A stretch of DNA of 64,000 bases from the NCBI GenBank assembly GCA_026709935.1, contig JAPOSC010000041.1:1-64000 (forward strand). The letters run 5' to 3'. The translations under genes and the position numbers were made by a program. The notes under the pieces were generated by a model, which saw only the letters and a list, made by a program, of their open reading frames with translations, had not been told where the DNA came from and ran no database searches. Origin of the DNA: Thiotrichales bacterium (GTDB taxonomy: Bacteria; Pseudomonadota; Gammaproteobacteria; HK1). Below are positions 1 through 64,000 of the stretch, piece by piece; positions within the stretch are counted from its first letter, which is position 1; each line of letters starts with the position of its first letter.

Positions 1-2235
1 GATCGTCTGTCGGTTCGACCCGGCGAGACGGTTCGATTTCACCTGAGCAACGCCACCGGCGCCGACGTGAAGGCGAAGCTCGTGCGCGTCGTCTGCGCGG
101 ACGCGAATCCTGCCGGTCCCGGCATCCTCCTTGAGCCGGTGGCGAGCAACCCCGTCAGGTGCGGAGACGCACAGGCGCAACGTGCGCCGCAGGGGTCGTA
201 CGCACGCATCGAGGACCCCGGTCCATGCTTCGGCGCGGGCAGCTTCTCCGTGACCTGCCTCGTCCATCCGACGCGGCTCGCGAGCGGGCGGCAGGCGATC
301 GCTTCGCGCATCGGCGATGCGGCGGTGAGCGGCTTCGTTCTCGGTATCGACGAGCGGGGTCGGCTCTGCGCATCACTCGGCGACGGCGCCTCGATGCGCG
401 AGGTGGCGGTGGTCCCGGAGCCGCTCGTCGAGCGGGCGTGGCATGCGGTGTGGCTCGTGGTGGACACCGAATCCGGAGAGGTGGACGCCGGCTGGGCCCC
501 TCTGTCGCCCCGGCTCGGGGAGATCGGAGCGCCCCGGAGGGCGAGGGCGGCGTTTCCCGCCGGCGCTGCGCCCCACGCGAATGCACCTCTGCTGCTCGCG
601 GCCGCGGATCATGGGCATCCCGCCCGGCACTTCAACGGCAAGCTGGAAGTGCCCGCGGTGTTCGACCGGTCGCTCACCGCGAACGAGATCGACACGCTTG
701 CGGTTGGCGGAACGCCCGGCGGCGCGAGCGCGGGCTGGGATTTCTCCCGCGGGATCGGGTCGAGCCGCATCGAGGACACGGGTCCGCACGGGCTCCACGG
801 CACGCTCGTCAACGTGCCGGGGCGGGGGATGACCGGCTCGCGGTGGAACGGCCGCGAGATGTGCTGGCGGCACGCTCCGCAGGAGTACGCGGCCATTCAC
901 TTCCATGAAGATGACATCGACGACTGCGGCTGGCCGGCGGTGTTCGAGTGGACAGTTCCTCGGGACACGCGCTCGTCGACCTACGCGCTGCTGCTCTCGG
1001 CCGGGGACGCCGAGGACAACATCCCGTTCTTCGTGGTACCGCCGAAGCGGACGACCACCGCTCCCATTGCGGTGCTCGTCTCCACCTTCACCTACACCAT
1101 CTACGCGAACCATACCCGTCCCGAGTGGTCGCGCGAGCCGCAGTGGAAGGCGGACTGGAAGGCGCAGGCCGCCGAGTGGGACGCGTCCCCGCACTATCCC
1201 GGCGATCACCTGGAGTACGGACTTTCGACCTACAACCACCACACCGACGGGAGCGGTATTTCCATCGCGTCCTGGCACCGGCCGATGCTGACGGTGCGGC
1301 TCGGCTTCATCACCTATCCGTACCCCGAGATCCGGGGCTCGGGCCTGCGCCACTTTCCGGCCGACACCCACCTCACCGCGTGGCTGGAGGCCAGGGGATA
1401 CGACTACGACATCATTACCGATCAGGAGCTGCACGACGAAGGCGTCGAGGTGCTGAAGGGTTACCGGATGGTCACCACCGGCACTCATCCCGAGTACCAC
1501 ACTCGGGAGACTCTGGATGCGCTCGAGGCGTACCGCGACGGCGGCGGTCGGCTGTGCTACCTCGGGGGGAACGGGTTCTACTGGAAGGTGGCACTCTCGC
1601 CCGAGAAGCGCGGGGTGATCGAGATCCGCCGCGGGGAGGGCGGTATCCGCGCGTGGGCGGCGGAGCCCGGGGAGTACTACAACCAGTTCGACGGCGAGTA
1701 CGGCGGACTGTGGCGGCGCAACGGCCGCCCGCCCCAGCACCTCTCCGGGGTCGGATTCACCGCCCAGGGCAACTACGTGGGGTCGTACTATCGCAAGCGT
1801 CCGGAGGCGGCCGACCCGAGGGTCGCCTGGATGTTCGACGGCATCGACGGCGAGATTTTCGGCGACCACGGCCTCGGTGGCCACGGGGCGGCGGGGTTCG
1901 AGCTGGACCGCGCCGACAAGCGGCTGGGAACCCCCGCCCACGCGGTGGTGGCCGCAAGCTCGGAGAACCACCCGCCGGACGCGCCGTGGGTGCTGGTCCC
2001 CGAGGAGCACCTCACCCACATCGTCACCTGGCCCGGCGAACCGGCGGACAAGCTGATCCGCGCCGACCTCACCTTCTTCGAGACCCCGAAGGGCGGGGCG
2101 GTGTTCTCCACCGGCTCCATCACTTTCTGCGGCAGCCTCGTGACCGCCGGATTCGAGAACGATGTCTCTCGGCTGCTCGCCAACGTGTTCGACCGCTTCC
2201 TCGATCCGGAGCCGTTCGAGATGCCGGACGGCTGA
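1..2235 (+). CDS. N,N-dimethylformamidase large (beta) subunit-like protein, 5' end cut by window
   Basis: The reading frame is open to base 1, so the GTG at 67 is probably not the real start; about 744 codons are visible. The enzyme family hydrolyses N,N-dimethylformamide or related amides to dimethylamine and a carboxylate. The first third looks like a LamG/concanavalin-type jelly roll. The remainder matches the DMFase beta-subunit catalytic domain, with the typical HPEYHTRETLDAL stretch and GGGRLCYLGGNGFYW block around residues 475-505 of the visible part. The family is known to use a mononuclear iron site built from Tyr and Glu, which I did not map. No small subunit is visible, since upstream sequence is missing. 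Substrate is inferred; many homologues act on unknown amides. Confidence 0.8.
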   Translation, partial: DRLSVRPGETVRFHLSNATGADVKAKLVRVVCADANPAGPGILLEPVASNPVRCGDAQAQRAPQGSYARIEDPGPCFGAGSFSVTCLVHPTRLASGRQAIASRIGDAAVSGFVLGIDERGRLCASLGDGASMREVAVVPEPLVERAWHAVWLVVDTESGEVDAGWAPLSPRLGEIGAPRRARAAFPAGAAPHANAPLLLAAADHGHPARHFNGKLEVPAVFDRSLTANEIDTLAVGGTPGGASAGWDFSRGIGSSRIEDTGPHGLHGTLVNVPGRGMTGSRWNGREMCWRHAPQEYAAIHFHEDDIDDCGWPAVFEWTVPRDTRSSTYALLLSAGDAEDNIPFFVVPPKRTTTAPIAVLVSTFTYTIYANHTRPEWSREPQWKADWKAQAAEWDASPHYPGDHLEYGLSTYNHHTDGSGISIASWHRPMLTVRLGFITYPYPEIRGSGLRHFPADTHLTAWLEARGYDYDIITDQELHDEGVEVLKGYRMVTTGTHPEYHTRETLDALEAYRDGGGRLCYLGGNGFYWKVALSPEKRGVIEIRRGEGGIRAWAAEPGEYYNQFDGEYGGLWRRNGRPPQHLSGVGFTAQGNYVGSYYRKRPEAADPRVAWMFDGIDGEIFGDHGLGGHGAAGFELDRADKRLGTPAHAVVAASSENHPPDAPWVLVPEEHLTHIVTWPGEPADKLIRADLTFFETPKGGAVFSTGSITFCGSLVTAGFENDVSRLLANVFDRFLDPEPFEMPDG

Positions 2236-2363
2236 GGACGAGCAGCCCTCCGCTTGAAAATCCGCCCGTCGACTCCATATCGAAATTCACGGGAGGCCGG
2301 CACGTGAGGCGGGCGCACCGCGCCGGTCCGACTTCCATCCGCGAACACAAGGACGGGCTCTGC

Positions 2364-3218
2364 ATGACCACCACCCTTGCTCACCGGTTGCCGACACCGG
2401 CCGCGGACCTGCAGGGCTACCTGCGGGCGGTCCATGCGTTCCCATACCTGAGCGCCGAAGAGGAGCGAGACCTGGCCACCCGCCTGCGGCGTGACAACGA
2501 CCTGGATGCGGCGTGGCAGCTCGTCACGTCGCATCTCCGGTACGTCGCCAAGGTCGCTCGCGCCTATCGCGGGTACGGCCTGCCGCAGGAGGACCTGATC
2601 CAGGAAGGCAACATCGGTCTGATGAAGGCGGTCAAGCGCTTCGACCCCGACGTCGGGGTCCGGCTCGTTTCTTTCGCGATGCACTGGATCCGGGCCGAGA
2701 TCCACGAGTTCGTGCTCCGCAACTGGCGCATCGTCAAGGTGGCGACCACCAAGGCCCAGCGCAAGCTCTTCTTCAACCTGCGCAGCGCAAAGCAGCGCCC
2801 CGGCGCGCTCTCCCGCCGCGAGATCGAGGACATCGCGGGCGACCTCTCGGTCCGGCCGGAGGATGTGGTCGAGATGGAACGCAGGCTCGGAGCGCACGAC
2901 GCGGCGTTCGACGGCCTGACCGACGACGATGATCGCGCAGCTCCCGCCGCGTTCATCGCCGACCCGACTCCGGATCCGGCAGAGATGGTCGAGGCGGAGC
3001 AGTGGAGCGAATCCGCGGCCGGACGACTTCAGGCAGCGCTCGCCACGCTCGATGAACGCACTCGGGACATCGTGACGCGCCGCTGGCTGGCTGAACCGAA
3101 GGCGAAGCTGCGGGAACTCGCCGAGGAGTACGGGATATCCGCCGAGCGCGTGCGCCAGATCGAGGCGCAGGCGCTGCGCCAACTGAGAGACGTGCTCGGG
3201 GACGTGGTTCCCGCCTGA
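2364..3218 (+). CDS. rpoH: RNA polymerase sigma-32 (heat-shock) factor
   Basis: 284-residue sigma factor of the RpoH group, the usual length. The region 2 core ([20 protein letters not shown]) is followed by FAMHWIRAEIHEFVLRNWR and by the RpoH box QRKLFFNLR, which separates RpoH from RpoD. The C-terminal helix-turn-helix (ISAERVRQIEAQALRQLR) would bind the -35 element. Start ATG 2364 is chosen because homology begins within about 15 residues of it (the domain starts LSAEEERDLATRL); the longer open frame upstream is an antisense-type shadow of the amidase gene. It lies beside an hsp20 gene, a typical sigma-32 target. The 129-base leader could hold a thermosensor, but I see no convincing structure. 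Confidence 0.95.
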   Translation: MTTTLAHRLPTPAADLQGYLRAVHAFPYLSAEEERDLATRLRRDNDLDAAWQLVTSHLRYVAKVARAYRGYGLPQEDLIQEGNIGLMKAVKRFDPDVGVRLVSFAMHWIRAEIHEFVLRNWRIVKVATTKAQRKLFFNLRSAKQRPGALSRREIEDIAGDLSVRPEDVVEMERRLGAHDAAFDGLTDDDDRAAPAAFIADPTPDPAEMVEAEQWSESAAGRLQAALATLDERTRDIVTRRWLAEPKAKLRELAEEYGISAERVRQIEAQALRQLRDVLGDVVPA

Positions 3219-3316
3219 GCTTGCTTGTTCCCTTCGCCGGTCGTCAGCCGACGACCGGCTCATTGCCGATTCCCCGGCGGGACGGCTGCTGCCATCCCGC
3301 CGTACATGGGGTTCCT

Positions 3317-3763
3317 TCAGTGAGTGACTTCGATGCGCTTTGGCTGCAATGCCGCGCGTTTCGGAATGGTAACCTCCAGCACCCCGTGCTTGCCGCTGGC
3401 GGAGATGGCCTCGGCGTCGGCGGTGTCGGGCAGGGTGAACCGGCGGTAGAAGCCTCCGTACACGCGCTCCACCCTCCGGTAACCGTTGTCGCCTTCGCCC
3501 CGGGTCTCCAGCTTGCGCTCGCCCTTGATGGTGAGCACGCTGTTTTCCATGGTGACCTCGATGTTCCCCGGCTCGACCCCGGGGATGTCCGCGGTGATCA
3601 CGAACCGGTCGGTGTCTTCCCTGATGTCCACCGCCGGCGTCCAGCGGCTGGTCGCCACGTTCGAGCCGTCTTCGGCTCCGGCCACCGCGTTGTCGAATAC
3701 GCGGCTCATCTCGTTCTGGATCTGACGCATCGCGCTCCAGGGTTCGTATCTGGTCAGCAACAT
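3317..3763 (-). CDS. Small heat-shock protein, Hsp20/alpha-crystallin family
   Basis: 148-residue ATP-independent holdase chaperone. It has a short N-terminal arm with ARNEM-like helix (MRQIQNEMSRVFDN), then the alpha-crystallin domain from VDIREDTDRFVITADIPG to GVLEVTIPKR, and a short tail ending in EVTH. The signature GVLEVTIPK is clear. The start is set by a strong Shine-Dalgarno AAGGAGG eight bases before ATG 3763; the longer open frame upstream runs through def antisense and is not credible. The gene is convergent with rpoH and divergent from def. A sigma-32-like promoter can be seen upstream (separate entry). Confidence 0.95.
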   Translation of the reverse strand: MLLTRYEPWSAMRQIQNEMSRVFDNAVAGAEDGSNVATSRWTPAVDIREDTDRFVITADIPGVEPGNIEVTMENSVLTIKGERKLETRGEGDNGYRRVERVYGGFYRRFTLPDTADAEAISASGKHGVLEVTIPKRAALQPKRIEVTH

Positions 3764-3816
3764 TTCCGTTTCCTCCTTGGTTCGAGTGCACGGCGGTGCT
3801 TCGCCGCTTGCTCGAA

Positions 3817-3845
3817 CAGGTTGGAGCACCCCGGATTTTTTCAAG
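3817..3845 (-). promoter_or_regulatory. Candidate sigma-32 promoter of hsp20
   Basis: On the minus strand a perfect CTTGAAA (-35 of sigma-32 promoters, bases 3839-3845) is followed after 14 bases by CCAACCTG (3817-3824), a weak match to the CCCCATnT -10 box. Spacing is right and the element lies about 55 bases before the hsp20 start. The -10 match is poor, so this is suggestive only. Confidence 0.4.
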
Positions 3846-3868
3846 CGGATCGCCGGCTGGTTTACAAT
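3840..3868 (+). promoter_or_regulatory. Candidate -10 promoter element for def
   Basis: TACAAT at 3863-3868 is a good sigma-70 -10 box about 34 bases before the def start. The -35 at the right distance (TTCAAG, 3840-3845) is poor and overlaps the hsp20 -35 box on the other strand, so the two divergent promoters may interact. Confidence 0.3.
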
Positions 3869-3901
3869 CGCGACCCGCGATTTGGCCAGGGAGAGTGAGG
3901 C

Positions 3902-4480
3902 ATGGCGGTACGAGAGATCCTGGAAATCGGGCATCCCGTGCTGGCCGCGCGAGCGCGCGAGGTGGAGGTGGCCGCGATCGGTTCTCCCGAGGTGCAGGGC
4001 TGGATCGACGACCTGATCGACACCATGCGCGCTGCCAACGGCGCCGGGATTGCCGCCAACCAGGTCGGCATTCCGTACCGGTTGTTCACCGTTGAAGTCG
4101 GGACCGACAACCCGCGCTATCCCTACAAGCCGCCGATTCCGCTCACCGTTCTTGTCAATCCGGAGATGACCTTCCTGTCCGACGAGACGTTCGAGAATTG
4201 GGAGGGTTGCCTGTCGGTCCCGGGCCTGCGCGGGGCGGTGAGCCGGCACCTGGAGGTGTCGGTCTCCGGACATGATCGCGACGGCGTGCACCGAACCTTC
4301 GATGTCCGCGGATACTCCGCCGCCACCTTCCAGCACGAGTACGACCATCTCGACGGCATTCTGTTTCCCCACCGGGTCGCCGATCCGCGCACGTTCTGTA
4401 GCTGGTCGTCGTTCGCGGCCTTCCGCCAGGAGGCGTTCGCCGATCGGGTGCGCCAGCTCGTGGACCGCTGGGGAGCGTGA
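3902..4480 (+). CDS. def: Peptide deformylase
   Basis: 192 residues. It removes the formyl group from nascent protein N-termini using a bound Fe/Zn ion. All three family motifs are present: GAGIAANQVG (residues 47-56), EGCLSVP with metal ligand Cys103, and QHEYDH with metal ligands His145 and His149 and catalytic Glu146. ATG 3902 is preceded by GGGAGAG. The gene is slightly longer than E. coli Def (169 aa) and resembles the longer proteobacterial paralogues; whether another def exists elsewhere, as with the fmt-def locus, cannot be seen here. It is followed after 7 bases by a kinase gene, suggesting cotranscription. Confidence 0.95.
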   Translation: MAVREILEIGHPVLAARAREVEVAAIGSPEVQGWIDDLIDTMRAANGAGIAANQVGIPYRLFTVEVGTDNPRYPYKPPIPLTVLVNPEMTFLSDETFENWEGCLSVPGLRGAVSRHLEVSVSGHDRDGVHRTFDVRGYSAATFQHEYDHLDGILFPHRVADPRTFCSWSSFAAFRQEAFADRVRQLVDRWGA

Positions 4481-4487
4481 CGCAGCC

Positions 4488-6752
4488 ATGAGCGCCCCCT
4501 CCCCGGAAAGTGAGTCGTCTCCAGGCTCCTCCACCCCGGGCAAGTTCGGCCGCTACGTCGTTCGCCGGGCCATCGGACGTGGAGGCTTCGCCACCGTATA
4601 CGAGGGATTCGACGGCGAGCTCGAACGGCCCGTCGCGATCAAGGTCGCGCACATCGGACGTACGGACTCCAGCGAAGGGCGGGCCGCGTTCATCAAGGAA
4701 GCCCGCCAGCTCGCCCGCCTGCAGCATCCCCGTATCGTCACCGTGTTCGACGCCGGAGTCGAAGGAGAGCACCGTTATATCGTCTCCGCGCTGCTTTCGG
4801 GCAAGAGCCTGCTCTCGCATCTGAAGCAGCGCCGACCGGACTTCCGGGAGACCGCACAGACCGTCGCCGACATTGCGGACGCGCTTGCGCACGCGCATGC
4901 GCAGGGGGTGGTGCACCGTGACGTCAAGCCCTCCAACATCATCCTGACCGACGACCAGGGTCCGGTCCTCATCGACTTCGGTCTGGCGTTCAATCAGGGC
5001 GACGCGGCGGCGTTGCCCCCCGGACGCGCCGCGGGTACCCCGAGCTACATGGCGCCGGAGCAGATCGCCGGCAAGGGGCACGCAATCGGTGCGCGCAGCG
5101 ACATCTACAGCCTCGGGGTCGTGCTCTACCGCATGCTCTGCGGCACGCTGCCGTTCGTCGCCACCGACAAGGAGAAGCTCTATCGCCAGATCGTCGAGGT
5201 CCAGCCCGAGCCACCATCGAGGATCGACGGCGAGGTGCCCGAGGAGCTGGAACGGATCTGCCTGCGGGCGATGGCGAAGGATCGGGGCGAGCGCTACGAG
5301 ACGGCAAGGGATCTCGCCGATGATCTGCGGGGTTATCTCTACACCGGCGCCGGTGGAGAGACGGAGCGCTCGGGCATGGAGCACGCGATGTTCATCGAAG
5401 AGTCGTCCGTCATCGAGAGCGGTGCGAGCGTGGCGTCCGTGACGATCGACGCGCTCGATGTGCGGGCCTGTCTCCAGGATGGCTGCGAGGCGCTCGACAA
5501 GGCGCACTACCTGCGAGCGCGCAAACGGTTCGAGGCCGCCCTGGAGGCGGTGGCGGTCTCCGATACCCTCGCCGCGGCGGAAGTCCGGATCCATGTCGGC
5601 CTCGTGCACGCGCTGTTGCTCGTCGAAGGCCCGGCGCATCCGGCGATCGAACGCTCGCTCTCCCGCGCGCTGCTGCTCGCAGGATGGGAAGGAGACGAAG
5701 AGACCCGGATGGCGGCCCTGGGGCTTGCGTCGGCGGCGGCGCTGGCGCGCGGAGATTGCGATGGCGGCCTGGAGCTCGCGCGCGAGCTGCTTTCCGACGT
5801 GCGCGAGCGCGAGACCGAGCCGCTGTTCGTCGAGGCCCACCGAGTCGCCGGCGTGGCGCTCAGCATGCTCGGCGACCGTGCCGCGGGCGGCACCCATCTC
5901 GACATGGTCATCGATCGATACCGACCGGGAGAGCCCGGTGCCGGCGCCGTCAGCGGCACCTACGACGCCGGTGTGGTGTCACTCGCCTGTCTCGCCTCGA
6001 ATTTCTGGACGTTGGGACAGCTCCGCCTGAGCGAGCATCGGTTGTCCGAGGCGCTGATGTTGGCGGAGCGCATCGAGCACCCTCCGACCGACGCCTTCGT
6101 CCATGCGGCGGCCGCGCGGATCCTCGCCGAGCGCCGGGACTGGATGGGCGCCCGCGACGCGGTCGGGCGGCTCCTGCGGGTCGCGAGCGGACACGCGCTT
6201 GCGGAGTGGCTGCCGTGGAGCGCGGTCCTCGATGGACTGGTGACCGCGGCGGGGGGCGACCTCGACGAGGGCATCGTGCGGGTCCAGGACGGCCTGAACG
6301 GACTGCGCAACGTCGGCGTGGACGCCGGTCGGATCTATGCGCTGCTGACCCTCGGACGCCTGTGTCTGGCCGGCGCCCAGGTGCAACGGGGGCTCGAAGC
6401 CGTCGACGAAGCCCTCGCTCTGTGCGGTGAGCGCGGGCGCGCGCAGGAGCACCTCTCGGAGCTGTTCCGGATCCGGGCCGCGCTGCTTCTCGCCCAGTCC
6501 AGCGAGCTGGAGCCGGAAGCGGAGGATCTGCTGATGCGCGCCTACGATGTCGCCCGCAATCAGACCGCGCGCATGCACGAGCTGCGCGTGGTGCTGGATC
6601 TTGTACCGTTGTGGGCCCGGGCCGGGAGGAACGCCGAGGCCGTTGTCGCCATCGATGCATCGCTCCAGTGGTTCGAGGAGGGTGACAGCGCCCAGGAGCT
6701 CGCCCTGGCGCGGGCGTTGCGGGTCCGGATCGACGAAAACGTCGGGTCGTGA
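4488..6752 (+). CDS. Ser/Thr protein kinase with TPR-like C-terminal region
   Basis: 754 residues. The N-terminal Hanks-type kinase domain (about 20-330) has the glycine loop GRGGFATVY, the ATP-binding Lys52 in VAIKVA, the catalytic loop HRDVKPSN (Asp145), DFGLA (Asp163) and an activation segment ending GTPSYMAPEQ, so it should be active. The C-terminal 400 residues are Ala/Leu-rich helical pairs that look like TPR repeats and end in a long helical array; there is no transmembrane segment, so it is probably cytoplasmic. Its stop overlaps the next start by four bases (GTGA), implying translational coupling with the C45-family enzyme. Substrates are unknown. Confidence 0.88.
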   Translation: MSAPSPESESSPGSSTPGKFGRYVVRRAIGRGGFATVYEGFDGELERPVAIKVAHIGRTDSSEGRAAFIKEARQLARLQHPRIVTVFDAGVEGEHRYIVSALLSGKSLLSHLKQRRPDFRETAQTVADIADALAHAHAQGVVHRDVKPSNIILTDDQGPVLIDFGLAFNQGDAAALPPGRAAGTPSYMAPEQIAGKGHAIGARSDIYSLGVVLYRMLCGTLPFVATDKEKLYRQIVEVQPEPPSRIDGEVPEELERICLRAMAKDRGERYETARDLADDLRGYLYTGAGGETERSGMEHAMFIEESSVIESGASVASVTIDALDVRACLQDGCEALDKAHYLRARKRFEAALEAVAVSDTLAAAEVRIHVGLVHALLLVEGPAHPAIERSLSRALLLAGWEGDEETRMAALGLASAAALARGDCDGGLELARELLSDVRERETEPLFVEAHRVAGVALSMLGDRAAGGTHLDMVIDRYRPGEPGAGAVSGTYDAGVVSLACLASNFWTLGQLRLSEHRLSEALMLAERIEHPPTDAFVHAAAARILAERRDWMGARDAVGRLLRVASGHALAEWLPWSAVLDGLVTAAGGDLDEGIVRVQDGLNGLRNVGVDAGRIYALLTLGRLCLAGAQVQRGLEAVDEALALCGERGRAQEHLSELFRIRAALLLAQSSELEPEAEDLLMRAYDVARNQTARMHELRVVLDLVPLWARAGRNAEAVVAIDASLQWFEEGDSAQELALARALRVRIDENVGS

Positions 6753-7891
6753 GCGGCTCGAACCTCTCCACCCTGACGGCATCCGGTGACGCCCATGCAA
6801 TCGGCCGCGCTCTCGGCGAGGCGTCGGCCGCCGCGCTGCGGGACATCGTCCCCACCATCGGCCGATTTCAGGCGCTCATGCGCGAGTGGCGAGGCACGGA
6901 ACGCCTGCGCGCCCTGGAGGCGGCGGCCCGGTCCGTCTGGCCGCAGTACGTGCGCGAGATCGAGGGCCTGGCGCATGGTGCCGGCGTCGCGTTCGAGACG
7001 GTGTTCTTGTGGAATTGCCGGGGTGATCTGCCCGAATCGGGTTGCGGGGCGCCTCGAGGAAACGCCGCCGGCTGCACTACGGTAGCGGTTCCACCGCGGG
7101 AAGGGCGTCCGGCCCTCGTCGCCCACAACGAAGACGATGCCCCGGAGCTGCACGGCCACTGCCGCATCGTCGATGTCCGGCCCGACGACGGTCCGGGCTT
7201 CGTGAGCTTCTACTCCCCCGGCCTGCTCCCCGGCCACGCCTTCGCCGTCAATCGCGCCGGTCTGGTCCAGGCCGTCAACGACCTCCGGCCGGAGGACTGT
7301 GCCATCGGGGGGGCCATCGGGGTCCCCCGCCATCTGGTGTGCCGCGCGGTGCTCGACTGCGAGGGGCTCGATGCCGCGCTCGCCTGCATTCGCGACCCGG
7401 ACCGGGCGAGCGGGTTCCATCACACCCTCGCACGGGCCGGGGACCGGCGTCTCCTGTCGGTCGAGGCGCCGGCGAGCGGATGCGAGGTGGTGGAGGTGGA
7501 CGCGCCGTGCGCACACGCCAATCATCTCCTGCACGAGCGATTCGCACCTGTCCCGCAGACGATTGCCGCCTCGTCGCGCAGCCGCCAGACCCGGGCGGAT
7601 GCGCTCATCGCAGGCGGCGCGCTCGACCACGGCGATCCGCTGTGCGTGCTCGGCGATGTGGGGGGATGCTTGCCGATCCGACGTCGCGAGAAGGACTGCG
7701 GCGACGCCGGATTCACCCTCGCGACCGCAGTGTTCCGGGTCGCTGAAGGCGGAGTCGATTACGAGGTGTTCGACGAAATCATGCATCCACCCGTGCACCG
7801 GGGGGAGCTACGGGTGGAGCCGGGGCCGGTCCGGGGCCGATCCGAGGCCGATCCGAGGCCGATCCAAGGCTTGCTAGACCGACACCTTTGA
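6749..7891 (+). CDS. C45-family peptidase / acyl-CoA:6-aminopenicillanate acyltransferase-like Ntn hydrolase
   Basis: 380 residues; the GTG start overlaps the kinase stop. Homology is to the acyltransferase (AAT/C45) family of Ntn hydrolases, which self-cleave before a Cys that then becomes the nucleophile. The expected Gly-Cys junction is visible as NAAGCTTVAV (Cys109), followed by the family's HNED and GHAFAVNRAGL-like strands. In bacteria such proteins hydrolyse or transfer acyl groups of mostly unknown substrates. The last 25 residues are an unstructured Arg/Pro tail encoded by an 11-base tandem repeat. Coupling to a kinase suggests a regulated pathway, which is inference. Confidence 0.75.
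   Translation: MSGSNLSTLTASGDAHAIGRALGEASAAALRDIVPTIGRFQALMREWRGTERLRALEAAARSVWPQYVREIEGLAHGAGVAFETVFLWNCRGDLPESGCGAPRGNAAGCTTVAVPPREGRPALVAHNEDDAPELHGHCRIVDVRPDDGPGFVSFYSPGLLPGHAFAVNRAGLVQAVNDLRPEDCAIGGAIGVPRHLVCRAVLDCEGLDAALACIRDPDRASGFHHTLARAGDRRLLSVEAPASGCEVVEVDAPCAHANHLLHERFAPVPQTIAASSRSRQTRADALIAGGALDHGDPLCVLGDVGGCLPIRRREKDCGDAGFTLATAVFRVAEGGVDYEVFDEIMHPPVHRGELRVEPGPVRGRSEADPRPIQGLLDRHL
7820..7870 (+). repeat. 11-bp tandem repeat at the 3' end of the C45 gene
   Basis: GGCCGATCCGA is repeated about three times, preceded by two degenerate GGGGCCGGTCC units. It extends the C-terminus of the C45 protein with a low-complexity tail and probably arose by slippage. Confidence 0.7.
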
Positions 7892-7976
7892 ATTGACCGA
7901 TCCAGGTGCTCTATCAGCGCAGATATGCGTATTCCGATGCGAGCCACTTGTCCATCAGTGGTGAATTGTCGAACCA

Positions 7977-8708
7977 TCAGTGCGTGTAGTCCGGCTCCTC
8001 GCGATCGAGGATACGCTTCAGGGCCGCAAAGTGATGCTCGCCCGCGTCCCATCCCTCGTCGTACCACTGCTCGGCCGATCGGCGGGCCACTTCGTCCGAC
8101 AGCAACCGCAACGGCCGTCCGGTGGACATCGCCATGACCTGGTGCTGGCACGAGCGCTCCAGGTAGTACAGGGTGTCGAATGCCTCTGCCACCGTGTTGC
8201 CGGTGACGAGCACCCCATGCCCGGCCATGAACATGATCGGCTTGTTGCCCAGCGCGTTGCAGATGCGGTCGCCCTCGGCGTCTTCGAGCGCGATGCCGTT
8301 GAACGCGTCGTCGTAGGCGATGCGGCCGTAGAAGCGGGCCGAGCTCTGGTGGCACATCTCGAGCTTGCCGTCCTCGATGCACGTGAGCGCGGTCGCGTAG
8401 GGCATGTGGGTGTGGAGCACGCACCGGGCGTGCGGAATGCGTTCGTGGATCGGCCCGTGGATGCAGGCTGCGGATCTCTCCACCACGCCTTCGCCCTCCT
8501 GGACCTCGCCCCGGGCATCGGAGACGAGGAGATCGCTGGCTCGCATTTCCGAGAAATGTTTGCCCCACGGATTGACGAGAAAGTGGGTGCCGTCGTCGTT
8601 GACGGCATAGGTGAAGTGGTTGGCGATCGACTCGTGATAGCCGAGCCGGGCCGCCCATCGGCATGCCGCGGCCAGATCGGCCTTCGCCTGGCTCAACGTC
8701 TCATTCAT
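7977..8708 (-). CDS. Class II aldolase/adducin family protein
   Basis: 243 residues. The family uses a Zn ion held by three His to cleave sugar phosphates (fuculose- or ribulose-phosphate type) or to decarboxylate or epimerise related acids. Visible are SIANHFTYAV, the HTHMPYATAL zinc motif (two His) and a third His in MAGHGVLVTG. ATG 8708 gives the full domain from ADLAAACRWAARLGYHE onward. No sugar kinase or epimerase lies nearby, so the substrate cannot be given. It is convergent with the C45 gene; about 85 bases separate them. Confidence 0.85.
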   Translation of the reverse strand: MNETLSQAKADLAAACRWAARLGYHESIANHFTYAVNDDGTHFLVNPWGKHFSEMRASDLLVSDARGEVQEGEGVVERSAACIHGPIHERIPHARCVLHTHMPYATALTCIEDGKLEMCHQSSARFYGRIAYDDAFNGIALEDAEGDRICNALGNKPIMFMAGHGVLVTGNTVAEAFDTLYYLERSCQHQVMAMSTGRPLRLLSDEVARRSAEQWYDEGWDAGEHHFAALKRILDREEPDYTH

Positions 8709-8874
8709 GGCGGATTCGACTCCCCTGGACGGAATGAGTGGATGGCGCGAATCTGGACTCCGGAACCGCCGAGGTCAACCCCTGGCGCCGTAGCTTGAAA
8801 CGCCTCTGCCAATATCCCCGGTGCCGAATCCCCGGATTCACGTTCGCGGCGGGGCGGGGAGGAAGGACAGGGGG

Positions 8875-9231
8875 TCAGTCGAGGGTACGCAGCAGTCGCA
8901 GCACGAGCGGCGTCCACGCCGCCAGCATCGCGACCAGCAACACCGCCTCGGTCTGTGCGATACGCAGTAGCCGGCACCGTTCCGGGCCGTGCCGTTCCGA
9001 CATGAACACGAGCGTCATGGTGATGTCCAGAGGAAGGACGAACGCCATGATCACGAACAGCGTCGGCGCGATGACGCTGCCCACGAGCGGCCAGCCCGTG
9101 GTGTAGGCAGGGCCGTCGGAGAACGGCGCCGCGACGATGAGCACCACCACGCAGAGCACGAGCAGGACGCGGAGCGCTCCGAACATGTCGGCCAGACGAT
9201 ACAGGCGTTCCATTGCCGTCCGCTCATGCAC
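8875..9231 (-). CDS. Small integral membrane protein of unknown function
   Basis: 118 residues with three hydrophobic stretches: about residues 21-37 (VLLVLCVVVLIVAA), 48-75 (VGSVIAPTLFVIMAF and on) and 93-112. I do not recognise a family. The start may be the ATG at 9213 (MERLYRLADMF), six codons in, because neither start has a strong Shine-Dalgarno. Coding is supported by the clear membrane-protein composition and the position between two minus-strand genes. Confidence 0.55.
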   Translation of the reverse strand: MHERTAMERLYRLADMFGALRVLLVLCVVVLIVAAPFSDGPAYTTGWPLVGSVIAPTLFVIMAFVLPLDITMTLVFMSERHGPERCRLLRIAQTEAVLLVAMLAAWTPLVLRLLRTLD

Positions 9232-9315
9232 GAGGGAGGCGAAAGATACCCTCCGGCGGCCTGCACGGACACTCCCGGGAGCCCGCTTGCTTCACATATG
9301 CAGTCGGATCCGCAC

Positions 9316-9373
9316 CCTCGAACCGGAGCCATCCAAGCCTGAGTGGTTCTCTGGTCCTTGCTAAGAACAAGTG
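9316..9373. repeat. Dispersed repeat family C, copy 1
   Basis: A stretch of about 58 bases starting CCTCGAACCGGAGCC and ending AAGAACAAGTG. It is roughly 85 percent identical by eye to 41271-41321 and less similar to 63831-63890. It lies in the gap between the membrane protein and flavodoxin genes. Confidence 0.6.
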
Positions 9374-9385
9374 GGAAATGCGAGC

Positions 9386-9847
9386 TCAGAACACGCCGAT
9401 TTCGAGGCCGGCCGCCATCGTGGCGCCGAGCGCTTCGCAGCGGGAGAGCATCTCCCGGCCGAGCGGTCCGTTGCAGACGATCGGTTCCTGCACCTCGTTC
9501 ATCGGGAATCCGCGCACGATGCGCCGTAGCGCCGCGAGCGCGCCGGTGCCGTCGTTGCCGGCACCGACTACCACCGCGAAGGGCGTCCCCTCGAGCCGCC
9601 CCTGGCACGGGTAGAAGGTGCGATCGAAGAAGTCCTTCATCGCGCCGGCCATGTAGCCGAAGTTCTCCGGCGTGGCGAAGACGACTGCGTCGCACCACAG
9701 CAGGTCGCTCGGTCCCGCGTCGGCGGCCATGCGCGTGCGTACCTCGACGGATTCGATGTCGGGGTCCGTCGCGCCGCGCCGGATGGCGTGCGCCATGGTG
9801 GCGGTCTTGCCCGATTGCGAGTGATAGATGATCAGGAGATGCTTCAA
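9386..9847 (-). CDS. Flavodoxin-like / NAD(P)H-dependent FMN reductase family protein
   Basis: 153 residues with a flavodoxin fold. The N-terminal strand and phosphate loop (LLIIYHSQSGKTATMA) binds FMN phosphate, and the TPENFGYMAGAMKDFFDR block is typical of flavodoxin-family reductases that carry out two-electron transfers. Start is the TTG at 9845-9847 directly before KHLLIIYH; no better ATG is in frame. It stands alone between an uncharacterised membrane protein and a divergent DUF2058 gene, so its partner is unknown. Confidence 0.75.
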   Translation of the reverse strand: MKHLLIIYHSQSGKTATMAHAIRRGATDPDIESVEVRTRMAADAGPSDLLWCDAVVFATPENFGYMAGAMKDFFDRTFYPCQGRLEGTPFAVVVGAGNDGTGALAALRRIVRGFPMNEVQEPIVCNGPLGREMLSRCEALGATMAAGLEIGVF

Positions 9848-9937
9848 CGCAGGATGCTTCAGGCCGCGTAGCGTCCGGAGGCTGGCACGGGTACTGTAGC
9901 AGGCACCGGCCGAGGGAAGTTTCGGGAGAGATCGACG

Positions 9938-10510
9938 ATGGCCAGATCGCTTCGCGACGAGCTGCTGAAAGCGGGGCTCGTCACCGGCGAGCAGGCGGCG
10001 CGAGCCGAACGCGGGCGCCGGGCATTCTCCAAGTCAACCGCGGGCAAGACCGCACGCAAGGCGCACCGTGGTGGCGAGCGTCGCCTGGTGCGGCCCGCAT
10101 CCGGTGGCGAGCCGCAGGAGGCCCCCGTGCGGTGCCCTCCGGTCGTGGCCGAGCCCGCGATCCCTGATCCGGAGGAACGGGTCCGGCAACTCAATCTCGC
10201 CATTCGTCGCATCCTCGATACCGAGGCGGAGAAAGCCGCGAATGACACCGATACGCCGTTCCACTTCCCCCGCGGCGATCGGCTCAAGCGGTTGTACGTG
10301 AGCGAGGCCCAGCGCCGCCGGCTCGCGTCCGGCGAACTCGCCATCATCGGCTTTCGAGGCCGCCATCATCTCGTTCCCCGTTCGGCCGGAGAGCGGGTGC
10401 GCGAGCTTCGCCCGGAAGTGTTCGTGTTCATCGCGTCCGGCGAGGATGCTGCGCCGGAAATCGAAGACGGCTACGAGGGCTACGAGATCCCCGACGGGCT
10501 GGTGTGGTGA
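9938..10510 (+). CDS. DUF2058 family protein
   Basis: 190 residues. The N-terminus (MARSLRDELLKAGLVTGEQA) and the C-terminal ERVRELRPEVFVF block match the conserved proteobacterial DUF2058 family (E. coli YaiL-like), usually about 170-190 residues with a basic, Lys/Arg-rich linker. Here the linker is Arg/Pro-rich (residues 25-80). Family function is not established; nucleic-acid association has been suggested from its charge. ATG 9938 is preceded by GGGAGAG. Confidence 0.8.
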   Translation: MARSLRDELLKAGLVTGEQAARAERGRRAFSKSTAGKTARKAHRGGERRLVRPASGGEPQEAPVRCPPVVAEPAIPDPEERVRQLNLAIRRILDTEAEKAANDTDTPFHFPRGDRLKRLYVSEAQRRRLASGELAIIGFRGRHHLVPRSAGERVRELRPEVFVFIASGEDAAPEIEDGYEGYEIPDGLVW

Positions 10511-10603
10511 GGGCATGGCGTCGCCTTGAATCGGTGCCGCGCCGGCCCCGATAATCCGCGTCCGCTCGGGCACAGGATCCGGGCCGCAGACCGGGAGTCG
10601 AGC

Positions 10604-11533
10604 ATGAGTGATTCAGCGCACGTTGCGTCCAAGGTTGGACTTGGGGTTGGGCCTGACGTTGAGCCTGGAAAGGTCGCATTCCTCGGCCTCGGGGTCATGG
10701 GCTACCACATGGCCGGGCATCTCGCGAAAGCGGGTCACGACGTGACCGTCTACAACCGGACTGCCTCGAAGGCGGAGCGCTGGACCGGGGAATTTGCAGG
10801 CGCGCAGGCGGCGACCCCCGCCGCGGCCGCGGCGGGGAGCGAGATCGTGTTCGCGTGCGTCGGCAACGACGACGATGTGCGCTCGGTGACCGTGGGCCCG
10901 GACGGCGCCTTCGAGGGCATGAGCCCCGGCGCGATATTCGTCGACCACACCACGGCCTCTGCCGATGTCGCGCGCGAACTCGCGGCGGCGGCGGCGGAAC
11001 GCGATCTGGGTTTCATGGACGCGCCGGTGTCGGGGGGCGAGGCCGGCGCCGTGAACGGGGTGCTCACGGTCATGGTGGGGGGCGAGCAGGACGCGTTCGA
11101 CCGATGCTGCGGCGTCATCGACGCGTACGCCCGCGCCGTCACCCTGCTCGGTCCGGTCGGCGCCGGTCAGCTCACCAAGATGGCGAACCAGATCTGCATC
11201 GCCGGTGTCGTGCAGGGACTCTCGGAGGCGCTGAATCTGGCCGAGCGCTCCGGCCTCGACGCGAAGCTCGTGCTGGACGTGATTTCCAAGGGCGCGGCCC
11301 AGTCCTGGCAGATGGAGAACCGGGGCGCCACAATGGTCGACGACGAGTTCGACTTCGGATTCGCCGTGGACTGGATGCGCAAGGATCTCGATATCTGCCT
11401 TGCGCAGGGGCATCGGGTGGGCGCGCTGCTGCCGCTGACCGCGCTCGTCAACGAGTTCTACGCGCGGGTGCAGGCCCGCGGCGGCGGACGATGGGATACC
11501 TCCAGCCTGATGCGCCTGCTCACCCATCCCTGA
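10604..11533 (+). CDS. NAD(P)-dependent beta-hydroxyacid dehydrogenase (3-hydroxyisobutyrate dehydrogenase family)
   Basis: 309 residues. The Rossmann motif GLGVMGYHMAGHLAKAGH (around residues 26-43) and the substrate loop DAPVSGGEAGA identify the family. The catalytic Lys is in GAGQLTKMANQ, and the C-terminal helix MRKDLDICLAQ is also typical. Such enzymes oxidise 3-hydroxyisobutyrate, tartronate semialdehyde or other beta-hydroxyacids. ATG 10604 is preferred over the upstream in-frame codon at 10526 because the first 25 residues already precede the Rossmann strand. The exact substrate is unknown. Confidence 0.88.
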   Translation: MSDSAHVASKVGLGVGPDVEPGKVAFLGLGVMGYHMAGHLAKAGHDVTVYNRTASKAERWTGEFAGAQAATPAAAAAGSEIVFACVGNDDDVRSVTVGPDGAFEGMSPGAIFVDHTTASADVARELAAAAAERDLGFMDAPVSGGEAGAVNGVLTVMVGGEQDAFDRCCGVIDAYARAVTLLGPVGAGQLTKMANQICIAGVVQGLSEALNLAERSGLDAKLVLDVISKGAAQSWQMENRGATMVDDEFDFGFAVDWMRKDLDICLAQGHRVGALLPLTALVNEFYARVQARGGGRWDTSSLMRLLTHP

Positions 11534-11574
11534 TCGGCCGCAGATCGCCTGTTGCTCTCCCGCGGAGAAATTCG

Positions 11575-12717
11575 ATGAAGTTCGACACCAAGGTAGTGCA
11601 CGCCGGCATTCGCCCGGATCCGACCACCGGCTCGATTATCCCCCCCATCTACCAGACCGCGACCTACGTGCTCGACGAGGTCGGCCGCGACAAGGGCTTC
11701 GACTACACGCGGTCCTCGAACCCGACCCGACAGGTGCTGGAGGAGAACCTCGCCGCGCTCGACAGCGCTCGCTTCGGGGTGATGTTCGCAAGCGGCATGG
11801 CCGCGGTGGACAGCGCGCTCAGGCTGCTGCGGGCGGGCGACCACGTGGTGTGCTCGGACGATGTCTACGGCGGCGTTTCGCGGCACTTCAACCAGGTGCT
11901 CGCGAGCCACGGTCTCGGGTTCACCTACGTCGACACCTCGGCGCCGGAGACCGTGCGCCAGGCGATCCGGTCGGAGACGAAGATGCTCTGGGTCGAGACA
12001 CCCTCGAACCCGCTGCTGAAGATCACCGACATCGAGGCGATGTCGGTGATCGCGAAGGAGGCGGGGATCTACCTCGCGGTGGACTCCACCTTCGCGACGC
12101 CGGTGTATCTGCGTCCGATCGAGCTCGGCGCGGACATTGTCATGCACAGCACCACGAAGTATCTGAGCGGCCACAATCAGATCATCGGCGGAGTGCTCGT
12201 CACCGACCGGGAGGACATCTTCGACCGGTTCAAGTTCATCCAGAAGACGATTGGCGCAGTGCCGAGTCCGTTCGACTGCTGGCTGACCCTGCTGGGGATC
12301 AAGACCCTGCACCTGCGCATGCCGCGGCATTCGGAGAATGCGCAGGCGGTAGCGGAATTCCTGGAGGGCCACGACAAGGTCGAGCGGGTGACCTATCCGG
12401 GACTCGCTTCGCACCCTCGCCATGCCCTCGCGCGGGCGCAGATGTCGGGATTCAGCGGGATGATGACGTTCGAGCTGAAGGGCGGCGTCGAGGCCGGGCG
12501 CGCGGTGATGAATGCGGTGGAGCTGGCCGGGCTCGCGGAGAGCCTCGGAGCGGTGGAGACGATGATCACCCATCCGGCGACGATGACGCATGTCGACGTT
12601 CCGGTCGAAGAGCGCCGCGCCCGCGGGCTCGGCGACGGCCTGGTGCGTCTGTCGGTCGGAATCGAGGATGTCGCCGACATCATCGCCGATCTGGAACAGG
12701 CGCTCGACAAGGCGTGA
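11575..12717 (+). CDS. PLP-dependent trans-sulfuration enzyme (cystathionine gamma-synthase/lyase family)
   Basis: 380 residues, typical for the Cys/Met metabolism PLP family. Visible are the phosphate-binding YTRSSNPTR, FASGMAAVD, the Asp of the pyridine-N contact in LAVDSTFATP, and the Schiff-base Lys195 in STTKYLSGH. The C-terminus LVRLSVGIEDVADIIADLE is standard. It could be a cystathionine gamma-synthase, beta- or gamma-lyase, or methionine gamma-lyase; motif inspection cannot decide. It lies 41 bases after the hydroxyacid dehydrogenase on the same strand, with GCGGAGAAA as ribosome site, and may be cotranscribed. Confidence 0.88.
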   Translation: MKFDTKVVHAGIRPDPTTGSIIPPIYQTATYVLDEVGRDKGFDYTRSSNPTRQVLEENLAALDSARFGVMFASGMAAVDSALRLLRAGDHVVCSDDVYGGVSRHFNQVLASHGLGFTYVDTSAPETVRQAIRSETKMLWVETPSNPLLKITDIEAMSVIAKEAGIYLAVDSTFATPVYLRPIELGADIVMHSTTKYLSGHNQIIGGVLVTDREDIFDRFKFIQKTIGAVPSPFDCWLTLLGIKTLHLRMPRHSENAQAVAEFLEGHDKVERVTYPGLASHPRHALARAQMSGFSGMMTFELKGGVEAGRAVMNAVELAGLAESLGAVETMITHPATMTHVDVPVEERRARGLGDGLVRLSVGIEDVADIIADLEQALDKA

Positions 12718-12814
12718 GACCGGCCGCCGGAGCATTTCACGCTCCGGATTGAGGACGCCTCTCGACGATCCGTCCTGCAATGTCGGGAAGTGATTTCGTC
12801 GAGGATCGGGTCGG

Positions 12815-13933
12815 TTACCTGACGTACTCCAGCCCCTCGTTCGTGAGCCGTACCGTTCCCGGCCGGTACCGCGCGTCTCCCCATTCGATTCGTCGCATTT
12901 CCAGCGTGCGGCCGACCGAGAGCGCGATGCCGATTCCCATCTGACAGTAACTTCCTCCCGGGTCCGGGGTGAAGATGGCCGGTCCGTCCGGTCCGAAGAC
13001 GAACTCGATGGAGAGCTGTCCGGCTCCCGGGTCGCAGTCGAGACCCGGGATGCGCTCGCCCTTTCTCAGCACGAAGACGAGTGCCGATTTCGGTACGAAC
13101 AGAGACCCGGTCCCCCGCTTGAAGTCCCGAGGTACGCCGAGCGCGCCGAGTCGCTCGAGCGCCTTCCCGCCGGTCTGGGGGGGGCGCCAACCGAGGACCG
13201 AGTAGCTGAGCCTCGACTTCGTCGCGGCCCTCCCCTCGGGGGCGGCTGTCGCCTTGGCGGCGGGCTCCGCGCGTGACGTGTCCGTATCCGTGACGACCCC
13301 GTCCACGGCCGAAGCGGGTTCTGCGCGTGGCGTTCCGGTTCCGGGGGCAGCGGAGTCCGAACCGGTGTCCGCGGGCTCGGGTACCGGAGCGGGCGCGTCC
13401 GGGTCCGACCCTGACTCCACGACATCGATATCGCGTTCGGTCGTGGGCCCGCTGCCCCGCGTTTCCGAGCTCGGAGACTCCCGACTCGGTTCGGGCTCCG
13501 CGTCAGTCCCTGCCCCAGTCCCTGCCCCAGTCCCAGTCCCAGTCCCCGCCCCAGTTCCCGTTCCCGACGCTCCCGCCGGTGGTGTCCGCTCCACCTGCGG
13601 TACCCGTGGCTCCACCCGGGCGTCTTCCGCGCCGGGGAGAGCCAGCCCGAGCGCTTCAAGCGTTGCCGCGTCGGCTTGCCCGGTGTCGGGCAAGCCGAAC
13701 GCACGCTGGAACGCGCTGATCGCCCCGCGGGTGCGTGGCCCCATGGCGCCGTCGATCTGGCCGGGGTCGAAGTTTCTCTCGACAAGCGCACGCTGGACCG
13801 CCTCGACCACCGAATCGGGCGCCGCCTGCACCGCCGTGCCCGCACCGGCGAGCAGAACCACCAGCAAGAGCACCGACGCGCAATACCGTCGCAACGTCGC
13901 CGACCACATCCACCATGCGGGTCGATTGCTCAC
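12815..13933 (-). CDS. Exported peptidoglycan-binding-domain protein with Gly/Thr-rich linker
   Basis: 372 residues from a GTG start. An N-terminal signal (about 16-37, YCASVLLLVVLLAGAGTAVQA) is followed by a PG_binding_1 domain (about 40-95, with DGAMGPRTRGAISAFQ and FGLPDTGQ). A low-complexity linker of GTGTGAG repeats and acidic stretches runs to about residue 235. The C-terminal 130-residue domain is unrecognised and contains two Cys. It is probably periplasmic or envelope-attached. The linker is encoded by hexamer slippage repeats at about 13505-13562. Confidence 0.75.
   Translation of the reverse strand: MSNRPAWWMWSATLRRYCASVLLLVVLLAGAGTAVQAAPDSVVEAVQRALVERNFDPGQIDGAMGPRTRGAISAFQRAFGLPDTGQADAATLEALGLALPGAEDARVEPRVPQVERTPPAGASGTGTGAGTGTGTGAGTGAGTDAEPEPSRESPSSETRGSGPTTERDIDVVESGSDPDAPAPVPEPADTGSDSAAPGTGTPRAEPASAVDGVVTDTDTSRAEPAAKATAAPEGRAATKSRLSYSVLGWRPPQTGGKALERLGALGVPRDFKRGTGSLFVPKSALVFVLRKGERIPGLDCDPGAGQLSIEFVFGPDGPAIFTPDPGGSYCQMGIGIALSVGRTLEMRRIEWGDARYRPGTVRLTNEGLEYVR
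13505..13562. repeat. Hexanucleotide slippage repeat (CCAGTC/CCTGCC) inside the PG-binding protein gene
   Basis: Near-perfect six-base units (CCCAGT, CCCTGC and variants) encode the Gly-Thr-Gly-Ala linker. In-frame length change by multiples of six would alter only linker length, so length variation is likely between strains. Confidence 0.7.
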
Positions 13934-13952
13934 GATTCCTGCCCTCGCCGCC

Positions 13953-14687
13953 TCATCGAGCCGTGAACGGGGCCGGGGTTGCAGACGACCCGCCGGCGCC
14001 GTCGCGAGGGCGCAGATGCGCGTGCCAGCGCCGCTCCCACCGCTTGAACAGCCAGGCGATGACGAAGGTCAGGCCCAAGTAGAACGCGCCGGCCGCGATG
14101 AACGATTCGAACGGCACGAAGTGACGGGAGTTCACGATGCGCGCCGCACCGAACAGATCCACCAGAGTGATCACCCCCGCAAGGGCGCTGCCGTGCAGCA
14201 TGAAGATGACCTCGTTGCCGTAGGCGGGCAGGGCGCGGCGAAACGCGCTCGGAAGCACGATGCGGGCGTGAATCTGCCACTGCGACATCCCCACGGACCG
14301 AGCCGCTTCGACTTCGCCGTGCGGCGTGTTGGCGATGGCTCCGCGCAGGATCTCCCCCGTGTACCCGGCGGTGTTGAGCGCGAAGGAAACGAGCGCGCAC
14401 CACCAGGCTTCGCGCAGGACCGGCCACAGCAGACTCTCGCGCACCGCCTCGAACTGGGCCAGGCCGTAGTAGATGATATACATCTGGATCAGCAACGGTG
14501 TCCCGCGAAACACGTAGATGTACGCCGTCGCGGGCATCCGGAGCCACCATCGGCGCGATGCGGCGAGAAGCGCGACGGGAATGGCCAGCGCAAGCCCGCA
14601 CCCCAGCGAAAGGGCCACGAGCTGCACCGTCGTTCCCAGCCCCTCGAAGTAGAGGGGCAGGTTCTTGATGATGACCTCGACGTCCAT
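13953..14687 (-). CDS. Polar amino-acid ABC importer permease, HisM/ArtM type
   Basis: 244 residues, inner membrane. It has about five transmembrane helices and the permease coupling (EAA-like) loop EVEAARSVGMSQWQIHARIVLPSAFR. RGTPLLIQMYIIYYGL is the classic HisM/GlnP signature. ATG 14687 lies two bases after the stop of the partner permease, so the genes are coupled; the longer frame upstream is a shadow of that gene. It forms a heterodimer with the next gene's product and with the ATPase at 16566-17342. Substrate is probably a cationic or polar amino acid. Confidence 0.92.
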   Translation of the reverse strand: MDVEVIIKNLPLYFEGLGTTVQLVALSLGCGLALAIPVALLAASRRWWLRMPATAYIYVFRGTPLLIQMYIIYYGLAQFEAVRESLLWPVLREAWWCALVSFALNTAGYTGEILRGAIANTPHGEVEAARSVGMSQWQIHARIVLPSAFRRALPAYGNEVIFMLHGSALAGVITLVDLFGAARIVNSRHFVPFESFIAAGAFYLGLTFVIAWLFKRWERRWHAHLRPRDGAGGSSATPAPFTAR

Positions 14688-14689
14688 GC

Positions 14690-15457
14690 TCAGGCTTCCC
14701 GCACGCCCACGCTGTAGCGCCGGTTGAGCCAGCGCAGGCAGAGATCGGAGGCGCCGGTGAGCAGCAGGTAGAGCACCGCGACCACCATGAAGAAGGTGAA
14801 CGGCTCGCGCAGCGTGTTCCCGGCCTGTGCGGCGCGGAACACCATGTCCTGCAACCCGATGACGGAGACCAGGGCGGTCGCCTTGGCGAGCACCAGCCAG
14901 TTGTTGCCGAAGCTCGGCAGGGCGTGACGCACGCTCGCCGGCAGGGTGATGCGGAAGAACACCTGTGCCGGAGTCATGCCGAATGCACGGCCGGCTTCGA
15001 TCTCGCCCCGCGACACGGCGAGAATCCCGCCCCGGAACGTCTCCGTCATGTACGCCCCGAAGATGAAGCCGATGGAGAACGTGCCGGCCGCGAAGGCGCT
15101 GATCTCGATGTAGTCCCAGCCGAGCCGCACTCCCAGGCGCTCCCCCAGGTCGGTCAGCTCGGCGCCGCACCAGTTCACGAAGATCTGCCCCCCGAAGAAG
15201 AGAATGAACATCAGTACGATGTCCGGGACCCCGCGCACCACCGTGGTGTACACGGCCGCAGTCCCGCGTGCGACCCGCGAACGGGAGAGTCTGGCCACCG
15301 CGCCGAGCAGACCGAGGGCCACGGCGAGGGCGAGGGAGGCGAGCGCGAGCTTCAGGGTGAGCGCGAAGCCGGCGAGGATGTACGGGTAGAGATAGCCGTC
15401 CAGCAGGGCAGGGCTGCCGAGGGTGGTCCCGAGCAGGGCGTCGATCGGTTCGAACAC
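14690..15457 (-). CDS. Polar amino-acid ABC importer permease, HisQ/ArtQ type
   Basis: 255 residues from a GTG start, inner membrane. The RGVPDIVLMFILFFGGQ signature and the coupling loop EIEAGRAFGMTPAQVFFRITLPASVR are characteristic of HisQ/ArtQ partners. It lies 57 bases downstream of the binding-protein gene and two bases before the HisM-type permease, giving the operon order binding protein, HisQ-type, HisM-type. Confidence 0.92.
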   Translation of the reverse strand: MFEPIDALLGTTLGSPALLDGYLYPYILAGFALTLKLALASLALAVALGLLGAVARLSRSRVARGTAAVYTTVVRGVPDIVLMFILFFGGQIFVNWCGAELTDLGERLGVRLGWDYIEISAFAAGTFSIGFIFGAYMTETFRGGILAVSRGEIEAGRAFGMTPAQVFFRITLPASVRHALPSFGNNWLVLAKATALVSVIGLQDMVFRAAQAGNTLREPFTFFMVVAVLYLLLTGASDLCLRWLNRRYSVGVREA

Positions 15458-15514
15458 GGCGGCGATGATGTCCCCGGATCCCGCGGCGGGCTCGCGGAAT
15501 CCGGGGCCGGAACG

Positions 15515-16294
15515 TTACTGCGGCAGAGGTTCGCCGTAGACGTTGAAGTCGAAGTACTTGTCGTTGATGGCCTTGTAGACGCCGTTGCGCAGTATCGCGT
15601 CGAGCGCCGCCTCAAGTCTGGCGAGCAGCTCGGTGTCATCCTTGCGTACCGCGATGCCGGCGCCTTCGCCGAAGTACTTCACTTCGGTGAAGTCGGGTCC
15701 GATGAACTCCCAGTCCTTGCCCTGATCGGTGGCGAGGAAGCCATCGGCCATCGCCACCGAATCGGCGAGCAGCAGGTCCAGCCGTCCCGCCACCGCGTCG
15801 AGGTAGGCTTCGTCCTGGCTCGCGTAGCGCTTGATTTCGACATCATCGCCGAAGACCTCGGTGATGAAGTTGTCGTGGGTGGTGGCGCGCTGCACTCCGA
15901 CCGTCTTGCCGGCGAGGCCGGCGGCGTCGATGGTGATGCCGGCGCCCTTCTTCTGAGCGAACTTCGCGGGCGTGTTGTAGTACTTGGCGCTGAACGCCAC
16001 CTTCTTCTTGCGCTCCTCGGTGATCGACATCGATGCGACGATGGCGTCGTACTTGCGGGCGAGGAGGGCGGGGATGATCCCGTCCCAGTCCTGCTGGACC
16101 AGCGTGCACTCCGCGCTCATCTCCTCGCACAGCGCGTTGGCGATATCGACATCGAAGCCGACGAACGTGCCATCCGCCGACACCGCGCTGAACGGAGGAT
16201 AGGCGGCCTCGATGCCGATCTTGACCTTGTCCGCGAACGCCGGTCCGGCCGCGAGAACCAGCGCGGCGAGCAGAGCAGTGGTGAGTCTTTTCAT
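15515..16294 (-). CDS. Polar amino-acid ABC importer periplasmic binding protein
   Basis: 259 residues. A Sec signal peptide (MKRLTTALLAALVLAAGPAFA) is followed by the family-3 solute-binding fold: IGIEAAYPPFSAV, GFDVDIANALCEEM, and SMSITEERKKKVAFSAKYY. These are close to LAO/histidine/arginine-binding proteins, so a basic amino acid is the likely ligand. ATG 16294 is chosen because it begins the signal peptide; upstream codons run through an intergenic repeat. It heads the permease genes on the same strand. Confidence 0.93.
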   Translation of the reverse strand: MKRLTTALLAALVLAAGPAFADKVKIGIEAAYPPFSAVSADGTFVGFDVDIANALCEEMSAECTLVQQDWDGIIPALLARKYDAIVASMSITEERKKKVAFSAKYYNTPAKFAQKKGAGITIDAAGLAGKTVGVQRATTHDNFITEVFGDDVEIKRYASQDEAYLDAVAGRLDLLLADSVAMADGFLATDQGKDWEFIGPDFTEVKYFGEGAGIAVRKDDTELLARLEAALDAILRNGVYKAINDKYFDFNVYGEPLPQ

Positions 16295-16410
16295 GGTTGC
16301 GATTCTCCGTGTTCCAAAGCTGAAGAGTGGGTGGTTGTCCCACTTCTGAAGTGGGTGATGGCGCCACCCGGAGAGCGTGTGACTGGCGAAGTCCGGCCGA
16401 TGCCCTGGTG

Positions 16411-16476
16411 CGAAAATTTTTGCCGGCGGACGCCCGCCGCTGCGAATCGGCGAGATTTTTCCCGCCAGCGGCGGCA
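16411..16476. repeat. Imperfect palindromic element (GGTGAAATTT family)
   Basis: Left part CGAAAATTTTTGCCGG and right part CGGCGAGATTTTTCCCG face each other, giving an imperfect hairpin. The right end (GAATCGGCGAGATTTTTCCCGCCAG) resembles the right end of the element inside the TauD gene near 49257-49279. It lies between the ATPase and binding-protein genes of the amino-acid transporter. Confidence 0.5.
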
Positions 16477-16565
16477 CCCTGGAGTGGCGAGCATACACCC
16501 GAACGCGCCCTGTCGGCCCCGCTCTCGGGACCGTTCGCGGAATCAGCGGCGGCAGCGCCAGCGCG

Positions 16566-17342
16566 CTACTTCAGCGTGCCAGCGAGGAACTGCCGGAATC
16601 GCTCCGAAGCGGGCTGCTCGAACATCTGCCCCGGCTCGCCCGTCTCTTCCACCCGTCCTTCGTGCAGGAACGTCACCCGCGTGGAGACCTCGCGTGCGAA
16701 CCCCATCTCGTGGGTCACCACCAGCATGGTGCGCCCTTCCTCGGCGAGACCGTGCATGACCCTGAGCACCTCGCCCACGAGCTCCGGGTCGAGGGCCGAG
16801 GTCGGCTCGTCGAAGAGCAGCACCGCGGGCTCCATCGCCAGCGCCCTCGCGATCGCGGCGCGCTGCTGCTGTCCGCCGGACAGGTGGGCGGGGTAATAGT
16901 CCTTGCGGTCGTGCATGCCGACGCGCTCCAGCACTGCATCCGCGCGTTCGATGGCCTGCGCCTTCGGTAGCCGCAGGACCTGCCGCGGAGCTTCCACGAC
17001 GTTCTCCAGCACCGTCATGTGCGACCAGAGATTGAACTGCTGAAACACCATGCCGAGCTTGGCGCGAATCCGCTCGACCTGCCGCCGGCTCTCGGGCACC
17101 GGCACGCGGCCGGCGCCCCGACGCATCCGGATCAGCTCTCCCTGTACGGATACGTCTCCGGCGTCCGGGGTCTCCAGCAGGTTGATGCAGCGGAGCAGGG
17201 TGCTCTTCCCCGAGCCGCTGCTGCCGAGGATCGAGACCACATCGTGCTCGTGGGCGGTCAGGGAGATGCCCTTGAGCACCTCAAGACCGCCGAAGCGTTT
17301 GTGGAGACCTTCGACGACGAGCGCTTCGCGCGGCTGGCTCAT
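16566..17342 (-). CDS. Polar amino-acid ABC importer ATP-binding protein (HisP/GlnQ type)
   Basis: 258 residues. Walker A GSSGSGKST, Q-loop MVFQQFNLW, signature LSGGQQQR, Walker B LLFDEPTSALDPE and H-loop VTHEMGF are all intact. The family-specific insertion with IRMRRGAGRV is shared with HisP-type proteins. It is the first gene of the minus-strand importer operon, separated by 271 bases (with a palindromic repeat) from the binding-protein gene. Confidence 0.95.
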   Translation of the reverse strand: MSQPREALVVEGLHKRFGGLEVLKGISLTAHEHDVVSILGSSGSGKSTLLRCINLLETPDAGDVSVQGELIRMRRGAGRVPVPESRRQVERIRAKLGMVFQQFNLWSHMTVLENVVEAPRQVLRLPKAQAIERADAVLERVGMHDRKDYYPAHLSGGQQQRAAIARALAMEPAVLLFDEPTSALDPELVGEVLRVMHGLAEEGRTMLVVTHEMGFAREVSTRVTFLHEGRVEETGEPGQMFEQPASERFRQFLAGTLK

Positions 17343-17520
17343 GCGGACCGTCCACCCGATAGGGGTGAATCATGATACGGCAACGAAAAGGTGTGACGCC
17401 TTTCCATTACCGGTCCGGTGCGCCCGAATGCCAGCACGGCGGCGCCGACGCGGCGAGAGCGTCGGCGACACGCTCCGAAACGTCGAGGTGGCGTGCGGCC
17501 GGTGCGTGGCGCCGGGCGGT

Positions 17521-17574
17521 CATCGGTTCAGCCATTCCCGCCGGGCCGGAGCACGTTCTCTGGATGGCCCGCCA
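17521..17574. repeat. Dispersed repeat family A, copy (reverse orientation)
   Basis: The reverse complement reads GAACGTGCTCCGGCCCGGCG followed by GGAATGGCTGAAC, matching the core of copies near 19326, 25341, 36941 and 60946. The rest of the 298-base gap 17343-17640 shows no gene; its ORFs are low-quality shadows. Confidence 0.55.
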
Positions 17575-17640
17575 TGAATGCGGCGGGGGGCGCCACGTCG
17601 ATCCCGACCGGGCGCCCCCCCTCGCCGTGGGATGGTTCGA

Positions 17641-19053
17641 TCAGTCGCGCCGGAGCGACTTGATGTCGTCGTCATCCGGCATGAGCATGAACTCGGGGTA
17701 GGCTTCGATCCCGAGTTCGGCGGCGTCCTGCCCGAGCTCTTCGACCGTCTCGGAGACCCGCGCGCCGATGGTCTTCTCGATCACCAGCCACACGAGCAGC
17801 GAGACGACGAACACGAATGCCCCGACCGCGAGCACCCCGATGAGCTGGGTGACCACGTTGCCGCCGGCCGCGATGCAGACCGCGAGGGTCCCCCAGATGC
17901 CGGCGAAGAGATGGGCCGGCACCGCGCCCACCACGTCGTCGAGCTTCAGGCTCTCCATCGCCTTCATGCCGATGGTGCAGACGATGCCGCCGATGGCGCC
18001 GATGATGATGGCCCAGTAGTGGTCGACGATGTCCGGACCGGCGGTGATGGCGACGAGGCCCGCGATCGCTCCGTTCAGCCCCGCGAGCAGGTCGACCCGC
18101 CCGAGAATCGGCCGCGCGACGCTGATGGCGGCCATGACTCCCGCTGCCGCCGCGAGGTTGGTGTTGGCCAGAACGTTGCTCATGGCGACTGCATCGACTG
18201 CTCCGCCGAGCGCAAGCTGCGACCCGCCGTTGAAGCCGAACCACCCGAGCCACAGGATGAACACGCCGAGGGTCACTACCGGGACGTTGGAGGGTGGGGT
18301 GGACTTGACGCTGCCGTCCGGGCGGAACTTGCCGCGCCGCGCCCCGACCACGATGGCCCCCGCCAGCGCCGCCCAGCCGCCGGTGGAGTGCACGATGGTG
18401 GAGCCCGCGAAGTCCTGAAAGCCCAGTTCATTGAGCCAGCCGCCACCCCAGGTCCAGGCACCGACGATGGGGTAGATGATGGCGGTCAGCACCATCACGA
18501 AGGCGAAGAACGACCACAGCTTCACCCGCTCGGCCAGCGTTCCGGACACGATGGACGCGGCGGTCGCCACGAACACCATCTGGAAGAACCAGTCCGACAT
18601 CGTGGAGTAGCCGCTCTCCACCACGGCTGCCCCCGCCTCCTCGTTCCCGCCGAGGAGCGCAAGCTCCGCCTCCGACGGGCCGTAGAAGAGCTGGAACGAG
18701 CCGATCCATCCGGACACGTCGGTGTACATCAGGTTGTAGCCGATGATGTAGTAGGCGAGACCGGCGATGGAGTAGAGCCCGATGTTCTTGAGGCAGATCA
18801 CCGAGGCGTTCCTGGTGCGCACCGAGCCGGACTCCAGCATGGTGAAGCCCGCGCACATCCACATCACCAGCGCCCCCCAGATGAGGAACGAGAAGGTGTT
18901 GAGCACGAACTGCGACTCGGCCGGAACCGCGGCGTGCGCACTGCCGGCCGCGAGCAGGGCGACGGCGCCCGCCAATCCTTTTCCGGCCACCGCCTTGCGG
19001 CCGGATGTTCGATGATCGATGCGATCCGGCGACCGGCGATTCTCCTTGTTCAT
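17641..19053 (-). CDS. amt: Ammonium transporter (Amt/MEP/Rh family)
   Basis: 470 residues with a signal-like N-terminus (GKGLAGAVALLAAGSAHA) and about 11 transmembrane helices. The two pore His are in STIVHSTGGWAAL and VPAHLFAGIWGTLA. GTLAERVKLWSFFAFV is also typical. It conducts ammonium/ammonia across the inner membrane. ATG 19053 is chosen because AGGAGGT lies five bases before it; the GTG at 19059 would overlap that site. No glnK is adjacent, which is unusual for amt genes. The position beside amine-degrading genes fits nitrogen scavenging or retention. Confidence 0.95.
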   Translation of the reverse strand: MNKENRRSPDRIDHRTSGRKAVAGKGLAGAVALLAAGSAHAAVPAESQFVLNTFSFLIWGALVMWMCAGFTMLESGSVRTRNASVICLKNIGLYSIAGLAYYIIGYNLMYTDVSGWIGSFQLFYGPSEAELALLGGNEEAGAAVVESGYSTMSDWFFQMVFVATAASIVSGTLAERVKLWSFFAFVMVLTAIIYPIVGAWTWGGGWLNELGFQDFAGSTIVHSTGGWAALAGAIVVGARRGKFRPDGSVKSTPPSNVPVVTLGVFILWLGWFGFNGGSQLALGGAVDAVAMSNVLANTNLAAAAGVMAAISVARPILGRVDLLAGLNGAIAGLVAITAGPDIVDHYWAIIIGAIGGIVCTIGMKAMESLKLDDVVGAVPAHLFAGIWGTLAVCIAAGGNVVTQLIGVLAVGAFVFVVSLLVWLVIEKTIGARVSETVEELGQDAAELGIEAYPEFMLMPDDDDIKSLRRD

Positions 19054-19280
19054 GCCCACCTCCTGTGAAGTCCGTCATCCGCGTTCGGCTCGGACAGGCT
19101 GGATTGCGGCCGGCGCCGGCGAAGCTCGCGCTTGATGCGAGCGGGCGCCCGACCAGTCTGTACACCGGCTGCGGTCGGTACAGCGACCGCGGCCGGTGCG
19201 ATTTTTCGAGGGCGCAACGATACTCCAGATCGCCCCGCCGGTTCACCGCCGAGCCTGGTTCAGAGAGAAGTGAGCCTGAA

Positions 19281-19316
19281 GGCAGCGATTCCTGCTGACG
19301 CTCCGAGAGGCCGTTT
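19281..19316. repeat. Dispersed repeat family B, copy (reverse)
   Basis: The reverse complement contains GGCCTCTCGGAGCGTCAGC followed by AGGAATCGCTGCC. It matches 37149-37186 and 37043-37080 at most positions. Confidence 0.55.
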
Positions 19317-19325
19317 CGCGGCGCC

Positions 19326-19405
19326 ACTCCGACGAAATTTCGACCTCCCGAGCATCCGATCGGGGCGATTTCGAGAGAACATGTCGGCCCGGCAGGAATG
19401 GCTGC
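19326..19405. repeat. Dispersed repeat family A, copy
   Basis: It starts ACTCCGACGAAATTTCG and ends GGCCCGGCAGGAATGGCTG. It aligns almost end to end with 60946-61020 (ACTCCGGCGAGTTTCG to GGCGGGAATGGCTG). Confidence 0.6.
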
Positions 19406-19505
19406 CTGTCCGGTAGGAAGTGGGCCTGCAGGGAGAGGCAAGGCTGGGGCTGTACCGAACGGAAACGGTCGCATAGACTTCGATCGTCCCCGGCCGAGAG
19501 CGTCC

Positions 19506-19793
19506 ATGACCGCGAGTACGTTCGATACGCTGAGCGCTGCCGACAGACTGCGCGATGCCGGCGTTGGCGACGTGCAGGCACGAGCCATCGTGGACTCGAT
19601 CCGCGATGCGCAGGCCACCGGAATTCAGTATCTCGCCACGAAGGCCGATGTCGCCGAACTGAAAGCCGATGTCACCGAACTGAAAGGCCGCATCGTTGCG
19701 TTGGAAGGACGGGTCAATACCCTGCAATGGGTGGTCGGGATCCAGTCTGCGCTGATGCTTGCCATTGCTCTCCGCGTATTCGGCCTGGTGTGA
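19506..19793 (+). CDS. Small coiled-coil, C-terminally membrane-anchored protein (DUF1640/CCDC90-like)
   Basis: 95 residues. The N-terminal half (LSAADRLRDAGVGDVQARAIVDSIRDA) resembles the head of DUF1640/CCDC90-type proteins. A heptad repeat (VAELKADVTELKGRIVALEGRV) predicts a trimeric coiled coil, and a C-terminal hydrophobic helix (ALMLAIALRVFGLV) should anchor it in a membrane. Such small proteins are often found with mobile or toxin-like contexts, but nothing here shows that. A 17-base tandem duplication covers its stop codon. Confidence 0.65.
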   Translation: MTASTFDTLSAADRLRDAGVGDVQARAIVDSIRDAQATGIQYLATKADVAELKADVTELKGRIVALEGRVNTLQWVVGIQSALMLAIALRVFGLV

Positions 19794-19815
19794 CTTCGGG
19801 CCTGGTGTGACTTCG
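19782..19815 (+). repeat. Perfect 17-bp tandem duplication over a stop codon
   Basis: GGCCTGGTGTGACTTCG occurs twice back to back. The first copy contains the stop codon of the coiled-coil gene, and the second ends seven bases before the ATG of the next gene. It looks like a recent duplication. Confidence 0.9.
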
Positions 19816-19821
19816 GAGACG

Positions 19822-21867
19822 ATGCGCACGAGCCGGTACCCCGCCCTTCTCCAGCCGTTCCGGCTGCGTCATCTGACCTTCAAAAACCGGGTCATGAGCA
19901 CGAGCCATGCCCCCGGCTACGTGGAGGACCGGCACCCGAAGCTCCGCTACCAGCTCTACCACGAGGAGAAGGCGAAGGGCGGGCTCGCGCTCACCATGTT
20001 CGGCGGCTCGTCGAACATCGCCCCGGATTCGCCCTCTGCCTTCGGCCAGATCTACATCGGCGAGGATTCCATCATCCCCGTGCTGCGGGAGTTCTCCGAG
20101 CGCGTGCACCGGCACGGTTGCGCCCTCATGTGCCAGATCACCCATATGGGGCACCGCACGCTGTGGAACGTGGAGGACTGGCTGCCGCCCCTCGCCCCCT
20201 CGGTGGTGCGCGAGCCCGCGCATCGTTCGTTCCCGAAAGAGATGGATCGCCACGACATCCGCCGGGTGGTGCGGGCGTTCGGCGATGCCGCGTGGCGCTG
20301 CAAGGAAGGCGGGCTCGACGGCACCGAGCTGCTCGCCCAGGGCCATCTCATCCATCAGTTCTGGACCCCGCTCGTCAACCGGCGCACCGACGAGTACGGC
20401 GGGAGCCTCGAGAACCGGGCGCGGTTCGGCCTGGAGGTGCTGGAGGAGATCCGTCGGCGGGTGGGGGATGACTTCCTGGTCGGCTTCCGGATGATGGGCG
20501 ACGAGCTGAAGGAGGGCGGCCTCGACCAGGAAGACTGCCTCGCGCTCGCGAAGATCTACGCCGACACCGGCATGTGCGACTTCATGAACGTGATCGCTGG
20601 GCAGGTCGGGGACGAGCGGGGGCTCTCGAAGGCCATTCCGAGCATGGCCGGCCCACGCGCGCCCTTCGTGCACATCGCGGCCGCGATGAAACGCGAGACC
20701 GGGCTCGCGGTCTTCCACGCCACCCGCATCGCGGATCTGGCGACGGCCGAGCACTGCGTGCGCGAAGGCTGGGTCGACATGGTGGCGATGACCCGCGCCC
20801 ACATGGCGGACCCGCACATCGTCGCCAAGATGATGCGGGGCGAGGAGGATCGGATCCGGCCCTGCGTCGGCGCCGGCTATTGCCTCGATCGCATCTACGT
20901 GGGCGGCGACGCGCTCTGCCTGCACAACCCCGCCACCGGGCGCGAGCGGACGATGCCCCACGTGGTGGAGCCCGGCTCCGGCCCGAGGCGCAAGGTCGTG
21001 GTGGTGGGGGCGGGGCCGGCCGGTCTGGAGGCGGCCCGGGTCTCGGCGTTGCGCGGGCACGAGGTGGTGGTCTTCGAGGCGGCTGCTTCGCCGGGCGGGC
21101 AGATCGTGCTCGCGGCGCGGGCGACGTGGCGCAAGGATCTGCTGGGCATCGCGCAGTGGCTGGCGTCCGAGGTCGAGCGTCTCGGGGTCACCGTGCGCCT
21201 CAACCGCTACGCTGAGGCCGACGATGTGCTCGCCGAGCGGCCGGACATCGTGGTCGTCGCCACCGGCGGGACGCCGAACACCGAGTGGGTCGACGGCGCC
21301 GAGCACGTGGTCAGCGCCTGGGACGTGCTCGGGGGTCAGGTCGAGCCCGGAGCCGAGGTTCTGGTGTACGACGACCACGGAGACCACCAGGGGCCGAGCG
21401 TGGTGGACTTCCTGGCCACCCGCGGTTCGAAGGTCGAGCTTGCGACCCCGGACCGGATGGCGGCGCACGAGATCGGCGCCACCAACTTCCCCGTGTACCT
21501 GGAGAGCTTCTACTCGAAGGGGGTCCGGATGACCCCGGATCACCGCCTGCGCCGTGTGGAACGCGACGGCAACCGGCTGCGTGCGACCCTGCGTAACGAG
21601 TACAACGACGCGGAGGAGACGCGCACCGTCGATCAGGTGGTGGTCGAGCACGGCACCCTGCCGGCCGCGGAGCTTTTCCATGCTCTCGCCCCCCGGGCCC
21701 GCAACGATGGCGAACTGGACATCGAGGCGCTGATTGCCGGCCGCAATCAGGAGATCGTGTCGAACGAGGACGGTGCGTTCATGCTGTTCCGGGTAGGCGA
21801 CGCGGTGGCCAGCCGCAACATCCACGCCGCGATCTACGACGCGCTGCGGCTCTGCAAGGCGTTCTGA
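19822..21867 (+). CDS. DgcA-like FMN/FAD oxidoreductase (dimethylglycine / N-methylamine demethylase family)
   Basis: 681 residues. An N-terminal old-yellow-enzyme TIM barrel (about 5-370) is followed by an FAD/NAD(P)-binding module (about 395-660) starting VVVVGAGPAGLEAARV. The barrel keeps the EEKAKGGLALTMFGGSS and QITHMGHRTLW blocks, and the protein ends HAAIYDALRLCKAF. These features, from memory, closely match Pseudomonas DgcA, which demethylates dimethylglycine to sarcosine. Cys residues in CVGAGYCLDR and ALCLHNPATGRE replace the usual CxxCN pattern, as in DgcA. ATG 19822 is just after a tandem duplication; no good ribosome site is seen. The substrate could also be another N-methylated amine. 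Confidence 0.82.
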   Translation: MRTSRYPALLQPFRLRHLTFKNRVMSTSHAPGYVEDRHPKLRYQLYHEEKAKGGLALTMFGGSSNIAPDSPSAFGQIYIGEDSIIPVLREFSERVHRHGCALMCQITHMGHRTLWNVEDWLPPLAPSVVREPAHRSFPKEMDRHDIRRVVRAFGDAAWRCKEGGLDGTELLAQGHLIHQFWTPLVNRRTDEYGGSLENRARFGLEVLEEIRRRVGDDFLVGFRMMGDELKEGGLDQEDCLALAKIYADTGMCDFMNVIAGQVGDERGLSKAIPSMAGPRAPFVHIAAAMKRETGLAVFHATRIADLATAEHCVREGWVDMVAMTRAHMADPHIVAKMMRGEEDRIRPCVGAGYCLDRIYVGGDALCLHNPATGRERTMPHVVEPGSGPRRKVVVVGAGPAGLEAARVSALRGHEVVVFEAAASPGGQIVLAARATWRKDLLGIAQWLASEVERLGVTVRLNRYAEADDVLAERPDIVVVATGGTPNTEWVDGAEHVVSAWDVLGGQVEPGAEVLVYDDHGDHQGPSVVDFLATRGSKVELATPDRMAAHEIGATNFPVYLESFYSKGVRMTPDHRLRRVERDGNRLRATLRNEYNDAEETRTVDQVVVEHGTLPAAELFHALAPRARNDGELDIEALIAGRNQEIVSNEDGAFMLFRVGDAVASRNIHAAIYDALRLCKAF

Positions 21868-21879
21868 CGCGCCGCGAAG

Positions 21880-23037
21880 CTACTGCCCGTCCGGTCGGTC
21901 GCCGGCCGGTCGGCCCGGATTGAACGCACGGCCGGGAACGTGGATCTTGCCGTCGAAGATGAGGCGCGCGGTGCGTACCAGGCCGGCGGAGGTCACCTCG
22001 ATGCCGCCGGCCGTGCGACGGATGTCGATGGAGACCTCGATCCGCCCCGCCGGGTGCTCGATGCCGACGGCAAGGGGATTCGATGCCGGGCCGAGCCGGG
22101 CGACTTCCGACGCCACGGTTCCCGGGGCCGCGGCGGCGCTGGCGACGCAGATCGCACCGGTCGCGGCGTGGGCCTGGTGGGTGCGGGTCGGGACCAGGTA
22201 GCGCGACGAGATGCCGCAACCGGCGCGCGGGGGGGCCACGAGGGAGACCTTGGGGATCACCAGGTCCGAGACGTTGCCCAGTCCCATCATCTCCCCCGCC
22301 GTTCGCCGCATCCGCTCCACGCGCGCGAACAGCGCGGTGTCCGCATCGAGTTCGGCCGGGGTTTCGTATCCGGTCTTGCCGAGCGCGTCGGCCCGCACCA
22401 CCATCATCGGCACGGCGACATCGATGAGGGTGACCGGTATGCCGTCGATCTCGTCCCGCGGTCGCCCCGAAGGGAGCAGTGCGCCGGTCCTGGAACCGGC
22501 GCACTGCAGCAGGTTGAGCACCACGGGCGCGCTCGTTCCGGGCACGCCGTCGATCGCGACCTCCCCGTCGTAACGAACGCGCCCTCCCGGCGTCTGCACG
22601 ACGGCCTCGGCGAGACCACCGGTGTTGACCATGCGGATGCGCACCCGCGTCTCGTCGTCGCCGGCCTCGATCATGCCGCGCTCTACGGCGAACGGTCCGA
22701 CTGCGGCGAGGAGGTTTCCGCAGGTCGGATTCAGATCCACGAACGCCCGCTCGACATGCACCTGAGCGAACAGGTAGTCGATATCGACATCGTCCGCCTC
22801 GGAGGGGCTGAGGATCGCGACCTTGCTGGTGAGCGGATTCGCGCCCCCGGCCCCGTCGATCTGCCGGGGATCGGGAGACCCCATCGCCGCGAGGAGTACC
22901 CGGTCCCGCGCCCGCGGGTCGTCCGGAAGATCGGCGCGCCGGAAGTACAGCCCCTTCGACGTGCCGCCCCGCATCAGCGCCGCCGGAATCCCGACCTGCG
23001 CCTCGTATCGCGCCGGCGGCGCCGGTTGTGCGCTCAT
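21880..23037 (-). CDS. PrpF-like protein (aconitate / 4-oxalomesaconate isomerase family)
   Basis: 385 residues with the two-domain diaminopimelate-epimerase-like fold. Motifs are ALMRGGTSKGLYFRRADLP at the N-terminus, GGANPLTSKVAIL, and NPTCGNLLAAVGPFA with the likely catalytic Cys. Family members isomerise 2-methylaconitate (PrpF) or tautomerise 4-oxalomesaconate (LigU/GalD); no prp or gallate genes are near, so the substrate is open. ATG 23037 directly precedes the conserved region. It is convergent with the DgcA-like gene (12 bases between stops). Confidence 0.85.
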   Translation of the reverse strand: MSAQPAPPARYEAQVGIPAALMRGGTSKGLYFRRADLPDDPRARDRVLLAAMGSPDPRQIDGAGGANPLTSKVAILSPSEADDVDIDYLFAQVHVERAFVDLNPTCGNLLAAVGPFAVERGMIEAGDDETRVRIRMVNTGGLAEAVVQTPGGRVRYDGEVAIDGVPGTSAPVVLNLLQCAGSRTGALLPSGRPRDEIDGIPVTLIDVAVPMMVVRADALGKTGYETPAELDADTALFARVERMRRTAGEMMGLGNVSDLVIPKVSLVAPPRAGCGISSRYLVPTRTHQAHAATGAICVASAAAAPGTVASEVARLGPASNPLAVGIEHPAGRIEVSIDIRRTAGGIEVTSAGLVRTARLIFDGKIHVPGRAFNPGRPAGDRPDGQ

Positions 23038-23297
23038 CGGGGAATCACCAGACCGCCCATCCCGAACGGCATCGACGACACCCTGGGACCGTTCGCCGAT
23101 TCGATGCTCCATTCGCGTTCAGCCAATGGGCCATGGCAGCCCGAAGGCATCTTGCCGCCGCCCGCCGCGCAAGTACCGTTCGGCGATTCTCCCGCTTGGA
23201 GTCTGCGTCATGTCCTTCGCCGGTCGTTACAAGAATACGCGTCATTACCAGTTTCGGTGACGACATCACAGTGCCTCGATTCCGGTCTCCCGGTGGA

Positions 23298-25295
23298 TCA
23301 GGTCCCGATCGAAAGCCCCAGCTTGCGGCCCTCGTAGATCGCGGCTGGCGCCTGGCGGGCGGCGACGCAGTCGCCGATGGCGTGCACTTCGCGTGCCGAG
23401 CCCGCGAGGGCGTCCGCAAGCCAGCGCTCCGGGGCGTTGACCGTGGCAAGCACCAGCGCGTCGGCGTCGATGCGCCGCTCCGACCCGTCGAGCAGGTCGA
23501 CGACCGTCGCGCCGTCGCCGTGCCACTCCTTCACCGCGGACTCCACCACGAATTCCACCCCGAGGCGCTTCAGTCGCTCCCGCAGCGGCCAGTCGGCGGA
23601 GGTGCGCACGATCTCGCGTCCCACGAACGGGTCCGGGGTCACGATGGTGACCGCGTGTCCCTGTTCGGCGAGATGCCAGGCGGTGCCGCCCCCGCGCCAG
23701 GTGCCGGTGTCGTCCAGCACGATGATCCGGTGCCCGGGCCGCGCCGCGCGGCCCATCACGTCCTCCACCGAGAACACGCCGGGCCGATCGACGCCGGGGA
23801 GCCGGTCCACGGTGGGGAGCCCGCGCTGCCAGCCGTTGGCGGCGGGTTGCGAGCCGGTCGCGAGCACCACCACGTCCGCGTCGAAGCCCTCCACCTCGTC
23901 GGGGTCCATCGGAGTGTTGAGGCGCACGACCACCTGGAGCTTGGTGAGCTGGCGCTCGTACCAGTCGATAAGGTCGAGAATCTGCCCGCGTCGCGGCTGC
24001 ATCCCCGCCAGCCGGAACTGGCCGCCCAGTCTGTCCGACGCCTCGGTGAGCGTGACGCGATGACCCCGTTCCGCCGCTGCCCGTGCCGCCTCCAGTCCGG
24101 CCGGACCGCCGCCCACCACCAGGACCGAGCGCGGTGACTCGCTGCGGGTGAACCGGTCCCCGCCCCACTCGAATTCGCGCCCCGCCGACGGATTGACGAG
24201 GCAACTCACCCAGTAGTCGCGCGAGCGCCGGCCCCAGCACATCTGGTTGCACGACAGACACGGCCGCACGTCTTCGGCCCGCCCCTCGCGCGCCTTGTTC
24301 GCCAGGTGCGGGTCCGCGATCTGGCCGCGCACGATGCTCACCATGTCGGCCTGGCCGGAAGCGATGACGTAGTCCGCGTTCTCCGGGGTGCGGATGTGGC
24401 TCTCCGCCTGCACCTTTGCGTGCCGCACCGCCTGCCTGATGCGCTCCGCCCAGGGTGGACCCAGCTTGTCCTCGTAGACGAATGTCGGCATCAGGCGCGT
24501 GAATTCGAAGTAGCTGCCGGTGCCCACTGTCACGTAGTCGTAGAGGCCGCGTGCGTCGTGCCAGGTCGCGATTTCCTGTTGGTCCTCGACCGAGAGCACG
24601 TCGGGGCGAGTGGGGTCCACGCTCACACAGACTCCGATCACGAAGTCGGGGCCGCAGCGCGCGCGGATCCGCGTGAGGGTCCGCGCCGAGAACTGCATGC
24701 GTTTCTCGAACGACCCGCCCCACGCGTCGTCGCGGCGGTTCGAATACGGCGACCAGAACTGCTCGAAGAGCGCGTTGTAGGCGGCCATGATCTCGCAGCC
24801 GTCGAACCCCGCCTCCTTCGCCCGGCGCGCGGCCTCGGCGAAGCCCTCGACGAGCTCTTCGATCTCGGCTTCCGTCATTGCGTGGCTGCCGTCCTGATCG
24901 TGCATGGAGGGCAGCCCCGACGGCGACCAGTTGGGCTGGTAGGAGAGGTCGAAGTCGCCGTGCGCGCCCACGTGGTAGAGCTGCTGGATCATCACCGTGC
25001 CGTGCTCGTGGCAGGCGTCGGTGATGCGGCGAAAGTGCGGGATGACGCCGTCGTCGCCGTGGCGGAAGTTGCCGCGCGTGAGCACCGCGGTGCGGTGGAT
25101 GGGCACTGGCTCGACCACGATCATGGCCGCCCCGCCCATGGCGCGCTCGAGGTAGTAACCGAGGTGGCGTTCCGCGGGCAGGCCCTCGGCGCTCATGTTG
25201 GCGGTGTGGGCGCCGAAGTTCAGGCGGTGCTTGAGGGTCTTCGCCCCCACCTGAATGGGACGGAAGAGGTGGGGGAAGGGGGTTGGCGTGGTCAT
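23298..25295 (-). CDS. NADH:flavin oxidoreductase, 4Fe-4S old-yellow-enzyme type (2,4-dienoyl-CoA reductase / N-methylproline demethylase-like)
   Basis: 665 residues. An OYE barrel (about 1-370, with IQQLYHVGAHG and FEQFWSPYSNRRDDAWGGS) is followed by an FAD/NAD module beginning VLVVGGGPAGLEAARA (about 395). The iron-sulfur motif RPCLSCNQMC with a fourth Cys in SCLVNP is intact, unlike in the neighbouring DgcA-like protein. Relatives include 2,4-dienoyl-CoA reductase, trimethylamine and histamine dehydrogenases, and N-methylproline demethylases; the neighbourhood favours an N-demethylase. The ATG at 25295 is followed by LFRPIQVGAKTLKHRL, the typical N-terminus. Confidence 0.85.
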   Translation of the reverse strand: MTTPTPFPHLFRPIQVGAKTLKHRLNFGAHTANMSAEGLPAERHLGYYLERAMGGAAMIVVEPVPIHRTAVLTRGNFRHGDDGVIPHFRRITDACHEHGTVMIQQLYHVGAHGDFDLSYQPNWSPSGLPSMHDQDGSHAMTEAEIEELVEGFAEAARRAKEAGFDGCEIMAAYNALFEQFWSPYSNRRDDAWGGSFEKRMQFSARTLTRIRARCGPDFVIGVCVSVDPTRPDVLSVEDQQEIATWHDARGLYDYVTVGTGSYFEFTRLMPTFVYEDKLGPPWAERIRQAVRHAKVQAESHIRTPENADYVIASGQADMVSIVRGQIADPHLANKAREGRAEDVRPCLSCNQMCWGRRSRDYWVSCLVNPSAGREFEWGGDRFTRSESPRSVLVVGGGPAGLEAARAAAERGHRVTLTEASDRLGGQFRLAGMQPRRGQILDLIDWYERQLTKLQVVVRLNTPMDPDEVEGFDADVVVLATGSQPAANGWQRGLPTVDRLPGVDRPGVFSVEDVMGRAARPGHRIIVLDDTGTWRGGGTAWHLAEQGHAVTIVTPDPFVGREIVRTSADWPLRERLKRLGVEFVVESAVKEWHGDGATVVDLLDGSERRIDADALVLATVNAPERWLADALAGSAREVHAIGDCVAARQAPAAIYEGRKLGLSIGT

Positions 25296-25340
25296 TGGGC
25301 CGCGATTCCGCTGGCGATCCGAAAAGCGGTCACGTGGTGT

Positions 25341-25432
25341 GATTCCGGCGAGATGTCAGCCGGCGGAGCGTCCATTCGGGGTGATTCCGTGCGCATGTTC
25401 CGGTCTGGCGGGAATGGCTGAACATTGGCGGG
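25341..25432. repeat. Dispersed repeat family A, copy
   Basis: It contains GATTCCGGCGAGATGTC, GTCCATTCGGGGTGATTCCG, GCGCATGTTCCG and CTGGCGGGAATGGCTGAAC. It aligns with 60946-61040 in the same order and spacing, and lies upstream of the OYE-type gene on the minus strand. Confidence 0.6.
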
Positions 25433-25463
25433 CGACGCTCCTCGTCACCGTCGATGGGCAAGC

Positions 25464-26258
25464 TCAGCCCGTGCCCCGGGCGTCTCGCCATGCGAGCCAC
25501 CGCTTCACCGTGCTGAAGTCGAACTCCGGTCCGGCGACCCCGACCGATATTTCGTCGGCACCGGCGTCGGCGATTGCATCGGCGAGGTCGAGCGAAGCGG
25601 CATCCACCCCGATGGATCGGTCGATGGCCTTCGGGTCTCGTCCGACCTTCGCGCACCAAGCGTCCAGCACCGCGTTCTTGTGCCGCACCTGCTCGGCTGG
25701 CGAGCGCTTGCCGGAGCTGTCGCGCGCGAATCCGTGCCAGATGTCCGCGTGCTCGGCGGTAAGACGCAGGGTGACCTTCTCGCCTGCGCCTCCGATCATC
25801 ATGGGCAGCGGACCCATCGGCGGCGGGTTGAGCTTGCCGAGCCGGGTCTTCATGCGCGGGATGGCGGCGGCAAGGTCGCGCAGCCGGCTCGGAGCGGTGC
25901 CGAACTCGTAGCCGTATTCGGCGTAGTCGCGCTCGAACCATCCCGAACCGATGCCGAGGATGAAGCGGCCGCCGGAGACGTGGTCGATGGTGCGGGCCAT
26001 GTCCGCGAGCAGCTCGGGATTGCGGTACGAGTTGCATGCGACGAGGGGCCCGAAGCGGATGATCGAGGTCGCCTCCGCGAGCGCGGCGAGCATCGTGAAG
26101 CATTCGAAGTGCGCGCCTTCGGAGTCTCCGAACAACGGGAAGAAGTGGTCCCACGTGTAGACGCGGTCGGCGCCGAGTTCCTCCGCGGTCAGGAACGCGC
26201 GGCGGATATCGGCGAAGGCGCAGTGCTGGGGGTACACCTGAACGGCGATTCTGGTCAT
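25464..26258 (-). CDS. Luciferase-like (LLM class) F420- or flavin-dependent oxidoreductase
   Basis: 264 residues, a TIM-barrel monooxygenase or F420-dependent enzyme. Typical segments are RAFLTAEELGADRVYTWDHF at the N-terminus, GPLVACNSYRNPELLADMA, and HVSGGRFILGIGSGW. ATG 26258 begins the first barrel strand (TRIAVQVYP). The family fold is clear but the substrate is not. In this setting a role in amine or sulfonate oxidation would be a guess. Upstream, 254 bases separate it from the divergent creatinase. Confidence 0.82.
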   Translation of the reverse strand: MTRIAVQVYPQHCAFADIRRAFLTAEELGADRVYTWDHFFPLFGDSEGAHFECFTMLAALAEATSIIRFGPLVACNSYRNPELLADMARTIDHVSGGRFILGIGSGWFERDYAEYGYEFGTAPSRLRDLAAAIPRMKTRLGKLNPPPMGPLPMMIGGAGEKVTLRLTAEHADIWHGFARDSSGKRSPAEQVRHKNAVLDAWCAKVGRDPKAIDRSIGVDAASLDLADAIADAGADEISVGVAGPEFDFSTVKRWLAWRDARGTG

Positions 26259-26470
26259 GGTTTCGGCTTCCTGTCCGGCGAAGTGATCGGTCCGCGGTGG
26301 AGGCAGGGACCGCAGTCCGATCAGGATACGGTCCGCAACGGCCCCACGAAAGGCCGCACGGGACGCCGGCTCGCGCCGACCGGTGGAGACGTGCATCGAC
26401 GGCAGCACCCAATCAGGGTCGGGAGCTCTGGTTGGCCCGGAAAGGTTGCATCCGGCCGTGGAATCGCTAA

Positions 26471-26496
26471 CGTGGCGTCTGTCTTTCGACGCCACG
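26471..26496 (+). promoter_or_regulatory. Inverted repeat before creatinase (possible operator or RNA hairpin)
   Basis: CGTGGCGTC and GACGCCACG form a perfect 9-base stem around an 8-base loop, ending four bases before the ribosome-binding site GGAGGAG (26501-26507). It could be a regulator site or an mRNA structure affecting translation of creatinase. Confidence 0.5.
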
Positions 26497-26512
26497 ATTC
26501 GGAGGAGCCGCC

Positions 26513-27757
26513 ATGCCCGTGATTCCGGATGACGCCCATCGGTGCGTGCCCGATCGTCCCCGTCTGTTGTCGCTGCCCAATGGCGAGAAGGCGACGCCGA
26601 CCTTCTCGCGCGAGGAGATGGAGCGGCGGCTCGCGAAGCTGCGGAGCTGGATGCGGGGGGCATCGGTCGACGCCTGCCTCTTCACCTCCATCCACAACGT
26701 CAACTACTTCGCGGACTACGTCTACTGCAGTTTCGGCCGACACTACGGGCTCGTGGTCACCCACGACGCGCACACCATCATCGCCGCCAATCTCGATTAT
26801 GGCCGGCCGTGGCGGCGGAGCTCCGCTGACCATCTCGCGTACACCGACTGGCACCGGGACAACTTCTTCGTCGCGGTGCGATCGCTATGTCCGGGCCGCG
26901 GGCGGCTCGGCGTCGAGTTCGACCACCTCACCTGCGCGGCGCGGGCGAAACTGGAGGCGGCGTTGCCGGAAGCGGAGCTGGTCGATGCCGGTGAGCCGAC
27001 AATGCGGATGCGGATGATCAAGTCCGCCGAGGAGCAGGCGCTGATCCGCGCCGGCGCGGCGATCGCCGATATCGGCGGCGCCGCGGCGGTCGAGGCCATC
27101 GCCGAGGGCGTGTCCGAGCACGAGGTAGCGCTGCATGCGACGGTCGCGATGACCCGCGAGATCGCGCGCCGCTACCCGCACGTGGAGCTGATGGACACAT
27201 GGGCGTGGTTTCAGTCGGGACCCAACACCGACGGCGCGCACAACCCGGTCACCTCGCGGTCGGTCGCGCGCGGCGATGTCCTGAGCCTCAACTGCTTCCC
27301 GATGATCGCGGGCTACTACCACGCGCTGGAACGCACCCTGTTCTTCGATCACGTGTCGGACGAGTCGCTCCGGCTGTGGGAAGTGAACTGCGAGGTGCAC
27401 CGCCGCGGCATCGAGCTCATCCGCCCCGGCGCATGCTGCATGAATATCGCCCGCGAGCTGAACGCGATCTACGCTGAGCACGGTCTGCTCGACCGCAGAA
27501 CGTTCGGCTACGGCCATTCCTTCGGCACGCTGTGCCACTACTACGGACGCGAGGCGGGTCTCGAGTTCCGCGAGGATGTGGAGACGGTGCTCGCGCCAGG
27601 CATGGTGGTGTCGATGGAGCCGATGATCACGTTGCCGGAGGGGCAGCCCGGCGCGGGTGGATACCGCGAGCACGACATGCTCGTCGTCACCGGGGACGGC
27701 GCCGAGAACCTGACCGGTTTTCCGTTCGGGCCGGAACACAACGTGATCGGAGCCTGA
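26513..27757 (+). CDS. Creatinase (creatine amidinohydrolase), M24 pita-bread fold
   Basis: 414 residues against 403 in Pseudomonas putida creatinase. It hydrolyses creatine to sarcosine and urea in the cytoplasm without metal. Blocks recalled from the P. putida enzyme are nearly identical: FTSIHNVNYFADYVYCSFGR, YTDWHRDNFF, MRMRMIKSAEE, DTWAWFQSGPNTDGAHNPVT (with the catalytic His), NCFPMIAGYYHALERTLFF, GYGHSFGTL.HYYGREAGLE and SMEPMITLPEG.PGAGGYREHD. ATG 26513 has GGAGGAG five bases upstream. A neighbouring demethylase could use the sarcosine. Other M24 relatives are Xaa-Pro dipeptidases, but those lack this degree of match. Confidence 0.93.
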   Translation: MPVIPDDAHRCVPDRPRLLSLPNGEKATPTFSREEMERRLAKLRSWMRGASVDACLFTSIHNVNYFADYVYCSFGRHYGLVVTHDAHTIIAANLDYGRPWRRSSADHLAYTDWHRDNFFVAVRSLCPGRGRLGVEFDHLTCAARAKLEAALPEAELVDAGEPTMRMRMIKSAEEQALIRAGAAIADIGGAAAVEAIAEGVSEHEVALHATVAMTREIARRYPHVELMDTWAWFQSGPNTDGAHNPVTSRSVARGDVLSLNCFPMIAGYYHALERTLFFDHVSDESLRLWEVNCEVHRRGIELIRPGACCMNIARELNAIYAEHGLLDRRTFGYGHSFGTLCHYYGREAGLEFREDVETVLAPGMVVSMEPMITLPEGQPGAGGYREHDMLVVTGDGAENLTGFPFGPEHNVIGA

Positions 27758-27778
27758 GTCGGCGGCGCCGGCGCTCTT

Positions 27779-27816
27779 GAACTTCCCGGACGACGGATCC
27801 GTCGCCCGGGAAGTTC
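27779..27816. terminator. 38-base palindrome after creatinase, terminator-like hairpin
   Basis: GAACTTCCCGG and CCGGGAAGTTC flank GACGGATCCGTC; the whole is a near-perfect palindrome that would fold into a very stable hairpin 21 bases after the creatinase stop. There is no U-run after it, so it may act with Rho or as an mRNA 3'-end stabiliser. Confidence 0.5.
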
Positions 27817-27887
27817 TGGTCGCGCAGAATGCCCTGAACCGAGCCTGTCGCTGCGTGCCGGATACCGCGACGGTGGCCCACAATTTT

Positions 27888-27931
27888 CGCCAGCGAGTAA
27901 GCTTGCGCTAGTAAGCACATCCGCGCTGGCG
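27888..27931. repeat. Inverted repeat CGCCAGCG / CGCTGGCG upstream of truncated permease
   Basis: Two 8-base arms face each other across 28 bases containing GTAAGCTTGCGC. It sits at the point where the ABC permease gene loses homology at its 5' end, and may mark an old rearrangement junction. Confidence 0.4.
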
Positions 27932-27962
27932 ACGGATCGTTGGTCGCCGGCCGCCATCAATA

Positions 27963-28466
27963 GTGATGCGCTCCTACGCATGGACGCTTGTGCTCGCCGG
28001 CAACGGCATCCTCAATCAGGTGCTGGTGGGCGCGGGATTCGTCGAAAGGCCGCTCGAACTCGCGTCGACGCGCATCGCCACCGTGATCGGGTTCGTGCAC
28101 TTCTTCGTGATGCTGCTGACCCTGACCATCTACGCGAACCTGAAGCAGCTTTCTCCGAACTACGCCAAGGCCGCAGCGGATCTCGGGGCGAGCCGCGTGC
28201 AGACGTTCATCCACGTAATCGGGCCGCTCACCTTGCCTGGTATCGCGGTCGGCGCTTTCGTCACCTTCGTGCTGTGCATCGGCGACTACATCACGCCGCA
28301 GATCCTGGGCGGCAACAAGGAACTCGTCCTGCCACAGATCATCATGCAGCAGATCGGCCGCCGCGCGGATTTTCCGACCGCATCGGCGCTGGCCATCATC
28401 CTGATGCTGGTCGTCACCGCCGTCTACGCCGGGTGCGCGCGCTGGCTGCGCCTGGAGCGGGCATGA
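27963..28466 (+). pseudogene. 5'-truncated spermidine/putrescine-type ABC permease (PotB family)
   Basis: 167 residues remain of a permease normally about 280-300 long. Homology starts abruptly at RSYAWTLVLAGNGILN, which is mid-protein in PotB. It continues through the coupling loop AAADLGASRVQTFIHVIGPLTLPG to a normal C-terminus. The frame is closed by a stop 48 bases upstream, so the N-terminal transmembrane helices are missing. It overlaps the next permease by ATGA, the normal operon arrangement. With no binding protein and an amputated ATPase, the importer is almost certainly dead. Confidence 0.8.
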
Positions 28467-29257
28467 GGATCGGTTCGGCGGGCGCGTACTGGCTCGGTGC
28501 GGCTTACGCTACTGCGCTCTACGGGTTCATTTTCCTGCCGGTGGCGGTGTTGGTGCTGTTCTCCTTCCAAGGCGGACGTTTTCCTGTTCCTCCGTTCAAC
28601 GGCCCGTCTCTGAAGTGGTACCAGGCGGTCCTCGCCGACGGTCGGCTGGTCGAGGCGCTGGCGAACTCGCTCGCAGTGGCGACGTTGTCCTCGGCCGTTG
28701 CCTGCCTGCTGGGATTTCTTGCCGCGTACGGTCTCGCCCGCTATCGGCTGCCGGTCTCGGGTTTGCAGCGCGCGTTGCTCATGGCGCCGCTCGCAGTGAG
28801 CTACCTCATCATCGGGATGGGCCTGCTCATCATGTTCAACATGCTGGGAATCTCCCGCTCCCTGCTCACCGTCGGCATTGGGCACACGGTGATCAACATG
28901 CCGCTGTGCTTCGCGATCATCTACAGCCAGATGGGCGCCCACCAGGTCAACATCGAACGCGCCGCCCGCGATCTGGGCGCAAGCAACTGGCAAGTGATGC
29001 GGCTCGTTACCGCCCCGATGCTCGCCCCCGCGGTGATCGCCAGCTACTTCCTGTCGGTTACTTTCTCGTGGGACGAGTTCATCATCGCCTTCCTGCTGTC
29101 GCGGTTCGAAGTCACCTTGCCGGTGGAGATCTGGAGCCTGCTCCGATCCGGGCTCACCCCGAAGACCAACGCGGTCGGCTCCATCGTGTTCCTGATCTCC
29201 ATTCTGGCGGCGGTGATGCTGGAGGCGGTGGTGTTCCGCAGGGCGAAGCGCGGATGA
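28463..29257 (+). CDS. ABC transporter permease, PotC type (possibly orphaned)
   Basis: 264 residues, full length, inner membrane, about six helices. The coupling loop ERAARDLGASNWQVMRLVTAPMLAP and the FSWDEFIIAFLLS block are typical of PotC (spermidine/putrescine or related polyamine, choline or opine importers). The start overlaps the truncated PotB frame (ATGA). Because its partner permease and ATPase are broken and no binding protein is present, this intact gene may no longer work unless complemented from elsewhere. Confidence 0.85.
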   Translation: MRIGSAGAYWLGAAYATALYGFIFLPVAVLVLFSFQGGRFPVPPFNGPSLKWYQAVLADGRLVEALANSLAVATLSSAVACLLGFLAAYGLARYRLPVSGLQRALLMAPLAVSYLIIGMGLLIMFNMLGISRSLLTVGIGHTVINMPLCFAIIYSQMGAHQVNIERAARDLGASNWQVMRLVTAPMLAPAVIASYFLSVTFSWDEFIIAFLLSRFEVTLPVEIWSLLRSGLTPKTNAVGSIVFLISILAAVMLEAVVFRRAKRG

Positions 29258-29352
29258 CCGCCGATGTCCATCTTGATGCCGTGAGCCACCGCTTCGGCGC
29301 GTTCACCGCGGATGCATCGATGGCAGTGGTGCTGGCAGCAGAAGAGGGTTGA
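29254..29352 (+). pseudogene. N-terminal remnant of ABC ATPase (PotA type)
   Basis: Only 32 codons, overlapping the PotC stop by ATGA. The first 17 residues (MTADVHLDAVSHRFGAF) look like the start of an ABC ATPase (strand 1 with the A-loop aromatic), but the frame ends before any Walker A. No further ATPase sequence follows; the MBL gene starts five bases later. I read this as a deletion scar. Confidence 0.6.
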
Positions 29353-29356
29353 AGTC

Positions 29357-30088
29357 ATGCAACGAGCGGCACCCGAGGATTGGTATCGCGTCGAGCGGGT
29401 CGGGGACGACGTGACCCACATCTGCGAGCCATTCATCCGCGAATTCTACCGCTGCAACATGTGGCACGTGCGCGGACGGGATCGGGACCTGCTGATGGAC
29501 AGTGGCATGGGCGTCGTCAGCCTGCGGGCCTGGGTTCCGTTGGTGACCGAGAAACGGTGCTTCGCCGTCGCCAGTCACACCCACTTCGATCACATCGGAG
29601 CTCACCACGAGTTTCCCGACCGCCTGGTCCACGCCGCGGAGGCGACGCTGCTGGCGCACCCGACGCGCACTGGCACCTTGGTCGAGCCCTATGTGAGCGA
29701 CGAGATCTTCACCCGGCTGCCGCCCGAGCCGTACCGATCCGCCGCCTACGTGGTCCCGGCCGCGCCTGCCACGCGCATCTTGGCCGATGGCGACGTCATC
29801 GACCTCGGCAACCGGCATTTCGAGGTTATTCACACCCCGGGACACTCACCCGGCGGGATCGCGCTCTGGGAGGCGGATACCGGGATCCTGTTCTCGGGGG
29901 ATATCGTCTACGACGGGCCGCTGGTCGAGGATGCCTACCACTCGGACTCTCGCGATTACCATGCCAGCATGAAGCGGCTTCACGACCTGCCGGTGCGGAT
30001 CGTGCACGGAGGCCACTTCCCGAGCTACGGCGGAGAGCGCCATCGGCGGATCATCCGCCGATGGCTGGACGAGAAGGAGCGCGGTTGA
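29357..30088 (+). CDS. MBL-fold metallo-hydrolase
   Basis: 243 residues. The di-metal motif [13 protein letters not shown] (HxHxDH), a second-site His in [10 protein letters not shown], an Asp in FSGDIVYDG and a final His in IVHGGHFPS are intact, so the enzyme should be active. Family members hydrolyse esters, thioesters, lactones or similar bonds; the substrate is unknown. ATG 29357 ([16 protein letters not shown]) is preferred to the 29312 frame opening, which overlaps the ATPase remnant. Confidence 0.82.
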
Positions 30089-30277
30089 GGGACGGGCAGG
30101 AGAGCCCGACCAGTCGCGGACGGGCTCTCCGGTACCCGGTCGAACTGCCGGGGCCGTCCCAGCCGAAACCGTCAATCGATATCGGAGTCCCCCAAGGTAT
30201 CGGTATCAGGTCGGACGGCGCGGTGTCGATGCGGCGTGGCAAGCCTTCAAGGTTCCTCCGGCCCGCGCGGGCCCGCC

Positions 30278-32086
<1,809 letters not shown>

Positions 32087-32319
32087 GGTTCCACCTGCTT
32101 GATAGATGTGGTTGGCTGAATACGGCCGAACGGCGAATTTTAGCAGATCCGGTGATGTTCCGGACGAACTCGCCCCGCCGGCGACCAGAGCCGTTTCACC
32201 CGGGCCCTTCCACCCAGACGCCGTTCCGCGTTGTCCCCGCCGCGCCCACCTTGGCCTTGCGAAGACAGGTACGACCCACTGCGCTGGCAACCGGGGACAG
32301 CTCACGCCTCGTCCCGGTG

Positions 32320-34092
32320 TCAGTCGTCGGGCCGGGGTGCGGACTTTCGGTTTCGGGAGCGGCGAGCGGCGAGGTCGGTGAGTTCGCGTCGTTCCTCGTC
32401 GCTCAGCTCGGATGGATGCCGCTTCTTCAACTCGTCGAGGCGGCGCTGTGCCTGGTGTCGCCCGACGCGTTCGCGGACCAGCCGCAGGCAGCCCACGAAC
32501 TCCTCGCGAAGCCCCTCGGGATCCGAGATCTGCGGTTCGCTGTGGGCGAGCACCTCCAGCCACCGGGACCACTGGTGCTCCCGAAAGCGCTCCAGAAGCA
32601 CCCCGGTGGTCAGGTCGGGGCGCGCGTGCAGCGTTTCAACCAGGTCGGCGAGCAGGTCGGCGCCCGCGATATCCGAGCCGCGCACCGCCGCGACCGCTCC
32701 AGCGTGCGCGGCGAGCGAAGGCTCGTGCAGCAGCATGCGGATCGCGCGCCTCACCGGGGTCTCCGAGGTCTGGTGGCGCGTCGGGTGCACGAGCCGCCGG
32801 GTCGGGGCGCGGTCGGGGGCGATCGTCGATGCATCTCCCGACAGTTCGGCGAGCCGCATCGAGAGCTGGCGCCGATAGGGTCCGGGCGGGACTCTGTCGA
32901 ACAGGGGGCGGGAAGATTCGACGAGCCGGGCGCGTCCTTCGGGCGTGCTCAGATCGACTCCGATGGTGAGGTGATCGAACAGGAACCGACTCAGCGGGAT
33001 CGCGCCGCCGATGCGATTCTCGAAGGCTTCCCGGCCTTCGGCCCGGACGAGGCTGTCGGGATCCTCGCCTTCGGGAAGGAACAGGAACCATGCCTGCCTT
33101 CCGGCCTTCAACGTCGGGAGCGTGTTCTCCGCTGCGCGCCATGCCGCGCGCCGGCCGGCTTCGTCGCCGTCGAAGCAGAACACGATGTCGGCGACCGCCC
33201 GGAACAGGTGCTGGACGTGCGCTTCGGTGGCGGCGGTGCCCAGCGTCGCCACCGCGTAGTCGATGCCCGACTGCGCGAGTGCGACCACGTCCATGTACCC
33301 CTCCACGACGAGCAGTCGCTTCGGCGATCGCCCCGCCCTTCGTGCGCGCCACAGTCCGTAGAGCTCGCGACCCTTGCGGAACACCGGCGTCTCGGGGGAG
33401 TTGAGGTACTTGGGTTCGCCCCTGTCGATGATGCGCGCGCCGAAGCCGGTGACCCGTCCTTTCGTGTCGTGGATGGGAAAGGTGATCCGGTCGCGGAAGC
33501 GATCGTAGGGCCGGCCGCTGTCGCCTGCGACAAGCAGTCCGGCCCGGACGAGCGTCGCGCGGGCGGGCTCGTGCGCCCCGAGCTCGCGGAGAATTCCGTC
33601 CCACCCCGGGGGTGCGAAGCCGAGCTGAAATTCGGCCGCGGTCTTCCCGGACAGTCCCCGCCCCTTGAGATACTCCACCGCCCGTGACGCCTGCGGGTGG
33701 CGTCGGAGCTGGCGCCGGTAATACGCGTTCGCTCGATCGAGCGCGTCGAAGACGGGTCCGAGATCGTCACGGGGTCCACTGTCGCCGCTGATTTCGCGGG
33801 GCACCTCGCGTCCGGTCCGGCGCGCGAGTTCTTCCACCGCTTCGACGAACTCCAGGTTCGCGTACTCCATCAGGAATCCGACCGCGGTGCCGTGGGCGCC
33901 GCAGCCGAAGCAGTGGTAGAACTGCTTGTCCGGGACCACGGTGAACGAGGGCGTCTTCTCGTCGTGGAACGGACAGCACGCCTTGTATTCCTTACCGGCG
34001 CGCTTGAGCGGGACGTAGTGCCCGATGACCTCGACGATGTCCGTCGCCGCGACGAGGTCGTCTATGAAGGACTGGGGGATTCGCCCCGCCAT
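32320..34092 (-). CDS. dnaG: DNA primase
   Basis: 590 residues. The N-terminal zinc site (Cys40, His43, Cys61, Cys64 in CCPFH and YHCFGCGA), the polymerase/TOPRIM domain with [11 protein letters not shown] and [11 protein letters not shown], and a C-terminal DnaB-binding region are all present. It synthesises RNA primers at the replication fork. ATG 34092 begins [13 protein letters not shown], the standard N-terminus. It is followed after about 230 bases by rpoD; a separate rpoD promoter could lie in that gap. Confidence 0.97.
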
Positions 34093-34141
34093 GGCGTCGA
34101 CGATGTCGAAGGGTCCGCCGGACGGGGCCCCGGAGAGGCGA

Positions 34142-34597
34142 TCAGCCGGACAGCCGGGCTCTGACCGACGCGCTCACCGCGCCCATGTCCGCGCGGCCCT
34201 GCACCCGGGGCTTGAGCAGGCCCATCACGCGACCCATGTCCTTCATCGTCGCCGCACCGGTGTCTTCGATGATGGCTTCGATGATCGCGTCGATCTCGGC
34301 CGCGCCGAGCGCTTGCGGCATGTACTGCTCGATGACGGCGATTTCCTCGCGCTCGCCCGACGCCAGATCCTCGCGGCCCGCGCTCTCGTACTGTCGCACC
34401 GACTCCCGGCGCTGCTTGAGCATTTTCTCCAGCACCGCCACGACGGCGGAGTCGTCGAGGGATGCGGTACGCTGGTCGACCTCCTGCTGCTTGATGGCGG
34501 CGGTCACCATGCGCAGGGTGCCGAGCCGCGCCCTGTCCCGGGCGCGCATCGCATCCTTGACGTCTTCGAGGATGCGGGATTTCAGCGGATCGGCCAC
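34142..34597 (-). CDS. yqeY: GatB/YqeY domain protein
   Basis: 151 residues. MVTAAIKQQEVDQR, EEIAVIEQYMPQAL and TMKDMGRVMGLLKPRVQGRADM are typical of the YqeY family, related to the C-terminal tRNA-binding domain of GatB. Its own role is uncertain. The gene commonly sits between rpsU and dnaG. GTG 34597 is chosen because VADPLKSRI aligns with family N-termini. Confidence 0.9.
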   Translation of the reverse strand: MADPLKSRILEDVKDAMRARDRARLGTLRMVTAAIKQQEVDQRTASLDDSAVVAVLEKMLKQRRESVRQYESAGREDLASGEREEIAVIEQYMPQALGAAEIDAIIEAIIEDTGAATMKDMGRVMGLLKPRVQGRADMGAVSASVRARLSG

Positions 34598-34623
34598 GGG
34601 GCGGGACGACGCAGGAGAGGGGT

Positions 34624-34839
34624 TCAGTACAGCCGGGTGCGCTTGAGCTGCTCGCGCTGGAGCTTTTTCATGTGACGCTTGACCGCGGCGGCGGCCTTGC
34701 GCTTCCGGATCGTGGTGGGCTTCTCGTGGTACTCGCGACGGCGTACTTCGGTCAGCACGCCCGCCTTTTCGCACGCGCGCTTGAAACGGCGGAGCGCGAC
34801 ATCGAACGGCTCGTTTTCTTTCACTCGGATCTGCGGCAT
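34624..34839 (-). CDS. rpsU: 30S ribosomal protein S21
   Basis: 71 residues, the usual length, highly basic, ending [12 protein letters not shown]. It binds the 30S platform near the anti-Shine-Dalgarno region. It is the first gene of the macromolecular synthesis operon, and a good sigma-70 promoter lies upstream (separate entry). Confidence 0.97.
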
Positions 34840-34882
34840 CGAGACGGGTTCCTCATCCGGCAGTGGTCGGCAAAGCCGCGGC

Positions 34883-34911
34883 AATATACCTGCGTTCGGG
34901 CCTTTCGGCAA
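34883..34911 (-). promoter_or_regulatory. Sigma-70 promoter of rpsU operon
   Basis: On the minus strand TTGCCG (34906-34911) and TATATT (34883-34888) are separated by exactly 17 bases. The -10 is a five-of-six match. It lies about 44 bases before rpsU and would drive rpsU-yqeY-dnaG-rpoD. Confidence 0.65.
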
Positions 34912-34979
34912 AGTCGCGCATCGGTAGGTGGCACGACTGCGCGGACGGCCGCCGGGCTCATTCAAAGCGCCGACCTATC

Positions 34980-35019
34980 CCGGAAATTTCACCCATTCTC
35001 GCATCGGTGAAATTTCCGG
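34980..35019. repeat. Perfect 14-base inverted repeat between rpsU and tsaD
   Basis: CCGGAAATTTCACC and GGTGAAATTTCCGG enclose a 12-base loop. The arms resemble those of the element inside the TauD gene (49188-49276). It is followed by GGCACCAGCGGGAATCGCC, a partial family B repeat. It could act as a bidirectional structure between divergent promoters. Confidence 0.75.
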
Positions 35020-35098
35020 TTTCGGGGCACCAGCGGGAATCGCCGGCTCGGGAACGGACAGGTTGCCAAGTGCCGAATGATGGGGCATATAGCGGCCG

Positions 35099-36118
35099 AT
35101 GCGCGTACTCGGAATCGAAACCTCCTGCGACGAGACCGGGGTTGCGGTGTACGACGCCGCGCATGGCCTGCTCGCCCATGCCGTGCACTCGCAGGTCGAT
35201 ATCCACGCGGAGTTCGGGGGCGTGGTGCCGGAGCTCGCTTCGCGCGATCACGTCCGGCGGTTGCCGCGACTGGTGCGGCGGGTGCTCGCCGCATCGGACT
35301 CGCGGCCGGGGGACATCGGCGGAGTCGCCTATACCGCGGGCCCGGGGCTGGTCGGGGCGCTGCTGGTGGGCACCGCGTTCGGCCGGAGCCTCGCCCGGGC
35401 GTGGGGTGTGCCCGCGCTCGGCGTGCACCACATGGAAGGGCATCTGCTCGCGCCGATGCTGGAGCCGGACCCGCCCGCGTTTCCGTTTCTCGCCCTGCTG
35501 GTCTCGGGGGGACACACGCAGCTCGTCGGGGTCGAGGCGGTCGGCTCGTACGAGATTCTCGGCGAGTCGGTCGACGACGCGGCCGGCGAGGCATTCGACA
35601 AGGTCGCGACCCTGCTCGGTCTTCCGTACCCCGGCGGCCCCGCGCTCGCGGCTCTTGCGCAGCGCGGCGACCCCGGTCGTTTCCGGTTCCCCCGGCCCAT
35701 GACCGACCGTCCCGGGTTGGACCTCAGTTTCAGCGGCCTGAAGACATTCGCGCTCAACACCTTGGTGAGTGGCGAGCGTGACGAACGATTCCGAGCCGAT
35801 GTCGCCCGTGCGTTCGAGGATGCGGTCGTCGACACCCTGGTCATCAAATGCCGCCGTGCCCTGCGGGCGACCGGACTGCCGGCGCTGATCATCTCCGGTG
35901 GAGTCGGCGCGAACCGGCGGCTGCGCGCAGCGCTCGCCGACATGGCGCGGGAGGAGGGTGCGACGGTGAGCTATCCGCGCCCCGAGCTGTGTACCGACAA
36001 CGGAGCGATGATCGCGTATGCGGGATGCTGCCGGCTTGCCCCCGGGGCGTGCGAGCCCCGACGGTTCGGCGCCCGGGCGCGCTGGGCGCTGGAGGAACTG
36101 AAACCGCCGGATGGCTGA
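35099..36118 (+). CDS. tsaD: tRNA N6-adenosine threonylcarbamoyltransferase
   Basis: 339 residues. It makes t6A37 in ANN-decoding tRNAs with TsaB, TsaC and Tsa[16 protein letters not shown], the metal-binding [10 protein letters not shown] (two His) and [16 protein letters not shown]-like [29 protein letters not shown] and the C-terminal [13 protein letters not shown] motifs are intact. It is divergent from rpsU, the classic arrangement. Confidence 0.97.
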
Positions 36119-36146
36119 CGGGTGCAAGTCCGATTGGTGACCGCGG

Positions 36147-36184
36147 AGCCGAGGGTGTCCCACCCTTGCCAGTGAGGGCAGGAT
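36147..36184 (+). terminator. Weak hairpins after tsaD
   Basis: AGGGTGTCCCACCCT (6-base stem) and TGCCAGTGAGGGCA lie about 30-65 bases after the tsaD stop, in the gap to the convergent plsY. No U-run is seen, so terminator function is uncertain. Confidence 0.3.
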
Positions 36185-36281
36185 GCTCTCGGTCCCGGAT
36201 ATTCCGGGGCTGGAAACGAGTGCCCTCGCAAACGTACACCCATGGTTGAGTGTGCCGGTGCGGCCAGTGCGGAACTTCGCG

Positions 36282-36878
36282 CTACCTTGTCGAGCGGCGG
36301 CCGATGCGACTCTCGGTGCCATTGGCGAGTCGCCGGATGTTCCCGCGATGGCGCCACAGCAGCAGCGCGGCGATGACCGCCAGCATTCCCGGATTCGCGG
36401 GGTGGGGCGCGAGCCACAGCGCCACGACCGGTGCGCCCGTGGCGGCAGTCATCGAGGCGAGCGAGGAGTAGCGGGTCGCCGCCGCGACGACGAGCCAGAG
36501 TGCGCACATCACGGCCGCCACCGGCCACGCGAGGGCGGCGACCGCCCCGAGGGTGGTGGCTACGCCCTTTCCTCCCCGGAAACGGAAGTACAGCGGATAG
36601 AGATGACCGAGAAAGGCGGCGAGGGCGCAGAGCGCCACGACTGTCGGCGACAGCGACAGACCCTTCGCGAGGAGCACCGGGACGACGCCCTTCAGCACGT
36701 CGCCGGCGAGGGTCAGGGCGGCAGGCCCCCGGCCGGCGATGCGCAGGACATTGGTCGCCCCCGGATTGCCCGAGCCTTCGCCGCGGGGGTCGGGCAGTCC
36801 CAGTGCGCGGCACACGACGATCGCCGACGCGATGGACCCGGCGAGGTAAGAGACGAGCACGATGACCGCGTCGATCAT
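36282..36878 (-). CDS. plsY: Acyl-phosphate glycerol-3-phosphate acyltransferase
   Basis: 198 residues, inner membrane, about five helices. The conserved loops GSIASAIVVCRALGLPDPR, GSGNPGATNVLR and RFRGGKGVATTLGA are intact. It starts phospholipid synthesis by transferring an acyl group from acyl-phosphate to glycerol-3-phosphate. ATG 36878 is preferred to the upstream GTG/ATG because MIDAVIVLVSYLAGS starts the first helix. Convergent with tsaD, as in many gammaproteobacteria. Confidence 0.95.
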   Translation of the reverse strand: MIDAVIVLVSYLAGSIASAIVVCRALGLPDPRGEGSGNPGATNVLRIAGRGPAALTLAGDVLKGVVPVLLAKGLSLSPTVVALCALAAFLGHLYPLYFRFRGGKGVATTLGAVAALAWPVAAVMCALWLVVAAATRYSSLASMTAATGAPVVALWLAPHPANPGMLAVIAALLLWRHRGNIRRLANGTESRIGRRSTR

Positions 36879-36940
36879 CGTCTTATTGGACCGGGACCGG
36901 CGCGAATCGGTCAAGCGCCCTGCGCCAGCACCTCCGCCAG

Positions 36941-36984
36941 CGGCCGTCGTTCCCGCCGGGCCGGAACATGTCCTCGCCCCGAAC
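36941..36984. repeat. Dispersed repeat family A, copy (reverse)
   Basis: The reverse complement reads GTTCGGGGCGAGGACATGTT then CCGGCCCGGCGGGAACGACG, matching the core of the other copies. Confidence 0.55.
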
Positions 36985-37042
36985 AGATGTCATTACTCCG
37001 AACAGACGTTCCAGGGGCCGGAATCTCGCCGCAGTCGCACCA

Positions 37043-37080
37043 CGGGCCGGCCCCTCGGAGTGCCGTCGGGAATCGCTGCG
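37043..37080. repeat. Dispersed repeat family B, copy 1
   Basis: CGGGCCGGCCCCTCGGAGTG followed by CCGTCGGGAATCGCTGCG; about 80 percent identical by eye to the copy 106 bases downstream. Confidence 0.6.
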
Positions 37081-37148
37081 ACAGCGGGGTGTACGTCCCA
37101 TGGTTCGCAGTGAACGCGGCGGGGGTCGATACCTCGTCGGAATCGCAA

Positions 37149-37186
37149 CGGGCCGGCCTGTCGGAGCGCCAGCGGGCATCGCCGCC
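37149..37186. repeat. Dispersed repeat family B, copy 2
   Basis: CGGGCCGGCCTGTCGGAGCG followed by CCAGCGGGCATCGCCGCC; same orientation as the copy at 37043. Confidence 0.6.
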
Positions 37187-37287
37187 ACTTGCCACGGCGC
37201 CCCGCATGCGCGTCTGTGGCGGAGCAGGTAGAGTTCCATGCGCGCGGCGGTCAATTGCAGCAGGACGGTGCCACCGAAGGCGGGCGA

Positions 37288-37686
37288 ATGCACGCACCGG
37301 GGCCGAAACCATCGGGAGAAGGGACTCTGGACATCATCTTCATCGAGGCGTTGCGGGTCGAGACCGTCATCGGCATCTACGACTGGGAGCGCCGGATCCG
37401 GCAGCCGGTGGTCATCGACCTGGAGATGGGAACCGACATCGCACGGGCGGCGGCGAACGACGACTTTTCGGATGCGCTCGACTACAAGGCGGTGTCGAAG
37501 CGGGTGCAGCAGTTCGTGGCCGAGTCGAGCTTCTTTCTGGTGGAGACGCTCACCGAGCGTGTCGCGGCGCTGATCCTCGACGAGTTCGCGGTGCCCTGGG
37601 TGCGGGTGAAGCTGAACAAGGTCGGCGCGCTCCGGGGCGCGAAGGGAGTCGGCATCGTGATCGAGCGCGGGCGTCGGCCGGAATGA
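37288..37686 (+). CDS. folB: Dihydroneopterin aldolase
   Basis: FolB converts 7,8-dihydroneopterin to 6-hydroxymethyl-dihydropterin and glycolaldehyde in folate synthesis. Conserved segments are DIIFIEALRVETVIGIYDWE, ALDYKAVSKRV, FFLVETLTERVA and the catalytic Lys in VRVKLNKVGALRGAKGVG. ATG 37288 gives 132 residues. The family N-terminus, however, corresponds to a CTG at 37327 (119 residues), which has GGGAGAAGGG just upstream and could be the true start. The stop overlaps folK by four bases. Confidence 0.93.
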   Translation: MHAPGPKPSGEGTLDIIFIEALRVETVIGIYDWERRIRQPVVIDLEMGTDIARAAANDDFSDALDYKAVSKRVQQFVAESSFFLVETLTERVAALILDEFAVPWVRVKLNKVGALRGAKGVGIVIERGRRPE

Positions 37687-38168
37687 CTGAGCGGGCGTAC
37701 GTCGGCGTCGGGAGCAATATCCGGCCCGAGCGGCATGTGCCGCGGGCGCTTGCGATGCTGCGGGCGGAATTCGGGGAGGTCCAGGCCTCGAGCATCTACG
37801 AGTGTCCGCCCCTGGGATTCGAAGGCGAGGCGTTCCACAACCTTGTGGTCTCGTTCGAAACCGGCGTCGGAGTCGACGAGCTGGTCGCCACGCTGCGCGA
37901 GATCGAGGACGCCTGTGGCCGGCAGCGTGGTCCCCAGGCGCCGCCCTCGCGCACCCTCGATCTCGACCTGCTGCTCTTCGGCGAGATCAGGTCCACCGGC
38001 GCCGGCATCGAGCTGCCGCGCGACGACGTGCTCTCGTATGCGTTCGTGCTCGCTCCGCTCGCCGAGATCGCCCCCACGGTGATGCACCCGGTGGTCCGAC
38101 GCACGTTCGCCGAGCTGTGGAGCGAATTCGAGCCGACCCACGAGATGCGCCGCATCGCCGGCAGGTGA
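37683..38168 (+). CDS. folK: 6-hydroxymethyl-7,8-dihydropterin pyrophosphokinase
   Basis: 161 residues. It transfers pyrophosphate from ATP to the product of FolB. AYVGVGSNIRPERHVPRAL, the Mg-binding SRTLDLDLLLFGEI and the C-terminal FVLAPLAEIAPTVMHPV blocks are intact. It is translationally coupled to folB (ATGA), so the two consecutive folate steps are made together. Confidence 0.95.
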   Translation: MTERAYVGVGSNIRPERHVPRALAMLRAEFGEVQASSIYECPPLGFEGEAFHNLVVSFETGVGVDELVATLREIEDACGRQRGPQAPPSRTLDLDLLLFGEIRSTGAGIELPRDDVLSYAFVLAPLAEIAPTVMHPVVRRTFAELWSEFEPTHEMRRIAGR

Positions 38169-38185
38169 CGGGGGAGAAGGCGGCG

Positions 38186-38728
38186 GTGAATTTCTGCTCC
38201 CGGTGCGCGGCTCCGGTGGTGTGGCGCATTCCCCCCGGCGACAATCGCCCGCGCCACGTCTGCGAAGCTTGCGGGACCATCCACTACCAGAACCCGAAAA
38301 TCGTCGCCGGGTGCGTGCTCGAGCACCAAGGGAAGGTTCTGCTCTGTCGGCGCGCAATCGAGCCGCGGCACGGGCGGTGGACGCTGCCGGCGGGATTCAT
38401 GGAGAACGGCGAGACGATGGAGGAGGCGGCGGTGCGGGAGACGTTCGAAGAGGCGAACGCCCGGGTGGAGATCGACGCCCTGTTCTCGTGCCTGGACATC
38501 CCCCGGATCAATCAGGTCTACGTGATGTTCCGCGGCCGGCTCGCCGGCGGGTCGTTCTCACCGGGGGCCGAGAGTCTGGACACTCGCCTGTTCGATGAAG
38601 CCGGGGTCCCCTGGGAAGAGATCGCGTTCCCGGCGATCACCCGTACGCTGGAACTCTGGTTCCGCGATCGCCGCAACGGGGCATTCGGAACCCATACCGA
38701 CGTGATCCATCGCCGCGCGGCACCATGA
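38186..38728 (+). CDS. NUDIX hydrolase with N-terminal zinc ribbon
   Basis: 180 residues from GTG 38186, with GGGGGAG nine bases before; an in-frame GTG at 38165 overlaps folK and is less likely. The zinc ribbon (CSRCAAP and CEACGTIHY) resembles NADH pyrophosphatase-type proteins. The Nudix box GFMENGETMEEAAVRETFEE is complete. It cleaves a nucleoside-diphosphate-linked compound, perhaps NADH, FAD or a dihydroneopterin triphosphate-like molecule; location after folBK is compatible with the last but does not prove it. Confidence 0.88.
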   Translation: MNFCSRCAAPVVWRIPPGDNRPRHVCEACGTIHYQNPKIVAGCVLEHQGKVLLCRRAIEPRHGRWTLPAGFMENGETMEEAAVRETFEEANARVEIDALFSCLDIPRINQVYVMFRGRLAGGSFSPGAESLDTRLFDEAGVPWEEIAFPAITRTLELWFRDRRNGAFGTHTDVIHRRAAP

Positions 38729-38783
38729 GCGGCGACGAAGGACGCCGGCCGCACAATTCCCCGCGCGTTTCGCCGACGGCGGC

Positions 38784-39545
38784 TCAGGGCCCGACGGTGG
38801 CGATTCCCCGGCCGCCGTCGATCGCCATTACCTCTCCGGTCGTGTACGACGCATCGAGGGCCAGCCAGGTAACCGCGTCTGCCACCTCTTCGGCGGAGCC
38901 GGTCCGGCGCAGGGGAACGAGTTGCTCCGCCCGCCGGCGCGCCTCCGTATCGCCGTTGCCTTCGGGCCAGAGCGCGATGCCGGGAGCGACCGCGTTCACC
39001 CGGACTTGCGGCGCAAGCTCCAGCGCCAGCGCACGGGTGAGCATGATCAGACCGGCTTTCGCCGAGCAGTAGGCGGGATAGCCGGCGACGGGGTTGCGTC
39101 CATGGATGTCGGCCAGGTTCACGATCGAGCCGCGGCGGGCGGCGAGAAACGGCGCGGCGGCCTGGCTCGCGAAGAACGGCGCCTTGAGGTTGGTGCCGAT
39201 CAGGTCGTCGAACTCCGCCTCGGTGGCGGTGTCCATCGGGGTCGGGTAGAAGCTCGAAGCGTTGTTGACCAGCACATCGAGGGCTCCGAACCGCGTGGTG
39301 GCGTGGGAGACGAGCCGCGCGGGGGCGCCCGGGTCGAGGAGGTCGCAGCCGAACGTCGTCACCGTTCCCGGCCGTTCGAGATCGAGCGCGCGGGCGAGCG
39401 CCTGCGCCTCGTCGCGAGCGTTCCGGTAGTGCACCACGACGTCGAGACCCCGCCCGTGCAGGGCGCGTACGACGGCCGCTCCGATGCGGCGCGCGGCTCC
39501 GGTGACGAGTGCCACCCGGCGTCGGGTCGCGGCGGGGTTGCTCAC
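38784..39545 (-). CDS. Short-chain dehydrogenase, pteridine reductase (FolM/PTR1)-like
   Basis: 253 residues from a GTG start. The dinucleotide motif TGAARRIGAAVVRALH has the Arg pair typical of pteridine reductases. NNASSFYPTPMD and the catalytic YCSAKAGLIM are also FolM/PTR1-like, and the C-terminus TTGEVMAIDGGRG is standard. It would reduce dihydrofolate or dihydrobiopterin/monapterin with NADPH. It is convergent with the folB-folK-NUDIX run, which supports a pterin role. A generic SDR function cannot be excluded. Confidence 0.85.
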   Translation of the reverse strand: MSNPAATRRRVALVTGAARRIGAAVVRALHGRGLDVVVHYRNARDEAQALARALDLERPGTVTTFGCDLLDPGAPARLVSHATTRFGALDVLVNNASSFYPTPMDTATEAEFDDLIGTNLKAPFFASQAAAPFLAARRGSIVNLADIHGRNPVAGYPAYCSAKAGLIMLTRALALELAPQVRVNAVAPGIALWPEGNGDTEARRRAEQLVPLRRTGSAEEVADAVTWLALDASYTTGEVMAIDGGRGIATVGP

Positions 39546-39880
39546 CCGTGCCCCCGCACGGCTCCGCTGGTTGCTGTCGGCGCCGGCGCATCCGGGTTCG
39601 GGCAAGATCCACGGGATGCCCGTCTTCGCGGCAATGATGGCGTCAACGCTTGTTCGTCACTCCCGCCAAAGCGAGAGTCCCGTGATACTGCTGTCGTATC
39701 TCGTCGAAAACTCGATGACCGGATCCGGACGGGTGCCGACGTCCGGACTCGATCACGCGGAGCGCCGTCCGCCGCGCGGTTCATGGGAGACGCGGGAGAC
39801 CCGGGCAGGGTTTGCATGGATTCTGAGGTCTCTTCCCGTTCGAGGAACGCGATGATAACGGACGGGCGCCAGGAGGCATG
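39546..39880. other. 335-base intergenic stretch, one REP-like hairpin
   Basis: Between the divergent SDR and methyltransferase genes. It holds a REP-like hairpin at 39656-39680; otherwise I see nothing. No clear promoters could be picked. Confidence 0.5.
39656..39680. repeat. REP-like hairpin
   Basis: GTCACTCCCGCCAAAGCGAG then AGTCC. It is a variant of the GTCATTCCCGC...GCGGGAATGAC hairpins at 58445-58588. Confidence 0.55.
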
Positions 39881-41044
39881 ATGCGGTCTCCGTCTGGACT
39901 TCCCGACCTCGACTCCGCCGAGCGGGTTCACGTCGAACGGATGCACGCCCTCCTCCGGGCCGAGGTCGAGGCCGCTGGAGGGGCGATCCCGTTCTCGCGG
40001 TACATGGACACCGTGCTCCATGCGCCGGGGATCGGCTATTACCGGGCCGGCTGGCGGACATTCGGCGCCGGCGGCGATTTCGTCACCGCGCCCGAGATCT
40101 CCCCGTTGTTCGCGAGCGCCGTGGCGCGCCAGGTCGAGCAGGCCCTGTCGTCGATCGGGGTGAGGGAGGTCATCGAGATCGGCGCCGGGTCCGGGGCGAT
40201 GGCGGCGCAGATGCTGCTCGATCTCTCCCTCGGAGGAGCCGTCCGCTATCGCATCCTCGAGCCGAGCGCCGCGCTCGCGGCGCGGCAGCGGGAGACCATC
40301 TCCGCGCGGGCGCCCGGCGCGCTCGCGAGCGTGAGCTGGATCGGCGCGCTTCCCGAGCCCGGATTCCGGGGCGTGGTGCTGGCCAACGAAGTTGTCGACG
40401 CCCTGCCGGTGGAGCGGTTCGAGGCGACCGCGAACGGCGTCCTCGCGCACTGGGTCGGGTTCGACCACGGCGGACCGGTCTGGTGCCCGCAGCCGGCGGA
40501 GCCCTGGCTCGCCGAGGCGGTGGAATCCCTCCAGCACGAGCTCGGATACCGCTTCCCCGTCGGGTATGTCTCCGAGATCGGGCCGGCGCGGTGCGCCTGG
40601 GCGGCGAGCGTGGCGGAGCGGGTGGAATGCGGCCTCGTGCTTCTGATGGATTACGGATTCCCCCGCCGCGAGTTCTACCACCCGGACCGCCGCGACGGCA
40701 CGCTGCGATGCCACTTCCGGCATCGCCGTCACGACGATCCCCTCGTGCTGTGCGGCCTGCAGGACATCAGCGCCCACGTCGACTTCACCGCCCTCGCCCG
40801 CGCCAGCGGACTCGATGTGGCGGGATTCACCACCCAGGGTGCTTTTCTCCTCGGTTGCGGATTGCTCGACCTGATCGCCGACATCGATCCGGGGACCCCC
40901 GAATTCGTCGCATTGACCGCCCGGATCAGGCGAATTACCTTGCCCGGAGAGATGGGGGAGGCCGTGAAGGTCATGGCACTCGCCCGCGGCATGGAGGTCC
41001 AGCTCATGGGCTTCTCGGAGCGGGACCACCGGGCGCGCCTGTGA
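39881..41044 (+). CDS. SAM-dependent methyltransferase, MidA/NDUFAF7 family (COG1565)
   Basis: About 387 residues. The N-terminus IPFSRYMDTVLHAPGIGYYR, TAPEISPLFASAVARQ, the SAM-binding EIGAGSGAMAAQML, LANEVVDALPVERF and LLMDYGFPRREFYHP define the family, whose mitochondrial member methylates an Arg of a complex I subunit. The bacterial substrate is unknown. The first of two adjacent ATGs (39878) sits only one base from AGGAGG, so the second (39881) is the more likely start. Confidence 0.9.
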   Translation: MRSPSGLPDLDSAERVHVERMHALLRAEVEAAGGAIPFSRYMDTVLHAPGIGYYRAGWRTFGAGGDFVTAPEISPLFASAVARQVEQALSSIGVREVIEIGAGSGAMAAQMLLDLSLGGAVRYRILEPSAALAARQRETISARAPGALASVSWIGALPEPGFRGVVLANEVVDALPVERFEATANGVLAHWVGFDHGGPVWCPQPAEPWLAEAVESLQHELGYRFPVGYVSEIGPARCAWAASVAERVECGLVLLMDYGFPRREFYHPDRRDGTLRCHFRHRRHDDPLVLCGLQDISAHVDFTALARASGLDVAGFTTQGAFLLGCGLLDLIADIDPGTPEFVALTARIRRITLPGEMGEAVKVMALARGMEVQLMGFSERDHRARL

Positions 41045-41123
41045 GCGGGACGCGGCGTGGCGCGAGACGGGCCGGGGCGACTCCCGCGCGCCCTGACTCG
41101 CGTCCGCCTTGCGAAATCATGCG

Positions 41124-41180
41124 AGGCTTGTGAAGCAAGCCGATGCATGACAAGGCTTGTGAAGCAAGCCGATGCATGAC
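41124..41180 (+). repeat. 29-bp tandem duplication
   Basis: AGGCTTGTGAAGCAAGCC plus GATGCATGAC occurs twice with one base between. Each unit contains a small hairpin (GGCTTG/CAAGCC). Confidence 0.9.
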
Positions 41181-41270
41181 CATCTACGCGCCCTCGCTTC
41201 GCGAACTGGTGATAAATGCGGGTCAAGTCGCATATGAAGGAGACAAGCATTGGACCGCATTTCTCACCGA

Positions 41271-41330
41271 CTCTCGAACCGGAGTCATCCAACGCTTGAG
41301 CGGTTCTCCGGTCCCTTGCCGAGAACAAGT
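41271..41330. repeat. Dispersed repeat family C, copy 2
   Basis: CTCTCGAACCGGAGTCATCC to GAGAACAAGTGAAATTTCCG. About 85 percent identical by eye to 9316-9373. Confidence 0.65.
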
Positions 41331-41380
41331 GAAATTTCCGGGCTGGCGAGATTGCGCTTCGGACCAGGGAGTCCAGGTTG

Positions 41381-42172
41381 ATGGAGTGGTTGCAGGTCCT
41401 CGTCCTCGCCGCGGTTCAGGGCCTGACCGAATTTCTGCCCGTCTCGAGTTCCGCCCACCTCGTCCTGGTGCCGGTGCTGACGGGATGGCCCGACCAGGGC
41501 CTCGCCTTCGACGTCGCGGTCCACGTCGGCTCTCTCGCCGCGGTGCTGATCTACTTCCGCCGGGATTTCCTGTCGATGCTGCGCGACGGGTGGCACGGGC
41601 CCCGGGAGCCCGGCGGGCGGGTGCGCCTCGGATGGCTGGTAGCGATCGCGACCGTTCCCGTGGGGGCGGTGGGGCTCGCCGTCGACGCGAACCTTGCCGA
41701 TTCGTTGCGCGACCCCCTCGTCATTGCCGTCGCCACCATCGGGTTCGGCCTCGCGTTGCTGTTTGCGGCCGGGGCGGGAGCGAAGGACCGCGATATCGAG
41801 TCCATCGGCGTTCGCGACGCGATCGTGATCGGCTGCGCCCAGGCCATCGCCCTTGTCCCCGGCACATCCCGGGCCGGAATCACGATGACCGCCGGTCTGC
41901 TCGTCGGCCTCACGCCGGCCGCTTCGGCCCGGTTCTCCTTCCTGCTGTCGGCCCCGGTGATTCTGATTGCAGGGGCCTGGAAGACGTTCCAGCTCGCGGC
42001 CGGGGCGGGCTACGCGGACTGGTCTGTCCTCGTCGCCGGCGCACTCGTCGCGGCGCTCTGCGCCTATGTCTGCATCCACGCGTTCCTGCGCTTCATCGCC
42101 CGGATCGGCTTCGCGCCGTTCGTCGCCTACCGGCTGGTGCTCGGCACGGTGCTGCTCTGGGTCTTCACATGA
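41381..42172 (+). CDS. uppP: Undecaprenyl-diphosphatase
   Basis: 263 residues, about eight membrane helices. It recycles the lipid carrier for cell-wall synthesis. The active-site motifs QGLTEFLPVSSSAHL and VPGTSRAGITM are intact. ATG 41381 follows a TTG three bases earlier; ATG is preferred. Confidence 0.95.
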   Translation: MEWLQVLVLAAVQGLTEFLPVSSSAHLVLVPVLTGWPDQGLAFDVAVHVGSLAAVLIYFRRDFLSMLRDGWHGPREPGGRVRLGWLVAIATVPVGAVGLAVDANLADSLRDPLVIAVATIGFGLALLFAAGAGAKDRDIESIGVRDAIVIGCAQAIALVPGTSRAGITMTAGLLVGLTPAASARFSFLLSAPVILIAGAWKTFQLAAGAGYADWSVLVAGALVAALCAYVCIHAFLRFIARIGFAPFVAYRLVLGTVLLWVFT

Positions 42173-42356
42173 TGCGGGACGGGGAGCAGGCGGGGAAACA
42201 TCGCTCGGGGGGGAACGATGCGAGGGGGCGCCATCGCGCCGTGCCGATTCGGCAGTCTTTCGGCCTTCGGAGCGTCCGGCCGGGCCGGCATGGAGCGCCG
42301 GTTCCGGCCCCGTGGGAATTCCTGTCCGGCGGGCGTGGTCCGGACGATTGATCCCG

Positions 42357-43322
42357 TCAGTCGCGGTGTGCCGCGGACGCCCGCAGCCGCCCGAGCGAGG
42401 AGTTGCGTTCGCGTCTTCCGAGATACCCGGGAACGATGCTTTCGATGCTGCGCGCAGTGATCCCGAGTTGCCCCAGGCCGTCGCAGGAGCAGACGTTGTC
42501 GAGCTTCGTCGAGAGATAGTTGTCGGTGCTGAACGGCTTGCCGGGGATACGTTCGAGCACCCGTCCCTGCAGTCGCGAGAGTCGGTCGCCCAGCCCCACG
42601 ATCAGCCGGCGCCGGCCGGTGACGCGGGCGGTGTAGGCGACGAGTTCGCGCATCGTGTAGATGTGCGGCCCGCACAGCTCGTAGCGCTGGTTCGCGGTCG
42701 AATCGTCGCCGAGCGCGGTGAGGAACGCCCGGACCACGTCGCCGATGTACACCGGTGCGAACCGCGCCTCCGGACAGGCGAGCGGGAACACGAACGGCGA
42801 CAGCGCGAGCAGACCCGCGAACCGGTTGAAGAAGCTGTCGCCGGGTCCGAAGATGATGCTCGGGCGGAAGCTCGTGACTGCGATGCCGTCGCCCTCCGCC
42901 GCGTGCACCGTCTGTTCGCCGCTGAACTTGGTGCGCAGGTATTCGCTGGGGGCATCGGCGCCCACGCCGAGCGCGCTCATGTGCAGCAGGCGGCGCACGC
43001 GGCGGCGTCGGCACGCCTCGACGAGCCGGCCGGGAAGTTCCGCGTGCACGTCCCGGAAGCGCTCGCCGGCCCCGGGATGCTCGTTCAGGATGCCGGTGAG
43101 GTTGATCACCGCGTCGCAGCCCGAGAGATGGGCGTCGAGGTTCGATGCCTGGTGGACGTTCGTCTCGACGACCTCGCACGTCGGCATCACCAGCAGGGGC
43201 CGCGAGCGGCTCCGCCGCCGGGTGAGGACCCGGGTCGCGTACCCTTCGCGGGTGAGCGCGGCCACGAGGTGGCGGCCGACGAACCCCGAGCCGCCGAGAA
43301 GTGCGATCCGTTTCGCCGCCAT
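42357..43322 (-). CDS. NAD(P)-binding epimerase-like protein, complex I NDUFA9 family
   Basis: 321 residues, atypical SDR. IALLGGSGFVGRHLVAALTR binds the dinucleotide. FRPSIIFGPGDSFFNRFAGL is the hallmark of the NDUFA9-like subgroup. The catalytic Tyr-Lys pair is conserved only loosely (EYLRTKFSGEQ). Bacterial members are of uncertain function, often annotated as nucleoside-diphosphate-sugar epimerases or associated with quinone biology. Confidence 0.88.
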   Translation of the reverse strand: MAAKRIALLGGSGFVGRHLVAALTREGYATRVLTRRRSRSRPLLVMPTCEVVETNVHQASNLDAHLSGCDAVINLTGILNEHPGAGERFRDVHAELPGRLVEACRRRRVRRLLHMSALGVGADAPSEYLRTKFSGEQTVHAAEGDGIAVTSFRPSIIFGPGDSFFNRFAGLLALSPFVFPLACPEARFAPVYIGDVVRAFLTALGDDSTANQRYELCGPHIYTMRELVAYTARVTGRRRLIVGLGDRLSRLQGRVLERIPGKPFSTDNYLSTKLDNVCSCDGLGQLGITARSIESIVPGYLGRRERNSSLGRLRASAAHRD

Positions 43323-43458
43323 GTTCTTGATCCGGAGGAATCGAAGGCGTAGTTTCGCGGGCGTCCGACGACCCGGTCAAGGTGGGGGGTGTGAGATATC
43401 CGGGCTGCAATCCGCTGCTTCTTCACCTGCCAGGTGCCCAATCAACCAGGAGACATCA

Positions 43459-43953
43459 ATGAAACACTCGCAAAAACTGACCATGGGGATTGCCGTTCTG
43501 ACCCTTTCCCTTATCCTGGTAAAACCGGCATCGGCGCAGTTTCTGCTTGGACAATGCGTGTCATTCCATGAAGATGTGACCCTTATAGATGCAACCAATA
43601 AAAAGTGTCGATTGCGTTTTATGAGTATTTATAACACGAACCACTACTCTACGACGGCTCGTGTAATGGCGAAAAATTGTCCTCCCTTCAACGCTTTGGA
43701 AACTGAGTCCCAAATACCAAAACGAGTTACAGTGATGCTCAATGAGACCGGAAGGGATTTTCCTGCATATAGTAGGACCAAAACTATCGATGTCAGGAAA
43801 CCCCTCGAAAGGTGGCCATGGCTACAGTCACCGAGAGATGACGTTACTTTCACCGGCCTCGAACCCGGCGGTTATTATGCAATAGAGGTATACAACGATG
43901 ACGGGCTCATGCACCGCATGTGCTTGAGGTTGCCCTTCGATCCGAATGGATAA
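43459..43953 (+). CDS. Secreted protein of unknown function, low-GC
   Basis: 164 residues. A clear Sec signal ([18 protein letters not shown], cleavage before QF) is followed by a mature domain with four Cys (in LGQCVSF, KKCRLRF, KNCPPF and HRMCLRL), likely two disulfides. The C-terminal [16 protein letters not shown] looks like a beta-sandwich strand pair. I recognise no family. Base composition is much lower in G+C than every neighbour and codon use is AT-rich, which suggests recent acquisition. Ribosome site CCAGGAGA precedes ATG 43459. Confidence 0.75.
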
Positions 43954-44035
43954 TCCGACCGAGTGTAAGAACCAGACCAGCAACCCCTCGCGACCGCAGT
44001 CCGACCGCACCGCCGCACCCCATGGATCCCTTGGT

Positions 44036-44440
44036 ATGGATCGCCCGGTGAAGACCTCCTGGCTTGACGAAGTGCGCTGGAACGAGCAGGGCCTGGTGCC
44101 CTGCGTGGTGGAGGATGTGCATTCCGGGCGACCCCTGATGATGGCGTGGATGAATCGCGAGGCGTTGGAGTGCACCGCGCACGAAGGACGGGCCGTGTAC
44201 TGGTCGCGCTCGCGGCGCCGGCTGTGGCGCAAGGGCGAGGAATCCGGTCACGAGCAGCGGGTGCGCGAGATCCGCTTGGACTGCGACGCGGACACAGTGG
44301 CGCTCGTGGTCGAGCAGGTGGGAGGCATCGCCTGCCACACCGGCCGCGAGCGGTGCTTCTTCCGGCGCCTCGAAGACGGGCGCTGGGTCGACGTGGAGCC
44401 GGTGCTGAAGTCGCCGGAGCAAATCTACGGCAGGGGTTGA
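44036..44440 (+). CDS. hisI: Phosphoribosyl-AMP cyclohydrolase
   Basis: 134 residues. It opens the adenine ring of PR-AMP in histidine synthesis. [28 protein letters not shown], the metal site [10 protein letters not shown] and [11 protein letters not shown] are intact. ATG 44036 gives normal length; an ATG at 43946 overlapping the preceding gene would add 30 unconserved residues. It is a separate gene from hisE here, unlike the fused hisIE of enterics. Confidence 0.96.
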
Positions 44441-44443
44441 GCG

Positions 44444-44758
44444 ATGGATGAGGTGCTCAAGGACCTCGCGGCGGTGATCGAGGCGCGAAAGGGCGTCCCG
44501 GCCGCCGAATCCTACGTCGCGTCACTGTACGCGGGCGGAGTGGACGCGATTCTGAAGAAGGTGGGCGAGGAGGCGGTCGAAGTGGTCATCGCCGGCAAGG
44601 GGGATGACCGTGACGCACTCGTGCACGAAGTCGCGGACCTGTGGTTTCATTGTCTGGTGTTGCTCGCGGCGCGGGGCTCGCATCCGGAGGCGGTCACCAG
44701 CGTTCTGGCCCGTCGGTTCGGGATTTCCGGCCACGTGGAGAAGGCGCGGCGCGGGTGA
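44444..44758 (+). CDS. hisE: Phosphoribosyl-ATP pyrophosphatase
   Basis: 104 residues. It hydrolyses PR-ATP to PR-AMP. The helical MazG-like motif KKVGEEAVEVVIAGK, HEVADLWFHCLVLLA and the N-terminal LAAVIEARKG are intact. It starts three bases after hisI and precedes tatA, an order common in proteobacteria. Confidence 0.96.
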   Translation: MDEVLKDLAAVIEARKGVPAAESYVASLYAGGVDAILKKVGEEAVEVVIAGKGDDRDALVHEVADLWFHCLVLLAARGSHPEAVTSVLARRFGISGHVEKARRG

Positions 44759-44888
44759 CCGCGGCCAGCCTGCATCCGGCCCGGCCGGGAATGCCGGAGT
44801 GGGGAGCGGGCCGGATTTGCGCTAAAGTCACCGGCGGAACCGGATCGGCAGGTCCGGAGGCGTCCAGAAGAAGGCCCGGGAGAAGGTT

Positions 44889-45128
44889 ATGGGAATCAGC
44901 ATCTGGCAGCTCTTGATCGTTCTGGTCATCGTGCTGCTGCTCTTCGGTACGAAGAAGCTCCGCAACATGGGCGGCGATCTCGGCACCGCGATCCGCAACT
45001 TCAAGGGTGCGGTGAAAGAGGGTGGCGACGAGGCAAAGGACGCGGCGGAGGCGGCCCGTATCGAGAATGACGAGGAGCCGGCCCCGGATGCCGCGACGAT
45101 GTCCGCGAAGGAGCGTGAGAGCGCTTGA
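44889..45128 (+). CDS. tatA: Twin-arginine translocase subunit TatA
   Basis: 79 residues. The single N-terminal membrane helix ([20 protein letters not shown]) with FGTKKLR hinge is followed by an amphipathic helix and acidic tail. It forms the variable-size translocation pore for folded proteins such as DsrO. Confidence 0.96.
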
Positions 45129-45299
45129 CGCACGGCCCGTCCCGGCCTTCGGCCCTGCTTCCTCTGCGCAAGTGGCAAGGGCTTCGGCTCGAACGCCGGC
45201 GCCGCATTCCGCCCGCCGTGCCCCCGGACTCCCTGCCGCGCCGGACCGGTCTGCGCCACGCGTGAGGTACCGGCTCGATACGCGCCCGGACCGCTCTCC

Positions 45300-46022
45300 A
45301 TGTTCGACGTAGGATTCCAGGAAATCACGCTGATCGGCCTGATCGCGTTGATCGTGGTCGGTCCCGAGCGGCTGCCCCGAATGGCGCGCACCCTCGGGTT
45401 GTGGGCGGGCAAGATTCGCTTCTACGTGAATCAGGTCAAGAGCGACATCGATCGCGAGGTGCGGGCCCAGGAGCTCAAGGAGATGCTCGACAAGCCGGCG
45501 CGCGAGCTCGACGATCTCAAGAGCGTTGCCGAAGAGACGAAGGGCACGCTCGATCGGGCCAGAGGTGCGCTCGGAGAGGCGAAGGCTTCGTTCGACGGTG
45601 CGGTGACCGGAGGAACTTCGACGGCCAACGAGCCGGCCGCGGGATCGATCTTCCCGACCGAACTGCCGGGCACCGGGCCGGCGCGGCCGGAACCGTCGGA
45701 GACGGTGACCGCGCCCTCCGCAGAGACGGCTCCGCCGCCGTCGGATTTGCCGGAGACGGCCTCCGTGCCTTCCGCGGAAACGAATCCGGCGTCCTCCGAC
45801 TCACCGGAAACGGCATCCACGCTTTCTACGGAGACGGCTCCGCCGCCGTCCGACTCACCGCCGACGGTTTCCGTGCCTTCCGAGGAGATGAATCCGATAA
45901 CGGAAGACCGCGATCCGACGGCCCGGCCGGAGCCGGACGCGGCGGCTTCCGGCGCACCGGGGTCACCCTCCGTCGCAATGCAGGCCCGCGAGAGTGATGA
46001 ACGACCCAGCGAAAGACACTGA
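45300..46022 (+). CDS. tatB: Twin-arginine translocase subunit TatB with repeat-rich tail
   Basis: 240 residues. The N-terminal part (FDVGFQEITLIGLIALIVVGPERLPRMAR) is typical TatB. The C-terminal half is an acidic Pro/Ser/Thr tail made of four 18-residue tandem repeats (codons 134-205, such as ETASVPSAETNPASSDSP). TatB recognises Tat signals with TatC. The tail is longer than in E. coli (171 aa total). tatC overlaps its 3' end by 26 bases. Confidence 0.93.
   Translation: MFDVGFQEITLIGLIALIVVGPERLPRMARTLGLWAGKIRFYVNQVKSDIDREVRAQELKEMLDKPARELDDLKSVAEETKGTLDRARGALGEAKASFDGAVTGGTSTANEPAAGSIFPTELPGTGPARPEPSETVTAPSAETAPPPSDLPETASVPSAETNPASSDSPETASTLSTETAPPPSDSPPTVSVPSEEMNPITEDRDPTARPEPDAAASGAPGSPSVAMQARESDERPSERH
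45699..45914 (+). repeat. 54-bp tandem repeats (about four units) inside tatB
   Basis: Four imperfect 54-base units encode 18-residue repeats. Units share the pattern (E/P)T(V/A)(S/T)xxSxExxP...SDxP, the last one being the most degenerate. Confidence 0.8.
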
Positions 46023-46791
46023 CCCGGAGGGCGCGGCGGAGTCCCAGGCCGAGATGACGTTCGTGGAGCATCTCGTGGAGCTCCGCAACCGACTGCTCCG
46101 CGTGGTGATCGTGGTGGCTGTTCTGCTGCTGTGCATGATGCCGTTCGCCAACGACCTCTACGCGCTGCTCGCGGCGCCGTTGCTGGCGCAAATGCACATG
46201 GGCGGGAGCATGATCGCCACCCAGGTGGCGTCGCCCTTCCTCACTCCGTTCAAGCTCGCCCTGGTCGCGGCGATTCTGATCGGGATGCCCTACATCCTGT
46301 ACCAGTTCTGGGCCTTCGTCGCGCCAGGGCTGTACCGCAACGAGAAGCGGCTTGTCTTTCCGCTGATGGTCTCGAGTTCGTTCCTGTTCTACCTCGGGAT
46401 GGCGTTCGCCTACTTCGTCGTGTTTCCGCTGATGTTCGCATTCTTCCAGGCGGTGGCGCCGGAAGGCGTGGAGATCATGACCGACATCACCGCCTACCTC
46501 GACTTCGTGCTCAAGATCTTCTTCGCCTTCGGGCTGGCGTTCGAAGTGCCGATCGCGACCGTGGTGCTGGTGTGGACCGGGTTCACGACGCCGGAGGCGC
46601 TGAAGCAGAAGCGGCCCTACATCATCGTCGGCGCCTTCGTGGTCGGCATGCTGCTCACTCCCCCGGACATCATCTCGCAGACGCTGCTCGCGCTGCCGGT
46701 CTGGGTGCTGTTCGAGCTGGGGCTGATCTTCGCGAAGCTCTACGCGCGCCGTGACCCGGACGAGGACGCGAGCGGCGCCCGCGCCGGCTGA
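45997..46791 (+). CDS. tatC: Twin-arginine translocase subunit TatC
   Basis: 264 residues, six membrane helices. MTFVEHLVELRNRLLR, ASPFLTPFKLALVAAI, FWAFVAPGLYRNEKR and TPPDIISQTLLALP are signature blocks. It is the core Tat receptor. A GTG three bases before the chosen ATG is an alternative start. It overlaps tatB. Confidence 0.96.
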   Translation: MNDPAKDTDPEGAAESQAEMTFVEHLVELRNRLLRVVIVVAVLLLCMMPFANDLYALLAAPLLAQMHMGGSMIATQVASPFLTPFKLALVAAILIGMPYILYQFWAFVAPGLYRNEKRLVFPLMVSSSFLFYLGMAFAYFVVFPLMFAFFQAVAPEGVEIMTDITAYLDFVLKIFFAFGLAFEVPIATVVLVWTGFTTPEALKQKRPYIIVGAFVVGMLLTPPDIISQTLLALPVWVLFELGLIFAKLYARRDPDEDASGARAG

Positions 46792-46965
46792 TCTGATCGT
46801 GACCTGACGCGCAATGCGGGATAGACTCCGCGCGGTCCCGGATCTCCGGCGTGTGCGGAGATTCAGGGTCGCGGCAGGTGGCGATGCGACACCCGTTTCG
46901 GACGGTGCGATGGCCGGTGGGCGACCGAGAGGGTCGGCGCGGCATCGCACGGACAGGGGGATTTC

Positions 46966-48156
46966 ATGTACTTCGGTCTGCTCGATCTGCCGTGGTGGGG
47001 CTATGTTCTCGCAACCCTCGGCATGACCCACGTCACGATCATCGCGATCACGATCTACCTCCATCGCCACCAGGCGCACCGTGCGCTCGACCTGCATCCG
47101 GCGCTGGCTCACTTCTTCCGGTTCTGGTTGTGGCTCACGACCGGGACCGTCACCGAGGAATGGGTGGCGGTGCACCGCAAGCACCATGCCTGCGTCGAGT
47201 CCGGTGAGGATCCGCACAGCCCGCAGGTCTTCGGAATCAGGAAGCTGTTGCTGGAAGGGGCCGAGTTGTACCGGACCGCGGCGACCGATGCGGAGACGAT
47301 CGCCAAGTACAACCACGGGTGTCCGGACGACTGGCTGGAACGCAACGTCTACAAGCCGTTCACGAACCGCGGCTACTACCTCATGCTGCTCATCGACGTG
47401 GTCCTGTTCGGCCCCATCGGACTCACCATCTGGGCGGTGCAGATGGCTTGGCAGCCGGTGTTGGCGGCCGGGGTCATCAACGGCCTCGGCCACTGGTGGG
47501 GGTACCGGAACTACGAGACGCAGGATACCTCCACCAACATCATGCCCTGGGGCATCCTGATCGGCGGTGAGGAGCTCCACAACAACCACCACGCGTTCGC
47601 CAGCTCCGCGAAGCTGTCGATCAAGCCGTGGGAGTTCGACATCGGTTGGTTCTACATCCGTGTGCTCCAGGCCCTCAGGCTCGCGAAAGTCAAGAAGTTG
47701 CAGCCCGAGGTGGTGATGGTTCCCGGCAAGGTCGATCCGGACATCGACACCGTCCACGCGGTGACCGCCGCCCGGTTCCACGTCATGGCCGACTACGCGA
47801 AGCGCGTGCTGAGTCGGGTGTACGCCGAGGAGATCGCCAAGATCGATTCGAGCCAGCGCGGACTTCTGGAGTCGGCGCGGTCGCTGCTGATGCGCGAGGA
47901 ATCGATGCTGAGCCGGGAGGCGAGGCTGCGTCTGGAGCGGGCGCGCGCCCACAGCGATGCACTCGAGACCGTCTACCACCACAAGCATCAGCTTCAGGCG
48001 CTGTGGCAGCAGCGCCATGCGACCCACGAGCACCTGGTCGAGGGGTTGCGCGAGTGGTGCCGGCAGGCGGAGGAGAGCGGGGTGCGGGCGCTGGAGGAGT
48101 TCGCCAGGACGCTGCCCGGCTACTCGATGCGTCGTTCGGAGCGCTTCGTGTCCTGA
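46966..48156 (+). CDS. Acyl-CoA delta-9 type fatty-acid desaturase with C-terminal coiled coil
   Basis: 396 residues. The three His boxes HRHQAHR, HRKHHA and HNNHHA hold the di-iron site between membrane helices. The first 270 residues are the desaturase. The last 120 (from about HVMADYAKRVLSRVYAEE) form a long helical/coiled-coil tail seen in some proteobacterial DesA-like proteins. It would introduce a double bond into fatty acyl chains for membrane fluidity. ATG 46966 begins MYFGLLDLPWWGY, the usual N-terminus. Confidence 0.92.
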   Translation: MYFGLLDLPWWGYVLATLGMTHVTIIAITIYLHRHQAHRALDLHPALAHFFRFWLWLTTGTVTEEWVAVHRKHHACVESGEDPHSPQVFGIRKLLLEGAELYRTAATDAETIAKYNHGCPDDWLERNVYKPFTNRGYYLMLLIDVVLFGPIGLTIWAVQMAWQPVLAAGVINGLGHWWGYRNYETQDTSTNIMPWGILIGGEELHNNHHAFASSAKLSIKPWEFDIGWFYIRVLQALRLAKVKKLQPEVVMVPGKVDPDIDTVHAVTAARFHVMADYAKRVLSRVYAEEIAKIDSSQRGLLESARSLLMREESMLSREARLRLERARAHSDALETVYHHKHQLQALWQQRHATHEHLVEGLREWCRQAEESGVRALEEFARTLPGYSMRRSERFVS

Positions 48157-48180
48157 CCTCGTCCCGTCTCGTTGCGAATG

Positions 48181-48221
48181 AAAAAGGCCGCCCGGATCGG
48201 GTCGATCCGGGCGGCCTTTTT
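48181..48221. terminator. Strong bidirectional Rho-independent terminator
   Basis: AAAAAGGCCGCCCGGATC, a GGGT loop and the complementary GATCCGGGCGGCCTTTTT form a perfect GC-rich stem with A-run and U-run. It serves both the desaturase (plus) and rpmG (minus). Confidence 0.95.
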
Positions 48222-48257
48222 CGTGTCCGTGCGGTGCCGTTGGCGCGCCGCTAGCCG

Positions 48258-48413
48258 CTACTTGATCTTGCCTTCCTTGTACATCACGTACTTGCGGGCC
48301 ACGGGATCGAACTTCCGGATCTCCATCTTTCCCGGCATGGTCCGCTTGTTCTTGGTAGTGGTGTAGAAATGCCCGGTACCGGCACTGGAGGTCAGTCGAA
48401 TCTTCTCGCGCAT
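48258..48413 (-). CDS. rpmG: 50S ribosomal protein L33
   Basis: 51 residues, normal length. [20 protein letters not shown] and [20 protein letters not shown] match L33 closely. No zinc Cys pairs, so it is the Cys-free form. It follows rpmB by 49 bases on the same strand. Confidence 0.97.
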
Positions 48414-48462
48414 CTCGCTTCTCCTGTTCCTGTTCGTTCGGTCCAGCCTGTCTCGGGAGGGC

Positions 48463-48699
48463 TCAGATCTTGCGCCCCTGCGCCCGCAACTCCCCGAGCA
48501 CGGTATCGATCCCCTTCTTGTCGATGATCCGCATCCCCTTCGCCGAGACGCGCAACCGGACGTAGCGGTTCTCGTTCGGGACCCAGAACCGGTGCGTGTG
48601 CAGGTTGGGCAGGAACCGCCGCTTGGTCTTGTTGTTGGCGTGGGAGACGTGGTTTCCGGTGACGGTGCGTTTCCCGGTGATTTCGCAGACCCTCGACAT
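48463..48699 (-). CDS. rpmB: 50S ribosomal protein L28
   Basis: 78 residues, as in E. coli. [39 protein letters not shown] and [13 protein letters not shown] are typical. ATG 48699 is chosen on homology; 11 extra upstream codons are not conserved. Confidence 0.97.
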
Positions 48700-48911
48700 G
48701 GTGCGTTCTTCCGTGGCTGAACACTTCGACAAGGCGGCGCCTTATAGCAGGCATGCCGCGGTGAGGCAAGAAAGCCATTCGGAGCGGCGGTGTCTCACTT
48801 CGACTCCTGAACTCTCGGGAGAGCCCGCACGCACGGGCCGGAGACACCAGAGCAAGAGTGTCGAATCGGGACACCACCGTCGGAACGGACGAGGAACGCC
48901 GGCGCCTTTAG

Positions 48912-49895
48912 CTACCCGATCGAGACGGGATCGAGCGAGCGGATTCTCAGCATCACCCGGCGCGCGCCCTCGCCCTCGCCATCGACGAACGCCGAGCGGC
49001 GGTGCAGCACGTTGTTGCAGATCACGCCTTCGCCGGCCTCGAATCGCACGTGCACGTACTCTGACGCGAGTAATGCAATCGCCTCTTCCAGTGCGATGAC
49101 GGCCCGCGTGGTGTCCGGCGTCGAACGCCACTGGATCGATCGGGTGCGCATCGTGTAGCGCATGTACAGTTTCGGGGGGGCGTCGAGCCCGAAAATTTCA
49201 CCGCTTCGCGAAGCGGGGGCGCCGAGATGGTCGGTCGGAGCTGCGCCCGCAGCCGTGAATCGGTGAAATTTTCGGGCCAGGAAGCGGAAGACAGGTCCGG
49301 CGCGGGCGGGTCGGATCACCGTTCCTTCGGCTTCGTGCGCCGGGATGGTCATCGCGTATGGGTGCGCGAGAGCCTCGACCAGCGCGGGATCCTGTGCGTG
49401 CATCGTCGCGTAGACGAGATCCGGGTCGAGCAGGGTGGTCTCGCCGCCGCTCGCGGCGGGAGACGCACAGTGCATCACGATGCTGCGAACGGACCGCTCC
49501 AGTGCGTTGTAGTACCCGTCGGTATGCCAATTGAGTGCGCGCGAGGTGAACGGGATCATTTCCGGTCCGTTCGGGCGCGGGACCACCCGGACCGCCGCGA
49601 TGCCGTGGTGGTCCACGCCGAGCGTGAGGTCGCGGCGGTGAAGTCCCATCGCGCTCGCAAACGCCGAGAGCGCGCCCGGGTTGCTGTGGCCAGGGTTGCT
49701 CCCACCTGAGTCGCTCCTGCCTCGCGCGAATCGATAGAGCGCGAAGTTGAATCGCGCGCACTGTCCTGCGATGGCGTCGCGTTCGGTCGCACGCAACCGG
49801 TATGGATCCCGGATTTCGATCCGACGTCCCGGTTCGCCCGTCGCGTGCGTCTCGCGCCGGGCGTCGCACCATCGCGATACTTCGTTTGAGTCCAT
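48912..49895 (-). CDS. TauD/TfdA family 2-oxoglutarate-dependent dioxygenase
   Basis: 327 residues. The facial-triad start ALNWHTDGYYN (His and Asp) and the distal His in NNVLHRRSAF with the 2-oxoglutarate Arg in RRVMLRIRSL are present, so it is likely active. The family oxidises sulfonates, betaines or other small acids; the substrate is unknown. A segment of about 30 residues (around 205-235, RKFHRFTAAGAAP through SRSGEIFG) is encoded by a palindromic repeat inserted in frame. A short GGSNPGHSNPG tandem is also present (about 64-74). It is divergent from dsrA. Confidence 0.8.
   Translation of the reverse strand: MDSNEVSRWCDARRETHATGEPGRRIEIRDPYRLRATERDAIAGQCARFNFALYRFARGRSDSGGSNPGHSNPGALSAFASAMGLHRRDLTLGVDHHGIAAVRVVPRPNGPEMIPFTSRALNWHTDGYYNALERSVRSIVMHCASPAASGGETTLLDPDLVYATMHAQDPALVEALAHPYAMTIPAHEAEGTVIRPARAGPVFRFLARKFHRFTAAGAAPTDHLGAPASRSGEIFGLDAPPKLYMRYTMRTRSIQWRSTPDTTRAVIALEEAIALLASEYVHVRFEAGEGVICNNVLHRRSAFVDGEGEGARRVMLRIRSLDPVSIG
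49188..49276. repeat. 89-base palindromic element inside the TauD-like gene
   Basis: Perfect 16-base terminal arms CCCGAAAATTTCACCG (49188-49203) and CGGTGAAATTTTCGGG (49261-49276) flank 57 bases. The left arm runs into a second perfect palindrome CCGCTTCGCGAAGCGG (49202-49217). Similar arms occur at 34980-35019 and, less exactly, 16411-16476. Confidence 0.8.
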
Positions 49896-49971
49896 GAGAT
49901 ATTCCTTTCGAGATACGGGAATCGAATCCTGTCCTTCTGTTTGGGCGGATGCCGCAAGCGTACGCAGACAC

Positions 49972-49977
49972 TACAAT
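49972..49977 (+). promoter_or_regulatory. Possible -10 box upstream of dsrA
   Basis: TACAAT about 90 bases before dsrA, in the 172-base divergent gap. No convincing -35 is found at 16-18 bases, so an activator may be needed or the element may be fortuitous. Confidence 0.25.
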
Positions 49978-50067
49978 CATGAACAGCGGACCCTTCCATG
50001 CCGCTGTTTCCGAATCGAGGCGGTGGCTTCGCGCCGTCCGGCTCGGCCACAGCAGAGAGAGGTGACG

Positions 50068-51327
50068 ATGAACAAGCACGAGACGCCGATGCTGGACCAG
50101 CTCGAGCAGGGCCCCTGGCCGAGCTTCATCTCCGGAATCAAGAAGCTACGCGATGAGCACGGCGACGGGCGCGTCAACGACGTCGCCAATGATCTCCTTG
50201 GCCAGCTCGAGCACTCGTACCAGACTCGGCGCGGGTACTGGAAGGGTGGCACCGTCAGCGTCTACGGCTACGGGGGCGGCATCATCCCGCGCTTCTCCGA
50301 GGTCGGCCAGCAGTTTCCGAAGTCGCGCGAGTTCCACACCCTGCGGGTCCAGCCGCCGGCCGGCCACTACTACACCACCGACATCCTGCGCCGGCTCGCC
50401 GACTCCTGGGAGAAGTGGGGGTCGGGGCTCGTCACCTTCCACGGCCAGACCGGCAACATCATGTTCATCGGCGCCGACACCGAGAACACCCAGCACTTCT
50501 TCGACGAGATCAACGACTACGGCTTCGATCTCGGCGGGGCCGGCCCGTGCGTGCGCACCGCGCAGTCGTGCGTGGGTTCCGCCCGCTGCGAGCAGTCCTG
50601 CGCCAACGAGCACAAGATCCACCGCTCGCTCGTGAACAACTTCGTCGATGACGTCCATCGCCCCGCGTTGCCCTACAAGTTCAAGTTCAAGGTCTCCGGC
50701 TGTCCCAACGATTGCATGAACTCCATCGAGCGGGCCGACTTCGCGGTCATCGGCACCTGGCGCGACGAGATGAAGGTGGATCAGGAGGAGGTGAAGGCGT
50801 ACGTCGGGCGCAAGGGGCGCAAGTACCTCGTCGACAACGTCATCACCCGCTGTCCGACCAACGCGTTGTCGCTCGACGACGACGACACCCTGGAAGTCGA
50901 CGACCGCAACTGCGTGCGCTGCATGCACTGCCTGAACGTGATGCCCAGGTGCCTGTCGCCGGGCGACGAGAAGGGGGTGTCGGTGCTCATCGGCGGGAAA
51001 CGCACCCTGAAGATCGGCGATCTCTTCGGCACCGTGGTGGTGCCGTTCATGAAGCTCGACACTCAGGAGGACTACGACCGCCTGGTGGAGATCGCGGAGG
51101 AGACCATCGATTTCTTCGCGGAGAACGCGCTGGAGCATGAGCGGGTGGGGGAGATGATCGAGCGCATCGGGCTCGTCAATTTCCTGGAGGGGCTCGGCCT
51201 CGAAACGGACCCGAACATGATCGCCCACCCGCGCGAAAGCTCCTACGTGCGCACCGATACGTGGGATGAAGAGGCCGCGAAGTGGTTCGAGCGCCGGCAG
51301 CAGGCAGAGACCCGAGCGAGGGCTTGA
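50068..51327 (+). CDS. dsrA: Dissimilatory sulfite reductase alpha subunit (oxidative type)
   Basis: 419 residues, near the 417 of Allochromatium DsrA. With DsrB it forms an A2B2 siroheme/4Fe-4S enzyme; in sulfur oxidisers it runs in reverse, making sulfite from sulfane sulfur. Siroheme-cluster Cys lie in GPCVRTAQSC, ARCEQSC and SGCPNDCMNS. The ferredoxin domain has CPTNALS and CVRCMHCLNVMPRC. ATG 50068 has AGAGAGGTGACG before it; the longer frame upstream is noise. First gene of the dsr cluster. Direction of reaction is inferred from dsrEFH and dsrL. Confidence 0.97.
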   Translation: MNKHETPMLDQLEQGPWPSFISGIKKLRDEHGDGRVNDVANDLLGQLEHSYQTRRGYWKGGTVSVYGYGGGIIPRFSEVGQQFPKSREFHTLRVQPPAGHYYTTDILRRLADSWEKWGSGLVTFHGQTGNIMFIGADTENTQHFFDEINDYGFDLGGAGPCVRTAQSCVGSARCEQSCANEHKIHRSLVNNFVDDVHRPALPYKFKFKVSGCPNDCMNSIERADFAVIGTWRDEMKVDQEEVKAYVGRKGRKYLVDNVITRCPTNALSLDDDDTLEVDDRNCVRCMHCLNVMPRCLSPGDEKGVSVLIGGKRTLKIGDLFGTVVVPFMKLDTQEDYDRLVEIAEETIDFFAENALEHERVGEMIERIGLVNFLEGLGLETDPNMIAHPRESSYVRTDTWDEEAAKWFERRQQAETRARA

Positions 51328-51331
51328 GACC

Positions 51332-52405
51332 ATGGCCAAGAAGCATCGAATGCCGATCGAGTCGGGATGCCCGGACGGGTTCCAGTACATGCACCCGACC
51401 ATGATCCGGAACTTCGGGCAGTGGAAGTACCACACCCATCCCCGGGTCGGGGTGCTCTGCCATGTCGCCGAGAGCGGCGACGCCGTCTGGACGGTACGCG
51501 CCGGCACCCAGCGCATCCTCGATGTCTTCACCCTGCGCAAGCTCTGCGAGATCGGCGACCGCTACGCAGACGGCCACGTGCGCTTCACCATCCGCAGCAA
51601 CATCGAGTACATGGTCGACGCCGAGGCGAAGGTCGAGCCGCTGATCGGTGCGCTCGAAGCCGATGGCTTCGTGGTCGGCGGGACGCAGAACTCCGTCGCC
51701 TTCATCTCCCACACCCAGGGTTGGCTGCACTGCGACATTCCCGGCACCGACGCCTCGGGGGTGGTCAAGTCCATGATGGACGAGCTGATCGACGAGTTCC
51801 GCAACGCGGAGATGCCGAACCGGGTGCACATCACCACCTCGTGCTGCCAGATCAACTGCGGCGGGCAGGGCGACATTGCGATCAACATCCAGCACACCAA
51901 GCCGCCGAAGATCAATCACGACCTCGTCGCCAACATCTGCGAGCGCCCGTCAGTGGTGGCGCGCTGCCCGGTGGCGGCGATTCGGCCCGCCATGGTCAAC
52001 GGCAAGCCGTCGCTGGAGGTGGACGAGAAGAAGTGCATCTGCTGCGGCGCCTGCTACCCCCCGTGTACGCCGATGCAGATCAACGACCCGGAGCATTCGA
52101 AGCTCGCCATCTGGGTGGGCGGCAACCACTCCAATGCGCGCAGCAAGCCCTCGTTCCAGAAGCTGGTGGCGGCAGGGATCCCCAACAATCCGCCGCGCTG
52201 GCCGGAGGCGACCGACATCGTCAAGCGCATCTTGCGCTGCTACAAGGAGGACGCGCGCGACTGGGAGCGGATCAACGACTGGATCGACCGGATCGGGTGG
52301 CCACGCTTCTTCGATCTCACCGAGCTGCCGTTCACCAAGTTCCACATCGACAACTGGCGGGGAGCGCGCAAGAGCCTGAATGCCTCCACCCACATGCGGT
52401 TCTGA
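51332..52405 (+). CDS. dsrB: Dissimilatory sulfite reductase beta subunit
   Basis: 357 residues. HITTSCCQINCGGQGDIAIN carries siroheme/cluster Cys, and the ferredoxin domain has CICCGACYPPCTPM. FISHTQGWLHCDIPGTDASG and the C-terminal WPRFFDLTELPFTKFHID are typical DsrB. It starts four bases after the dsrA stop. Confidence 0.97.
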   Translation: MAKKHRMPIESGCPDGFQYMHPTMIRNFGQWKYHTHPRVGVLCHVAESGDAVWTVRAGTQRILDVFTLRKLCEIGDRYADGHVRFTIRSNIEYMVDAEAKVEPLIGALEADGFVVGGTQNSVAFISHTQGWLHCDIPGTDASGVVKSMMDELIDEFRNAEMPNRVHITTSCCQINCGGQGDIAINIQHTKPPKINHDLVANICERPSVVARCPVAAIRPAMVNGKPSLEVDEKKCICCGACYPPCTPMQINDPEHSKLAIWVGGNHSNARSKPSFQKLVAAGIPNNPPRWPEATDIVKRILRCYKEDARDWERINDWIDRIGWPRFFDLTELPFTKFHIDNWRGARKSLNASTHMRF

Positions 52406-52434
52406 GCCCGGACGGCTCGCCCGCTCGACGCACG

Positions 52435-52827
52435 ATGAAGATCGGACTGCTCGTCAACGAAGGCCCGTACCAGCACCAGGCGGCCGACACCGCGTTCCAG
52501 TTCGCGCAGGCCGCCATCGAGAAGGGGCACGAGGTGTTCCGGGTCTTCTTCTACCACGATGGGGTGAACAACGGGACGCGGCTCGCCACTCCGCCCCAGG
52601 ACGACCGCCACATCCAGCGGCGTTGGACGGCGCTGGCCGAGGCGCACGGTGTGGACCTCGTCGTCTGTGTTGCCGCCGCCCAGCGGCGCGGCATCTGCGA
52701 CCCCGACGAGGCGAAGCGCAACGGCAAGGATGCCGACAACATTGCGCCGGGGTTCCGCATCTCCGGGCTCGGTCAGCTCGTGGAGGCGGCCATCGAATGC
52801 GACCGCCTGGTGACGTTCGGGGACTGA
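52435..52827 (+). CDS. dsrE: Sulfur-relay protein DsrE
   Basis: 130 residues. In DsrE2F2H2 the active Cys of DsrE is residue 78, and here Cys78 lies in VVCVAAAQRRGIC, exactly as expected. It transfers sulfane sulfur from TusA to DsrC. Homologous to TusD. DsrEFH are mostly restricted to sulfur oxidisers. Confidence 0.95.
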   Translation: MKIGLLVNEGPYQHQAADTAFQFAQAAIEKGHEVFRVFFYHDGVNNGTRLATPPQDDRHIQRRWTALAEAHGVDLVVCVAAAQRRGICDPDEAKRNGKDADNIAPGFRISGLGQLVEAAIECDRLVTFGD

Positions 52828-52869
52828 GGGGCACGGACCGATGAGACGGGCCGCCGCAGGCATACCGGG

Positions 52870-53283
52870 ATGAGCGCGGGACCGCGAAAGAAGCTCATGT
52901 ACCTCAACCGCCGTGCGCCCGGCGGGACGATCTACGCGGTGGAGGGGCTGGAGGTGGTGCTGATCGGCGCCGCGTTCGACCAGGACGTGTGCATGGCGTT
53001 CGTCGGTGACGGGGTCTACCAGCTCAAGGCCGGGCAGGACACCTCGGACTCGGGCGTCAAGAACTTCTCCCCCGCGTACCGGGCGCTCGGCGACTACGAC
53101 GTGAACCGGCTCTACGTCGAGCGCGAGTCGCTGGAGGAACGCGGGCTCGGTGTGGACGACCTCATGCCGCTCACCTGGGAGGACGAGGACGACGATTGGG
53201 CCGAGAAGCCGTCCATCCACGTCGTGGATCGCGCCGAGCTGGCTCGACTGATCGACGCGCAGGACGTGGTGTTCAACTTCTGA
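52870..53283 (+). CDS. dsrF: Sulfur-relay protein DsrF
   Basis: 137 residues, TusC-like. KKLMYLNRRAPGGTIYAVEG, LEVVLIGAAFDQDVCMAFVGDGVYQL and FSPAYRALGDYDV are typical. It lacks the conserved DsrE Cys78 equivalent and is structural in the hexamer. Confidence 0.95.
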   Translation: MSAGPRKKLMYLNRRAPGGTIYAVEGLEVVLIGAAFDQDVCMAFVGDGVYQLKAGQDTSDSGVKNFSPAYRALGDYDVNRLYVERESLEERGLGVDDLMPLTWEDEDDDWAEKPSIHVVDRAELARLIDAQDVVFNF

Positions 53284-53341
53284 GTCGGCCTCGGGCTTCG
53301 CACTTTCGGCTTTCGGCTTTGGAGATTCCAGGTCGCCCACG

Positions 53342-53650
53342 ATGACGGTTCTGCACACCGTGAACAAGTCGCCGTTCGAGAAGGACTCGCTCGACACCTG
53401 CATCGCGCATGCCCTCGACGGCAGCACGGTGCTCCTCATCGAGGACGGTGTGTACGCGGCGACGCGCGGGACGGTGGTGGAGCCCCGCGTCCGCGATGCC
53501 ATGCAACGCATGAATTTCTACGTCCTCGCGAACGACTGCAAGGCGCGGGGGCTCGGCGAAGACACGCTCATCGACGGCATCGGGCGCGTCGATTACGGCG
53601 GCTTCGTGGATCTGGTCACCGGCCACGACAGCGTGCAATCGTGGCTGTAA
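53342..53650 (+). CDS. dsrH: Sulfur-relay protein DsrH
   Basis: 102 residues, TusB-like. MTVLHTVNKSPFEKDSLDTC has Cys20, the residue conserved in Allochromatium DsrH. VLLIEDGVYAATRGTVVEP and CKARGLGE are also typical. Confidence 0.95.
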   Translation: MTVLHTVNKSPFEKDSLDTCIAHALDGSTVLLIEDGVYAATRGTVVEPRVRDAMQRMNFYVLANDCKARGLGEDTLIDGIGRVDYGGFVDLVTGHDSVQSWL

Positions 53651-53691
53651 CGCAACGGGAACTGCCCCATACACCGACGGAGGATCGACCG

Positions 53692-54024
53692 ATGGGACTG
53701 CAAGTCAACGGCAAGACTCTGGATACCGACGAGGAGGGCTACCTCTCCAACCTGAGCGACTGGGAGCCCGAGGTGGCGCAGGTGATGGCGGAAGCCGACG
53801 AGTGCGACCTCACCGAGAACCACTGGGAGGTGATCAACTTCCTGCGCTCGTATTACGAGGAGTACCAGATTGCGCCGGCAGTGCGCGTGCTCACCAAGGC
53901 CATCGGCAAGAAGCTCGGCAAGGACAAGGGCAACAGCCGGTACCTCTACCAGCTCTACCCCTACGGTCCGGCCAAGCAGGCGTGCAAGTACGCCGGGCTG
54001 CCGAAGCCGACGGGCTGCGTGTAG
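53692..54024 (+). CDS. dsrC: DsrC sulfur carrier
   Basis: 110 residues. The flexible C-terminal arm has both redox Cys: Cys98 in QACKYAGLPKP and the penultimate Cys109 in TGCV. DsrC accepts persulfide from DsrEFH and carries it as DsrC trisulfide or persulfide to DsrAB and DsrMKJOP. GGAGG precedes ATG 53692. Confidence 0.97.
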   Translation: MGLQVNGKTLDTDEEGYLSNLSDWEPEVAQVMAEADECDLTENHWEVINFLRSYYEEYQIAPAVRVLTKAIGKKLGKDKGNSRYLYQLYPYGPAKQACKYAGLPKPTGCV

Positions 54025-54046
54025 TCGGCCTCAGCCTCCCCTTGCG

Positions 54047-54781
54047 ATGTCGATCCTGACCGCCGCTTGCACGTTCGCTCTCTATGCGGCCGTGGTGGTC
54101 CTGGTCGCGGGCCTCGCTCGCAAGATCGTGCAGTACGCCCGTACCCCCGCCCCGCTCAAGATCCCCACCACGCCGGCGCCGGTCACCCGCACCGGCGTCG
54201 CGGGTCGGCTGGCCCGGGAGGTCGTGCTGTTCGAGAGCCTGTTCAAGGCGTCGAAGTGGACGTGGCTGTTCGGGTGGGTCTTCCACGCTGCGCTTCTCGT
54301 CGTGCTCGTCGGTCACCTGCGGTACTTCACCGAACCGGTATGGCTGCCCGCCGCTCTGGTGCAGGGGATCGCTCCGTACGCGGGGATTGCGATGCTGGCG
54401 GGACTCGCCGGGCTGTGGGCACGCCGGTTCCTCGTCGACCGGGTGCGTTACATCTCCGCTCCGTCGGATCACCTGATGCTCGCGCTCCTCGTCGCTATCG
54501 GCGCGACCGGCGTCGCGATGCGCTTCGGCGTCCACACCGATATCGTCGCCCTCAAGGCGTTCGCCCTCGGGCTCGTGCGGTTCGACTGGCAGCCGATCCC
54601 GACCGACGCCGTGCTGCTCCTGCATCTCGCGTTCGTCGCCGCCCTGATGGTGTTGTTCCCCTTCAGCAAGCTGCTCCACGCCCCCGGTTTGTTCTTCAGC
54701 CCCACCCGCAACCAGGCCGACGACCCGCGCGAACGGCGTCACGTCACGCCGTGGGCGGCGCGGGTCGGGGAACCGCGGTGA
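54047..54781 (+). CDS. dsrM: DsrM, membrane b-type cytochrome of DsrMKJOP
   Basis: 244 residues, about five or six membrane helices (NarI-like), binding haem b. It exchanges electrons with the quinone pool and passes them to DsrK. KWTWLFGWVFHAALLVVLVG, PSDHLMLALLVAIGATGVAMR and HLAFVAALMVLFPFSKLLHAPG hold the likely haem His ligands. The overlap-free 22-base gap to dsrC suggests one transcript. Confidence 0.95.
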   Translation: MSILTAACTFALYAAVVVLVAGLARKIVQYARTPAPLKIPTTPAPVTRTGVAGRLAREVVLFESLFKASKWTWLFGWVFHAALLVVLVGHLRYFTEPVWLPAALVQGIAPYAGIAMLAGLAGLWARRFLVDRVRYISAPSDHLMLALLVAIGATGVAMRFGVHTDIVALKAFALGLVRFDWQPIPTDAVLLLHLAFVAALMVLFPFSKLLHAPGLFFSPTRNQADDPRERRHVTPWAARVGEPR

Positions 54782-54806
54782 CGCACGGACGCGGAAGGGC
54801 GCGCTG

Positions 54807-56303
54807 ATGGCCAAGCCCGCCTTCGAGACCCCCCGCATCCCGGATTTCCCCGAGATTCCGGTCATCGTCGAAGGCGCGATGGCGCACAGCCGGCCGTTCG
54901 TGGCCGCCCCCGACCATCAGGAGGCGCTCGGCTTTCCCGGCGAGCTGGTCGACGACTGGCACGACACCGCCATCGCCAAGATGGGCGAGATGCTCGGCAA
55001 GTACCGGGGGCTGCGCGTCTTTCTCGACTCGTGCGTCAAGTGCGGCGCGTGCACCGACAAGTGCCATTACTTCCTCGGCACCTCCGATCCGAAGAACATG
55101 CCGGTGGCGCGCCAGGACCTGCTGCGCAAGGTCTACCGGCGCCACTTCACCCTCGCCGGTCGGTTGTTCCCGAAGCTGGTCGGCGCCGCCGACCTCACCG
55201 AAGAGGTGCTGGAGGACTGGTACCGCTATTTCCACCAGTGCTCGCAGTGCCGGCGTTGTTCGGTGTTCTGCCCCTACGGGATCGATACCGCGGAGGTGTC
55301 GATGGCGGGCCGCGAGATCCTCGCCAGCATCGGCCTCGGCCAGAAGTACAGCAACGAGATCATCGGCAAGGTCCACAAGATCGGGAACAACCTGGGGCTG
55401 CCCCAGCCCGCGCTCGCCGACACCCTCGAAGGGCTGGAGGAAGATGTCGAGGACGATACGGGGGTGTCGGTGCGATTTCCGCTGGACGAGGCGGGGGCCG
55501 AAGTCCTGCTCGTCACTCCGTCCGCGGACTTCTTCGCCGAGCCCCATGTCGATGGCCTCATCGGCTACGGCAAGGTGTTCCACCAGGCCGGCATCCGGTG
55601 GACGCTGAGCACGAAGGCATCGGAAGCGGCCAACTTCGGCCTCTTCATCGGCAGCTACGAGAACATGCGCAAGGTGGCGCGGCGCATCCGCGAGGCGGCG
55701 CTGGAACTCGGCGTGAAGCGGATCGTGTTCGGCGAGTGCGGGCACGCGTGGCGGGTCGCCTACAGCTTCCTGCACACGCTGGCGGGCCCGTTCGACTTCC
55801 TCGACCCGCGCTATCCTGTCCCCCAGCACATCATCGAGGTCACCCACGACCTCATCCGCCGCGACGCGCTCACTCTGGACCGATCCGCCAACGACGAGCG
55901 CCGCATCACCTTCCACGATTCCTGCAACGTGGCCCGCGCCTCGCGCATGGGCGATACCCCCGGCGGGCAGTTCACCCTGCCCCGCGAAGTGCTGCGCGCG
56001 GTGTGCAACCACTTCTTCGACATGGCGCCGGATACCACCGGGGAAAGCACCTTCTGCTGCGGTGGGGGCGGGGGGTTGCTCACCGACGACCTGGTCGAGC
56101 TGCGGGTCAAGGGCGCGCTGCCCCGGATGCAGGCGTTCAAGGAGGTGGTGGAGCGCAACCAGGTGACGCACATCGCCGCCATCTGCGCCATCTGCAAGAG
56201 CCAGTTCGCCAAGGTGCTGCCGTACTACGGCTTCGAGATGGACCAGATCCTGAGTGTCCACCAGCTCGTGGGCGACGCGATCGTGCTCGGCGGCAATGAT
56301 TGA
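54807..56303 (+). CDS. dsrK: DsrK, iron-sulfur (HdrD-like) subunit of DsrMKJOP
   Basis: 498 residues, cytoplasmic. It has ferredoxin-type motifs CVKCGACTDKCHYF and CSQCRRCSVFCPYG and the CCG domain (HDSCN and FCCGGGGG) that forms the catalytic non-cubane cluster. It is thought to act on the DsrC trisulfide or its reverse product. It follows dsrM by 25 bases. Confidence 0.96.
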   Translation: MAKPAFETPRIPDFPEIPVIVEGAMAHSRPFVAAPDHQEALGFPGELVDDWHDTAIAKMGEMLGKYRGLRVFLDSCVKCGACTDKCHYFLGTSDPKNMPVARQDLLRKVYRRHFTLAGRLFPKLVGAADLTEEVLEDWYRYFHQCSQCRRCSVFCPYGIDTAEVSMAGREILASIGLGQKYSNEIIGKVHKIGNNLGLPQPALADTLEGLEEDVEDDTGVSVRFPLDEAGAEVLLVTPSADFFAEPHVDGLIGYGKVFHQAGIRWTLSTKASEAANFGLFIGSYENMRKVARRIREAALELGVKRIVFGECGHAWRVAYSFLHTLAGPFDFLDPRYPVPQHIIEVTHDLIRRDALTLDRSANDERRITFHDSCNVARASRMGDTPGGQFTLPREVLRAVCNHFFDMAPDTTGESTFCCGGGGGLLTDDLVELRVKGALPRMQAFKEVVERNQVTHIAAICAICKSQFAKVLPYYGFEMDQILSVHQLVGDAIVLGGND

Positions 56304-56354
56304 CCCGGAAATTGTCGATCAGGCAGACGACGAAAGACACACGAGAGGCCAAGC

Positions 56355-58310
56355 ATGGCAACCCCCTGGAGCAAGACCTACCGCGAGGAAGGCCATACCT
56401 TCCGCAAGTTCCGTGACGGCGACCATGACTGGCCGGACTTCGAATCGAGGATTTTCGACGCCGACCACTCCCACAAATGCCCGACCTACGTGCACCGCAC
56501 GCCGCCGTGCCAGGGGAGCTGTCCGGCCGGCGAGGACATCCGGGGCTGGCTCCAGATCGTGCGGGGGCTGGAGAAGCCGCCCGAGGGCATGAGCTGGCAG
56601 GAGTACGCCTTCCGTCGCGCGACCGACGCCAACCCGTTCCCGTCGCAGATGGGCCGGGTGTGTCCGGCCCCGTGCGAGGACGGCTGCAACCGCAACGAGG
56701 TGGAGGACTTCGTCGGGATCAACGCGGTGGAGCAGTTCATCGGCGACACCGCCGTTGCGGAAGGCTACACGTTCGAGCCGCCCGCGCCCGACACCGGAAA
56801 GCATGTCGCGATCATCGGCGGCGGTCCGGCCGGACTCACCGCCGCCTATCAGCTCCGCCGGCGCGGTCATCGGTGCACGATCTTCGACGACCACGCCGCG
56901 CTCGGCGGCATGATGCGCTACGGCATTCCGGGCTATCGCACGCCGCGGCAGTTCCTCGACCACGAGATCGATCGCATCCTCGCTCTGGGCGGTATCGAGA
57001 CGCGCCTGTCCACGCGCGTCGGCCGCGACGTGAGCATCGAGGCGATCGAGGCCGGGCACGATGCGGTGCTCTGGACCATCGGGTGCCAGAGTGGACGCCC
57101 GCTCCCGGTGCCGGGCGGCGATGCGCCGAACTGCGTGAGCGGGGTGAAGTTCCTCGAAGCGTTCAACACCGGGCGGCTCCGGGTGGCGGCGGACCGGGTG
57201 GTGTGCGTCGGCGGTGGCGACACCTCCATCGACGTGGTCTCGGTCGCCCGCCGGCTCGGGCGCATCAATCGCATCAACTCGAAGGACCGGCCGGAGATGG
57301 TGGTGCACGGCTTCGTCGCCCATGATGTCGCGGTGGCGGCGGCGCGCACCGGGGCGACGGTGACCCTGACTTCGCTGCTGCCGCGCTCGGGCATGACCGC
57401 GGCCGAGCACGAGGTGGAGGATGCGCTGAAGGAAGGGGTGTCGGTGCTCACCGGGGTGATGCCGGTCGAGGTGCTGCTCACCGACGACGGGCGGGCGCGG
57501 GCGCTGCGCCTCGCCGAGTGCGACATGGTCGACGGACGACCGGTGGCGCGGGAGGGGACGGAGTTCGAGATCGAGGCGGACCTGCTGGTCTCCGCCATCG
57601 GCCAGGGCGGCAACCTGGAGGGGCTGGAGCCGCTCGACAATGGCCGGGGCCTGATCGATGCCGATGCGTTCTTCCGGGTCACCGACCGGCCGGGGCACTT
57701 CGTCGCCGGCGACATCATCCGCCCGCACCTGCTCACCACCGCCATCGGCCAGGCGTCCATCGCCGCGAGCTGCATCGACCAGCACCTCGGCGGCCTGAAC
57801 CCGAAGCGGCGCCCCAGGGTCGACGTGCACCACTTCAACCTGCTGGAGAAGCTGCGCGAGCAGCACCTCGCCCCCGAGGAATACGACCGGCGCCAGGAGT
57901 GGGGCACCTGCTTCTCGAACTACGCGGTGCACAACTACGAGGATCGCAGCGCGCACGAGATCGTGGTGGCGGAAGACATGTTCCTCGGGCACTTCCCCGA
58001 CACCCCGCGACACCGGCGCGAAGAACAGGTGCCGGAGGGCGACGCGGTGCTCGGGCACTTCCAGGAGCGCATCGTCGGGCTCGGCGAGACCGAGGCGATG
58101 GCGGAAGCGGACCGCTGCATGAGCTGCGGACTCTGCTTCGAGTGCGACAACTGCGTCATCTACTGCCCGCAGGACGCGGTGTTCCGCGTGAAGAAGGACA
58201 AGGGCACGACCGGGCGCTACGTGGACACCGACTACACGAAATGCATCGGCTGCCACATCTGCGCCGACGTCTGCCCGAGCGGCTACATCGACATGGGCAT
58301 GGGCGAGTAG
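56355..58310 (+). CDS. dsrL: DsrL, NAD(P)H:acceptor oxidoreductase of the oxidative Dsr pathway
   Basis: 651 residues. N-terminal Cys motif (PPCQGSCPAGEDIRGW, RVCPAPCEDGCNRNEV), two dinucleotide sites (VAIIGGGPAGLTAAYQL and VCVGGGDTSIDVVSV) and a C-terminal double-4Fe-4S ferredoxin (CMSCGLCFECDNC..YCPQDA, CIGCHICADVCPSGY). It interacts with DsrAB and couples its sulfite-forming reaction to NAD(P). DsrL is a marker of the oxidative pathway. The last dsr gene before a 279-base gap. Confidence 0.96.
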   Translation: MATPWSKTYREEGHTFRKFRDGDHDWPDFESRIFDADHSHKCPTYVHRTPPCQGSCPAGEDIRGWLQIVRGLEKPPEGMSWQEYAFRRATDANPFPSQMGRVCPAPCEDGCNRNEVEDFVGINAVEQFIGDTAVAEGYTFEPPAPDTGKHVAIIGGGPAGLTAAYQLRRRGHRCTIFDDHAALGGMMRYGIPGYRTPRQFLDHEIDRILALGGIETRLSTRVGRDVSIEAIEAGHDAVLWTIGCQSGRPLPVPGGDAPNCVSGVKFLEAFNTGRLRVAADRVVCVGGGDTSIDVVSVARRLGRINRINSKDRPEMVVHGFVAHDVAVAAARTGATVTLTSLLPRSGMTAAEHEVEDALKEGVSVLTGVMPVEVLLTDDGRARALRLAECDMVDGRPVAREGTEFEIEADLLVSAIGQGGNLEGLEPLDNGRGLIDADAFFRVTDRPGHFVAGDIIRPHLLTTAIGQASIAASCIDQHLGGLNPKRRPRVDVHHFNLLEKLREQHLAPEEYDRRQEWGTCFSNYAVHNYEDRSAHEIVVAEDMFLGHFPDTPRHRREEQVPEGDAVLGHFQERIVGLGETEAMAEADRCMSCGLCFECDNCVIYCPQDAVFRVKKDKGTTGRYVDTDYTKCIGCHICADVCPSGYIDMGMGE

Positions 58311-58444
58311 GCTCGGGCGGGCTCGGACGGTTGTGGTCAGGTTTGGTCGGACACGACGGCATGCGAAGGGTCGGCGACGAGTGAAACGGCGAATGGTCGA
58401 TCGCGGCCGGGCCGAGTCGGGCACGACGGCACTTCCGCTCATCC

Positions 58445-58470
58445 GTCATTCCCGCAACGGCGCGAATGAT
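58445..58470. repeat. REP-like hairpin 1 (dsrL-dsrJ gap)
   Basis: GTCATTCCCGC...GCGAATGAT; imperfect stem. Same family as 58504-58529 and 58564-58588. Confidence 0.6.
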
Positions 58471-58503
58471 GTCAGCGACATCGGCTGTGGTTGGGGCAAC
58501 AAA

Positions 58504-58529
58504 GTCATTCCCGCGCAAGCAGGAATGAC
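58504..58529. repeat. REP-like hairpin 2 (dsrL-dsrJ gap)
   Basis: GTCATTCCCGCGCAAGCAGG then AATGAC. Near-perfect 11-base stem with a 4-base loop. Best of the copies. Confidence 0.8.
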
Positions 58530-58563
58530 TGCTTGGGGAAGCGCTGACCTGAAGGCCGTTACC

Positions 58564-58588
58564 GTCATTCTCGCGAGGGCGGGAATCC
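58564..58588. repeat. REP-like hairpin 3, overlapping dsrJ ribosome site
   Basis: GTCATTCTCGCGAGGGCGGG then AATCC. It ends one base before the GTG of dsrJ, so the only Shine-Dalgarno candidates (GAGGG, GGGA) lie in its right arm. Confidence 0.65.
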
Positions 58589-58589
58589 A

Positions 58590-59024
58590 GTGACCGTGCT
58601 GCGGAATCGCCCCGCTGACCGTGCCGTTGTGGCGTTGGTGCTCGCACTCGCCGGGTGCGTGTTCATCGGAGCGGGGATTCTCCCGCAGGCATACGCTGCC
58701 GATCGCGTGCCGTTGCCGGTGCTCGTCAAGGCATACAAGGGCGAGGCGTGCGTCGAGCCGCTCCCCGTCATCCGGCGCGACCACATGAAGTTTCTGATGC
58801 ACCAGCGGGACGACACTGTGCACGAGGGTATCCGCGGCGCGCGTCACAGCCTCGTCGGGTGCATCGACTGCCACGCCGCGAAGGACGATGCCGGACAATG
58901 GGTGCGCATCGATGCGTCCGGCCAATTCTGCGCGAGCTGCCACGAGTACGCTTCGGTGACGATCGACTGTTTCGGGTGCCATTCCGCGTTGCCGGTAGCG
59001 GCGTTCGGGAAGGCGGCCGAATGA
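58590..59024 (+). CDS. dsrJ: DsrJ, periplasmic triheme cytochrome c
   Basis: 144 residues from a GTG start. An N-terminal signal anchor (VVALVLALAGCVFIGAGILPQAYA) is followed by three haem motifs CIDCH, CASCH and CFGCH. In the characterised protein one haem has an unusual His/Cys ligation. It faces the periplasm within DsrMKJOP. Its ribosome site falls in a REP-like hairpin. Confidence 0.95.
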   Translation: MTVLRNRPADRAVVALVLALAGCVFIGAGILPQAYAADRVPLPVLVKAYKGEACVEPLPVIRRDHMKFLMHQRDDTVHEGIRGARHSLVGCIDCHAAKDDAGQWVRIDASGQFCASCHEYASVTIDCFGCHSALPVAAFGKAAE

Positions 59025-59158
59025 GCGGCTGGCTGATTCGGAGCCGCGGCGCAGGCACCGCGGCACCGCCTGCGGCGCGGACACAGGTCGGTCGTGCGTA
59101 ATGATTCCAGTGGTCTCGGAGCGTGCACATCTGGCCGCCCGCCGGAGGGAGCCTTGTA

Positions 59159-59923
59159 GTGAAGGTTGAGGTGGATCGTCTCGGACGGGTGGCGCGGCGC
59201 CGGTTTCTCGCGCGGGCGGGGATCGCGGCCGGTGCGGTCCTGGCGTCCGGACTCGCTCTGGTGCCTCTCGCCCGTGCCGGTCGGACCCGTGAACCCCACG
59301 AGCCGGTCACCGGCGAAGTCCGCTACGGACTGTTCATCGACTCCGCCCGGTGCGCACGGGACTGCGACGCCTGTGTCCGTGCCTGCAACGACGAGCACGG
59401 TCTCGAACCGGTGCACGGACCGGCCACCGATCCGCAGTGGATCCAGAAGGTCACGCTCCGCGACCGTGCGACCGGCCGAGTCAGCGCCCTGCCGCTCATG
59501 TGCCAGCACTGCGCGGACCCGCCGTGCGTCGACGTCTGCCCCACCGGCGCCTCGTTCCGGCGCGCCGACGGCATCGTGCTCGTGGACAAGCACACCTGCA
59601 TCGGCTGCCGCTACTGCGTGATGGCGTGCCCCTTCCAGGCGCGCGCGTTCGTGCACGAGGCGGTGGAGAACCCGAGGCCCTGGTCCCCGCGGGGCAAGGG
59701 CACGGTGGAGTCGTGCAACCTCTGCGTGCACCGCATCGACGCGGGAGACGGCCGCAACCCCGCGTGCGTCGAAGCGTGCGCCGCCACCGGACGCCACGCG
59801 ATCATCTTCGGTGATCTCAACGACCCGGAGAGCCCGATCTCGAAGGCGCTTGCCAACGGCCCGAGCGCGGAACTCCGCCCCGACTTCAGCCTGGACACGG
59901 GCGTGCGCTACCGGAACCTTTGA
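59159..59923 (+). CDS. dsrO: DsrO, Tat-exported periplasmic ferredoxin
   Basis: 254 residues from GTG 59159, eight bases after GGAGGGA; an upstream in-frame GTG at 59123 is less likely. The twin-arginine signal RVARRRFLARAGIAAGAVLA fits the Tat consensus. Four cluster motifs follow: CARDCDACVRAC, CQHCADPPCVDVC, CIGCRYCVMAC and CNLCVHR...CVEAC. It connects DsrJ and DsrP. Confidence 0.95.
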   Translation: MKVEVDRLGRVARRRFLARAGIAAGAVLASGLALVPLARAGRTREPHEPVTGEVRYGLFIDSARCARDCDACVRACNDEHGLEPVHGPATDPQWIQKVTLRDRATGRVSALPLMCQHCADPPCVDVCPTGASFRRADGIVLVDKHTCIGCRYCVMACPFQARAFVHEAVENPRPWSPRGKGTVESCNLCVHRIDAGDGRNPACVEACAATGRHAIIFGDLNDPESPISKALANGPSAELRPDFSLDTGVRYRNL

Positions 59924-60202
59924 GCGAGCTGGCCGACCGGCTCCGGAACACCGATCTCAAGGCCGCCGACAAGCCCGAAACCGGATCGAGGGCACCGCCG
60001 TGTACCCGCGCCGCCGGCACCAGATCAATCATGTGACTGAACCGCTCCGGTGACCGGTTGGCCGGGTCAGCACCGCGGGACGGAGGCGGCGACAGGCCAA
60101 CGGTCGGGACAAGAGGTGTTCCTGTCCCGGCCGCGAGACGGTGGTCGCCGCCTGCATGGCGCCGCGCCCGGGGTTGATGCCGGGCGCTGGAGGCAGCCGG
60201 GG
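59924..60202. other. 279-base gap after dsrO with a hairpin
   Basis: GGGACAAGAGGTGTTCCTGTCCC near 60104-60128 forms a 6- to 7-base stem without U-run. A 37-codon frame starting TTG at the dsrO stop (SELADRLRNTDLKAADK...) is possible but unrecognised. Confidence 0.4.
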
Positions 60203-60937
60203 TCAGAACGAGAATCGGACCCCCAGAGACAGTTCTCCGGTTGCGACCTCGAATTCGTCCCGGCCGAGGCCGGTCGTGGACGGGTCGGTGTAGACCTTGC
60301 CGTACTCGACTCTCCGGTACAGCAGATCCATCGCGACGCTGTCGGTCAGTTGAAACGCAAGACCCGCCCCGTAGCTGTAGGCTATCCCGTGATTGTCAGC
60401 GCCAGGAACCAGAGCCGGAGGTGGAATGTCAGACGTGAACGTCAGGCTTTTCACGTCAACGTTCGCGTATCCGGCGCCGGCATGCAGGAACGGCGAAACC
60501 CTCCCTTTCGCATTGAAATGATAGGCAAGGTTGAGAAACAGGGATTGCATGGTGACATCGCCGCCGATGTGGGCCGGCAGCATGAGTGCATTGCCGCCCA
60601 ACTGAGGAATCTCCTCGGGTATGTCTATAATCGCGCGCCCGTCCACGTTGGCCGTCCGCCGCGCGTACTCGATTTCCCAGAGAAGCCCGGGCAGGAACAG
60701 TTCCGTACCGACCGCAATGCCGAAGGATCTTGCGTCGTCAGTGGGGATATCCCGCGTGATGATCCCGACCGCGTCCTCTGTCGTCACCTTGTCGGGCGTT
60801 GTGAACCCTACAAACGGTCGAATGTGAAACCCGCGTTCCTCTTCGGCGTGCAGATCGTGCGGGACAGATCCGAGCGCAAGCAGGGCCAATCCCAACATCG
60901 CAGCAATTCCCGCTGCTCTCCCCCGAGAGGTCGTCAT
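60203..60937 (-). CDS. Outer-membrane beta-barrel protein (OmpA/OmpW-like), opposite strand inside the dsr cluster
   Basis: 244 residues. A signal peptide (AAGIAAMLGLALLALGSVPHDLHA) is followed by alternating strands such as FHIRPFVGFTTP, WEIEYARRT, SPFLHAGAGYANVDV, HGIAYSYGAGLAF and a C-terminal LSLGVRFSF. The terminal Phe is the usual insertion signal. Probably an eight-stranded barrel; function unknown. It lies on the minus strand between dsrO and dsrP. ATG 60937 is chosen as it begins the signal peptide; a family A repeat lies just upstream. Confidence 0.82.
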   Translation of the reverse strand: MTTSRGRAAGIAAMLGLALLALGSVPHDLHAEEERGFHIRPFVGFTTPDKVTTEDAVGIITRDIPTDDARSFGIAVGTELFLPGLLWEIEYARRTANVDGRAIIDIPEEIPQLGGNALMLPAHIGGDVTMQSLFLNLAYHFNAKGRVSPFLHAGAGYANVDVKSLTFTSDIPPPALVPGADNHGIAYSYGAGLAFQLTDSVAMDLLYRRVEYGKVYTDPSTTGLGRDEFEVATGELSLGVRFSF

Positions 60938-61483
60938 GCGGTGCGACTCCGGCGAGTTTCGGGTCTCCCGGGTGTCCATTCGGGTCGGTTTCGGGAGCAT
61001 GTTCCTGGCGGGAATGGCTGCCAACATCGCGGGCCAGGAAGAGATTGCCCTGGCGAATGATCGGCTTGTCTTGTCGTGGGTCGCGGAAGGTCTCATCAGG
61101 AATTCCCTCGTGTTGTTCATGGCGATCATAGCGCCCAGGTCGCCGCCACGGTATCCACGGGCGTGCCGATTATCGCTTCGGCGTATCAGCGACATGCTCC
61201 GGCTCGGGGGAGTACCGGTGCTTTCCCGAGAGTTCGGGATTCAAGATGGGGCATTGCCTTCCGCGTCCGTGACTTGGCGGGAGAGGCAGGTTTATGCTCC
61301 GGTCGGGGCGCAGGAACGCGTCGCCCGCGGGGCGGCGGTCGAGCGGTTCGAGGCGCAGCGCGCGGGATGGAGGGACGCCGGCTTGTTCATCGGGGAGATT
61401 CCGGCCGCCCGTCACGAGGGATACCGATATCGAGTGCTTTCGTGCTCGATGCGTCGGTCAAGGTGACGGCGGCACGCAAGGCC
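60938..61483. other. 546-base stretch between OMP and dsrP
   Basis: It carries a family A repeat (60946-61040). The rest, including a frame ending at 61466, has no recognisable gene; some of it could be a remnant. No clear dsrP promoter was found. Confidence 0.5.
60946..61040. repeat. Dispersed repeat family A, best-preserved copy
   Basis: ACTCCGGCGAGTTTCG, TCTCCCGGGTGTCCATTCGG, GTTTCGGGAGCATGTTCC, GGCGGGAATGGCTG and CGCGGGCCAGG occur in the same order as at 19326 and 25341. Confidence 0.65.
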
Positions 61484-62701
61484 ATGCGCCACATCGAATT
61501 TCGCGAGACCGAAGGCCGCGGCGCCGGATTTCCGGCCCTGGTGCTGTTGCTCGCGCTCGTGACTCTCGCCGGCGTTCTCGCCGGACATCACATGGACGTC
61601 GAGGGGCATCACGTCACCGGCATGAACAACCGCATCGTATGGGGGCTGCCGCATGTGTTCGCGGTATTCCTGATCGTGGCCGCCTCCGGGGCGCTCAATG
61701 TCGCCTCGCTCTCCTCGGTGTTTCGGCGCCCTGCGTACGAGCCGCTGGCCCGGCTCTCCGCCGTGCTCGCGATCGCGCTGCTCGCGGGTGGGCTGACGGT
61801 GCTGGTGCTCGATCTCGGCCGCCCGGACCGGCTCGTGGTGGCGATGACGCACTACAACTTCTCGTCCATCTTCGCCTGGAACATCCTGCTCTATACCGGC
61901 TTCATGGCCGTGGTCGTCGTGTACCTGTGGATACACATGGAGCGCCGGATGCAGCGCCATGTGCGATGGGCCGGCGTCGTGGCGTTCGCGTGGCGCATCG
62001 TGCTCACCACCGGCACCGGCTGCATCTTCGGCTTCCTCGTCGCACGTCAGGCGTACGACGCGGCGATCATGGCCCCGATGTTCGTGGCGATGTCGCTGTC
62101 GCTGGGGCTCGCGGTGTTCATCCTGGTGCTGCTGGCCGCGGCATCGATGACCGCACGCCCCCTCGACGAGGGCCTGCTCCGGCGGCTTGCCCGCCTTCAG
62201 GCGCTTTTCGTCTCGGTGGTGCTCTACTTCGTCGTCGCCCGGCACCTCGCGAACCTCTACGTGGCCGAGCACGGTGCGGTGGAGCGGTTCCTGCTCCTCG
62301 ACGGCGGTCAGTATCCGGTGGTGTTCTGGGTCGGGCAAATCCTGGCCGGCACGCTGGCGCCGCTCGCCATCCTGTGGTGGTGGCGCCCGCGGTCGCGCGG
62401 CTGGACTGCGGCCGCGGCGGCGCTGGTGGTGGTGGGAGGTCTGAGCCAGCTCTACGGCATCATCATCGGCGGTCAGGCGGCGCCGCTCGACATCTTCCCC
62501 GGCAAGGAGGTCATCGAGGGTGCGCTCATCGCGGGGGAGCCGGCAAGCTACGCGGCCCGCCTCCCCGAGTTGCTCCTCGGTCTCGGCGGTGCCGCCGTTT
62601 CCGGGCTGATTCTCGTCGTTGCGGTGAGAGTGCTGAGGATTCTTCCCGAGCGGCTCGACGAGGCGGGCGCCGACGACACCGGTAACGTCTACGGTCGCTG
62701 A
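61484..62701 (+). CDS. dsrP: DsrP, NrfD-like membrane quinol-interacting subunit
   Basis: 405 residues, about ten membrane helices. GHHVTGMNNRIVWGLPHVFAV, VASGALNVAS-like AASGALNVASLSSVFRRPAY, VLDLGRPDRLVVAMTHYNFSSIF and TTGTGCIFGFLVARQAYD match DsrP. ATG 61484 begins MRHIEFRETEG, aligning with the known N-terminus; a GTG at 61463 is an alternative. It is separated from dsrO by 1.56 kb with an opposite-strand gene, so it needs its own promoter. Confidence 0.94.
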   Translation: MRHIEFRETEGRGAGFPALVLLLALVTLAGVLAGHHMDVEGHHVTGMNNRIVWGLPHVFAVFLIVAASGALNVASLSSVFRRPAYEPLARLSAVLAIALLAGGLTVLVLDLGRPDRLVVAMTHYNFSSIFAWNILLYTGFMAVVVVYLWIHMERRMQRHVRWAGVVAFAWRIVLTTGTGCIFGFLVARQAYDAAIMAPMFVAMSLSLGLAVFILVLLAAASMTARPLDEGLLRRLARLQALFVSVVLYFVVARHLANLYVAEHGAVERFLLLDGGQYPVVFWVGQILAGTLAPLAILWWWRPRSRGWTAAAAALVVVGGLSQLYGIIIGGQAAPLDIFPGKEVIEGALIAGEPASYAARLPELLLGLGGAAVSGLILVVAVRVLRILPERLDEAGADDTGNVYGR

Positions 62702-62857
62702 CCGGGAATGTCCTTCGGTCGTGAGCCCGTCGCGGACCTTCCACCGGACCGGGTCTTCTGAATATCCGAAATGCAGATTGACCACGGTTTGCAAACCGTC
62801 GGGAGTCCGTGCCGGCCCGACGTGTCTTGCGGCGGATGCGCATCCGGGGTTGTCCGC

Positions 62858-63442
62858 TCACTCCTGTGCGGGGCCGCAGGTCGCTTCGATCCGCTCTCCG
62901 TCGCCGGTCTGCCACGGCATCATCGGTACCGTGGAGATGGAGTTCTTCGGCGAGCCTTCGATCACCTTCGTCGAGTAGACGAGATACACGAGGGTGTTGC
63001 GCTTGCGGTCGCAGAAGCGAACGACCTGCAGGGTCTTGAAGACGATGGAGCGTCGTTCGCTGAAGACCTGCTCGCCGTCTTCCAGCGGTTCGGCGATCCG
63101 GATCGGGCCGATCTGGCGGCAGGCGATGGATGCGTCGGAGGTGTCGACGCTCGTGCCGACCCACTTGCCCACGCCGCCGGTGACCGCCCGGCTCAGGTGA
63201 CAGGTCACGCCCTCGATCTTCGGGTCGTCGAAAGCCTCGATCTCGATCGAATCGTTCGCTCCGACCATCCGGAACGTGGTGTCCACGCTGCCGATGATCT
63301 CCGCGCGGGCGGCACCGCACGCGAGGAGGAGTGACACCGCTGCCGCGAGGAAGGAGCGCGACTTGAAGGCGGGGCTCGGGGAGCGGTGGGCACTGCAGAT
63401 GCGGCGGCGGCCCCCGGGCATCGACGACTCGTGGTTCGTCAT
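62858..63442 (-). CDS. creA: CreA family periplasmic protein
   Basis: 194 residues. A long N-terminal signal (ending LAAAVSLLLACGAARA) precedes the conserved EIIGSVDTTFRMVGANDSIE, EAFDDPKIEGVTCHLSRA, DTSDASIACRQIGPI and VVRFCDRKRNTLVYLVYSTK blocks, which match E. coli CreA. Function is unknown. ATG 63442 has AGGAGC before it. Convergent with dsrP. Confidence 0.92.
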   Translation of the reverse strand: MTNHESSMPGGRRRICSAHRSPSPAFKSRSFLAAAVSLLLACGAARAEIIGSVDTTFRMVGANDSIEIEAFDDPKIEGVTCHLSRAVTGGVGKWVGTSVDTSDASIACRQIGPIRIAEPLEDGEQVFSERRSIVFKTLQVVRFCDRKRNTLVYLVYSTKVIEGSPKNSISTVPMMPWQTGDGERIEATCGPAQE

Positions 63443-63966
63443 CGCTCCTGCTCCTCCCTCCGCCTGTCCCGGTCCGCGCATGTGCCGGCGGCTCCAGCGC
63501 CTTGCTTCCCCTGACTCTTCCGTGCGTTTCCACTCGGTCGGGCGCTGATGTTCCCGGGTGTCGTCAAGTTCGCCAAGCTCGCCATGCCCGCGACAACCGC
63601 ACCCCCCGGGTCCATCCTGCCTCGTCCGGCCACTATACGGTCGGCCGAGAATGGTAACGTGGATACGACGCGCAGCGAACCTTGTTGAATTTCACCGATG
63701 TCGAAGCGCGTCGGTCGGGCTTTTCCTGCGGACGGAGTGCCTCGACAACTTTCTGCGCTTCAGCGCGAGGAAGCGGCAGAAAATCGTTTGATGCCCTCGC
63801 GATGGATTGAGCCATCAACTTCTTTATCCGCACTTCTCACCGGATCTCGAAACGGGCTACCCATGAGGCTCGTGGCCGGCACCGAGTGGTTCCTGGCCAG
63901 GCTGCGACGCCTGCATTGCCGGACCTCATGTTCGTGCATTCGCGCTGTGTGAATCGGGCAGTGACC
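63443..63966. other. 524-base intergenic stretch, no gene seen, with degenerate repeat
   Basis: It contains GAATTTCACCGATG (63685-63699), which resembles the arm of the palindromic elements, and a weak family C copy (63831-63890: CTTCTCACCGGATCTCGAAA and TGGTTCCTGGCCAGG). No credible gene. Confidence 0.5.
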
Positions 63967-64000
63967 TCAGCCCACCACGCCCTGCTCGTGCTTCATGCAA
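63967..64000 (-). CDS. Possible 3' end of a minus-strand gene entering from beyond the window
   Basis: The last 34 bases on the minus strand read ...CMKHEQGVVG then TGA. This could be a C-terminus, but eleven codons are too few to judge. Confidence 0.2.
   Translation of the reverse strand, partial: CMKHEQGVVG

Follow-up and report, generated by a model that had tools for sequence, protein, structure and literature searches.

Prokaryotic MITEs, such as Chunjie, QMITE1/2, and Nezha, are noncoding elements of less than 500 bp that are bounded by inverted ends (TIRs) of 4-30 bp, and the direct repeats at their younger copies fade with age (PMC10969869). REPs, by contrast, consist of palindromes of 20-40 bp that carry GTAG or CGTC at one end and produce no target duplication (PMC3733652). 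The repeat family analyzed here was found in a 64,000-nt stretch of DNA from an uncultured gammaproteobacterium of the Thiotrichales (hereafter, the window). It resembles described MITEs in its size, TIRs, lack of coding capacity, and fading direct repeats, and differs in being GC-rich, whereas MITEs are typically AT-rich (PMC10969869). We conclude that the repeats are decaying DNA transposon relics (MITEs) that form a new family of a known type of element. Very likely they are old MITE copies, and an insertion sequence that is apparently lost from this genome but kept in close relatives probably mobilized them. No description of the family was found in the literature searched, in agreement with the original prediction that it is undescribed; nor was its TIR printed there for any mobile element, the sole match being to an unrelated mouse study. 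The analysis supplies the end signal of the family, its target-site duplication (TSD), and its likely partner transposase.

The consensus element is 122 bp long. The original prediction had described blocks of 80-95 bp; these are real members of the family, but they represent only its inner and 3′ portion, and the copy placed at 60946-61040 in fact occupies 60901-61020. Upstream of the predicted start lies a CAGCRATTCCCGC-like 13-mer that, apart from minor differences, matches the reverse complement of the terminal GCGGGAATGGCTG. The element thus has imperfect, 13-bp TIRs (CAGCGATTCCCGC...GCGGGAATGGCTG) with CAGC at both ends, and in young copies from the same-genus genomes G002 and G004 the TIRs extend to 17-19 bp. 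Per-column conservation is slightly higher in the TIRs (87%) than in the interior (80%). No encoded protein was found in the 122-bp element, although the frame of a neighboring gene may cross one copy. The TIRs, a 9-bp TSD, the true length, and the identity as a MITE with a candidate partner in a sister genome had all been overlooked.

Copies were scored with a 122-position model (R1) that uses sequence only and was trained on 22 copies from the same genome, three of them from the window. All five places named in the original prediction hold members of the family, though with borders other than those given, and R1 finds seven in the window, including two that had been missed (37106-37182 and 42221-42323). 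The next match after the seven is background (10.2 bits, E 0.04). The features are as follows.

17529..17600, - strand: MITE 3′ fragment, model positions 51-122; 23.3 bits
19283..19404, + strand: full MITE copy, 122 bp, TSD worn (3/9); 91.1 bits
25301..25420, + strand: full MITE copy, TSD 6/9, near an NADH:flavin oxidoreductase-like gene; 97.8 bits
36945..37078, - strand: MITE copy interrupted by a small insertion, 3′ TIR degenerate; 73.6 bits
37106..37182, - strand: second MITE copy, 5′ part, adjoining 36945..37078; 41.2 bits
42221..42323, + strand: diverged MITE copy without the 5′ end; 41.6 bits
60892..60900, no strand: left TSD CCAACATCG of the 60901..61020 copy, 9/9 identical to the right side
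60901..61020, + strand: full MITE copy, 120 bp, with both TIRs, CAGCAATTCCCGC...GCGGGAATGGCTG, corresponding to the copy first reported; 87.2 bits
61021..61029, no strand: right TSD CCAACATCG of the 60901..61020 copy, 9/9 identical to the left side

With up to two mismatches, GGCGGGAATGGCTG occurs seven times in the window, where 1.43 occurrences would be expected, and in 100 shuffles the count never reached seven; some of these matches belong to the element's opposite end. At the copy first reported at 36941, the end motif is degenerate (GGCGGGAACGACGG). The two copies at 36945-37078 and 37106-37182 (- strand) are adjacent and share the same orientation, and the genome contains further closely spaced pairs, such as L170:4507-4635 (+) with 4645-4765 (-). 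Separately, direct repeats with a 54-nt spacing were observed at 45678-45893, probably a repeat inside a coding sequence.

A BLAST search of the whole genome (3.78 Mb, 88 contigs) with positions 60895-61025 as query gave 34 matches at E ≤ 0.1, and the 13-mer, with at most one mismatch, occurred 100 times compared to six for the reversed control. With R1, at least 149 whole or partial copies were detected in this genome, a lower bound as 150 of 4338 candidates were scored. In a 625-kb sample chosen regardless of copies (the window and contigs C18 and C34), 42 copies were present (25 matches in 356.5 kb and 17 in 268.6 kb), or ~67 per Mb, a density that implies ~250 copies per 3.78-Mb genome. 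The expectation of hundreds of copies per genome was therefore borne out, and at ~250 × 122 bp the family would make up ~0.8% of the genome. Alignment of the copies is far above background.

According to gene calls from a simple hexamer method, 36 of the 42 sampled copies lie mostly outside genes, compared to 14% of random intervals. The claim that all copies are intergenic consequently holds for most of them, but not strictly. Among the six exceptions, the copy at 25301-25420 was assigned to a gene in error, as Pfam backs a gene on the opposite strand (23298-25295) and gives no support to the ORF that had been called; this copy lies ~5 bases from the start codon of the NADH:flavin oxidoreductase-like gene (25293-25295, - strand; Pfam). 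The sister genome G002 lacks the copy, and the matching gap between conserved blocks is 24 bp there vs. 190 bp in the window. The reading frame of a predicted outer-membrane β-barrel gene (60203-61195, - strand) stays open through the MITE at 60901-61020, and the start codon of this gene may lie inside the MITE or its TSD. The likely signal peptide of this ORF, MTTSRGRAAGIAAMLGLALLALG, would start within the MITE, or within the TSD if a later ATG is used. For the gene next to the 60901 copy, no ortholog was found, as the stretch 59800-61500 gave only short, partial matches in relatives. The intergenic accumulation fits survival of those insertions that spared genes, and no host function is supported.

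The copies are flanked by TSDs of 9 bp. Among 30 copies from this genome, a mean of 6.3 of 9 flanking bases matched, compared to 2.34 when flanks were mispaired between copies, and among 28 copies from sister genomes the mean was 8.18 of 9 vs. 2.57 in the mispaired control. Lengths of 7, 8, 10, and 11 bp, as well as every other offset, remained at control level. A 9-bp flank duplication is the signature of a DNA transposon that cuts with a 9-bp stagger. Joined-flank searches between G004 and G002 yielded no base-exact empty site for 10 copies, because synteny is broken and the intergenic regions have diverged.

These properties bear on the possibility that the family consists of REP/BIME-type repeats dispersed by a RAYT (Y1) transposase. 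Such a repeat would likewise be short, dispersed, mostly intergenic, and palindromic in consensus; however, the length of 122 bp, the TIRs, the CAGC ends, and the 9-bp TSD fall outside the REP definition, and the TSDs contradict it. The anatomy of TIRs and TSDs also argues against a linked RAYT. We regard this explanation as very improbable, and the earlier observation that the family is not REP-like was correct.

A second alternative holds that the repeats are a structured RNA or cis-regulatory element (a terminator, riboregulator, or mRNA stabilizer) under selection at many loci. The copies do lie between genes, and the consensus folds strongly, as expected of a palindromic MITE, at -69 kcal/mol as RNA and with a z of -4.7 as single-stranded DNA. 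Of the four full copies in the window, however, two showed no stronger folding than their shuffled versions. In an alignment of 22 copies, 78.2% of cells pair vs. 78.0% with the 3′ letters shuffled, and covariation was 0.144 vs. 0.147 in shuffles, so no conserved secondary structure was detected and the palindromic consensus fold is not maintained across copies. That pairs decay as in shuffled columns, with covariation not raised, speaks against selection at the RNA level. Rfam gave no match within the window, and the TSDs are evidence of insertion. A structured RNA was rejected on these grounds and is very improbable.

The reading as MITEs is in accord with the distribution of the family among relatives. 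The R1 profile scan recovered the family in 5 of 55 genomes (E ≤ 0.001, strict filters), namely its own, three congeneric genomes (G002, G003, and G004), and one of another genus in the same family (G006; three matches). Confinement to the window and a drop of identity to background had been named in the original prediction as contrary to it, and neither was observed. Under the same filters there was no match in a further same-genus genome (G001), the other 11 genomes of the family, or 38 genomes from other families of the class. Nearest-copy identity was at most 81% for 22 copies of the window's genome, which average 82% identity to the consensus (n = 22), and 93-99% for 14 of 20 sampled G004 elements; samples were picked by TIR pattern or R1 score, and the contrast between the two genomes is indicative. 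G002, G003, and G004 carry younger copies than the window's genome, and the young sister copies together with the worn copies here constitute a natural series of MITE decay after the presumed loss of the transposase.

A candidate for the partner is present in G004, where inward-facing TIRs 1621 bp apart have the same 13-17 bp ends (CAGCAATTCCCGC...) as the MITEs, are flanked by a perfect 9-bp duplication (ACCGTCCAG), and enclose a 438-aa ORF. Pfam DDE_Tnp_1 was matched by 5 of 6 aligned proteins of this transposase group (E ≤ 0.01), and the residues D131, D220, and E337/E339 are invariant in the alignment, consistent with a DDE triad. The transposase may resemble the ISMae2 group. For the G004 protein, NCBIfam models for IS4, IS701, and IS1634 gave weak DDE-domain similarity (18.5, 15.3, and 11.3 bits, respectively), below their curated cut-offs of 150, 115, and 100, and membership in these families is not supported. 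No solved structure matched significantly. An ISNCY-annotated protein from a Gloeothece verrucosa plasmid (WP_013335080.1) is 33% identical over 89% of the G004 transposase, and G004-like ends were not found at that element. ISNCY stands for "not classified yet," and the annotation is no family assignment. The ends of elements with transposase relatives read CAGCAATT or CAGCGATT in G002, Saccharobesus, and Calothrix, with TSDs matching at 9/9; such ends were not found for relatives in Legionella, Aureispira, Gloeothece, and Methylomagnum.

The window's family is less than 500 bp long and noncoding, its TIRs fall within 4-30 bp, and its TSD length is constant; an autonomous element with the same ends exists in the sister genome G004 and was not found in the window's genome. 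No match to the G004 transposase was found in the latter at E ≤ 1e-5, in a draft MAG that is 95.9% complete and from whose assembly the gene could be missing. Beyond the first 13-18 bases, the MITE interiors in the sister genomes show no visible derivation from the insertion sequence. A 657-bp, internally deleted insertion sequence with both TIRs occurs in G002 (L156:6694-7350) and in structure falls between a full insertion sequence and a MITE. A AAAGTTTACGAAA-like motif, seen by eye, lies 5′ of the transposase gene and also within several AT-rich MITEs (loci L154:6840-6953 and, among MITEs of other lineages, L194, L203, L204, and L212), possibly left over from the parent element.

In the mechanism that we propose, the 1.6-kb insertion sequence, which shares its ends with the MITE, would supply a DDE transposase. 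This enzyme would bind the MITE at its two inverted termini and move it, cutting the target with a 9-bp stagger, repair of which would leave 9-bp direct repeats. Loss of the transposase would then account for the worn copies in the window's genome. The account is built on observed features, namely the inverted ends, fixed length, 9-bp TSDs, dispersal, younger sister copies, and a sister-species insertion sequence whose ends and TSD match; from these sequence comparisons we infer that this insertion sequence mobilized the MITEs. The shared ends and duplication length suggest that the mover was the G004 transposase or a close relative. A transposase other than that of G004 could instead have moved the family, given that the window's genome shows no G004-type enzyme; among 18 further genomes that contain this end pair, transposase matches (E ≤ 1e-5) were obtained in seven, and at the sensitivity of the search none was found in 11. 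Weighing against another mover, the G004 insertion sequence and the MITEs of the same genome have a common 13-17 bp end and a 9-bp TSD length, and in the MAG CAR1 the MITE ends and the ends beside transposase pieces agree past the 13-mer (CAGCAATTCCCGCTAAAGAGTC/CTAAAGGGTC and CTATCTAACA/CTATCTAGCA). We consider a different transposase unlikely and favor the G004-type enzyme.

The same end pair occurs in other phyla. We scanned 257 Gb of genome contigs for exact occurrences of CAGCVATTCCCGC followed, after 80-110 bases, by GCGGGAATBGCTG. The scan returned 55 stretches, compared to a chance expectation of ~0.02 (uniform-base estimate), and 8 or 9 of 9 flanking bases matched in 32 of 44 elements examined. 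Record titles of the matches named Gammaproteobacteria, Chlamydiae, Chloroflexi/Anaerolineales, Desulfobacterota-type groups, and one Gemmatimonadetes MAG; the element with the last label resembles the window's family, and the label may be a binning error. On viral contigs, no exact TIR pair was found with spacers of 18-172 bases. The interiors of the elements vary by lineage and their lengths are mostly near 122 bp, a peak that is partly built into a scan with total length fixed at 106-136 bp. When 17 scan-positive genomes were searched with the exact 13-mer and no length limit, 18 of the 21 inward pairs under 3 kb among the matches listed were 107-126 bp (the other three being 36, 214, and 315 bp), and the reversed 13-mer was found in none of the 17. 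These genomes had been selected via short pairs, and the result supports, but does not prove, a preferred MITE length. It is conceivable, though on balance doubtful, that MITEs across phyla combine a common end signal and 9-bp TSD with unrelated interiors and a preferred length of ~121-124 bp, the transposase selecting for length instead of interior sequence, for example through DNA phasing between the ends. With an end signal that crosses phyla, a length constraint on MITEs becomes testable. In the genomes of loci L201, L195, and L225, the 13-mer was often located 40-130 bases from contig ends among the matches listed, a pattern that would arise if assemblies are interrupted by copies of the element.
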